Source: Myxococcaceae bacterium (GTDB taxonomy: Bacteria; Myxococcota; Myxococcia; Myxococcales; Myxococcaceae). Taken from it: a stretch of 37,893 bases of DNA. Position numbers and translations under genes: made by a program. Below the pieces are notes generated by a model. It did no database searches and was not told where the DNA came from. It worked only from the letters and a program-made list of their open reading frames with translations. Shown here piece after piece: positions 1 to 37,893 of this stretch (positions are counted from its first letter, which is position 1; each line of letters begins with the position of its first letter). The DNA is taken from contig JADCJJ010000004.1 of the NCBI GenBank assembly GCA_020247085.1, positions 1-37,893 of the forward strand. Direction: 5' to 3'.

Positions 1-318
1 ATCGCCATCGGCCTCTTCCGGAAGGCCGAGTACCGGGCGGCGGGGTTGACGTCGCTGCCGCTCGAGAAGGGCGACGACGTGGCCCGGGCCCACGCGCTGG
101 GCTACTTGGCGCTGATGCTCCCGGTGAGCGCCCTGCCCTTCTTCGTCGGGGTCTCGGGCTGGGGGTACCTCGCTGCGGCGCTCGCGCTCGGGGCCTGGTG
201 GGGGTGGGTGGGCCTCGAGGGCTGGCGGACGAAGGGCGACGCGCGCTGGGCGCGGAAGCTGTTCGCGACTTCGCTCGTCTACCTCACCGGGTTGTTCGCC
301 GCGCTGGCGGTGGGTTGA
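1..318 (+). CDS. ctaB: Heme O synthase (protoheme IX farnesyltransferase), C-terminal part
   Basis: This is a partial gene open at the left edge; 105 codons are visible, ending in TGA at 316-318. The reading begins IAIGLFRKAEYRAAG and continues with a Leu-Pro-Leu-Glu-Lys segment, then two or three hydrophobic helices (about residues 35-52, 56-75 and 88-105). This matches the end of the CyoE/CtaB UbiA-type prenyltransferases, where an 'ALFRKxDYxxAG..MLP' stretch precedes the last membrane helices and an 'RRLFxxSLxYL' motif (here ARKLFATSLVYL). The family attaches a farnesyl group to heme b in the inner membrane, a step towards heme a for cytochrome oxidase. The active-site aspartate motifs lie outside the window, so activity cannot be checked here. 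An ATG at 46 is internal and is not the start. Confidence 0.8.
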   Translation: MAIGLFRKAEYRAAGLTSLPLEKGDDVARAHALGYLALMLPVSALPFFVGVSGWGYLAAALALGAWWGWVGLEGWRTKGDARWARKLFATSLVYLTGLFAALAVG

Positions 319-366
319 CGCGAACCAGGGGCCGGAGAGCCCTCGCCCCGGGTCTCTGACACCTCA

Positions 367-400
367 GGTCAGCCCGGCTGACCCGGGGCTTGTCGGCCCC
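367..400. other. Tandem inverted repeats in the gap after ctaB
   Basis: GGTCAGCC at 367-374 and GGCTGACC at 376-383 form a perfect inverted repeat around a single C. Directly after it, GGGGC at 385-389 can pair with GCCCC at 396-400 across a six-base loop. The site sits between the end of the heme O synthase gene (318) and the RRE-like gene (515). It could help end transcription, although no T-run follows, or the 17-bp near-palindrome could be an operator. Either role is inference. Confidence 0.3.
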
Positions 401-514
401 ACCCTGTCGGACTAGAGCCCCCGGACGTCGTCCTCGACGCTGAAGGTCGGTGCCCTGCGGCTTGCTGAGCCTCCTCAACTGCCCGAGATGGCGAAGGATT
501 CAGGAGTTCAGACG

Positions 515-817
515 ATGATGGTCGCCCTCACTTCCGAGACCGTGGTGCGTGTGCACCCCGATGCGGTGGTTCAGCGGGTGGGAGGCCGGTTCATGGCCGC
601 GACGGCGGACGACTGCTTGCATAGCTTCGAGGCGCCGGACGGGTCGGTTTCGGAGGTAGGAGAACGGATCATCGAGCTGGTGGACGGGTCCAGGAGCATC
701 GGCGGCATCGTCGACGTCCTGGTAGAGGAGTTCGAGGTCTCGCGCGAGGTCGCCGAGGTCGACACGAGGCAGTTCATCGAGTTGCTTTTGGGTAAGCTGG
801 TGCTCACCGCGGCGTGA
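515..817 (+). CDS. PqqD-like protein (RiPP recognition element family)
   Basis: This is a 100-residue soluble protein. The C-terminal half (about residues 50-98: VGERIIELVDGSRSIGG, a 'VLVEEFEVSREV' helix, then FIELLLGKLVL) has the winged-helix pattern of PqqD: an N-terminal strand pair, 'aexIwxLlDGxrTvaeIv..L', and a terminal 'fLxxLxxkGLv'. Proteins of this family bind leader peptides of ribosomally made, modified peptides and hand them to modifying enzymes. I chose ATG 515 because AGGAG at 502-506 lies eight bases upstream; an in-frame ATG at 488 lacks such a site. The next gene starts 39 bases after the stop, so co-transcription is likely. No radical SAM, YcaO or other modifying enzyme is visible in the window, so its partner is unknown. 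Family assignment is fairly sure; the peptide-binding role is inferred. Confidence 0.7.
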   Translation: MMVALTSETVVRVHPDAVVQRVGGRFMAATADDCLHSFEAPDGSVSEVGERIIELVDGSRSIGGIVDVLVEEFEVSREVAEVDTRQFIELLLGKLVLTAA

Positions 818-856
818 ATCGGCCGCTGGGGGCGAAGCACCATGGGAGACGTGCGA

Positions 857-3800
857 ATGAATCGGGCGGTTTCGGTGCGGGTTGGAGCGATGTTCGCGGC
901 GGTGGTGGCGTTGGGGTCGGGGTGCCCTCCTGCGCCGAGTGATTGCACGGACCTGGTCATCGACACGACCCCGGCGAACGACGCGACCGATGTGAATCAG
1001 GTCGCCGACGTGGTGGCCAGTCTGCGGCGGGGCCCGACGACGCCGGTGGCGGTGGCGACGGGGCGCATCTCGATTCGCGCGGCCGGCGAGAGCGACTTCG
1101 GGGCTGCGGCCGACGCGACGACGGTGGCCGAGGCGAGCGCGACGTTCGCCGGGCGCATGTTCAAGGCGGGCGTGAACGCGTTTCGGGTGACGCTGACGGA
1201 GAAGGACTCGACCTGCGCGGTGACGAAGGACGTGAGCATCACGGTGAAAGAGGCCGTGATGCCGCCGCCGGTCATCGCGGGCTGCGACTTCCCACAGGAC
1301 GCGAACCGCGACGGAGCGCTGAACGGGTCTGAGCTGCCTGGCGGGAGCAACATCGTCGTCCGCGTGCGGACGAACGCCGGCACGGGGGCGGGCGCGACGT
1401 TCTCGGTGCCCAACGGCACGCCGGCCCAGGCCACGGTGACGAACGACGTGGCGCAGGTGGCGGCCCCGGCGCCGGCGATGGACGGGCTGTTCGCGGTCAC
1501 CGGCACGGTGGCGAGGGGCGCGGCGATGGTGACGTGCAGCCCCACGATTCGCGTCCAGCGGACGGCGGGGTGCACCGTCGAGAACACGACGGACCAGTCG
1601 CCCCGGGGCCCGATGGGCGACGCCGACCCGATGACGGCCGGATATCAGGTTCGCACGACCGCGGCGCGCGTGACTGGGACGGTTGCGGCGGCGTCGATGC
1701 GCCTCGGCGGGAACACGCGGGCCATCGACCTGGCGACGATGGCGGCGGCCTCGGCCGACTTCACGGTCGCGAACACGGGCACGCAGTCGTACATGGCGAC
1801 GCTCGAGGCGACTGATGCCGTCGGCAACGCGTGTCAGGTGATGAGCGGAACGCGGGTGGTGCCTGTGGACTTCGACCCGCCGTCCGTGACGATCGCGGCG
1901 CCGACGACGGCCGACGGAGGTCCGGCGCTCATCACCCGCTCCCCGGTGTCGGTGGTGGCGAACGTCGGCATGGGAGACAACGGCGCGACGGCGTGCGCGT
2001 TTCTCGGCGCGACCCAGGTCGACTGCACGACCGTGATGAACGGCGCAGCGGTGCTCTCGGTGCCCTTCGCCTCGGACGGGACGCGCACGGTGACGGTGCG
2101 GGTGACCGACGTCGCTGGCAACGTCGGCTCGGCGGCCGTGACGATCGACGTCGTCCTCTCGGGGTGTGGCGTCGCCTTCTTCGCGCCGCCGTCGAACCCG
2201 GCCCTCATCATCGCGTCGCAGGCGCCGGGTGGAAACTTCACCTTCCGGACGGCGAGCAAGGGCGTGTGCGTGGGTCAGCCGGCCCGCCTCAGCCGCGCCG
2301 TCGTGTCGCCAGACGGAGGCACGTCGATGTTCACGTCGGTCGGGAGCGCCACCCTCACGGCGAGAGCGCTGGGCGACGGAGGCTCGGACGCCGTCGCAGC
2401 CTTCGTGGCGCCGGTCACAAGTGGCGGATACGTGTTTCGGGCTGAGGTGGACAACTTCGGAGATGGGGGCATCGATAGCGCCACCGTGGACGTCAGCGTG
2501 GACCTCGAGGGCCCGGCCATCACGAGCCCTGTCGTGGCGACGGGCCAGACCCGCGCCGTCATCAACGCCTCGCAAGACTCGAACCCAGCGGTCGCCGGAG
2601 CCCAGCGGCTGCTGACCTTCACGGGCCGAATTCCGGCTGGTGGCCGGGCCGATGTCTGCACCACGCAGACCTTCACGGGCGCCGTCGAGGGTGACTGCGG
2701 CACCGGCTGGTTCCGGCTGGCGCAGAGCGTGACGAGCCCTGCCAACGCCTTCACATTCCCCGAGGGCGCGTACCAGCTCAAGGTCGTCATCGTCGCCGGC
2801 GCGACCCGCACCGAATCCCCCGCGGTTCCGGTCACGGTCGACACGGTGCGGCCGTGCGTCCTGGCGAGCTCCGTCCGCTTCCCGCAGGACTCGAACATGG
2901 ACGGGCGCCTGAACGCGACGGAGCTCGGAGCGAGTTCGCCCAACCTCGAGTTCCAGCTCGACCCGGCGTGCGGTGACGTGAACCTCTCGACGCTGGCCAC
3001 GACGGCACCGGTTTCTGCCCGCGAGGTCGTCTCCGGAGCGCCCGCCGCGGCGCTGAACGTGCCCGCCGACGTGTCGTTCGACATGGCCACGGGGCGCGTT
3101 CGGGTCAGCCTCACGCAGGCGGTCGCGAACGAGCGTGACTACACGCTCTTCGTCCAACTGCAGGACGCGGTGGGCAACACCAACTTGTTCTCGGCGGCGC
3201 CCAACCCCGCGGTGGGGAGCGTTCGCGTCGACCGGACGGCGCCGAACTGCGACCTGGTGGCCCCAACGTTGACGACGCTGAACAACTCGAGCGTGCCTGG
3301 CGGCGCGCTCCCCGTCACCATCGCGACGGCGGCCGACGTCGGGACGAACGGCGTCACCGTGACCCTTCAGGGGCTGGCGCCGCTGAGCGCCACGCCCTCG
3401 GGGGCGGGCAACCAGGCCACCGCGACCTTCATGGGGCTGGCAGGTACCAATACCCGAACGCTCACCGCGACGTGTCGCGACGCCTCGGGGAACACCGCGA
3501 GCACTCCGATGCGGACGCTCGTCATCGACCTCGACAACCCGACGTGCTCCATCGCTTCGCCGAGCGTCGCGGCGTCGCCCTACTCCGACCTGAGCATCAC
3601 CACCACCGTGAACGTGTCGGGCGCCGACGGGCGCACGGTGACGGTGTCGTCGACCCAGGGTGGGTCTCGCGGCGCGCTGACGGTTGCGTCAGGCGTAGCG
3701 ACCGGGCCCATCACATACTTGAACGGCACGCAGGACGTCTCGGTGTCGCTGACCGACGCGGCCGGAAACCCGTGCTCGGCGACGGTGACGGGCATCGTGG

Positions 3801-6283
3801 TGAACTCGCTCGACTGCGGGCTGACGCTCACCAACGCGTTCACGAACGCCAACGGGTCGTGGTTCAACCGTGGCAACACCGGCAACCTGACGGCCACCAG
3901 CGGCACGGCGACCATCACGGCGCAGACGTCGGCCTGCACGCCGGGACGAATGCTGACGCTGGTCCGCACCGGGCCGACGGCGGGGACGCCCATCACGGTC
4001 GCGGACGTTGGAGGGACGGCGACGTTCCCGAACGTGGCGCTCAACGACGGTGAGACGTGGACGGTGTCGGTGCCGAACGGTGCCCGGCCCGCGACGACGA
4101 CGAGCTTCCGCGTCGACCTCGATGCGCCGACCTTTGGCGTGGCGCCGACGCAGCTTGGCCAGGCACGCATCAACGGCACGCTGCTGGCTTCGGCCGGGAC
4201 GACCTTCTTCGTGGCGCCCGCCGACAACCGGAACGTCGAGACGGCAGTCGCGGGCTACTTCGCCGACCTCGCGGCGGGGACAGCCGGCGCGCAGGTGAAC
4301 GTCACCGTCGACTCGGTCGAGGCGTTCGACTTCGCACTGAATGGAACCGTGCGGGTGTTGTTCAAGGGAACGGAGCTGACGAGCCTTCCGGTGACGGAGG
4401 CAGCCCAGACGGTGAGCTTCACGGGCTCCGGCTCGGTAACGCTGCCGCACAACGACTCGGGCGCCTTCGTGGTGCGGGTGACGGATGGCGCGGGCAACAG
4501 CCAGGATTGGTCGTCGACGGCGACCATCGACGTCATCGCCCCGGCCGCGCCGACGGTCAGCCAGACCCTCGGTGACGTACGCATCGCCGAGGTGACCCTC
4601 GGGTGGATGCCGACCTTCGACGACGGGACGACATCGAGTTCGGGTGGCCATGCAGGGTACGACCTTCGATGGTCGACGACCTCGGTGCCGGGAAACAGCG
4701 CGCTGCCGACCTCGACTGATTTCTTCAGCTCGGTCGCGAACCCGGAGCCCAACATCGCGTGGTCGGCGAGCCCGACGAGCAACTTCCGCCTCACGGTGCC
4801 GCCGCTCAACGGGTACTACGTCGTGGTGCGTGCCCGCGACGAGGTGGGCAACTACTCGGCGTATGCGGCGCCGACGGTGCTCAACAATTTCTGGACCGAG
4901 GTGACGATCTCGGCGCCGGCCAGCGCCACGAGCGCGAACTTTGGACAGACCGTCGTTGCGGCCCCGAGTTTGAACAACGACACCATCGCCGATCTCGTCG
5001 TGACGGCCCCGACGCGAACCGGCGGCGGCGCGGTGTTCGTGTACTACGGTGCAGCAGGCTTCGCGTCGCAGACGACGTGCGGGGCGGGCTGTCAGGAGCT
5101 CACACCATCAGATGCGGCGGCAGGTCAGTTCGGCAGCGACATCGGCACGGGAGGTAACGTGGGCGACGTGGCCGGCGAGAACAAGCCGGACCTGGTGGTG
5201 GCTCAGGTATCGACCGCAGCAGCCCCGGCGAATGGTGGTCGTGTCGTGATCTTCTTCGGGTCGTCGGGCGCCACAGTCGACCCTGCGCAGTCGATCGAGA
5301 TTCGCGGCGACACCAGCTTCCGAATTGGGTTTACGGCTCGAATCATCCCGTCAATCGACGGCGATGCGTTGGACGAGCTTGCGCTCGCAGCTCCGACGGC
5401 CAACGCGAACCAGGGCCGGCTCTACGTCTTCCGCGGACGGAGCAGGAGCGCGTGGGTCACTGCTCGGACCAGCACTGACCCCGCCACGATGGTGCCTTTC
5501 ATTCCAATCACCTCGGCCGACTATGTCGTTGATGGGCCGACTCCACTTCTCTCCACGGCTGGCAACGCCTTCGGTCAGAATCGCTTCGGGCTCGTCAGCC
5601 TCGGTGACATCAACGCAGACAGCCGACCAGACATTGCGATTCCGACCTCGCGGGCGTCGATCAACCGGTATCGGGTCTACTCAGGGGCAGCCATTGCTTC
5701 GTCTTCTCCGGCTTCTCCGCTGCCAGGCACGAGTTTCATCGCAGAGTTCGTACAGACGGCGGCGACGAACACGTCGCCTGCGGCTGGTCTTGGGGCAAGT
5801 TCCGTCGGCGGGCTCGACGTCATCGATTCGACGGCTCCCGACCTGGTGACCTCGTTCCAGGGTGCTGGCGGTGGAGGCAAGGTCTACATCTTCTCGGCGC
5901 CTGTTCCGATGATGAGCGGGAGCCCCACGCCGACGATCGAGCTGACTGGGCCGCTCACGTTTGGCGCGCAGCTCTCCCTGGCACGCCTCAACGGAGCAGC
6001 CGACCCCCGCATCGACGTGGTCGCGGGCATGGCTCAGACGAGTGGCAATGTCGCGTTCGTCTTGTACGGACAGACTGGACTTCGTCCCTACGCCGGTTCA
6101 GCCCCCAATGTGGTTGGCTCATCCGTCGAATTCTGGCTGAGTCGGTTTGATGCGGCAGCGGTCACTGGAAACACCCTCAGCGCTCTGGGTGGGTCGAACA
6201 CCTCGGGTGACGTCGACGGAAATGGCAATGCTGACCTGGCCCTCGGTGACCGAATCACCGGTCTTGTGAAGGTGTGGCGATGA
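857..6283 (+). CDS. Giant secreted Ig-like / FN3 / seven-repeat FG-GAP surface protein
   Basis: This protein of about 1,808 residues starts at ATG 857, where GGGAG (844-848) gives good spacing; ATG 842 is in frame but has a poorer site. The N-terminus is a signal peptide ending near a Cys (VALGSGC), possibly but not convincingly a lipobox. Residues about 25-1220 are repeated Ig-like beta-sandwich modules with 'D.DxPxxxIxxP' linkers and paired cysteines. Two EF-hand-type loops, at residues about 148-159 and 678-689, each follow an 'FPQD' motif. Residues about 1224-1345 resemble a fibronectin type III domain (LRWSTTSVPG, VVRARDEVGNYSAYA). Residues about 1346-1808 hold seven FG-GAP repeats, some with Ca-binding DxNxDxxxD forms (DINADSRPD, DVDGNGNAD), giving an integrin-alpha-like propeller. 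The likely role is a cell-surface or released adhesion or scaffold protein. The stop TGA (6281-6283) overlaps the start of the next gene. Confidence 0.85.
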   Translation: MNRAVSVRVGAMFAAVVALGSGCPPAPSDCTDLVIDTTPANDATDVNQVADVVASLRRGPTTPVAVATGRISIRAAGESDFGAAADATTVAEASATFAGRMFKAGVNAFRVTLTEKDSTCAVTKDVSITVKEAVMPPPVIAGCDFPQDANRDGALNGSELPGGSNIVVRVRTNAGTGAGATFSVPNGTPAQATVTNDVAQVAAPAPAMDGLFAVTGTVARGAAMVTCSPTIRVQRTAGCTVENTTDQSPRGPMGDADPMTAGYQVRTTAARVTGTVAAASMRLGGNTRAIDLATMAAASADFTVANTGTQSYMATLEATDAVGNACQVMSGTRVVPVDFDPPSVTIAAPTTADGGPALITRSPVSVVANVGMGDNGATACAFLGATQVDCTTVMNGAAVLSVPFASDGTRTVTVRVTDVAGNVGSAAVTIDVVLSGCGVAFFAPPSNPALIIASQAPGGNFTFRTASKGVCVGQPARLSRAVVSPDGGTSMFTSVGSATLTARALGDGGSDAVAAFVAPVTSGGYVFRAEVDNFGDGGIDSATVDVSVDLEGPAITSPVVATGQTRAVINASQDSNPAVAGAQRLLTFTGRIPAGGRADVCTTQTFTGAVEGDCGTGWFRLAQSVTSPANAFTFPEGAYQLKVVIVAGATRTESPAVPVTVDTVRPCVLASSVRFPQDSNMDGRLNATELGASSPNLEFQLDPACGDVNLSTLATTAPVSAREVVSGAPAAALNVPADVSFDMATGRVRVSLTQAVANERDYTLFVQLQDAVGNTNLFSAAPNPAVGSVRVDRTAPNCDLVAPTLTTLNNSSVPGGALPVTIATAADVGTNGVTVTLQGLAPLSATPSGAGNQATATFMGLAGTNTRTLTATCRDASGNTASTPMRTLVIDLDNPTCSIASPSVAASPYSDLSITTTVNVSGADGRTVTVSSTQGGSRGALTVASGVATGPITYLNGTQDVSVSLTDAAGNPCSATVTGIVVNSLDCGLTLTNAFTNANGSWFNRGNTGNLTATSGTATITAQTSACTPGRMLTLVRTGPTAGTPITVADVGGTATFPNVALNDGETWTVSVPNGARPATTTSFRVDLDAPTFGVAPTQLGQARINGTLLASAGTTFFVAPADNRNVETAVAGYFADLAAGTAGAQVNVTVDSVEAFDFALNGTVRVLFKGTELTSLPVTEAAQTVSFTGSGSVTLPHNDSGAFVVRVTDGAGNSQDWSSTATIDVIAPAAPTVSQTLGDVRIAEVTLGWMPTFDDGTTSSSGGHAGYDLRWSTTSVPGNSALPTSTDFFSSVANPEPNIAWSASPTSNFRLTVPPLNGYYVVVRARDEVGNYSAYAAPTVLNNFWTEVTISAPASATSANFGQTVVAAPSLNNDTIADLVVTAPTRTGGGAVFVYYGAAGFASQTTCGAGCQELTPSDAAAGQFGSDIGTGGNVGDVAGENKPDLVVAQVSTAAAPANGGRVVIFFGSSGATVDPAQSIEIRGDTSFRIGFTARIIPSIDGDALDELALAAPTANANQGRLYVFRGRSRSAWVTARTSTDPATMVPFIPITSADYVVDGPTPLLSTAGNAFGQNRFGLVSLGDINADSRPDIAIPTSRASINRYRVYSGAAIASSSPASPLPGTSFIAEFVQTAATNTSPAAGLGASSVGGLDVIDSTAPDLVTSFQGAGGGGKVYIFSAPVPMMSGSPTPTIELTGPLTFGAQLSLARLNGAADPRIDVVAGMAQTSGNVAFVLYGQTGLRPYAGSAPNVVGSSVEFWLSRFDAAAVTGNTLSALGGSNTSGDVDGNGNADLALGDRITGLVKVWR

Positions 6284-6450
6284 AGACGAACTCCGCGAAG
6301 AAGCGCCCCTACGTGAAGCCGATCGTGTCGACGCTCGCGCTGCTCCCGAGTTCGACCGTGCTCTTGGCCTGCACGAACCAAGTGGACTGCTACGGGAACG
6401 GGACGTGCTGCGCGCCGGACGTTGACGCATGCGTTCTTGACTGTCCGTGA
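6280..6450 (+). CDS. Small six-cysteine peptide, possible RiPP precursor or lipopeptide
   Basis: This 56-codon gene begins with ATG 6280-6282, overlapping the TGA of the giant surface-protein gene (ATGA), which suggests coupled translation. Residues 1-14 are basic and polar and include KKRPYVKP; residues 15-30 are hydrophobic (IVSTLALLPSSTVLLA). Residues 31-56 are rich in Cys (31, 37, 43, 44, 51, 55), Asp and Asn. Two readings compete. (1) RiPP precursor: the YxxPxV motif resembles leader motifs bound by RRE domains, and a PqqD-like RRE protein is encoded two genes upstream. (2) Small lipoprotein: a basic n-region, hydrophobic h-region and 'LLAC' lipobox would lipidate Cys31 and leave a 26-residue Cys-rich tail. 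I do not recognise a named family. No peptidase or exporter is dedicated to it, although an ABC transporter operon follows 440 bases on. Confidence 0.6.
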   Translation: MKTNSAKKRPYVKPIVSTLALLPSSTVLLACTNQVDCYGNGTCCAPDVDACVLDCP

Positions 6451-6889
6451 TTGGAGCTCGTCGGTCTTCGTCAGGCTGAATCCACGTGCCGTGGGTCCAT
6501 CGACCATGGAGGTCGGGGCTGTCGACCGGGTCCAATCGCGCAGAGCCGCGCCGGGCAGTTTTCAGTGGCCAGTACGCCTGTCGGGCAACGTGGCAAGACG
6601 CGCCCCAAGCTCGCGTCGCGTGGGCACGCTCTGAGCGGTCCGTAACGCTCACGGTCGATGCAACCGCACGTCGAGGCTTCATGTCGTGTAGAGAGGGTTC
6701 TACGAGGGGCTTTCATCCGCAGGGGCTGCCACGGCACGACCGCCCCCCCCACGCGGCGACTCGCCCGCAGTTCCGAGGCGCCCGCTGCGACGAGTGAGTG
6801 TCAGGAAGCCTCGCTCCGTTCCGATTGTTCGACGGATCGTCGCCGACGCGCCTTGACACCCGGGGCTCCCGCATTAATCAGCCCGACCG
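6451..6889. other. Non-coding gap before the Gld-type operon
   Basis: No open frame here has convincing protein character on either strand; the possible frames are rich in Arg, Ser and Pro without family motifs. The stretch contains a short hairpin (GTAGA 6688-6692 with TCTAC 6699-6703), a C8 run at 6743-6750, and a candidate promoter at its right end. It looks less GC-skewed than the flanking genes. Confidence 0.5.
6853..6879 (+). promoter_or_regulatory. Candidate sigma-70-like promoter, possibly leaderless start of gldA
   Basis: TTGACA at 6853-6858 is a perfect -35 hexamer. An AT-rich ATTAAT at 6873-6878 (14-base spacer) or TTAATC at 6874-6879 (15-base spacer) could serve as the -10, although the spacing is short. 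The ATG of the next gene is at 6890, about where transcription would begin, and there is no Shine-Dalgarno sequence in the 20 bases before it. The arrangement suggests a leaderless mRNA; this is inference from spacing only. Confidence 0.35.
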
Positions 6890-7822
6890 ATGATTCAGGT
6901 CGACGGCTTGAGCAAATTCTATGGAGAGCACGCAGCCATTCGCGGGCTCTCGTTCAACATCCAGTCGGGCGAGGTGGTCGGGTTCCTCGGCCTCAACGGC
7001 GCGGGTAAGAGCACCACGCTGAAGGTGCTGGGCTGCGTGCTGCTCCCGACCTCGGGGCGCGTCATCGTCGATGGCTTCGACGTCACGCGCGAGCCCCACG
7101 AGATCCGCAAGCGCATCGGGTACCTGCCCGACACGCCGCCCATCTACGACGAGATGTCCGTCGGCGAGTACCTCACCTTCGTCGCCAGGCTCCGCGGCGT
7201 GCCGCAGGCCAACGTCGCCGGCGCCGTCGCCGAGGCCGAGAGGAAGACGGCCATCAGCGAGAAGCACGAGGACGTCATCGGGACGCTGTCGCACGGCTAC
7301 CGGCAGCGCGTCGGCCTCGCGCAGGCCTTGGTGCACAAGCCGAAGCTGCTCATCCTCGACGAGCCCACCGGTGGCCTCGACCCCGTGCAGATCGTCGAGA
7401 TGCGCGAGGTCATCAAGGGCCTCAAGGGCGAGCACACGGTGCTCGTCTCGTCCCACATCCTCGGAGAGATCTCCCAGGTGTGCGATCGCTACCTCGTCAT
7501 TCAGGGTGGCGAGCTCATCGCCCAGGGTACCGAAGCCGAGCTTTCGGACAAACTGGGCTCGGGCGGCCCCATCGAGATTGACTGCATCGGCGCCGCTGGC
7601 CCCACCATCGAGCTGCTGAAGAAGGTCGACGGCGTCTCCGACATCACCCTCGTCAAGCTCGACGGCCAGAACCTGTCGCTCCGCGTCGACGCGAAGACCG
7701 AGCTCCGCCCGGCGCTGGTGAAGGCGCTCGTGCAGGCCAACGTGGCCGTGGTGCGCGTCGACCGCGCCGCCCACCGGCTCGAGAACATCTTCCTCAAGCT
7801 GACCCACGGAAAGGACGCGTGA
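6890..7822 (+). CDS. gldA: ABC transporter ATP-binding protein, GldA type
   Basis: This 310-residue cytoplasmic ATPase drives the transporter formed with the next two genes. Visible motifs are Walker A GLNGAGKST (residues 34-42, Lys40), signature LSHGYRQR (133-140), Walker B LLILDEP (153-159, catalytic Glu158) and H-loop His189. A C-terminal extension of about 100 residues after the nucleotide-binding domain is usual for ABC-2 exporters of the NatA/GldA kind. ATG 6890 has no Shine-Dalgarno sequence, which fits the leaderless promoter noted upstream. Its stop TGA shares a base with the ATG of the permease gene (TGATG at 7820-7824). In Bacteroidetes GldA/F/G are linked to gliding; in other phyla the same set is common with no settled substrate, so the gliding name should not be read as function here. 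Confidence 0.9.
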   Translation: MIQVDGLSKFYGEHAAIRGLSFNIQSGEVVGFLGLNGAGKSTTLKVLGCVLLPTSGRVIVDGFDVTREPHEIRKRIGYLPDTPPIYDEMSVGEYLTFVARLRGVPQANVAGAVAEAERKTAISEKHEDVIGTLSHGYRQRVGLAQALVHKPKLLILDEPTGGLDPVQIVEMREVIKGLKGEHTVLVSSHILGEISQVCDRYLVIQGGELIAQGTEAELSDKLGSGGPIEIDCIGAAGPTIELLKKVDGVSDITLVKLDGQNLSLRVDAKTELRPALVKALVQANVAVVRVDRAAHRLENIFLKLTHGKDA

Positions 7823-8544
7823 TGAACAACGTGTGGCTCATCGCCCGCCGCGAGCTGGGCGCGTACCTTCGCAACCTCAGCGGCTACGTCATCATCGCGG
7901 TGCTGCTCTTCCTCGACGGGCTGGCCTTCAACGCCTTCGCCGTCCAGGGCGCCGCCAAGAAGTCGTCCGAGGTGCTCGCAGACTTCTTCTTCTTCACCTC
8001 GGGCATCGGCATGGCCGGCGCCATTTTCCTCTCGATGCGCCTCATCGCCGAGGAGCGCCAGACGGGCACCGTGCAGCTGCTCTACAGCTCGCCCATTCAC
8101 GACCGCGAGATCGTCGCCGGCAAGTTCCTCGCCGCCCTCGCCTTCCTCTGCCTCTTCTTCCTGGGCACCGGGTACATGCCGGCGCTCGTCGCGGTGTACG
8201 GCAAGGTGTCGCTCGGTCACGTGCTCTCCGGCTACCTGGGCCTGGTGCTCGTCGGCGCGTCGAGCCTCGCCATCGGGCTGTTCGGCAGCTCGCTCACGAA
8301 GAGCCAGGTCGTCGCCGCCGTCGGCTCGGCCGTCATGTGCATCGGCCTCACGATGTGCTGGCTGGTCGCCAAGGTCGTCGACCGGCCCTTCACCGACGTC
8401 ATCACCGGGCTGGCCTGGTACGGCCACTTCGACCCCTTCAAGAACGGCATCGTGCACCTCAAGCACGTCGTCTACTTCGCGCTCGTCACCTTGTTCGCGC
8501 TCTTCGCCGCCACGCGCGTGCTCGAAGCGCGGAGGTGGAGGTAA
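7822..8544 (+). CDS. gldF: ABC-2 type permease, GldF type
   Basis: This 240-residue inner-membrane protein has about six hydrophobic helices (roughly residues 18-38, 55-75, 97-120, 128-150, 160-180 and 215-235). After the second helix it has an amphipathic 'MRLIAEERQTGTVQLLYSSPI' stretch, the coupling-region signature of the ABC-2 permease family. ATG 7822 is preferred over GTG 7819 because AAGGA at 7811-7815 is well spaced and it gives the one-base TGATG overlap with the ATPase gene. It should form the membrane channel energised by the ATPase. The gene ends three bases before the next start, so it sits in a tight operon. Confidence 0.88.
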   Translation: MNNVWLIARRELGAYLRNLSGYVIIAVLLFLDGLAFNAFAVQGAAKKSSEVLADFFFFTSGIGMAGAIFLSMRLIAEERQTGTVQLLYSSPIHDREIVAGKFLAALAFLCLFFLGTGYMPALVAVYGKVSLGHVLSGYLGLVLVGASSLAIGLFGSSLTKSQVVAAVGSAVMCIGLTMCWLVAKVVDRPFTDVITGLAWYGHFDPFKNGIVHLKHVVYFALVTLFALFAATRVLEARRWR

Positions 8545-8547
8545 GCC

Positions 8548-10398
8548 ATGCGCAGCTTCATGCTCTCGCTCGGCCTCGCGCTCGGCCTGGTGTTCGTCTG
8601 GGTCGGCGAGCGCGTCGTCGACCCCGACCTGCGTGCCTTCTTCACCGTCGGCGGCACCGCCCTCATGCTCGCGGTCATCGGCCTGCGCGCGAGCCGGCTC
8701 AACGTCGCCGCCACCGGGCAGATCGAGCGCCTGCTGCTCGGCCTGCACGGCCTGGTCTTCCTCGCCGTCGGCCTCTACGTCGTCCAGTCGGACCTGTGGG
8801 CGAAGGTCGCCGGGCAGACGCTCGAGACGGAGTGGCCGAAGCTCGCCGGGAGCCTCGCGGCGCTGGTGCCGGCCTTGCTCGCCGTCGCCCTCATTCCCAC
8901 GCTCCTCGTCGAGCTCTCCTACGCCGCGATGGCGAAGGCCCCGGTGATGGAGGTCGGCCGCGTGCAGGAGGCCGCCAACGCCGGCCTCGGGCTGGGCTTC
9001 GTCGCCATCTTCGCCTTCTCGCTCCAGTACGTCGTGACGGAGCGTGACGTGAAGAAGGACTTCTCGTACTTCCGCACCGCGCGCCCCGGCGACGCCACGC
9101 GGCGCCTCGTCAACTCCCTCGACGAGCCCCTCGAGGTGTACCTCTTCTTCCCGCCGGCCTCCGACGTCTCCACCGTCACCCAGGCCTACTTCGACGAGCT
9201 CAAGGCCGAGTCGGCGATGCTCAAGGTGCAGGTGCTCGACCAGGCGCTCGAGCCGGTGAAGTCCAAGGACCTCGGCGTCAGCAACAACGGCACCGTGGTG
9301 CTCAAGAAGAAGGAGCGCAAGGAGTCGCTCTACCTCGGCACCGAGATCGAGAAGTCGCGCACCCAGCTCCGCGGGCTCGACGCCGAGGTGCAGAAGCGCG
9401 TGCTGCAGATCGCCAAGACCCGGCGCACCGTCTACTTCACCCAGGGCCACGGCGAGCGCACGCAGGACCCCGTCTCTGGCGACCAGCGCCCCACCATCGA
9501 CAAGCTGTGGCGCGCGCTCCAGGAGCAGAACTTCGACGTGCGCACGCTCTCGGCCGCCGAGGGCCTCGGCCAGGACGTGCCCCGTGACGCCGCCGCCGTC
9601 TTCGTGCTGGGGCCGACCCGGGCCTTCCCGCCCCCCGAAGCGAGCGCGCTCGTCGAGTACGGCAAGCGCGGCGGCAAGCTGTTCATCGCGCTCGACCCCG
9701 AGGCGGGGCTCGGCTTCGAGGAGCTGCTGACGCCGCTCGGCCTGTCGTTCAGACCCGAGGTGCTCACCGACGACAAGATGTTCGCGCGCATCGGCCGGCA
9801 GGCCTCTCCTGCCGACTTCCGGAACATCGGCACTCGCACCTTCTCGTCGCACCCGGCCGTCACCACGCTTTCGCGCGCGCAGGCGGCGGTGCTGCTCGTC
9901 GGCGCTGGCCCCCTGAAGGAGCTCGACACCCACCCCGCCGACCTCGTCATCGACATGGCGCTCCGCTCACAGTCGACGACGTGGAACGACGCCAACAACA
10001 ACTTCACCGCCGACGCGCCCGGCGAGGTGAGGCAGGCCTACGGGCTGCTCGCCGCCGTCACCCGCCGCGCCGCGAGCAACAAGGTCGAGGACGAGCTGCG
10101 GGTGCTGGTGCTGAGCGACTCCGACGCCATCACCGACGACATCGTCGATGCCCTCGAGGGCAACGTGCGGCTGGTGCTCGACGGCATGAAGTGGCTGTTG
10201 GGTGAGGAGCAGCTGCAGGGCACCACGAACTCCGAGCTCGACGTGCCGATGACGCGCACCCGGAGCCAGGACAGCGCCTGGTTCTACGGCACCACCTTCC
10301 TCGCGCCGGTGCTGGTGCTGGCGCTGGGGTTCCTCGTTCGACGGCGCGGCAACCGCCCACGTTCGGCCCCGGCCGCCGCCGCGGAGGTGAAGTCATGA
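8548..10398 (+). CDS. gldG: GldG-family auxiliary ABC membrane protein
   Basis: This 616-residue protein has four N-terminal membrane helices (within residues 1-160), a large soluble part (about 185-575) and one C-terminal helix (about 578-597). The soluble part begins with the pattern of GldG/ABC-auxiliary proteins (KDFSYFRTARPGDATRR, 'LDEPLEVYLFFP', 'YFDELKAE', 'FTQGHGERT'). These resemble a periplasm-facing glutamine-amidotransferase-like fold without a catalytic Cys. Four extra helices ahead of the domain are more than the single anchor of many homologues. Its role in the complex is unknown; it is nearly always co-encoded with a GldA/GldF pair. The stop overlaps the next ATG (ATGA at 10395-10398). 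Confidence 0.82.
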   Translation: MRSFMLSLGLALGLVFVWVGERVVDPDLRAFFTVGGTALMLAVIGLRASRLNVAATGQIERLLLGLHGLVFLAVGLYVVQSDLWAKVAGQTLETEWPKLAGSLAALVPALLAVALIPTLLVELSYAAMAKAPVMEVGRVQEAANAGLGLGFVAIFAFSLQYVVTERDVKKDFSYFRTARPGDATRRLVNSLDEPLEVYLFFPPASDVSTVTQAYFDELKAESAMLKVQVLDQALEPVKSKDLGVSNNGTVVLKKKERKESLYLGTEIEKSRTQLRGLDAEVQKRVLQIAKTRRTVYFTQGHGERTQDPVSGDQRPTIDKLWRALQEQNFDVRTLSAAEGLGQDVPRDAAAVFVLGPTRAFPPPEASALVEYGKRGGKLFIALDPEAGLGFEELLTPLGLSFRPEVLTDDKMFARIGRQASPADFRNIGTRTFSSHPAVTTLSRAQAAVLLVGAGPLKELDTHPADLVIDMALRSQSTTWNDANNNFTADAPGEVRQAYGLLAAVTRRAASNKVEDELRVLVLSDSDAITDDIVDALEGNVRLVLDGMKWLLGEEQLQGTTNSELDVPMTRTRSQDSAWFYGTTFLAPVLVLALGFLVRRRGNRPRSAPAAAAEVKS

Positions 10399-11474
10399 AG
10401 TCGAAGAGCGTGGCGCTCACCGGCGCGCTCGCCGCGCTGGGCCTGGCGTTGGCGTACCTGACGTGGCAGCGGCCGAAGGAGACCGCCTCGGCCGGCAATC
10501 TCATCAAGGTGGTGGACGCGTCGAAGTCGTCGTTCCAGTCGCTCAAGTACGAAGACGGCCAGCGACAGCTCTCCCTCAAGCGAGAGAACGGCGAGCTGTG
10601 GCTCACCACCGGCTTCATGCCGGGCAAGGAGCCCGCGCCAGTCGACGCGGGGCTGACGGTGACCGAACTGCCCCTCGTTGACGGCGGCCTCGACACCGAC
10701 GGCGGCCTGGTCGACGCGGGCGTCCTGCAGGTGACGCAGACGCCGCCGCCGAAGCCGCCCCCGACGCGCGTGCTGAAGGGCAACGAGCGGGCCGAGGCGG
10801 CGCTCCAGAAGTTCATGCCGCTCGAGGCCACCCGCGCCCTGGGCCCCCTGTCTCCCGAGAAGTTGGCAGAGCTGGGCCTCACCGACTCGCCCCGCCGCCT
10901 CGAGCTCGTCGTCGGCGGCACCGCCCGCGTCTTCACCGTCGCCAAGACGCTGCCGGGCATCTTCGGCCTCTACATGCAGGAGGAGCGCACGAAGGACGTG
11001 TTCCTCTTCCCTGGGTCGCTGCTGGCCGACTTCGACCCCCAGTCGCAGGTGTTGGTCGACCGCCGGCTCCACGCCTTCAAGCAGGCCGAGTTTGACGCCT
11101 TCGTCGTCAAAGCCGACGGCAAAGAGGCGGCCTTCGTGCAGTCGAACGCCGAACTCCCGACGACCGCGAAGGTGGCCCGCGCCGCCTCGCCCGACAAGCC
11201 CGACGAGCTGGTGAAGAACTGGCACGACAAGGTGTGGGGCCGCCTCATCGTCACCGAGGTGCTGGGGAAGGGCGAGCTGCCGCTGGGCGCGGAGCCGACG
11301 GTGGTGCTGCGCGTCGACTACACCTTCAAGGGCCGGGAGAAGGGCTGGCTCGAGCTGGCCGTGGACGCGTCGAAGGGGACCTGGGCGCGGAGCGAGAACA
11401 CCGCCTCGTGGGTCGCCGTGCACCAGGGGAGCGACGAACTGCTCATCGAGGCGCGGAAGCTGGTGCTCGAGTAG
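10395..11474 (+). CDS. DUF4340-family protein of the Gld-type ABC operon
   Basis: This 359-residue protein has one N-terminal membrane anchor (about residues 7-24) and a large, probably periplasmic domain. Pairing with GldA/F/G homologues, the single anchor, and repeated 'L.L.VGG.ARVFTV', 'FLFPGSLLADFD' and 'DRRLHAFKQAEFDAF' segments are typical of DUF4340 proteins. Residues about 76-132 are a low-complexity Asp/Gly/Pro insert (VDGGLDTDGGLVDAG, then TPPPKPPPTR) that looks like a myxobacterial linker rather than part of the fold. It is translationally coupled to the previous gene and is the last gene of the operon. The molecular role is unknown. Confidence 0.75.
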   Translation: MKSKSVALTGALAALGLALAYLTWQRPKETASAGNLIKVVDASKSSFQSLKYEDGQRQLSLKRENGELWLTTGFMPGKEPAPVDAGLTVTELPLVDGGLDTDGGLVDAGVLQVTQTPPPKPPPTRVLKGNERAEAALQKFMPLEATRALGPLSPEKLAELGLTDSPRRLELVVGGTARVFTVAKTLPGIFGLYMQEERTKDVFLFPGSLLADFDPQSQVLVDRRLHAFKQAEFDAFVVKADGKEAAFVQSNAELPTTAKVARAASPDKPDELVKNWHDKVWGRLIVTEVLGKGELPLGAEPTVVLRVDYTFKGREKGWLELAVDASKGTWARSENTASWVAVHQGSDELLIEARKLVLE

Positions 11475-11855
11475 CGCGCCGCGGAAGGCTGCCGCCACCC
11501 TGGTGCTCGCGCCCGGGAAAGGGGGGCAGCGGGTGGCGGTGACGCGCTGGCCGCCGCGGGCGCCCACCCGGCGACGCGCCGCACCGGGTCTTCCGCCGCC
11601 CGGCCGTGCCCTTCGACACGTCGGGTGGCGCGGCATCGCTCCGCCACCGGGGCCGGGAGCTTGCAAGGGCTCGACGCACCCCAGGCCGCTCGAGGACGCG
11701 CGGACGGGAGACTGGCGCGTCGCGGTGGATGCGGGGCTCGGCGCCATCTCGCTGCGCTGATGCTCACCGCCCGGGCCCACGTGCCAGGCTCCCTCGCGCG
11801 CCGAAGCGCGCCTGCGGCCTGTACCGCACCACGGTGCGAGGTAGCCTGCGCGCCC
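11475..11855. other. Non-coding gap with a long stem-loop after the ABC operon
   Basis: No supported gene is seen. GCCGCCACCC (11491-11500) can pair over ten positions, one of them G-U, with GGGTGGCGGT (11531-11540) across a 30-base loop just after the operon's stop. It could slow or end transcription, but there is no T-run. The rest is GC-rich; open frames that run through it lack family motifs and in one case merely extend the downstream lipoprotein frame upstream. Confidence 0.45.
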
Positions 11856-12794
11856 GTGTCTTCGTCTCCGCGCCTCCCGCGTGTCCTCTGCGTCGCCGTG
11901 ACGCTCACCGCTTGCTTCGTCGAGCTCGACGATCGTCCCGGCCGCGCCTGCGACGAGCAGCGCCCGTGCAGAGCGCCGCGTGAGTGCCTCGCGGGCCGCT
12001 GCTTCGCGCCGGGCGAGGCGCCCGCGGCCTCGGACGCAGGGACGGCGGGCGGGCTGGCGACTGGTGGCGGTGGAATGGCAGGCGGCTCGGCCGGCGGAGG
12101 GAGCCCAACGGGGGGGGGCGCGGCCGCGGGTGGCTTGGCCGGCGGCGCCGTGGACGCAGGCCCCCCTCCGCTCTGGCTCCAGCCCGTACACGGCTTCACC
12201 GAGTTCACCCGCGACACCGGGTGCACCGTCACCGTCGACGGCGCCAACGGCAACGAGCTCACCGCCACGGTGGCGAACACCGCCGACGACCAGGACTCGG
12301 CGAGCGGTGACTTCCTCGACGGCGGCTTCCTGCCGCGGCAGCTCGAAGGCGCGGTGAAAGGCCGCCTCCGGCTGCCGGCGCGCCCGGCGCTCGCCGGCAA
12401 CCTGCCATTCGTCGAGTACAGCCTGGGGCGCTTCACCAACATTCACCTGCAGCTGGCCATCACCCCGGGCGGCGCGCTCCAGGTGAGTAACCAGGCCAAC
12501 ACCGTGTCGGACCAGGCCATCTCCAACGCCTGGGCCGTCGACGGCGGCTTCGAGGCGGGCGAGTACCGCTTCGAGGTGCGCTGGCGCCGGGGCGGAACGA
12601 GGCGGGTCTGGCTCAACGAGCAACTGCTGGGCACCGTGAGCCTGCCCGCGACGGGCGCAGCCCCCTCGCTCCCCGACCGCTTCCGCGTCGGCATCATGCG
12701 CCTCGAGGGCACCGACGGCGGCGCCGCGTCGCTCGTCGTGAGCGGCTGGCAGCTCGGCGACCGGGAAGACGCCCTGCTCCTCGACCTGCCCTGA
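11856..12794 (+). CDS. Lipoprotein with Gly/Ala linker and a jelly-roll-like C-terminal domain
   Basis: This 312-residue protein starts with GTG 11856, which gives a short lipoprotein signal (MSSSPRLPRVLCVAVTLTAC) with lipobox LTAC and lipidated Cys20. The same frame is open further upstream, but that part does not look like protein. After Cys20 comes a small Cys-rich segment (CDEQRPCRAPRECLAGRCF), common in myxobacterial lipoproteins, then a Gly/Ala/Ser linker (about residues 48-100). A C-terminal domain of about 205 residues has alternating beta patterns ('FVEYSLGRFTNIHLQLAI', 'YRFEVRWRRGGTRRVWLNE', 'RFRVGIMRLEG') resembling a concanavalin-like or LamG carbohydrate-binding jelly roll. The linker is encoded partly by a run of nine Gs (12110-12118). 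Function is not known; it is probably outer-membrane-attached. Confidence 0.75.
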   Translation: MSSSPRLPRVLCVAVTLTACFVELDDRPGRACDEQRPCRAPRECLAGRCFAPGEAPAASDAGTAGGLATGGGGMAGGSAGGGSPTGGGAAAGGLAGGAVDAGPPPLWLQPVHGFTEFTRDTGCTVTVDGANGNELTATVANTADDQDSASGDFLDGGFLPRQLEGAVKGRLRLPARPALAGNLPFVEYSLGRFTNIHLQLAITPGGALQVSNQANTVSDQAISNAWAVDGGFEAGEYRFEVRWRRGGTRRVWLNEQLLGTVSLPATGAAPSLPDRFRVGIMRLEGTDGGAASLVVSGWQLGDREDALLLDLP

Positions 12795-12957
12795 CGGCCC
12801 CGCGCCCGCGCCGCGACGAGCGCCGCACGCGAAGGCCGGCCCCGGCAGCGCGCCCCTGACGCAGACGGGCGGGCCGCCACGCCGCGGCAGCCCCAAAGCT
12901 CGAGCGCGCTCCGCGCCCGTCGTGGCGCGCCCCTGACGAGCCCCGCGCCGCCCCACG

Positions 12958-13965
12958 TCAACGCGGCGCCGGACGCCCCGCCGCCGCGGGGAGCCGCACG
13001 AAGAAGCACGCGCCCCGCCCGAGCCCCGGCTCGACGCCGAGGGTGCCCCGGTGGGCCTCGACGATGCGCCTCGAGACGGCGAGCCCCAGCCCGGTGCCCT
13101 CTCCGCGCGGTCGGGTGGTGAAGAAGGGCTCGAACAGGCGCGCCATCACCTCGGGCGTGATGCCAGGCCCCGAGTCCTGCACCCGCACCTCGACGGCCTC
13201 TCCTGCAGCCACCGTCGTCACCGTCACGCGCTTGCTCGGCGAGGCCGCCACGGCCTGCGCCGCGTTCAGCACCAAGTTCAACACCACCTGCCGGAGCTGC
13301 GTCTCACTGCCGACGACGGTGCTCACGCGCTCGCCGCCCCCCGTCTCGACCTCGACGCCCAGCTGCGCGAGGTGGTGCCGGCACAGCGCCACGGCGCCCT
13401 CCACCACGGCGTTCAGGTCGAGTGGCGCCATCGCCGGGCCGGCGGGGCGGGAGAAGTCGAGCAGGTTGCCGAGGACGGCGCTGGCCCGCTTCGTGTCCGC
13501 CTCGATGAGCGCGAAGAAGTGTCGGGCCTCGGTCAGCGACTGCGCCGCCCGCCCGAGCTGGGCGAAGCCGAGGAGGCCCACCATCGGGTTCTTCACCTCG
13601 TGCGCCACCGAGGCGGCCAGCTCACCGATGGCCGCCAGCTTCTGGGCCTGCTCGAGCGCGGCCGACACGTGTTCCGCGCGCCCACCGGCCGGGCGCAGCG
13701 CCTCCGGCAAACGAGCGCCGGCCGGCGACAGCGGCAGGTCCGCCTCGCGCTCGTCCGCCCCGAGGGCGAGTAAGAGACGCACCGCCACGCCCAGAGTGAC
13801 GAGCAGCAAACCCCCTCCCGCCAGCGCCAGGGCCAGGGCGCCGCTGGCCCCGTCACGGAGGGGCGCCAACCCGCCCAGCAGCCCCGCGCCAGCCAGCAGC
13901 CCGACGGCGAGCAGCAACACGCCCACCACCCCCCTCGCCTGCGCGCGGGCCGATGTGCGCGTCAC
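12958..13965 (-). CDS. Membrane-bound sensor histidine kinase
   Basis: This 335-residue protein has two membrane helices (about residues 12-32 and 41-68) joined by a loop of under ten residues, so there is almost no periplasmic sensor domain. Next come a HisKA domain with phospho-acceptor His122 (SVAHEVKNPMVG) and a HATPase_c domain with N-box Asn234, G1 DSGPG (264-268), F-box LFEPFFTT and G2 GTGLGL (290-295). All catalytic motifs look intact. The start is GTG, preceded by GGGAGG at good spacing. It lies 119 bases downstream of a response-regulator gene on the same strand, so the two probably form one signalling pair. With no sensor domain, the signal may be intramembrane or come from a partner. 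Confidence 0.9.
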   Translation of the reverse strand: MTRTSARAQARGVVGVLLLAVGLLAGAGLLGGLAPLRDGASGALALALAGGGLLLVTLGVAVRLLLALGADEREADLPLSPAGARLPEALRPAGGRAEHVSAALEQAQKLAAIGELAASVAHEVKNPMVGLLGFAQLGRAAQSLTEARHFFALIEADTKRASAVLGNLLDFSRPAGPAMAPLDLNAVVEGAVALCRHHLAQLGVEVETGGGERVSTVVGSETQLRQVVLNLVLNAAQAVAASPSKRVTVTTVAAGEAVEVRVQDSGPGITPEVMARLFEPFFTTRPRGEGTGLGLAVSRRIVEAHRGTLGVEPGLGRGACFFVRLPAAAGRPAPR

Positions 13966-14084
13966 CTCGGGCCTCCCGCGCCAGCGCCCCCGGCGCGGGC
14001 CATCAGGGCGTCGACCTCCGGCGCGGCACCTGCCTCACGCCGACGATGGCCGGGTCGTGTGGCTGCCATACCCGGGCGCGCGCC

Positions 14085-14534
14085 TCAGTCCCGCTTGCGG
14101 CGCAGCGGCGCCAGCTCGGCGACGACCTGTGTCAGCCGCTCCTTCAGCGTCTCGACGACGGGGGCGCTCGGGGGCGCGGCCGCCAGCGCCTGCACGACGG
14201 CCTCCTCGATGGTGGCCAGCGACCTGAAGGGCTTCGACAGGGTGACGTCGGGGCGGGCGTCGTCGAAGGACAGCGGCTCGGGGTGGCCGCTGATGAGCAC
14301 CACCGCCAGGCGAGGCAGCCGCTGGCGGGCCTGGGCCATCACCTCTCCGCCGTGCATGCCCGGCAGGTGCTTGTCGACGATGAGGCAGTCGATGGGCCCG
14401 GCGTCGAGCAGCCCCAGGCCGGCCTCGCCGCTCGTCGCCGACAGCACCTCGAACCCGGCGCGCGTGAGCGTACGGGCGACCAGGTCGCAGACCTCGGCTT
14501 CGTCGTCGACGACGAGGACCCGAGCGCGGCTCAT
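14085..14534 (-). CDS. Single-domain response regulator (REC)
   Basis: This 149-residue protein is a receiver domain with acidic Asp10/Asp11, phospho-acceptor Asp54 (CLIVDKHLPG), Ser82 in the conserved Ser/Thr position (VVLISGH) and Lys101 (SKPF). A charged C-terminal helix of about 30 residues follows (TLKERLTQVVAELAPLRRK). There is no DNA-binding or enzymatic output domain, so it must act by protein contact or as a phosphotransfer step. ATG 14534 has GGGAG about eight bases upstream. The kinase gene follows in the same direction, and the pair is the obvious cognate set. Confidence 0.9.
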   Translation of the reverse strand: MSRARVLVVDDEAEVCDLVARTLTRAGFEVLSATSGEAGLGLLDAGPIDCLIVDKHLPGMHGGEVMAQARQRLPRLAVVLISGHPEPLSFDDARPDVTLSKPFRSLATIEEAVVQALAAAPPSAPVVETLKERLTQVVAELAPLRRKRD

Positions 14535-14784
14535 CGCGGCGACTCCCAGAAGGCGGCGTTCCCATCGAACCGCCCCGATGGCGCAGGCGCCACACCGCGA
14601 GGCGACGACGCACGGGGGCCGTCGTCATCCCGCCACGCTGCTCCAGCATGTCGCTCGGCCGCGCTGCCCATGGGCGGGTGGCACTCTACCGCGAAGCGCG
14701 ACGCGCGCCGGTGACAAAGCGCGCGCTGTCCTTCATGAAGATCAGCCACTTGGACCCACCGGCGGTGGCTAGAGTGTCAGGCTG

Positions 14785-15417
14785 ATGGTGGCCCGGGACT
14801 TCGAGGCAGAGCTCCGCCGCGCCGAGGCCGGGCTGCTGGCGGCCGACGCGCGCTTCTCGGACGTGCTGCGGCGGGCGGGCCCGTGCCGGCTGGAGCGCGC
14901 GGCCCACTTCCGCCCGTTCGAGGCGCTGCTGGCGGCGGTGACGCACCAGCAGCTGTCGGGGAAGGCGGCGACGACGATTCTCGGCCGCGTGAAGCAGCGC
15001 CTCAACGCGGGGCGCGCGCCGACGCCCCAGCAGGTGCAGGCGGCGCGGCTCGAGACGCTGCGGGCCTGTGGGCTCTCGCGGAACAAGGCCCTCGCCCTGA
15101 AGGACCTGGCGGCGAAGGCGCTGGACGGCACGGTGCCGGCCGCGCGGGCGCTGCACCGGCTCGACGACGAGGCCATCGTCGCGCGCCTGACGGCGGTGCG
15201 GGGCGTCGGCCGGTGGACGGTCGAGATGCTGCTGATGTTCCAGCTGGGGCGGCTCGACGTGCTGCCGGCCGACGATCTTGGCGTGCGCAAGGGCTACACG
15301 CGCCTGGCCGGCGGCGGGCCCCTCGTCACGCCCGGAGCGCTGCGCGAGGCGGCGGAGCGCTGGCGCCCCTACCGCACCGTCGCGAGCTGGTACTGCTGGC
15401 GGGTGCTCGATGTCTGA
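14785..15417 (+). CDS. alkA: DNA-3-methyladenine glycosylase II, AlkA family
   Basis: This 210-residue HhH-GPD base-excision enzyme removes alkylated bases from DNA in the cytoplasm. It shows 'FEALLAAVTHQQLSGKAA' (46-62), typical of AlkA-like enzymes; a helix-hairpin-helix with LTAVRGVGRWTVEML (about 135-149); and the catalytic aspartate in LPADDLGVRKG (Asp164, the second Asp). It lacks the N-terminal domain of E. coli AlkA and the Ada methyltransferase domain, as in the short bacterial AlkA class. The last eight bases overlap the permease start (ATGTCTGA), so the two are likely co-transcribed, although no functional link is evident. The Shine-Dalgarno sequence before ATG 14785 is weak. Confidence 0.88.
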   Translation: MVARDFEAELRRAEAGLLAADARFSDVLRRAGPCRLERAAHFRPFEALLAAVTHQQLSGKAATTILGRVKQRLNAGRAPTPQQVQAARLETLRACGLSRNKALALKDLAAKALDGTVPAARALHRLDDEAIVARLTAVRGVGRWTVEMLLMFQLGRLDVLPADDLGVRKGYTRLAGGGPLVTPGALREAAERWRPYRTVASWYCWRVLDV

Positions 15418-16846
15418 CGAGGGCGCGCGCGGCGAGCTCGAGGCGCTGGGCTACCGACAGGAGCTCAAGCGCGACGTCAGCGCCTTCCAGAACTTCGCCC
15501 TCTCCTTCTCAGTCATCTCGGTCCTCACCGGCGCGGTGACGCTGTACCCGCACGGACTGCGGTGGGGGGGCCCGTTGGCGATGACGGTGGGCTGGCCGCT
15601 GGTGGTGGCCGGCACGCTGTGCGTGGCGCTCTCGCTGGCCGAGTTGGCCTCGGCGTACCCGACGGCCGGCGCGCTGTACCACTGGGCCTCGATTCTCGGC
15701 GGCCGGGGCGCGGGGTGGGCGACGGCCTGGCTCAACACCGTAGGCCAGTTCGCCATCACCGCGGGCATCGACTACGGGCTTTCGGAGTTCCTCGCGCCGC
15801 TGCTGGGCTGGCCCGCCGACGCGGCGCACGTCGTGCCGCTCTTCGTGGTGGTGCTGGCGTCGCACGCGCTGCTGAACCACGTGGGCGTCGGCGTCGTGGC
15901 GAGGCTCAACGTGGTGTCGGCCTGGTACCACCTGGTGGGCGTGGCGGTGGTGGTGGGCGCGGTGCTGGCGTTGGCGCCACAGCAGCCGCTGAACTTCCTG
16001 CTCGAGACGGTGCCGCCGCCGCCAGGCGCATGGACGCCGGGCTTCGTGGTGGCGCTACTCCAGGCGGCATGGACCTTCACGGGCTACGACGCATCGGCCC
16101 ACGCCTCGGAGGAGACGCACGACGCCGCGCGGAACGCGCCGAGGGGCATCCTGACGGCAGTCGGAGCGAGCGCCATCGCAGGGTGGGCGCTCATCCTCGG
16201 GGTGACGCTGGCCATCCCCTCGCTCCCCGACGCGGTGGCGGCGCCAAACGCCTTCCTCTTCATCCTTCAGGCGAGCCTGGGGCGTGGCGTTGGCGTGGCC
16301 CTGGTCTGGGTGTGCGTCGGCGCGATGTGGTTCTGCGGCCTGGCGAGCGTGACGAGCAACTCCCGCATGCTGTGGGCCTTCGCGCGCGATGGCGGGCTGC
16401 CGGCCTCGGCCCTGCTCGCGCGCGTGTCGCCGCGCTTCTCGACGCCGCACGTCGCCACCTGGGTGTCGGCGGTGTGCGCGCTGGGCGTGGTGCTGCTCTC
16501 CATCGGCATCGGCGAGGTGAGCGAGCGGGCGGCCGCCGACGCGCTGGGCACCGTGACGGCGGTGAGTACGGTGGCGCTGTACGCGAGCTACGGCGTGCCC
16601 ATCGCGGCGGCCCTCTGGGCGCGGCGGCACGGGTGGACCCGTCGCGGGCCCTTCACCGTCAAGGCGGCGGGGCCGTGGCTGAACGGCCTGGCGCTCGGGT
16701 GGATCGTCGCCAGCAGCGCGGTGATGTCGCTCCCGCCGAGCGGCGTGGTGGGCGCGGCGATGGCGCTGATCGCTCTCGCGCTGGTGGTGGCCTGGTTCGC
16801 GGGCGTACGCGGCCGCTTCAAGGGCCCCGCGGCCCTGCCTCGCTGA
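15410..16846 (+). CDS. APC-family amino acid permease
   Basis: This 478-residue inner-membrane transporter has about twelve hydrophobic helices. The start ATG 15410 lies inside the end of the glycosylase gene. The segment FQNFALSFSVISVLTG (about residues 25-40), the first helix with 'GGPLAMTVGWPLV', 'ELASAYPTAGALYHWASILGG' and 'WTFTGYDASAHASEETHDAARNAPRGI' match the eukaryote-like GABA/polyamine/choline branch (ACT) of the APC superfamily. The E-E-T-x-x-A-x-x-x-A-P loop is diagnostic. It probably imports amino acids or amines by proton or sodium coupling; the substrate cannot be read from sequence. Confidence 0.87.
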   Translation: MSDEGARGELEALGYRQELKRDVSAFQNFALSFSVISVLTGAVTLYPHGLRWGGPLAMTVGWPLVVAGTLCVALSLAELASAYPTAGALYHWASILGGRGAGWATAWLNTVGQFAITAGIDYGLSEFLAPLLGWPADAAHVVPLFVVVLASHALLNHVGVGVVARLNVVSAWYHLVGVAVVVGAVLALAPQQPLNFLLETVPPPPGAWTPGFVVALLQAAWTFTGYDASAHASEETHDAARNAPRGILTAVGASAIAGWALILGVTLAIPSLPDAVAAPNAFLFILQASLGRGVGVALVWVCVGAMWFCGLASVTSNSRMLWAFARDGGLPASALLARVSPRFSTPHVATWVSAVCALGVVLLSIGIGEVSERAAADALGTVTAVSTVALYASYGVPIAAALWARRHGWTRRGPFTVKAAGPWLNGLALGWIVASSAVMSLPPSGVVGAAMALIALALVVAWFAGVRGRFKGPAALPR

Positions 16847-17062
16847 GGGCGTGCTGCAGGCGGCGAGCGGGTTGCGCGCAGCGGGTGGCCCCTCGCTCCC
16901 CGGTGGACCAGTCGAAGTCGAGGCACTGCCCGCAGCGGGCGCGCAGGTCGAGCGGGCGGCCGCGAAGGCGCCTGGTGACGGCCGCCTGGCGAGCGGGGCC
17001 GGGCCGGACCTCGGGGCCCGGTCGCGCGGGGCGGGTAGGGTCGCCACGCCTCGCGCGCGGAG

Positions 17063-18403
17063 TCAGTCGCCTGGCGTGGGGCCATCGGCGCTGGCCGTCC
17101 GCGCCGGCGCGCCGGCCGCGAGCCCGCGGGGGGGTCGACCTGCCAGGCGCTCGAGCTGCTCGAGAAGCCTCGGCGCCAGCGCCTTATGCTCGTCTCGAAG
17201 GCGCTCGGCCCGGCGGGAGAACTCGTGGCGCAGGGAGCGAAGCACCAGCGACGCCGAGGTCACGCCGAGCGACTCGAGCACCAGCGCCGTCATGCGCTCT
17301 GGGTCGGGCTCGTAGAGGCCCAGCCGCTCCCGCTCGATGAAGTCACGGTAGGGGGGCTCGGTGCCGGGGATGACGCGGTGGACCAGCAGGGGTCCGCAGC
17401 GCATCGCGAGCAACTCCTGCAACGTCGAGTGCGCGATGCTGCCGAGCACGGGCACGTCAGTCAGCGCGTACAGCTGCGCGAGCTGCGGGTGCGGCAGGAA
17501 GCCGAGCACGAAGAAGCCGCGGCGGCCGCCGTACAGGGTGAGCAGCTCGGTCTCGAGGCTGGCGTCACGGCCGGCGAGCACTACCATCGAGAACTTCACG
17601 CCCAGATCCGGGTGGCGCACGAGCCGCTCGATGACGGGCCGGCACCCGGCGGTGAAGCCCGAGCCGCCGAAGAAGGCCACCACCGGCTTCGAGGCGTCGA
17701 GCCGCGCCAGGTCGGGCGCGGCGTCGGCCAGCTCGACCCGGGCCTGCTCCCGCGTCGCGGGGGTTCGCACGCGCAGTCCGCTGGCCACCTCGTCGAAGAC
17801 CTCGCTGACGAGAGTGCCAACGCGGTACAGCTCGTCGGGGGCCGCGCGCCTCGAGAGCGCCTCGAAGGTGTCGCTGCCGTTCACCAGCGTCGCGTCGGCC
17901 CGGAGCCAGCGCTGCCGCGGGAAGAACGTGGGCGTCGGAGCGCCGTAGTCGGGGATGACGTTGACGATGCGGGTGCGGCTCCGCGACAGCAGGCGCGCGA
18001 GCTGGAAGCAGGCCGTCAGCTGAATGTGAGTCGACACCACCACGTCCGGCCTCTGGGCCTTCAGCAGCGCCAGCAACTCCAGCATCAACCGGGGGTTCAG
18101 CAGGGTCGCGCCCCAGGCCGAGAACGAGAAGTTGGTCAGCCAGAAGACCAGGCCCTGCAGCCCCCAGCGCACGCAGAACCGGTAGAACGTGTCGAAGCCG
18201 TTCGCGGCCGTCCACGAGATGGGGATGAGGCGCTGCTGCTGCGGGTCCTGCCGGGTGACGCTCCGCACCAGCGCGTCGCGGACCGTGTTGTGGCCGCCGC
18301 CCGCGTGCACCGACGCGAACACGACCCGCAGCGGGCCCGGCGCCGTCGGGGGGCTACCCTCGTCCTGGACCCTCGCCGTCATCGGCCGGTGCTGTAGCGT
18401 CAC
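17063..18403 (-). CDS. MGDG-synthase-like glycosyltransferase (GT28 type)
   Basis: This 446-residue, membrane-associated enzyme has an N-terminal Rossmann half with SVHAGGGHNTVRDAL (GGGH at 35-38), the signature of the MGDG synthase N-domain. It continues with 'DVVVSTHIQLTACFQLARLL' and 'RIVNVIPDYGAPTPTFFP'. The C-terminal half has the MurG-like donor-binding pattern: 'VVAFFGGSGFTAG', a '.VLGFLPHPQLAQLYALTDVPV' stretch and 'STLQELLAMRCGPLLVHRVIPGTE', including a Gly-Thr-Glu donor loop. Such enzymes transfer sugar from a UDP-donor to diacylglycerol or a related lipid. The start is GTG 18403 with GGGAGG at good spacing; ATG 18382 is an alternative. It follows a GtrA-like gene by 19 bases, which suggests a lipid or surface-glycan role. 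Confidence 0.82.
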   Translation of the reverse strand: MTLQHRPMTARVQDEGSPPTAPGPLRVVFASVHAGGGHNTVRDALVRSVTRQDPQQQRLIPISWTAANGFDTFYRFCVRWGLQGLVFWLTNFSFSAWGATLLNPRLMLELLALLKAQRPDVVVSTHIQLTACFQLARLLSRSRTRIVNVIPDYGAPTPTFFPRQRWLRADATLVNGSDTFEALSRRAAPDELYRVGTLVSEVFDEVASGLRVRTPATREQARVELADAAPDLARLDASKPVVAFFGGSGFTAGCRPVIERLVRHPDLGVKFSMVVLAGRDASLETELLTLYGGRRGFFVLGFLPHPQLAQLYALTDVPVLGSIAHSTLQELLAMRCGPLLVHRVIPGTEPPYRDFIERERLGLYEPDPERMTALVLESLGVTSASLVLRSLRHEFSRRAERLRDEHKALAPRLLEQLERLAGRPPRGLAAGAPARTASADGPTPGD

Positions 18404-18422
18404 TACGCCTCCCTGGCCACCC

Positions 18423-18872
18423 TCAGATGCCGGGGGCCGAGGGATCGATCGGCGGGACCCGAGCGGCTGGTCGGGCCGCGGGGAAGACGAAGAAGCGCAG
18501 GGCGACCAGCCAGGACGGGGTGACGACGAGCCCGTCGGTGAGCACGGCGGCGACGAGGTACGGCAGGCCGACGCCGTCGCGCAGCCACACCACCACCTGC
18601 CCGTGCGCCGCGGTGACGGCCACCGCCACCAGCGCGTACCTCGCGCCAGAGGCGGTCAGGGGCTGCCGGTGGTCGCGGAAGGTGAAGCGCCGATGGGCGA
18701 CGTAGCTGAAGAGGGCGCCCGCCACCTTGCCCCCCGTCGCCGCGGCCCGCGTCGGCAGGCCGGCCATGGCCAGCGCCAACCCCACCGAGTGGTCCACCAC
18801 GGCCGTGGCTGCGCCAGCGCCCAGGCCTCGGGCCACCCACGAGCCAGAGAGCCGGCGAAGCAAGGGGCTCAC
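18423..18872 (-). CDS. GtrA-like four-helix membrane protein
   Basis: This 149-residue protein has four hydrophobic segments (about residues 13-37, 47-60, 80-98 and 105-128). After helix two it has 'GALFSYVAHRRFTFRDHRQ', the 'N/SYxxNRxWTF' loop that marks the GtrA family. GtrA-like proteins are thought to move or support polyprenyl-linked sugars during O-antigen or wall-polysaccharide glycosylation. The GTG start overlaps the stop of the SNF2 gene (GTGA), and the glycosyltransferase gene follows. The pairing with a lipid glycosyltransferase supports a surface-glycan function; specificity is unknown. Confidence 0.82.
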   Translation of the reverse strand: MSPLLRRLSGSWVARGLGAGAATAVVDHSVGLALAMAGLPTRAAATGGKVAGALFSYVAHRRFTFRDHRQPLTASGARYALVAVAVTAAHGQVVVWLRDGVGLPYLVAAVLTDGLVVTPSWLVALRFFVFPAARPAARVPPIDPSAPGI

Positions 18873-21800
18873 CGGTTGACGACGAAGGCGCAGGCCGAGT
18901 CGAGCGTCACCTTGACGCCTGCCAGCGCCTCGAGCAGCCGGTCGGCGGCCATCAGCTCGGTCCGCAGCGCCTGCTCGATGCGCGCCGGGGCGACGCCCTG
19001 GTGCTCGAGCGCCAGCTTCACGCGAATCATCGTCAGGTCCCGCTCGTCTTCGATGGCCTGGCGCGCCGCGGCCTTGAGCGCCTGCAGCCGCGCCTGCGCG
19101 TGCCGCTCGGCCAGCGCCATCGCCTCGTCGAGGAAGCGCGGCAGCTCGGGGAAGGCCGCCAGCGCCTCGGGGCCCTTCAGCGGCTTCCCCTCGACGGCGT
19201 CGAGCGTCTCGAGCAGCGCCCCGTCAACCTTCGCCTTGCCGTCCGAGTGCCGCACCACCGCAACCTGGACGAGCGAGGTGTCGAGGAAGCGGGCGAGCTG
19301 CCGTGACGGCACCCGCGCACCTGGCGTGGTGTCGGCGGGCTCCGGCGGCGTCAGGTGGAAGAGCACCTCGACGCCCCGCGCCTTCAGCGGGCCCCGCACC
19401 TCGAGGAACCGCGCCCCGTTGCGCCCGAAGGGCCCGTCCTTCACGAAGCCGAAGAGCGCCTCGACGAGCGGGTGGCCGGTGGCGAAGTATTCGATCTCTT
19501 CCTGCTCGACGGCGGTGTCGCGCCAGAAGGTCCCCAGCACCGTGCGCTCCTCGGTGATGTCGAAGCCGGGCAGCGCCTCGACCGACAGCGCGTGGCCGAA
19601 GTGGAAGGCGCACTGGAACGCGTCCACCTCCTGGTCGGTGTCGACCCGAATGCCGAGCCGGTCAGCCAGCTCGGTGATGGTCTCTTCGAGGCGCTCGTCG
19701 AGGTCTCGGGCGAGGCCCCAGAGCCGGTCGTCGAGGCTGTCGTCGTCGCCGGCCTCGTGGTCGATGCGGGCCTCGGCGCGCTCCACCAGCTCGATGACCG
19801 CCGCCTCGTCGAAGCTGCGCAGATCGAGCAGCGGGTCGTACGCGCGCTTCACCTGGGCCCGCGCGGCCGACACCTGCGCGCGCAGCTCGTCGACATAGGC
19901 GGCGCGCTCGGCCAGGGGCGCCATCGCCAGCTCGGTCAAGCGGGGCTCGACCGACTCGAGCACGGCGTCGAGGCCGCCGACGGTCTCGCCGAAGACGCCC
20001 ACGGCGTCGCGCAGCACCGTCAGCACGTCGGCGCTGAAGGTGCCCGCGACGTCGAACACGTGGATCTGCACGTCGTGGAGCTGGCCGATGCGGTCGAGGC
20101 GGCCGATGCGCTGCTCGACGGTCGAGGGGCTCCACGGCAGATCGTAGTGCACGAGGTGGTGCGCGAACTGGAAGTTGCGGCCCTCGCCGCCGACCTCGGT
20201 GCACAGCAGCACCTTCGGCCCCTCGGGGTCTCGGAACCGGGCGACCTGACGGTCGCGCTCCACCATCGGGAGCTCTCCATGGTACGCGAGAGCCTCGACG
20301 TGCTCGTGGCGCAGCCGCGTCTGGAGCCGCTCGAGCGTGTCGCGCGCCTCGGTGAAGACGAGCACCTTGGCGCCTGGCTCCTTCGCCCAGACGTCGCGCA
20401 GGAGCTTCACGAAGACACCGAACTTGGCGTCGCGGTCGGGCAGGGCCACCTTCAGGCCAACGAGCGCCTTGTTGCTGGCGAGGGCCGCGGCGAAGGCCGC
20501 TGGCGACGACTCGAGGCGCCGCACCAGGTTCGCCAGCGCCGCGCCGCGCACCGAGCCATCCTTGGACAGGGCGTCGAGCACCGCCTGCCGGGCCTCGAGC
20601 TCGTCGGCCGGGAGCTTCACCGGGTGCACGTGCAGGGTACGGGCCGAGAAACCGCCGACGCGCGCACGCCGGTTGCGGATGAGGCGGTCGGACAGCGAGT
20701 ACGTCTCGGCGAGGTGCATGAGCATCTCGTCGGGGTCGTCGATCTCCTGGAGCGCCGCGTCGTGCGGGAAGCGGGCGACGAGCTCCTTGACGGCCGCCCG
20801 GGCCTGCTTGCCCTCGAGGAGCGCCCGCAGCGCCTTCGACAGCTCGGCCTGGCGGCCGAGGCGCGCCTCGAACTCCTTCGCCGAGGGGGCGGTGACCGGG
20901 TCGATGAGCGAGAGGAGCGACTGGTACTCGCCCGGGTCGAGCTGCATCGGCGTGGCCGTGAGCAGCAAGAGGCCCCACGCGTTCTTCGCCAGCACCTCAG
21001 CGGCCTCGTAGGCCTTCTCGCCCTTGAGGTGGTGCGCCTCGTCGATGATGACCAGGTCCCACTGGGCCTCGGGGGCGCCGGCCTCGTCACGGAACTGCTG
21101 GGAGCGCTGCAGCAGCTCGAGGCTCGTCACCACGAAGTCGAAGCGCGCCCAGGGATTCAGCGTGGGCTGCTCGTCGAGGGAGCTCTGGTGGCGCTCCGAG
21201 TCCATCAGGGTGAAGAGGTGGTTGAACTTGTGGAACAGCTCGACGAGCCACTGCACCGTGAGGTGGCTGGGCGCCACGACGAGCACGCGGCGGGCGAGGC
21301 CCGCGAGGCGCAGGGCCGAGAACACCATGCCGGCCTCGATGGTCTTCCCGAGGCCCACCTCGTCGGCGAGCACGAAGCGGGGCCGGCGGGACGAGAGCAC
21401 GCGCTGCACGACGCCGACCTGGTGCGGCTTCACCATCACCCTCGAGGCGAGCAGGGCGCCGAAGGCGTCGTTGCGGCGCTCGTCGTCGAGCTTCAGGGTC
21501 GCCTTGCGCAGCAAGAAGTTCTTCCCATCGGCGATGCGGCCCTCCTTCATCATGGCGACGAGGTCGGGCCTGGGCGGGAGCGCGCGCAGCTCGGTCTCGG
21601 GCAGCTCGTCATCGGTGCCGTCGTCAAGGGTGATGACGTACCGGCGCAGGCCGCGCCCGCCCTCGACCTCTTCGGCGATGACGCCCACCTTGCCCTTCGC
21701 GGTGCGCACCCCGGCCCCGACGGGCAGCGCGGTGGGCACCAGGGCGCCGCCCTTGGTGCTGACGAGAATGGGGGCGCCGTTCTCGCGTGCAGGGAAGGCC

Positions 21801-21907
21801 ACGACGGCGCGCGTGCCCTCTTCCTCGAGGCGGAGCAGGTGGCCGGTGCCCCACTCGGGCTGGGGCAGGTACTTCACCTTCATTCCGACGAGGAGCGCGG
21901 GTCCCAT
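18869..21907 (-). CDS. rapA: RapA/HepA-like SNF2 ATPase
   Basis: This protein of about 1,012 residues is close in length to E. coli RapA (about 970). It begins with two SH3/Tudor-like segments (residues about 8-45 and 62-110), as in RapA. The SNF2 helicase core follows: Walker A in ADEVGLGKT (Lys188), DEAH 289-292, 'LLLLTATPMQ', 'KVLVFTEARDTLERLQTRL', 'LLCTEVGGEGRNFQFAHHLVHYDLPWSP' and arginine-finger motif 'EQRIGRLDRIGQ'. The C-terminal region has the RapA-type alpha/beta extension. RapA binds RNA polymerase and recycles it after transcription. ATG 21907 is the longest sensible start, but ATG 21883 (MKVKYLPQPEW) is possible and neither has a strong Shine-Dalgarno sequence. It is divergent from the membrane-protein gene at 22025 and overlaps the GtrA-like gene by four bases. 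Confidence 0.85.
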   Translation of the reverse strand: MGPALLVGMKVKYLPQPEWGTGHLLRLEEEGTRAVVAFPARENGAPILVSTKGGALVPTALPVGAGVRTAKGKVGVIAEEVEGGRGLRRYVITLDDGTDDELPETELRALPPRPDLVAMMKEGRIADGKNFLLRKATLKLDDERRNDAFGALLASRVMVKPHQVGVVQRVLSSRRPRFVLADEVGLGKTIEAGMVFSALRLAGLARRVLVVAPSHLTVQWLVELFHKFNHLFTLMDSERHQSSLDEQPTLNPWARFDFVVTSLELLQRSQQFRDEAGAPEAQWDLVIIDEAHHLKGEKAYEAAEVLAKNAWGLLLLTATPMQLDPGEYQSLLSLIDPVTAPSAKEFEARLGRQAELSKALRALLEGKQARAAVKELVARFPHDAALQEIDDPDEMLMHLAETYSLSDRLIRNRRARVGGFSARTLHVHPVKLPADELEARQAVLDALSKDGSVRGAALANLVRRLESSPAAFAAALASNKALVGLKVALPDRDAKFGVFVKLLRDVWAKEPGAKVLVFTEARDTLERLQTRLRHEHVEALAYHGELPMVERDRQVARFRDPEGPKVLLCTEVGGEGRNFQFAHHLVHYDLPWSPSTVEQRIGRLDRIGQLHDVQIHVFDVAGTFSADVLTVLRDAVGVFGETVGGLDAVLESVEPRLTELAMAPLAERAAYVDELRAQVSAARAQVKRAYDPLLDLRSFDEAAVIELVERAEARIDHEAGDDDSLDDRLWGLARDLDERLEETITELADRLGIRVDTDQEVDAFQCAFHFGHALSVEALPGFDITEERTVLGTFWRDTAVEQEEIEYFATGHPLVEALFGFVKDGPFGRNGARFLEVRGPLKARGVEVLFHLTPPEPADTTPGARVPSRQLARFLDTSLVQVAVVRHSDGKAKVDGALLETLDAVEGKPLKGPEALAAFPELPRFLDEAMALAERHAQARLQALKAAARQAIEDERDLTMIRVKLALEHQGVAPARIEQALRTELMAADRLLEALAGVKVTLDSACAFVVNR

Positions 21908-22024
21908 GGATGGCGCGCGGGCACATAGCGAGTCGTGCGGCCCGGTGCACGACCTTCGAGGTGGCGCTCGGGGAACGGTTGTCAGGCGGCGGGAAACGGC
22001 ACATGACGGCGTCTCTTCGACGCC

Positions 22025-23605
22025 ATGAGTGACGCCGCCTCGCCCGCCCCGCCGCCGCCCGCCCCCGCCGCCACGTCCACCGCGCTGAAGGTGTGGGCGC
22101 AGGCCTACCGCACCGAGCTGGTGCTCTTCGCGGTGGCCTTCTTCGCGCTGATGATGTTCTCGGGGCAGCGCTTCCTGCGGCAGAGCGCGGCGCCGCACTT
22201 CGTCTACCAGGCGAAAGCGTGGCTCGACGGCCGCCAGGACATCGCGGCCGACGTGCTGCCGAACTTCGAGGACTGGGCGTGCGTGCGCGAGGTGAACGGC
22301 GTGAAGGAGCGGTGCCGCCAGCCGCTCGCTCCGGGTGACCGCTGGTACTCGTCGTTCCCGATGTTCCCGTCGGCGGTGATGCTGCCCTTCGTCGCCATCC
22401 ACGGGTACCAGCTCAACGACACCAGCTTCGGCGTCTTCGTCGGCGCCCTCGCGGTGGCGCTCTTCTACGCGGTGTTGCGGCTGCTGTCGGAGCGCGAGGG
22501 CACCGGGCGCAGCGAGCGCGAGAACGCGGCGCTCGCCCTGGTGCTGGGCTTCGGCACCCTCTTCTTCTACGCGGCCATTCGCGGCGAGGTGTGGTTCTCG
22601 GCCGAGGTGATGGGCGTGGCCCTCACCTGCCTGTACGTGCACGCGGCGGTGGGGGCGCGGCGCCCGCTGCTGGCCGGCGTCTTCTGGTCGATGGCGGTGC
22701 TGACGCGTACGCCCCTGCTCTTCACCGCCGTCTTCTTCCTCGTCGAGGCCATCGCTCCGACGCGCGGGGAGCGGCTGGCACAGCTCAAGGCCTTCCTCGC
22801 GGCGCCCGGCGCGCTCCTCAAGGCGAAGCTCCAGCCCTTCGCGGTGGGCGCCGCGCCGCTCGCCGTGCTCGCCATGGCGATGAACCAGACGCGCTTTGGC
22901 GCCGTCGCCGAGTTCGGCCACCGCTTCTTCTTCGAGAACCGCGTCAACCCCGACATCGACCGGTTCGGTCTCTTCCACCCCGTCTACCTGGCGCGCAATC
23001 TCGAGGCGGCCTTCCTGCTGCTGCCCGACCTGTCGAACCGGCAGGCGCCGTTCTCGTTCTGGGGGCTCTCGATGCTCCTGACGACGCCGCTGGTGGTGCT
23101 CGCGGCGACGAAGGGCGAGCAGGTGAAGGCGGCGCTGGCGACCGCGGGCGTGCTGGTGGTGACGGTGGCCCTCGCCGGAGCGGGCAAGGCACCGAACCCG
23201 GCGCTCGCGAACGTGAACGTCGCCCCGCAGGACGCGGGCCTGCTGGGCCTGCACCCGGCGATGCTGAAGGTGGTGCTCATCGTCACGCTGGGCGGCGCCG
23301 CTGCGGCCTACGCCAGCTCGGCGCTGTCAAACCGCTCGCGGCCCGCGGCGCGTCTCTTCGTGCCCCTGTGGCTGACGGTGGCGGCCTGCGCGCTGCCGGG
23401 GCTGCTGTACCAGAACACCGGCTACGCCCAGTTCGGCTTTCGCTTCTCGCTCGACTACACGCCCTACCTCGTCTTGCTGGTGGCGGTGAACGGCTGGCGG
23501 CTGTGGCGGCCGGTGCCGGTGGTGACGCTGGGCCTGGGCGCCCTGGTGGCCTTCTGGGGAGCGCTGGCGTTCCGCGGGTACACCGAGCTGGTGCGCCAGT
23601 GGTAG
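22025..23605 (+). CDS. Polytopic membrane protein, glycosyltransferase-39-like topology
   Basis: This 526-residue protein has a short Pro/Ala-rich cytoplasmic tail (residues 1-22) and about ten membrane helices. The first large loop, between helix one and helix two, carries 'SAAPHFVYQAKAWLDGRQDI' and 'DRWYSSFPMFPSAVMLPFVAI'. That resembles the lipid-linked sugar-binding first loop of GT-C type mannosyl- and arabinosyl-transferases, but I cannot point to a definite catalytic Asp/Glu pair. A second loop has 'FGHRFFFENRVNPDIDRFG'. It is transcribed away from the rapA-like operon with 117 bases between start codons. Its membership of an uncharacterised GT-C-like family is a guess from topology. 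Confidence 0.7.
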   Translation: MSDAASPAPPPPAPAATSTALKVWAQAYRTELVLFAVAFFALMMFSGQRFLRQSAAPHFVYQAKAWLDGRQDIAADVLPNFEDWACVREVNGVKERCRQPLAPGDRWYSSFPMFPSAVMLPFVAIHGYQLNDTSFGVFVGALAVALFYAVLRLLSEREGTGRSERENAALALVLGFGTLFFYAAIRGEVWFSAEVMGVALTCLYVHAAVGARRPLLAGVFWSMAVLTRTPLLFTAVFFLVEAIAPTRGERLAQLKAFLAAPGALLKAKLQPFAVGAAPLAVLAMAMNQTRFGAVAEFGHRFFFENRVNPDIDRFGLFHPVYLARNLEAAFLLLPDLSNRQAPFSFWGLSMLLTTPLVVLAATKGEQVKAALATAGVLVVTVALAGAGKAPNPALANVNVAPQDAGLLGLHPAMLKVVLIVTLGGAAAAYASSALSNRSRPAARLFVPLWLTVAACALPGLLYQNTGYAQFGFRFSLDYTPYLVLLVAVNGWRLWRPVPVVTLGLGALVAFWGALAFRGYTELVRQW

Positions 23606-23654
23606 CGGCGGCCGGGGTCGGGCGCCCACGGACACGGTGACGGCCTGCCCCCTT

Positions 23655-23876
23655 TCACAGGGTCCGCCCGGCACGCCTCCGGGCCGACCGCGGTGCGCTC
23701 TCGCCCAGGCCCCCGGGTTCCCCCTCGACGCCTCCTGCGCGTCGAAGACCTTCGGCGCGCGCACCACCGCCCAGCGCCAGGCGACGCAGCGCCACCGGGG
23801 CGTGGTCGCTGACGACAGGTCCGCTGGCCGTTCCGTCGTCGGGTGCCTGCACGCCCCCGCGAGCGGCGGCGGTCAT
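23655..23876 (-). CDS. Possible 73-residue coupled ORF
   Basis: The ATG at 23876 overlaps the stop of the preceding 93-residue gene as ATGA, the usual coupling in this window. Residues 22-37 (VSDHAPVALRRLALGG) resemble the C-terminal Ser-Asp-His strand of endonuclease/exonuclease/phosphatase enzymes, but nothing else of that fold is present. Codon third-position bias weakens towards the end. It may be a remnant or not a gene at all. Confidence 0.25.
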   Translation of the reverse strand: MTAAARGGVQAPDDGTASGPVVSDHAPVALRRLALGGGARAEGLRRAGGVEGEPGGLGESAPRSARRRAGRTL

Positions 23877-24154
23877 GCGAGGCACGCGCGCAGCGCCTCG
23901 AGCGCCTCGGCCCCCAGCATCACGCGGCCGACCTCGTCGGCGCCGCCGTCGCGGTGGTCCTCGTCGACGAGCACGAGGAGGCCCGTCGACAGCGTCACCC
24001 GCGCGCTGCCGAAGTGCATCGTCCGGGAGAGGGCGCCCCACAGCTCGACGGTGTCGTCACCCCGCCGGAGCTCGACGTCGTCGAGGAGCCAGTGCGGGTG
24101 ATGGCGCTCGACCAACTGCCGAAGCAGCGCGAGCGCGGGCGACTGGGGAGCCAT
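23873..24154 (-). CDS. Small hypothetical protein
   Basis: This 93-residue protein belongs to no family I recognise. Its pattern looks like a real small alpha/beta protein: an N-terminal amphipathic helix (ALALLRQLVERHH), a series of strands (LLDDVELRRGDDTVELW, ARVTLSTGLLVLVDEDH) and a C-terminal helix (GAEALEALRACLA). There is no signal peptide or membrane segment, so it is probably cytoplasmic. It starts 14 bases after the stop of the zinc-ribbon membrane-protein gene on the same strand, suggesting an operon. No clear Shine-Dalgarno sequence precedes the ATG. Confidence 0.55.
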   Translation of the reverse strand: MAPQSPALALLRQLVERHHPHWLLDDVELRRGDDTVELWGALSRTMHFGSARVTLSTGLLVLVDEDHRDGGADEVGRVMLGAEALEALRACLA

Positions 24155-24168
24155 GACTCATCGGGAGT

Positions 24169-24888
24169 CTACCGCCCCGGAGCCTCGCGTGGGGCCCCAG
24201 CGCCGACGACGGGCGCCGCGCGACACCCCAGGCGGAGCCGACGGGGAGACGCTGACGAGCGCCCGCTCACCGGGCCGGAGCCGAGGCGCGCGCGCTCGCG
24301 CCACCCGCGCCACACGCCGAAGGCGAGGATGAGGGTGTTCAGGACGCCCATGGCTCCGGTGAAGGGCACGACGAGCGCGAGGAAGGGCGACAGGAAGACC
24401 GCGACGGGGAACGGTGCGGGCTCGGCGGCCATGCGCTGCTCCATCACCAGCGCCGGGACAGACGCCATCATGCACCAGCCGTACGTGAGGACGGCGCCCA
24501 TCACCTGGTACCCACGCCCGCCGCGACCTTCGGAGCCCGAGCGCACCGCGCGGCCCACCATCCAGCCGATGAAGCTGGTCACCAGCGCCAGCTCGACCTC
24601 GAGGAAGGTGCTGATCAGCCCGAACCCGATGTCGCCGGCCAGCCCCACGCCCGAGCCGAAGGCGAACGCCTTGAGGACACGCAGCAGAGCGCCCTCGCGC
24701 GGAGGACCCGCGCAGACCGCCTCGGCGCAGCGGACACACGACGCCGCGTCGCCCACCGTCCAGTCGTGCCCGACCGGAGGCGCCTTGCAGGCAGTACAGG
24801 TGCCGAGCCCTGGCGTGCCGCTCTCGAACTCAGCCCTGGTGAGGTCCGTCGGGCGATTGCCAAAAGCAGGTGGGCTTCTGCACCGCAA
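24169..24888 (-). CDS. Zinc-ribbon membrane protein
   Basis: This is up to 239 residues. Cys31-x-x-Cys34 and Cys51-x-x-Cys54, 16 residues apart, form a likely zinc ribbon (CTACKAPPVG, SCVRCAEAV). Four membrane helices follow (roughly residues 68-92, 95-112, 127-150 and 157-195), then a basic C-terminal tail. The pattern of a small cytoplasmic Cys4 domain fused to a short helical membrane domain is common in myxobacterial genomes, with no assigned role. The start is uncertain: TTG 24888 has an AAGGG upstream, and there is no in-frame ATG before the zinc motif. The low-complexity tail (about residues 205-239) may not be conserved. Confidence 0.6.
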   Translation of the reverse strand: MRCRSPPAFGNRPTDLTRAEFESGTPGLGTCTACKAPPVGHDWTVGDAASCVRCAEAVCAGPPREGALLRVLKAFAFGSGVGLAGDIGFGLISTFLEVELALVTSFIGWMVGRAVRSGSEGRGGRGYQVMGAVLTYGWCMMASVPALVMEQRMAAEPAPFPVAVFLSPFLALVVPFTGAMGVLNTLILAFGVWRGWRERARLGSGPVSGRSSASPRRLRLGCRAAPVVGAGAPREAPGR

Positions 24889-25065
24889 CGCTGCGCCCTT
24901 TGCGCGTGCGCTCCCGCCTCGCCGGGTCGCCGGCGCTCCTCGAGGCCTCGCAGGTCAAGGACACCGACGGGCCCTTCTCATGGCTGGCGCGCGCCTCCGG
25001 GTGAGGGGCCAGCGGAGCGACCGACCGAGCAGCGCTCGTGCGCTCGAGCGGGGCCGCCGGGCACC

Positions 25066-25629
25066 ATGGAGGACATGCCTTCGAAACCAGGACCCCACGA
25101 GGCGCTCCGCTCCAGGGCCGACGCGCTCGACCAGCCGGCCGAGCCCGAGGAGCGCGCGCTGGATGGCCAAGCCCCGGAGCGCGTGCGCCTGGCCGCGGCG
25201 CAGTTCACCGGATCCAACGCGCCGGAGGCGCCGACGCTCCCGGTGACGGAAGACAGGAGGGCGGAGCGCACGCGGGCCGCGCGGCGGGCAACGGGGCAGG
25301 CCTCGCTGGCCGTGGGCGTGGGCGCCGTCGCTCTTGGCGCGGGCCCCTTCGCCTACGTGATGACCCAAACCGTCGACGTCACCGACGGCGCGACGGGAGT
25401 GCTCTTCGGGCTGGCCTTCCTGTTCTCGGCCGTCGGAATCATCCAGCTGCCGCCGCTGTGCTTCGGTCTCCTCGCGCCCGGCAGCGAGAGCGTGAGCACC
25501 GACAGCCACACTGGCACCACGCAGGTCACCCTCCACTCGGCCGCGCGCGCCCGGCGCGCTGGGCGCTGGCTTGCCGCGTGGGTGGTGTTGGCTGCGCTGT
25601 GCCTGGCGGTGATGCCGCGCACCGCCTGA
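25066..25629 (+). CDS. Small membrane protein with three predicted helices
   Basis: This 187-residue protein has a charged N-terminal cytoplasmic region of about 75 residues, then hydrophobic segments at about 78-100, 109-136 and 167-184. Between the second and third is a polar, Thr/Ser-rich loop (SVSTDSHTGTTQVTLHSAA). No family is recognised. ATG 25066 was chosen as the first in-frame ATG after the reading becomes protein-like; ATG 25075 is possible. The gene is convergent with, and its end overlapped by, the reading frame on the other strand. Confidence 0.55.
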   Translation: MEDMPSKPGPHEALRSRADALDQPAEPEERALDGQAPERVRLAAAQFTGSNAPEAPTLPVTEDRRAERTRAARRATGQASLAVGVGAVALGAGPFAYVMTQTVDVTDGATGVLFGLAFLFSAVGIIQLPPLCFGLLAPGSESVSTDSHTGTTQVTLHSAARARRAGRWLAAWVVLAALCLAVMPRTA

Positions 25630-26194
25630 GCCGGGGCCGCGCCCCGGGCTCGCGCGCCTCGACCGGCGGCGGGCGCGCGACGACGACCTGGCTCCACGAC
25701 ACCGCGACGCGGGTGTCGGGCATGCCGCGCTGCACGCTGCTCACCCCCTGCGGCGTGAGCGCTCGGGGCCCTTCGAACGGAGTCGCCGTCACGGTGTCGG
25801 CGCGAGCCAGCGACAAGGAATCGCTCCGACAAACGACGCGCTCGTCGCCCGACTCGATGACGACCTCGAGGGGCCTGGCCGTCGGCTGCGCCGCAGCGGT
25901 GCGGTCGAGCATGAAGCTCGGCGGATGGCCGCCGGGCGTGGGAATGACGAAGTGCCAGCCCGGCTCCAGGGCGCCAGCCGATGGCTGGGGCAAAGACAGG
26001 CCGTTCATCGTCACCGTCGCGTCGAGTGTGCCGCATGGAGAGCGCTCGTCAGCGAGCGCGAGCCGCAAGGCCGTGACGGTCATCCCTTCACGCTGCCCGG
26101 CCATGAAGACTGCCCGCACCCGCCTGTCCGCGCCCGAACGGTGCGCGTGCCTGAAGGGTGAGCCCTCCGAGCTCCGTGGCCTCGAGACGCGCAC
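25526..26194 (-). CDS. Hypothetical protein, possibly frame-disrupted at its 5' end
   Basis: The central part (about 26085 down to 25640) reads as a genuine beta-rich protein with strong G/C third positions (MTVTALRLALADERSPCG, GWHFVIPTPGGHPPSFML, EVVIESGDERVVCRS, DTRVAVSWSQVVVARP). No family is recognised. Start choices are ATG 26194, 26104 or 26083, none with a convincing Shine-Dalgarno sequence. The last 35 codons run over the end of the convergent membrane-protein gene and look like read-through. A second frame on the same strand, 26273-26088 (GTG start), also looks coding (GGRWRLHADGVSGARLEATE) and overlaps the 5' end, so one original gene may have been split by a frameshift. Confidence 0.45.
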   Translation of the reverse strand: MRVSRPRSSEGSPFRHAHRSGADRRVRAVFMAGQREGMTVTALRLALADERSPCGTLDATVTMNGLSLPQPSAGALEPGWHFVIPTPGGHPPSFMLDRTAAAQPTARPLEVVIESGDERVVCRSDSLSLARADTVTATPFEGPRALTPQGVSSVQRGMPDTRVAVSWSQVVVARPPPVEAREPGARPRLRRCAASPPGTAQPTPPTRQASAQRAGRARPSGG

Positions 26195-26377
26195 CGCTCA
26201 CGCCATCGGCGTGAAGTCTCCAGCGCCCGCCGACGAGCCCCGTCTCATGCCGGACGCGCGACAGCACCGCCACCCGCCGGTGTCCCCGTCACCCCTGACC
26301 TCGCCGGCGCGCCCCGTCGAAGTCGAGCGGCGCACCGACACATTGACTGCCGGCCCCGCTCGTAGTGTCAGCCCGGC

Positions 26378-29086
26378 ATGGCACCTGCCTCGCTCCTCGC
26401 GCTCCTCATCGCCGCCGCCCCCGCCCCCAGGCCCGTCAAGGGCGCCTCGGTCGAGGGCCTCACCGAGTACCAGCTGCCGAACGGGCTCAAGGTGCTGCTG
26501 GTGCCCGACGCCTCGAAGCCCACCGTCACCGTCAACCTGACCGTCTTCGTCGGCAGCCGTCACGAGGACTACGGCGAGAAGGGCATGGCGCACCTGCTCG
26601 AGCACCTGCTCTTCAAAGAGACGAAGCGGTTCAAGGACGTGAAGAAGGCCCTCACCGAGCGCGGCGCCGACGCGAACGGCACCACCTGGTTCGACCGCAC
26701 CAACTACTTCGAGACCCTGGCCGCCAGCGACGACAACCTCAAGTGGGCGCTCGAGCTCGAGGCCGACCGCCTCGTCGACACCGTCATCACCAGAGAGAAG
26801 CTCGCGCCCGAGATGACGGTGGTGCGCAACGAGTTCGAGATGGGAGAGAACTCGCCGCAGGGCGTGCTGTTCGACCGCGTGATGTCGGCGGCCTTCACCT
26901 GGCACAACTACGGCAGCACGACGATCGGCGCGCGCAGTGACATCGAGCAGGTGCCCCAGGCGCGGCTCCAGGGCTTCTACGGGCGCTACTACCAGCCGGA
27001 CAACGCGCTGCTGGTGGTGGCTGGCCGGTTCGACGAGGCGAAGGCCCTGACGTGGATCTCTACCGCCTTCGGCCGCATCAACAAGCCGAAGCGGGCGCTG
27101 CCGGTCACGTACACGGTGGAGCCGACACAAGACGGTGAGCGGACCGTCGCCGTTCGCCGCGTCGGTGGCACCCCGGTGCTGGCCTCGGGCTACCACGTGC
27201 CGGCCGGGAGCGACCCTGACTACGCCGCCGTCGACGTGTTGACGCAGGTGCTGGGCGACGCGCCCTCGGGCCGCCTCTACAAGGCGCTCGTCGACTCGAA
27301 GAAGGCGGCCAAGGCCGGCTGCTTCAGCTACCAGCTCCGCGAGCCCGGGGCCCTGCTCTGCTTCGCCGAGCTCAACCAGAAGGACCCGCCGGGCCCCGCC
27401 CGCGACCTGCTGGTGTCGACGGTCGAGGGCCTGGGCGCGGCGAAGGTGACCGACGCCGAGGTGACGAGGGCGCGCGCGCAGCTGCTCAAGCAGGTCGAGC
27501 TCGTGCTCAACGACTCCGAGCGCGTGGGTGTGCTGCTGTCCGAGTTCGCGGCCATGGGCGACTGGCGGCTCCTCTTCATCCACCGCGACCGCATCAAGGC
27601 CGTCACCACCGCCGACGTGCAGCGCGTCGCCGAGCGGTACCTCAAGCCCTCGAACCGCACCCTGGGCGAGTACGTACCGACCGAGGTGCCCGACCGGGCC
27701 GAGGTGCCCGCCCTCGTCGACCTGGCGCCGCTGGTGGGCGGCTACCAGGGGCAGGCGGCGGTGGCGCAGGGCGAGGTGTTCGAGGCCACCCCGAAGAACC
27801 TCGACGGGCGGACGAGCCGCGAGGCGCTGCCCTTCGGCCTCAAGCTCGCGCTCCTGACCAAGCGCACGCGCGGCGAGACGGTACGGGCGAGCTTCCGCTT
27901 CCCCTACGGCGACGCCACCACGCTGGCGAACCAGAAGACGGTAGCCGACCTCACGGCCCGCATGCTGGCCCGCGGCACGAAGTCGAAGACGCGCCAGCAG
28001 TTCAAGGACGCGCTCGACGCCCTGCGCGCCCAGGTGGGCTTCGGCGCCGAGCCCCAGGGCGTCACCGTCAGCCTCGAGGTGCGCCGGCCCCAGCTCGAGG
28101 CCACGCTCGAGCTCGTCACCGAGGCCCTCACCCAGCCCGCCTTCGACAAGGCCGAGTTCGACTCGCTCAAGCGCGAGGTCCTGGCCGAGCTCGAGCAGAA
28201 GAAGGACGACCCCAACGCGCTCGCCTTCCTCGCCCTGCAGAAGGCGCTCAACGTCTGGCCGAAGGGCCACCCGTTCGCGGTGTCGTCCCTCGACGAGTCC
28301 ATCGCCGACCTCGCCGCGGCGAAGCTCGACGACGTGAGGGCCTTCCACGGGCGCTTCTACGGCGCGCAGGCGGGCTTCGGCGCGGTGGTGGGCGACTTCG
28401 ACCCGGCGGCCGTGAAGGCCCAGCTCTCGGCGCGGCTCTCGGTCTTCGCCGCGAAGGTGCCGTACACGCGCATTCCACGGCCGTTCGTGAAGGTCGAGCC
28501 GAAGACGCTCACCCAGGAGACGCCCGACAAGGCCATGGCCTGCTTCGTCGCCGGCGCCACCCTGCCGATGCGCGAGACCGACGCCGACTACCCGGCCCTG
28601 GTGCTGGCCGACGCGATGCTCGGGGGCGGCTTCCTCAACGGCCGGGTGCCGCAGCGGCTGCGCGAGAAAGAGGGGCTCAGCTACGGCGCCGGCACCTTCT
28701 TCCGCGCCGGCGCCTTCGAGGACAACGGGGCCCTCGTCGGCTACGCCATCTCGGCGCCCGAGAACGTGGCGAGGGTCGAGGCCGGCTTCCGAGAGGAGCT
28801 CGAGCTCGCCGTCAAGAAGGGCTTCACCGACGCCGAGCTCTCGCTCGCCCGCAAGGGGTTGCTCCAGTCGCGCGAGCAGGCCCGCGCGGCCGACGAGCGG
28901 GTGGCCGACGAGCTGGCCGAGCAGCTCGAGACGGGGCGCACCTTCGAGTTCGAGCAGCGCTTCGACGACGCCGTGCGCGCGCTGACGCCGGGCGCGGTGA
29001 ACGCCGCGCTCCTGCGCCACGTCGACCCGGCGCGCTTCACGGTGGTGAAGGTGGGTGACCTCAAGAAGCTCCCGGCGCCGAGGTGA
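26378..29086 (+). CDS. M16-family zinc metallopeptidase, two tandem modules
   Basis: This 902-residue protein has a short signal peptide (residues about 1-17, MAPASLLALLIAAAPAP), so it is probably periplasmic. The first module has the inverted zinc motif H72-L-L-E75-H76 and a third ligand, Glu152, in VVRNEFEMGEN. It continues with the M16 C-subdomain pattern ('FYGRYYQPDNALLVVAGRFD', 'DAPSGRLYKALVDSKKAAKAG'). The second module repeats the fold from about residue 480 ('LPFGLKLALLTKRT'), but the HxxEH position reads ARMLARGT, so it is catalytically dead. It also carries the substrate-clamping 'LREKEGLSYGAG' near residue 765. One active and one inactive half in a single chain is the pitrilysin-like plan. 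It likely degrades peptides; the MiaE-like gene follows after four bases. Confidence 0.9.
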   Translation: MAPASLLALLIAAAPAPRPVKGASVEGLTEYQLPNGLKVLLVPDASKPTVTVNLTVFVGSRHEDYGEKGMAHLLEHLLFKETKRFKDVKKALTERGADANGTTWFDRTNYFETLAASDDNLKWALELEADRLVDTVITREKLAPEMTVVRNEFEMGENSPQGVLFDRVMSAAFTWHNYGSTTIGARSDIEQVPQARLQGFYGRYYQPDNALLVVAGRFDEAKALTWISTAFGRINKPKRALPVTYTVEPTQDGERTVAVRRVGGTPVLASGYHVPAGSDPDYAAVDVLTQVLGDAPSGRLYKALVDSKKAAKAGCFSYQLREPGALLCFAELNQKDPPGPARDLLVSTVEGLGAAKVTDAEVTRARAQLLKQVELVLNDSERVGVLLSEFAAMGDWRLLFIHRDRIKAVTTADVQRVAERYLKPSNRTLGEYVPTEVPDRAEVPALVDLAPLVGGYQGQAAVAQGEVFEATPKNLDGRTSREALPFGLKLALLTKRTRGETVRASFRFPYGDATTLANQKTVADLTARMLARGTKSKTRQQFKDALDALRAQVGFGAEPQGVTVSLEVRRPQLEATLELVTEALTQPAFDKAEFDSLKREVLAELEQKKDDPNALAFLALQKALNVWPKGHPFAVSSLDESIADLAAAKLDDVRAFHGRFYGAQAGFGAVVGDFDPAAVKAQLSARLSVFAAKVPYTRIPRPFVKVEPKTLTQETPDKAMACFVAGATLPMRETDADYPALVLADAMLGGGFLNGRVPQRLREKEGLSYGAGTFFRAGAFEDNGALVGYAISAPENVARVEAGFREELELAVKKGFTDAELSLARKGLLQSREQARAADERVADELAEQLETGRTFEFEQRFDDAVRALTPGAVNAALLRHVDPARFTVVKVGDLKKLPAPR

Positions 29087-29090
29087 TGTC

Positions 29091-29660
29091 ATGCAGCTGA
29101 AGGTCTCGACCGACCCACGCTGGCTGCCGCACGCCCTCGCCCACTTCGACGAGGTGCTCGTCGACCACGCCCACTGCGAGAAGAAGGCGGCGGTGAACGC
29201 GCTGTCGCTGCTGCAGGCCCACCCCGAGGTGCCGGGGCTGCCGGCCCAGATGGCGCGGCTGGCACGCGAAGAATCGGCGCACCTGGCGAAGGTGCTCCAG
29301 CTCATGGAGGCGCGGGGGTTGACGCTGGGGCGGGACGCGGGCGACCCCTACGCGAAGGGGCTGCAGCAGCTCGTCCGCCACGGGGCGAAGGAGCGCCGCC
29401 TCGACCGCCTGCTGGTGGCTGGCGTCATCGAGGCGCGCAGCCACGAGCGGCTCGAGCTGCTCGCCTCGGGCCTGGGCGACCCCGCGCTCCGCCGCCTCTA
29501 CACCGAGCTCGCCAGGAGCGAAGACGGGCACCAGAGGCTCTTCGTGCGCCTGGCGAAGAACGTCGAGGCCGAGGACGTCGTCGACGCGCGCCTCGAGGCG
29601 CTGCTGCACGCCGAGGCCGAGCTGCTCGGCGCGCTGCCCCTGCGGGCGGCGGTGCACTGA
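29091..29660 (+). CDS. miaE: tRNA-(ms2io6A)-hydroxylase, MiaE
   Basis: This 189-residue cytoplasmic non-heme diiron enzyme hydroxylates the isopentenyl side chain of ms2i6A37 in tRNA. It is a ferritin-like four-helix bundle with ligands visible as paired motifs: DHAHCEKKAAVNAL (about 24-37, Glu of EKK), ARLAREESAHLAKVL (Glu and His), 'VIEARSHERLELL' (Glu and His) and 'LARSEDGHQRLF' (Glu and His). These are characteristic of MiaE. ATG 29091 has GAGGTG upstream at suitable spacing and is four bases after the peptidase stop, so the two are probably co-transcribed. Hydroxylation needs O2, which implies aerobic growth at some stage. Confidence 0.9.
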   Translation: MQLKVSTDPRWLPHALAHFDEVLVDHAHCEKKAAVNALSLLQAHPEVPGLPAQMARLAREESAHLAKVLQLMEARGLTLGRDAGDPYAKGLQQLVRHGAKERRLDRLLVAGVIEARSHERLELLASGLGDPALRRLYTELARSEDGHQRLFVRLAKNVEAEDVVDARLEALLHAEAELLGALPLRAAVH

Positions 29661-29668
29661 GCGCCCAG

Positions 29669-29680
29669 GCGCCGCGGCGC
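29669..29680. other. Palindrome between convergent genes
   Basis: GCGCCGCGGCGC is a perfect 12-bp palindrome nine bases after the MiaE stop, in the 104-base gap before the end of the convergent regulator gene. It has no loop or T-run, so a role in ending transcription is only a possibility. Confidence 0.2.
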
Positions 29681-29764
29681 GCTTCTGGCCGTCGAATGAG
29701 CGCGCCGGGGCTGCCACGCGCCCCTGCCGTCGCCCAGAGCACGGCCCGCGGCTGTGACGCGCGC

Positions 29765-30376
29765 TCAGCCCCGCGCCTTGCGCTTCACCCGCGAGAGCTG
29801 CATCGGCGTGATGCCCAGGTACGACGCCGTGTCAGCGGGGCGCAGCCGCGCCTCGAGGTCCGGGTATCGCTGCTGAAAGCGCGCGTAGCGGGCCTCGGCG
29901 TCGAGCACCGCGAGCTCGTACTCCTTCACCTCGCGCTCCGAAAACACGCGCTCGACGGCCTTCCGCCCGAAGCGCCCCAGGTCCGGGTGCGCGTCGTAGA
30001 GCCGCTCGAGGGCGTCGCCGTCGGCGACGAGCAACTCGACGCGCTCGAGGGCCACGATGTTGACCGTCGAAGGCTGCCGCTGGAAGAGCGAGCTCGGCGC
30101 GGCCACGAAGGACAGCGGGCGGAAGAAGTCCTTCGTGTACTCACCGCCGTCCTCGGAGAGGAAGTAGCAGCGCATGATGCCGCGCAGCAAGAAGCCCACC
30201 CGGAGCGCGAGGGTGCCGGCCTCGACGAAGACGCCGCCCTCTGGCAACACGAAGGGCGAGAAGGCCGCGACGAAGGCGCTGGCCGACTCGGGGCGCATCG
30301 GCGACACGGCCTGGACAAACTGCGCCAGCAGCTCGCGGTCTCTCGGTGCGGTGCCGACGCTTCGGGTGGCTGACAT
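29765..30376 (-). CDS. Crp/Fnr-family transcription regulator
   Basis: This 203-residue protein has an N-terminal cyclic-nucleotide-binding-type beta barrel (about residues 30-130: FVLPEGGVFVEAGTLALRVGFLLRGIMRCY, 'SSLFQRQPSTVNIVALERVELLV'), a dimer helix, and a short C-terminal helix-turn-helix (RPADTASYLGITPMQLSRVKR, about 178-199). The barrel lacks the R-x-S/T cAMP-binding motif of Crp and the Fnr iron-sulphur cysteines, so the effector is unknown. It resembles the Crp-like group with a minimal HTH that is widespread in Bacteroidetes and Myxococcota. The start is ATG 30376. It is transcribed away from the cytochrome/molybdenum-hydroxylase operon, 123 bases between start codons, and is the natural candidate regulator of that operon. 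Confidence 0.82.
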   Translation of the reverse strand: MSATRSVGTAPRDRELLAQFVQAVSPMRPESASAFVAAFSPFVLPEGGVFVEAGTLALRVGFLLRGIMRCYFLSEDGGEYTKDFFRPLSFVAAPSSLFQRQPSTVNIVALERVELLVADGDALERLYDAHPDLGRFGRKAVERVFSEREVKEYELAVLDAEARYARFQQRYPDLEARLRPADTASYLGITPMQLSRVKRKARG

Positions 30377-30393
30377 GGTGGTGAGCGTCGCAT

Positions 30394-30468
30394 GGCGAGG
30401 GCCATGGGGCTCGCCCTGATGAACGAGAACGCCTGGCGCAGGTCTGTCAACCACACGTGTCGTCGACG
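30394..30468. promoter_or_regulatory. Candidate operators in the divergent regulator/operon gap
   Basis: Between the two divergent starts (30376 and 30500) lie GGCGAG (30394-30399) with CTCGCC (30410-30415), a six-base inverted repeat over ten bases, and two adjacent palindromes, ACACGTGT (30453-30460) and CGTCGACG (30461-30468). TGTCAA at 30445-30450 reads TTGACA on the minus strand and could be the -35 box of the regulator gene, but no good -10 follows. Binding by the Crp/Fnr-type protein is inferred from position only. Confidence 0.3.
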
Positions 30469-30499
30469 GGTGACGCTGCCCTGCGGAAGATACGGGACG

Positions 30500-31054
30500 A
30501 TGCTCGCCTCGGCGCTCGCCCTGCTGCTGTCTCAGGCGCACCCCTTCGACGACGTGGCGCGGGTGCTGCTCCACCCGCGCTGCGTCAACTGCCACCCGGC
30601 TGGTGAGGCCCCGCTGCAGACCGACGCCTCGCGGCCCCACCACCAGAACGTCACCCGGCGTATCGAGGCGCTGGGCACCCGGTGCACCGCCTGTCACCTG
30701 CCCAACGCGCCGCAGGGCCCGGGCCTGCCACCGAGCGCGGCCGAGTGGAAGATGCCGCGCGCCGACCTGCCGCTCGTCTTCCAGGGGCGCACCCCCGCGC
30801 AGCTGTGTCACCAGCTCAAGGACCCTGCGCAGAACGGAAACCTCACGCCCGAGGCCATGCTCGAGCACCTCACGCACGACCCGCGCGTGGTGTGGAGCTT
30901 CGCGCCGGGCCCCGGCCGCGCGCTGCCGCCGCTGACGCACGCGCGCTTCCTCGAGGTGTTCTCGGCCTGGCTCCAGCTGGGTCAACCCTGTCCGACCGAG
31001 GCGCCACAGGCACCCCAGACGAAGCGCCCCCCGAACACCCCGAGGCAGCGATGA
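30500..31054 (+). CDS. Diheme c-type cytochrome, partner of the Mo hydroxylase
   Basis: This 184-residue periplasmic protein starts at ATG 30500, with a short signal peptide ([15 protein letters not shown]). Two heme-attachment motifs are seen: CVNCH (28-32) and CTACH (62-66). Further His and Met residues (for example in [10 protein letters not shown], about 82-91) could be axial ligands. The same frame is open from 30392, but that part overlaps the divergent promoter and lacks a signal. The stop overlaps the [2Fe-2S] subunit start (ATGA). It most likely accepts electrons from the molybdenum hydroxylase, as in isoquinoline-oxidoreductase-type loci that include a cytochrome. Confidence 0.8.
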
Positions 31055-31521
31055 TCTCTTTCACCCTGAATGGCCGCCCGACCGAGGTCGACGCCCCGCC
31101 GGCGATGCCCCTGCTCTGGGTGCTGCGCGACGTGCTCCACCTCACCGGCACCAAGTTCGGTTGCGGCATGGCGCTGTGCGGCGCATGCACGGTGCACCTC
31201 GAGGGCTCGGCGGTGCGCTCGTGCATCACCCCGGTGTCGGCGGTCGAGGGCAAGGCCGTCACCACCATCGAGGGGCTCGCGCCGAGCGAGGCGCCGCACC
31301 CGTGCCAGCGCGCGTGGGTCGAGCTGTCGGTGCCGCAGTGCGGGTACTGCCAGTCGGGGCAGCTGATGAGCGCGGCGGCCCTGCTGGCGGTGAAGCCCGA
31401 GCCGACGGATGACGACATCGACGCGGCCATGAGCGGCAACCTCTGCCGCTGCGGCACCTACCCGCGCATTCGAGACGCCATCCACCGCGCGGCGCTGCTG
31501 GCGCAGGGAGGCCGGCCATGA
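31051..31521 (+). CDS. iorA: [2Fe-2S] subunit of a molybdenum hydroxylase (IorA-like)
   Basis: This 156-residue small subunit carries both clusters. The plant-ferredoxin-type site is Cys38, Cys43, Cys46 and Cys58 ([18 protein letters not shown]). The second, alpha-helical site is Cys97, Cys100, Cys132 and Cys134 ([22 protein letters not shown]). This eight-Cys set and length are standard for IorA/CoxS-type subunits. The protein passes electrons from the molybdenum centre to the acceptor. It has no signal peptide of its own; since the large subunit carries a Tat signal, it is probably carried across the membrane as a folded complex. Start and stop overlap both neighbours (ATGA on each side). 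Confidence 0.92.
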
Positions 31522-33704
31522 AGCTCAGCCGGCGGGCCCTCATCAAGTCCGGGGTGGCGGTGGGCGGGGGCCTCGCCGTCGCCGTGTGGCTCACCACCGA
31601 GCGCGGCAAAGGGTCGGCCGAGCTGTTCGCACCCAACGCCTACGTCCGCGTCCCATCGAGCGGGCCCATTCGCGTCGTCGTGGGGCGCGTCGAGATGGGG
31701 CAGGGCACGGCGACGGCGACGGCGATGCTGCTGGCCGAGGAGCTCGAGGTCGACCCGGCCACCCTGGTGCTCGAGCTCGCCGACGCCGATCGCGCGTACG
31801 ACAACCCGACGCTGGGCTTCCAGCTGACGGGCGGCTCGAGCAGCACCGTGACGAGCTGGGAGCCGGTGCGACACGCCGGCGCCGCGGCGCGCGAGCTGCT
31901 GAAAGAGGCGGCCGCCCGCCGGTGGGGCGTCACGCGGGCCGAGCTCACCGCGAAGCTGGGCGAGGTGCTCCACCCGCCGACGAACCGCGTCGCCCGCTAT
32001 GGCGAGCTGGTGGCCGACGCGGCGACCATCACCATCCACACGCCGAAGCTGAAGGCCGCGAAGGACTTCTCCGTCATCGGCAAGCCGCTGCCGCGCGTCG
32101 ACGCGGTGGAGAAGACGAACGGCGCGGCGGTGTTCGGCCTCGACGTGCAGGTGCCCGGCGCGCTGGTGGCAGTGCTCGCCCGCTGCCCGGTGATGGGCGG
32201 CGCGGTGAAATCGCTCGACGACGCAGCCGCGAAGGCCATGCCCGGGGTGACGCACGTGGTGCGGGTGCCCCAGGGCGTGGCGGTGGTGGCGAAGACGTAC
32301 TGGCACGCCCGCCAGGCGGCGAGCGCGCTGGTGGTGGAGTGGGACGAGGGCCCGCTCGCCACCTTCTCGTCGGCCACCCTGCGAGACACCCACCGCACCC
32401 TGATGCAAGACGCCTCGAAGCGCACCCGCGTTCGCGACGACGGGAAGGCCGACGAGGTGCTGACGGCCTCGGCCACGGCGCTGTCAGCGGAGTACTTCGC
32501 GCCCTTCCTCGCGCACGCGCCGATGGAGCCACAGAACGCCACCGCCCACGTCACCGCCACCCGCTGCGAGGTGTGGGCGCCCACGCAAGGCCCGGGCCTG
32601 GCCCGCGAGGTGGCCGCCCGCGTCACCGGGCTGCCGATCGATCAGGTGGTGATTCACCAGACGTTCCTGGGCGGCGGCTTCGGCCGTCGCATCGGCCAGG
32701 ACTACGTCGCCGAGGCCGTCGAGGTGTCGAAGGCCATCGGCGCTCCGGTGAAGGTGGTGTGGAGCCGCGAAGACGACCTGCGGCACTCGTTCTACCGGCC
32801 CGCTGCGACCCACGCGCTCACCGCCTCGCTCGAGGGGGGCGAGGTGAAGGCCTGGCGGCACCACGTCTGCACCCAATCGGTGATGCTCCAGGTGCTCGAC
32901 AGCTTCCTCAGCGGCCTGGCGCCGAAGCTGCCGACGTCGGTGAAGCAGGGCGTGGCCGACGTGGCGAAGAAGGTGGTGCCCGGCCGCGACGCGACGTCAT
33001 ACGAGGGCGCTGACTCGGTGGCGTACGAGGTGCCCCACCTCGCCGTCGACTTCACCCGCCACGAGCCGCCGGTGCCGACGGGCTTCTGGCGCTCCGTCGG
33101 CCACTCGCACACCGCCTTCGCCACCGAGAGCTTCGTCGACGAGTGCGCCTGGGCGCTGGGGCGCGACCCCGTGGCGCTGCGCCGGGCGATGCTGACGAAG
33201 CGGCCGAAGCACCTCGCGGTGCTCGAGCGAGTCACCGAGGCCGCCGGGTGGAGCACGCCGCCGCCCGAAGGCCGCGCCCGGGGCGTCGCCGTGCACGAGT
33301 GCTTCGGCACGGTGGTGGCGTGCGTCGTCGAGGTGGGCCTCGTGGACGACGCCATCCGCGTGCACCGCGTGGTGCTGGCCGCGGACTGCGGGCAGGTGGT
33401 GAACCCCGACATGGTGCGCGCGCAGCTCGAAGGCGGCGCCATCTTCGGGCTGTCAGCCGCGCTCAAGCAGCGGGTGACGTTCGAGCAGGGGCGCGTGCAA
33501 CAGTCCAACTTCCACGACTTCCCTCCGCTGCGGCTGCACGAGTCTCCGCGCATCGAGGCCTTCGTCATGACCAGCGACGCTCCGCCCTCGGGCATCGGCG
33601 AGCCAGCCGTGCCGGTGATGGCGCCGGCGGTGGCCAACGCCGTCTACGCGCTGACGAAGAAGCGGCTGCGTGCCCTGCCCCTCGAGCTGTCGGAGGCGAC
33701 GTGA
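31518..33704 (+). CDS. iorB: Molybdenum-binding subunit, IorB-like (isoquinoline/aldehyde oxidoreductase type)
   Basis: This 728-residue protein has a twin-arginine signal SRRALIKS (residues 4-11) followed by a hydrophobic stretch, so it should be exported folded. The body has molybdopterin-binding landmarks of the IorB branch of xanthine oxidase enzymes: [16 protein letters not shown] (about 55-70), [31 protein letters not shown] (about 380-393), '[11 protein letters not shown]' and the C-terminal '[18 protein letters not shown]' with the catalytic Glu. Such enzymes hydroxylate N-heterocycles or aldehydes using water. The real substrate cannot be read from sequence, and isoquinoline is only the name of the founding enzyme. 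It sits between the [2Fe-2S] subunit and the XdhC-like maturation factor, overlapping both by four bases. Confidence 0.9.
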
Positions 33705-34711
33705 ACGAGCTCTCGGCCGTCGTGGCCGAGGGGCGCGCGGCGCTCGCGAAGGGCCTGCAGGCGGTGCTGGCGACGGTGATCGCCGTGCGCGGCTCGGCGT
33801 ACCGGCGCCCCGGCGCGCGCATGCTGGTGACGAGCGAGGGCTGGCGGGCGGGCAGCCTCAGCGGCGGGTGCCTCGAGGCCGACATCACCCGGCAGGCGGC
33901 CTTCCTCGTGGCGAACGGGGGCGCCGTCGTGCGCACCTACGACACCTCGGAGGACACGGGCGCGCGGCTCGGCTGCGGGGGCGAGGTCGACGTGCTCCTC
34001 GAGCCGCTCGAAGACGCGACGCTCCTCGACGAGCTCGCCCTGGTGTCCGAGGACAGGCGGACGCTGCGGGTGGTGACGGCGGTGACGGGGCGCGTCGGTG
34101 AGCGCGAGGTGTGGCTCGACGGGCAGCTGGTGCGCTCGACGTTCAGCGGTCCCCGCGAGGGCGCGCGGTGCTTCGACGAGACGTTGACGCCCGCGCCGAA
34201 GCTGCTGGTGGTGGGCGCCGGCCATGACGCCCAGCCGGTGGTGCGTCTGGCGGACGAGCTGGGCTGGAGCGTCGACGTCTACGACTGGCGCCCGCAGCTG
34301 GCGACGTCACAGCGCTTCCCCGGCGCCAGCGTGTTCGTCGCGCCGGAACAGTCGCTCCCGCAGCGGTTGAGGGTCGAGCCCGGCGTCCTCACCGTGGTGA
34401 TGGCCCACCACGTCGACTACGACGCGGCGGCCCTGGACGTACTGCTGCGGGACGAGCGCGTCGCCTTCGCGGGGTTGCTCGGGCCGCGACATCGGGCGGG
34501 GCACGTGCTGGGCCTGGTCGAGGCCAGGGGCGGCCGGTTGACCGACGCACAGCGCTCACGGCTGCGTGCGCCGGTAGGGCTGGACCTGGGCGCCGAGGGA
34601 CCCTCGGCGATCGCCCTGTCGATGCTGGCCGAGGCCCACGCAGCGCTGCGGAGCCGCAGCGGCCAACCGCTCTCCGCGCGCGCGCCGCACGCCCGTCGGT
34701 GGGGCGCGTAG
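33701..34711 (+). CDS. xdhC: XdhC-like molybdenum cofactor maturation factor
   Basis: This 336-residue cytoplasmic protein starts with GTG 33701, overlapping the Mo-subunit stop (GTGA) with GGAGG just upstream. The N-terminal half has 'ATVIAVRGSAYRRPGARMLV', 'GSLSGGCLEADI' and LGCGGEVDVLLEPL, the XdhC/CoxI signature including its conserved Cys. The C-terminal half is a Rossmann fold (KLLVVGAGHDAQPVVRLADELGWSVDVYDWR) followed by 'VVMAHHVDYDAAALDVLL' and 'FAGLLGPRHRAG'. XdhC proteins bind molybdenum cofactor, help add the terminal sulphur and insert it into the partner enzyme. It is the last gene of the hydroxylase operon, which fits a dedicated chaperone that acts before Tat export. Confidence 0.9.
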   Translation: MNELSAVVAEGRAALAKGLQAVLATVIAVRGSAYRRPGARMLVTSEGWRAGSLSGGCLEADITRQAAFLVANGGAVVRTYDTSEDTGARLGCGGEVDVLLEPLEDATLLDELALVSEDRRTLRVVTAVTGRVGEREVWLDGQLVRSTFSGPREGARCFDETLTPAPKLLVVGAGHDAQPVVRLADELGWSVDVYDWRPQLATSQRFPGASVFVAPEQSLPQRLRVEPGVLTVVMAHHVDYDAAALDVLLRDERVAFAGLLGPRHRAGHVLGLVEARGGRLTDAQRSRLRAPVGLDLGAEGPSAIALSMLAEAHAALRSRSGQPLSARAPHARRWGA

Positions 34712-35334
34712 CAGGGGCGCATGCCCCTGAGACAGGCGAAGCAGCGCCAGCGCCCGGGCCGCGCCGGGAGCGGCGGCGATGGCGGCGCAGCCCAGCCCCG
34801 GGGCGTCGCCTGCGGGCAGCCAACCGGTGGACGCATCGGCGCCGCACCTGTCGGCGCGACCGCGCCAACGTCTGACGCGGCGACCGTCCGTCGGTGTGAT
34901 GCGACCGGTCCCTCGTGTTCCGCCCGCGCTCCCACCGTGGGGGCGCAGCGCCCGCGGAGCACGTCCGCTGGCCCGGCCCGAACGCCCTGGCCCGGCCCGC
35001 CGCACGCTGTTCTGGCGATGCCCGGGTGGCGCGAGGCGACGCCCCCACCTCGCTGACGGACGTCCGGATGGAGCGTTGGGGGGGGCGCGCAGCGACGCCC
35101 CGGAGCGCCGGCACGTCGCTCGACGCTCCTACCTCGCTGTCATACGCCCGGGCGGAGCGTGGGGGGCGCTCGGTGACGCCCGGAGCGGCGCCGCGTGTCC
35201 GGTCGGGGCAGCGCGGCCACGGCCTCGGCTGACGCGGACCTCCGGCGCAACGAGGCGCCCGTGCGGCCTGCCGCGCCCTCCGGGGCGAGCCTGCCCCTTG
35301 CGGGGCGACGACCGCCAGTGCAGATGCTCGCGCG
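34712..35334. other. Long non-coding gap after the hydroxylase operon
   Basis: About 620 bases without a supported gene. The frames that stay open here lack family motifs and biased codon use. The stretch holds an imperfect tandem repeat with a period of about 84 bases and a G8 run at 35078-35085. Confidence 0.5.
35038..35205. repeat. Imperfect tandem repeat, two units of about 84 bp
   Basis: Unit one starts at 35038 and unit two at 35122. Both begin GACGC..C.ACCTCGCTG and share an internal GGAGCG-T-GGGGGG block, followed by GACGCCC and GGAGCG. The units are clearly related but have diverged at many positions and by small indels. They lie between the hydroxylase operon and a broken DUF2079 gene. 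Possible meanings are an intergenic repeat family or the remains of a recombination event. Confidence 0.45.
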
Positions 35335-36952
35335 GTGGTTCACTTGCGAGAACGAGCCAGTGCCGTCGCCCTGTCCCTCTGCGGCGCCGTCGCTGTCATT
35401 TGGTTCGTCACTGCGCTGGCCGGCGTCACCTCGGGGTGGGCGCTCGGCCCGCTCCGCGGCGCCTTCGGCCACTCGACGCTGCTGCGCTTCGCGACGTGGG
35501 CCCTGCTGGCCGGGCTGTGGCTCCACCCGGCGCCGGAGGGCCTCGTGCAGCGCCTCGGGCGGCGACTGGCCGGGCCACCCGGGTGGGCGCTCGCCGCCAC
35601 ACCCCCGCTCTTCTTCGCCGTCTTCAAGGTGACGCAGCACCTGTCGTTCCGCACCGCGGGGTTCGACCTGTCACTGTACCACTGGGCCGTGCACCGCGCG
35701 TTGACCCAACCCTTCTTCACCGCCTGGGGGCTCGAGCGGAGCTACTTCTCGTAGCACGCCTCGACGGTCCTCTTCGCCTTCGTCCCCGCCGAGCGCCTCG
35801 GCGGCGCCCTGGGGATGGTGGTGCTCGAGGCACTCCTCGTCGGCGGCGGAGCCGTCACACTCTTCCTCGCGGCGCGCACCTTCGACCTGCCTCCGCTCGC
35901 CTGCGCGGGGCTCACCGCCTCGGCGCTGACGCTCGAGCCGACGTGGCAGGCGCTGAACTTCGACTTCCACCCCGAAGCGCTGACGCTGACCTTCGCGGCC
36001 GGCGTCGCGTGGGCCTTCCGACGCGGGCGCCCGGGGTGGCTCCTCGCCTTCTCGGCTGCGCTGCTGTCACTCAAGGAGGATCTCGAGCCTGCTGCTGTCC
36101 TGCCTGGCGGCCTGGCTCGGCCTGGCAGACCGCGCGCGGTGGCGGTGGGCGGCGGGGCTGGCGGTCGCCGGGGTGGCGTGGGGGGCACTGGCCGTGGGCG
36201 CGTTGATTCCGGCCGCGCTGCCGCCCGGGCCCCAGGCCTGGCGCATGGTGGGCGACCGCTACGGCCAGTGGGGCCAGACACCGGAGCAGGTGGTGGCCGG
36301 CGTCCTCGGCCACCTCCTCGAGGCGGCGCGCCTGCTCGTGGGCCCGCCCGTGCGCGGGGCGCTCTCGGCGCTGGCCTGCCTCCCCGTGCTCGACCCGCTC
36401 GCGCTGCTGGCCTCGGCGCCCCTGGTGGCCGTGCACGCGCTGTCGCGCTTTGGGGACCAGGCCTCGCTGTGGGGCTACTACGCACTGCCGGCCCTCGCGC
36501 TGTGGCTCCTGGGGGCCGCGCGCGGCCTGCAGCGCTTGCGACGGGTGAGCGACGCCCTGGTGGTGTCGCTCGCGCTGCTCCCGCTTGCCGTGGGGCCGTT
36601 CACCTTCGCGGTGACGTGGCCGACGGCCGAAGACAGCGCCGCCCGGGCGACGCTGGCCTCGCTGGGGGCGCGAGAGGCCGTCGCCGCGCAGAACGCCCTC
36701 GTCCCGCACCTGCCCGTCTCGGACGCGGTGCGCCCGCTCGAGCGCTGGGCCGACGCCTCCGTCGTCGTCGTGCGCCCGGGAGCGAACGCCTGGCCGCTCG
36801 ACGCCGCGGGCCTCGGGGCGCTCGTCGAGCGCCTCGTGGAGCGCGAGGGGTTCGGCGTCGACTCGGCCACCCGCGCCCTCGTGGTGCTGCGCCGCGGCGC
36901 GCCGCGCGAGCGCGTGGGCGAGGTGCTCGGCTGGTTCCGCGAGGCCCCGTAG
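35335..36952 (+). pseudogene. DUF2079-family membrane protein, broken by a nonsense codon and a frameshift
   Basis: Read in pieces, the segment encodes one DUF2079 protein of about 540 residues with multiple helices. The first piece, 35335-35754, contains the family motif FDLSLYHWAVH and ends ERSYFS-TAG. The same frame continues directly after the TAG with HASTVLFAFVPAERL and includes NFDFHPEALTL and LKEDL, all DUF2079 landmarks. The family usually has an acidic residue before that His, so TAG (35752-35754) looks like a GAG-to-TAG change. Near 36082-36088 the coherent reading moves to the +1 frame (SLLLSCLAAWLGLAD) and then runs to TAG at 36950-36952. Two separate lesions argue for a true pseudogene rather than a single sequencing error. 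The start is GTG 35335; DUF2079 function is unknown. Confidence 0.75.
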
Positions 36953-37041
36953 CACCGCGGCCCTCCCGTCCCATCGGGTCGGCATGTTCTCGCGGCGGCC
37001 GGTTGCAGGCGCGCGGAAGCTCACCCTAAGGCGCGCCGCCC

Positions 37042-37893
37042 ATGAATCGCGCACTCCTCGGCTCGGTGCTCTTCGCAAGCTGTCTCGCCCCCGCAACGAC
37101 AGCGTCGCTCGAGGCGACGGGTCTGGTGTCGCTCGACGACGCAATCTCGCCGCTCGAGGCGCCGCCGGTGTGCCGCGAGTCCACGCCCGGCACGCTGTTC
37201 GTCGACGCCACCGACGCCTGGAACCTCGGTGACGACGGGCTGCGCCTGCGCGGAAACCGGCTCACCGTGGCCGACCTCGATGGCGACGGCTTCCCCGACC
37301 TGGTGGTGCACACGCTGACGACGAACGCCCGGCAGCCCGTCGCCCTCGACGGCGGCGCCCGGCAGGTGTGGCAGCTGATGAACCGGCAGGGGCCCGACGG
37401 CCACCGGCGCTTCGTCGACGAGACGGGCAACGGCCTGTTCCAGGTGCGCGACGGCGACGGGCGCCAGTACCGAGCCGCGCACCTCGCGGTCTTCGGCGAC
37501 GTCGACAACGACGGCGACCTCGACGCCTTCTCGGGCACCCATGACGACCCGTCGAAGGCCGACGTCGGCGACCGCAGCGAGGTGCTCCTCAACGACGGCA
37601 CCGGCCGCTTCGCCCTCGCCAACCCGACGCCCGTGCGCGGCGGCCCGTCGGCGCGCCTGCCCACCACCGCCGCCGCCTTCACCGACGCCGACCGCGACGG
37701 GAAGCTCGACCTCTTCGTCGGCTACTTCTACGAGTACTACGGGCGCACCTTCTGGGGGCTGCAGGCACAGCTGCTCCTCGGGCAGGGCACCGGCGGGTTC
37801 ACCCGGGGCACCGACGCCGCCGGCCTGACGACCGAGCGCGGCAACATGGAGACCTTCCGCAATCACCGCCCGGCCTACGGCGTCACCGCGTGC
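37042..37893 (+). CDS. Secreted VCBS/FG-GAP repeat protein, N-terminal part
   Basis: This gene runs off the right edge; 284 codons are visible. It starts at ATG 37042 with a signal peptide (MNRALLGSVLFASCLAPATTA); VLFASC could be a weak lipobox. The protein then shows at least three VCBS/FG-GAP repeats with Ca-binding loops: TVADLDGDGFPDLVV (about residues 75-89), FGDVDNDGDLDAF (about 152-164) and FTDADRDGKLDLFVG (about 213-227). Between them are 'FVDETGNGL' and 'LLNDGTGRFAL' segments typical of CRTAC1-like propellers. It is probably an extracellular or outer-surface protein that needs calcium to fold; enzyme domains, if any, would be in the missing part. Confidence 0.8.
   Translation, partial: MNRALLGSVLFASCLAPATTASLEATGLVSLDDAISPLEAPPVCRESTPGTLFVDATDAWNLGDDGLRLRGNRLTVADLDGDGFPDLVVHTLTTNARQPVALDGGARQVWQLMNRQGPDGHRRFVDETGNGLFQVRDGDGRQYRAAHLAVFGDVDNDGDLDAFSGTHDDPSKADVGDRSEVLLNDGTGRFALANPTPVRGGPSARLPTTAAAFTDADRDGKLDLFVGYFYEYYGRTFWGLQAQLLLGQGTGGFTRGTDAAGLTTERGNMETFRNHRPAYGVTAC

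Follow-up and report, generated by a model that had tools for sequence, protein, structure and literature searches.

The linear polyphosphorylated peptide (LPP) systems of Bacillota (LppA/LppB/LppK/LppS) were described by Popov et al. (2026; PMC13381572). In these systems, a set comprised of an RRE, a YxxP leader, an HprK kinase and an SpI peptidase phosphorylates and cleaves its own peptide, and this set has been called restricted to Bacillota (PMC13381572). The leader motif YxxPxV is bound by the RREs of both lasso and LPP systems, and the mode of its binding is known from 5v1v and 9x8z (PMC13381572). Neither HPr kinase nor signal peptidase is named in the RRE-Finder paper, the structure-based RRE paper contains no mention of HPr kinase, signal peptidase or FG-GAP, and in our literature search no publication brought together RRE/PqqD, FG-GAP and myxobacteria.

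The locus described here is part of a stretch of 37,893 nucleotides (referred to as the window) from a Myxococcaceae bacterium (GCA_020247085.1, contig JADCJJ010000004.1). In this locus, the genes for a discrete RRE, a giant lipoprotein and a Cys-rich peptide form one operon-like run on the plus strand (Table 1). A 39-base gap separates the first two genes, and the ATG of the peptide gene at 6280 overlaps the TGA of the giant gene as ATGA; the ORFs were confirmed as the initial annotation had described them. The start of the RRE was taken as the likely ATG at 515, with AGGAG about 10 bases upstream. For the giant, the longest ORF begins at 842, and its most likely start is the ATG at 857, the Met of which is nearly invariant in an alignment of 23 relatives. 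Terminator and sigma-70 scans revealed nothing above chance.

Table 1. Features of the locus, in positions of the window.
Feature	Position	Strand	Evidence
Discrete RRE (PqqD-like leader-binding protein), 100 aa	515..817	+	Pfam PqqD match
Giant lipoprotein, about 1,808 aa, Ig-like domains and C-terminal integrin-type propeller	857..6283	+	FG-GAP, Big_13
Codon of invariant Cys at end of signal sequence, predicted lipidation site	923..925	+	Alignment A6
Bacterial Ig-like domain (Big_13) match	2018..2149	+	Profile match
Predicted integrin-alpha-type beta-propeller with FG-GAP repeats	4799..6280	+	AlphaFold2, Foldseek, VIA-align
Precursor peptide gene, 56 aa, six Cys	6280..6450	+	ATGA overlap with giant, conservation
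Leader motif YVKPIV (YxxPxV)	6310..6327	+	[YW]xxP in all 36 peptides
Cys-rich core, C-x5-C-x5-CC-x6-C-x3-C	6370..6447	+	Alignment A7

The first protein of this run matched the Pfam PqqD family (PF05402) with an E-value of 4.9e-10 and 40 bits, above the curated cut-off of 23.4. Against the PQQ-biosynthesis PqqD equivalog (TIGR03859) it scored 30.3 bits, below the 46-bit cut-off, and a role in PQQ biosynthesis was rejected on this basis. When a profile of 19 relatives was compared with solved structures, the best match was the lasso B1 protein TbiB1 (1.6e-8), followed by PqqD, PbaB1 (1.6e-4), TfuB1 and LppB (0.002), in agreement with the earlier identification of this 100-residue protein as an RRE. 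It is the only PqqD-family protein in the window genome.

The giant protein contains matches to FG-GAP (E = 3.2e-11, in four stretches) and to the Big_13 Ig-like domain (1.1e-7). Its predicted lipidation site, C28, is invariant in alignment A6 (23 relatives), where the signal sequences end in motifs such as V-T-G-C, L-T-G-C and V-S-G-C. The C-terminus was modelled by AlphaFold2 with a pLDDT of 90 and a pTM of 0.90, and this model is an integrin-alpha propeller fold, matching integrin alpha chains with an E-value of 4e-15 by Foldseek and with a Z of 33.6 by VIA-align (rmsd 3.0, 361 aligned). The term integrin-like, which had been applied to this protein earlier, is thus upheld by structure comparison. 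Although the FG-GAP beta-propeller fold is common to the giant and the integrin alpha subunit headpiece, the giant is a bacterial lipoprotein with bacterial Ig-like domains and 16–19% identity, and we know of no beta-subunit partner for it.

The small ORF at the end of the run, which had been proposed from the window alone, is real: a peptide is conserved at the same place in all 36 related loci for which there was enough DNA, and in the pairs where it could be computed the dN/dS of the ORF was 0.04–0.47, i.e., less than 1. The [YW]xxP motif stays while the remaining leader varies. In the window's clade the core has the C-C-CC-C-C framework of knottin-type disulfide peptides, whereas in other genera it contains two to four Cys. 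Modelling gave a pLDDT of about 80 for the core with a pTM of 0.31 and no Foldseek match, and a knottin fold was not adopted, given this low pTM and the lack of a structural match. Of the 36 peptides, 24 have a Ser or Thr adjoining the first core Cys and five more have it one residue further; comparison of the 36 revealed no invariant phosphoacceptor.

None of the three outcomes that would have refuted the initial annotation occurred: the three genes are neighbors in relatives and across families, the 100-residue protein matches RRE profiles, and the small ORF is conserved. A scan of named genomes with a tighter RRE set identified 19 named loci. Within the family, 37 genomes contain both the RRE and the giant, two the RRE only (both of them with broken contigs), none the giant only, and 57 neither; the counts for the RRE and the HprK ortholog are the same. 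This recurrence of the trio, together with the dN/dS of the peptide, is more than chance. In 25 of the 36 loci, the peptide gene is followed by genes for an HprK-like kinase and a signal-peptidase-like (SpI) protein, forming a five-gene cassette, and in four further loci an HprK-like kinase is nearby. In the window's genus both genes are located elsewhere in the genome. The earlier statement that no modifying enzyme is visible therefore holds for the locus but not for the genome, in which the kinase and peptidase found in the cassette of relatives are present. In the window genome the HprK ortholog is present once (G000:C596, E 3e-71), and so is a full-length SpI (G000:C187, E 2e-34). The kinase is intact in its P-loop (GKSGDGKST) and the preceding His; the best E-value of its members against HprK_rel_A was 1.1e-9, under the curated cut-off in the two scans shown. 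The catalytic Ser and His of SpI are intact and invariant, and for its catalytic Asp no position could be assigned in family-level versions. The SpI profile was nearest to SEC11A, with an E-value of 0.019, and eight of 12 members had an S24/S26 Pfam match. Next to the SpI genes that lie dispersed in the window's genus, neither a second RRE nor a convincing YxxP peptide was found.

The system resembles LPP in its discrete RRE, a short precursor with a YxxPx[V/L] leader (here YxxPxV), the HprK-like kinase, a probably archaeal-type SpI-like peptidase with conserved Ser and His, and the absence of a cyclase at the locus. It differs from LPP in the integrin-like lipoprotein placed between the RRE and the peptide, in the Cys-rich core and in its conserved synteny within Myxococcota, with the enzymes unlinked in the window's genus. 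Further, TbiB1 and PqqD rank before LppB in the scores of the RRE profile (a ranking by scores and not a tree), the window peptide has YxxPxV only and not the extended leader consensus of LPP (YxxPxVLxHQxIxFETxxS), and neither an NTP transferase nor an MsbA-like transporter is present at the locus; two NTP_transf_5 genes occur elsewhere in the window genome. Relative to LPP, the novel features are the integrin-like lipoprotein, the Cys-rich core and the vertical mode of inheritance. With the discrete-RRE lasso systems (TbiB1, TfuB1, PbaB1) the locus shares the RRE fold and YxxP leader recognition, and paeninodin-type lasso systems also use an HprK kinase.

As the trio is conserved with a kinase and a peptidase in relatives, it has the appearance of a peptide-maturation system, so far unrecognised, that is linked to a surface protein, and we consider it fairly probable that the operon encodes RRE-guided peptide maturation coupled to the surface lipoprotein. 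Recognition of the leader by the RRE is well supported. In favor of the maturation system, two genus groups have lost the RRE, giant, peptide and HprK together, with SpI left between etfAB and EamA, and the LPP set of the same composition acts on its peptide by phosphorylation and cleavage; against it stand the lack of an invariant phosphoacceptor and the retention of SpI also in genomes without this RRE. The RRE would bind the YxxPxV leader and present the peptide to the HprK-like kinase, which would phosphorylate the core, the Ser/Thr adjoining the first core Cys being the candidate phosphoacceptor, and to the SpI-like serine peptidase, which would remove the leader; a plausible cleavage site in the window peptide is near LLA/C. 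This would free a Cys-rich peptide of about 26 residues, which would form its disulfides outside the cytoplasm and act with the giant lipoprotein, whose translation immediately precedes its own. In the window's genus the genes of both enzymes would have been relocated, their products acting in trans; that these enzymes, which are not at the locus, act on the window peptide is suggested by their single copy and by the relatives. Alongside the gene content, conservation, co-occurrence, leader motif, folds and intact catalytic Ser/His and P-loop, which are direct observations, we infer RRE–peptide binding, phosphorylation, the cleavage site, export and the propeller partnership. No transporter that would account for export is linked to the locus.

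Other explanations merit consideration. The peptide could be a secreted RiPP-like signal or antimicrobial, with the giant as its immunity or receptor protein rather than a structural partner. A variable core with a conserved leader, as found here, is typical of precursor peptides, and the sequence of the giant also diverges fast (26–71% identity in the propeller region). However, unlike patchy bacteriocin clusters, the system is single copy, at conserved chromosomal sites and with one peptide per locus, and it has no exporter or dedicated immunity gene, which makes this explanation unlikely. The RRE, kinase and peptidase may instead act on the giant or another substrate, the peptide being no more than a small protein that regulates or stabilises. 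The unlinked kinase and peptidase of the window's genus favor this, as does the retention of SpI in some genera without this RRE. It is nonetheless quite improbable, as YxxP, which RREs of this class are known to target, is present in 36 of 36 peptides while the rest of the leader varies.

The LLAC, LTGC or LLGC at the first core Cys within the window's clade resembles a lipobox, and the peptide could be a small lipoprotein exported by Sec, with the RRE unrelated to it. This was rejected as very improbable, since the stretch preceding LLAC is hydrophilic in close relatives (e.g., KKPYHRPLVASVQNSSKSVLLAC), and in other genera the lipobox-like motif is absent and YxxP is what stays conserved. 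A lasso peptide pathway with lost or dispersed enzymes, to which the closest solved RRE (TbiB1) and the common leader motif point, is scarcely credible and mostly refuted, as the B2 leader protease (PF13471) had no match in the whole window genome, and neither B2 nor a cyclase/macrolactam synthetase was found among the cassette genes of relatives or a cyclase at the locus.

Returning to maturation coupled to the lipoprotein, a second cassette closer to LPP was identified in 53 genomes. In it, the peptide is directly behind a secreted beta-propeller gene, this propeller being BamB/PQQ-like, and its leader (YxxPxVLWEQPFVALAQxS) is much closer to the LPP consensus than that of the window peptide. 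From the gene order alone, we hypothesize that the peptide binds the propeller; the initial suggestion that it is displayed or captured by the latter is made more plausible by two separate cassettes in which the gene of a secreted beta-propeller is immediately followed by that of the peptide. A broader proposal, possible but doubtful at present, is that a conserved class of RRE systems exists in Myxococcota that each supply a secreted beta-propeller with its own ligand or cap, a peptide that has been phosphorylated and freed of its leader; the propeller would be integrin-like in the first cassette and BamB/PQQ-like in the second. If true, propeller and peptide would be a bacterial pair, its ligand produced by RiPP-type chemistry, that may control surface adhesion. 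With the present results, the chemistry of RRE, HprK and SpI, Bacillota-restricted in its 2026 description, extends to Myxococcota as a conserved and syntenic trait and is tied to a giant integrin-propeller surface lipoprotein. The results also allow the role of phosphorylated RRE peptides to be tested in Archangium strains that can be cultured, and suggest for some RRE peptides a function at the surface of the producing cell instead of in chemical warfare.

The gene for the RRE, a PqqD-like leader-binding protein (PqqD match, E 4.9e-10), is separated by 39 bases from the gene for a giant integrin-like surface protein matching FG-GAP and Big_13, which shares an ATGA overlap with the gene for the small Cys-rich peptide, and both junctions are as initially annotated. 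The window is one complete contig (G000:C334) of an assembly of 641 contigs. A heme O synthase gene ends upstream of the RRE, and 439 bases downstream of the peptide gene begins a gliding-type ABC operon (GldA-like ABC ATPase, ABC-2 permease, ABC_transp_aux, and DUF4340), which is also seen downstream in a genus relative (L055) and lies outside the cassette.

Locations of the features discussed in the window, in its genome (G000) and in loci of relatives
Feature	Location	Strand
Heme O synthase gene end	window, 1-318	
RRE (ORF, 100 aa)	window, 515-817	+
Giant protein (ORF; longest ORF from 842)	window, 857-6283	+
Peptide (ORF, 56 aa)	window, 6280-6450	+
Gliding-type ABC operon	window, 6890-11474	
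NTP_transf_5 proteins (L135, L136)	G000:C288:18205-18855; G000:C49:16947-17687	
SpI kept; RRE, giant, peptide, kinase absent	L103:8678-10255; L104:8682-9995	
WxxP peptides	L044:1683-1838; L048:4445-4618	
Second cassette	L099:8085-13476; L101:7284-12587; L108:2326-7596	
Lone SpI gene and second Cys-rich peptide (G070)	L109:7830-11522	
Radical SAM-containing locus (G006)	L114:1-10271	

By a heuristic first-pass genome search, the RRE was found in 49 of 195 genomes of the phylum, and neighbourhoods of up to 19 kb were examined around 40 of these finds; the relatives are mostly from one bacterial family and many genomes are metagenome assemblies. Among the relatives with a species name are Archangium lansinium and Archangium violaceum Cb vi76. 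A small ORF with the motif [YW]xxPx(V/I/L/T/M) is present in single copy, at the same position and nearly always directly behind the giant gene, in all 36 loci with enough contig (window included; five whose contigs stop short of this position are left out). Because its dN/dS values range from 0.04 to 0.47 (computable pairs only), this ORF is translated and constrained. The peptide gene that was initially proposed is conserved. Frame breaks in the giant gene at a few loci are taken for assembly errors or decay.

The RRE and the giant also co-occur across 96 genomes of the family, both being present in 37, the RRE only in two (where contigs end), the giant only in none and neither in 57; G140 was left out of these counts because its match belongs to a second cassette. 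The Fisher probability is 1e-24, the genomes being related and the independent events therefore far fewer. A sharper sign of linkage than these counts is provided by genus groups g6 and g20 (one genome each inspected), where etfAB and an EamA gene flank a site from which the RRE, giant, peptide, and kinase genes are jointly missing. The signal-peptidase-like protein (SpI), a candidate leader peptidase, is retained there, and its Ser/His motif was read in L104. In other families of the phylum, four loci (L107, L106, L100, and L114) have a similar arrangement of a long ORF, a kinase and a YxxP-type peptide.

The initial annotation saw no modifying enzyme, which holds for the RRE locus but not for the genome. 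In 25 of the 36 loci an HprK-like kinase gene (~250 aa) and an SpI gene follow the peptide gene in either order, SpI being fused to a GNAT domain in some genera. In the window's genus neither is found at the RRE locus; the kinase ortholog, one in each genome, lies away from it in 7/7 genomes and SpI in 6/7. Those of the window genome, on G000:C596 (kinase, its start cut off by the contig end) and G000:C187 (SpI), have kept their key residues. Across the 96 family genomes the counts for the RRE and the kinase ortholog are identical to those for the RRE and the giant. The three related genera g4, g13, and g26 resemble intermediate steps in enzyme dispersal, as their kinase is some 2–4 kb downstream of the peptide where visible and their SpI is encoded away from the locus. 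As the window genome contains no further PqqD-family protein, this RRE is the one that both enzymes would use, if they need one. Members of the kinase family share a conserved P-loop, preceded by an invariant His, and an (S/T)DE motif; their matches to HprK-related kinases A and B are below curated cut-offs in the scans shown. In the SpI family, whose profile comes closest, though weakly (E 0.019), to the archaeal-type signal peptidase SEC11 of eukaryotes, Ser and His are invariant and 38 apart, compared with 39 for S29/H68 in LppS of the linear polyphosphorylated peptides (LPP) of Bacillota. An NTP transferase is a component of LPP clusters, and the window genome encodes two NTP_transf_5 proteins at other sites.

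The leader of the window peptide contains YVKPIV, and YxxP is the motif bound by lasso and LPP RREs (PMC13381572). The RRE profile matches the solved structures of TbiB1 (1.6e-8), PqqD, PbaB1 (1.6e-4), TfuB1, and LppB (0.002), in agreement with the initial assignment. In LppB an Asp contacts the leader Tyr and a Phe four residues on divides the pocket (PMC13381572); both are kept in most RRE family members. Two loci, L044 and L048, have WxxP in place of YxxP, and at L048, where this Asp is replaced by Glu, RRE and leader possibly co-vary. The core of the window peptide reads C-x5-C-x5-CC-x6-C-x3-C. This C-C-CC-C-C framework recurs across its clade with variable loops, while peptides outside the clade have two to four Cys or different spacings, and that of one distant relative is Cys-free; a knottin fold is not established. 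A Ser/Thr directly beside the first core Cys (24/36 peptides, and one residue further in five more) is a candidate phosphoacceptor.

The giant is predicted to be a lipoprotein, since its signal region ends in a Cys that all 23 aligned relatives share. Its C-terminal 505 residues were modelled with a pLDDT of 90; integrin chains make up all of the best 50 Foldseek matches (E 4e-15), and VIA-align superimposes 361 residues on integrin alpha-M (Z 33.6, rmsd 3.0). The earlier description as integrin-like is therefore true of the modelled fold, and a common fold does not prove a common function.

Searches with the kinase and SpI profiles also brought up the second cassette, consisting in the three loci read of SpI, RRE, a small lipoprotein, a ~1,030-aa secreted protein, peptide and HprK. 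Its peptide (motif YxxPx(V/I)LWEQPFVALAQxS) was found in 53 genomes, with no match in the window genome. As the leader fits the LPP consensus, including a Ser 18 residues after the Tyr, the cassette probably represents a genuine LPP-like system in a phylum other than Bacillota, namely Myxococcota. The ~1,030-aa protein ends in a PQQ/BamB-type propeller. In both cassettes a propeller gene is followed by a peptide gene, though the propellers differ, and this shared order is the main ground for proposing that the peptide may act jointly with the propeller. Two other arrangements were seen. In G070 a 1,010-aa propeller-type protein is immediately followed by a second Cys-rich peptide, RRWAAPQVRS...LLCTSGTPITCEGGACCDVDPDCQTIC (framework C-C-CC-C-C), whose neighbour is a solitary SpI gene; no RRE was seen adjoining this SpI gene. 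G006, from a distant family, has, in this order, an RRE, a 2,306-aa giant, a Cys-free YxxP peptide, HprK, a radical SAM protein and SpI; the radical SAM protein, possibly a further modifying enzyme, best matches the YydG peptide epimerase family (E 1.1e-21).

The LPP systems comprise a discrete RRE (LppB), a YxxPxV precursor, an HprK-like kinase (LppK) and an SpI-like protein (LppS) (Popov et al., 2026, PMC13381572), and all four parts are shared by the window system. LppK phosphorylates the core Ser3, and cleavage by LppS requires the RRE (PMC13381572). By analogy, the window system may work like LPP, to which it is likened by gene content and not by RRE ancestry; it is not classed as a member because the extended leader consensus, NTP transferase and transporter of LPP were not found at the locus. 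Compared with LPP, it is new in its integrin-propeller lipoprotein, Cys-rich core, conserved synteny and dispersed enzymes.
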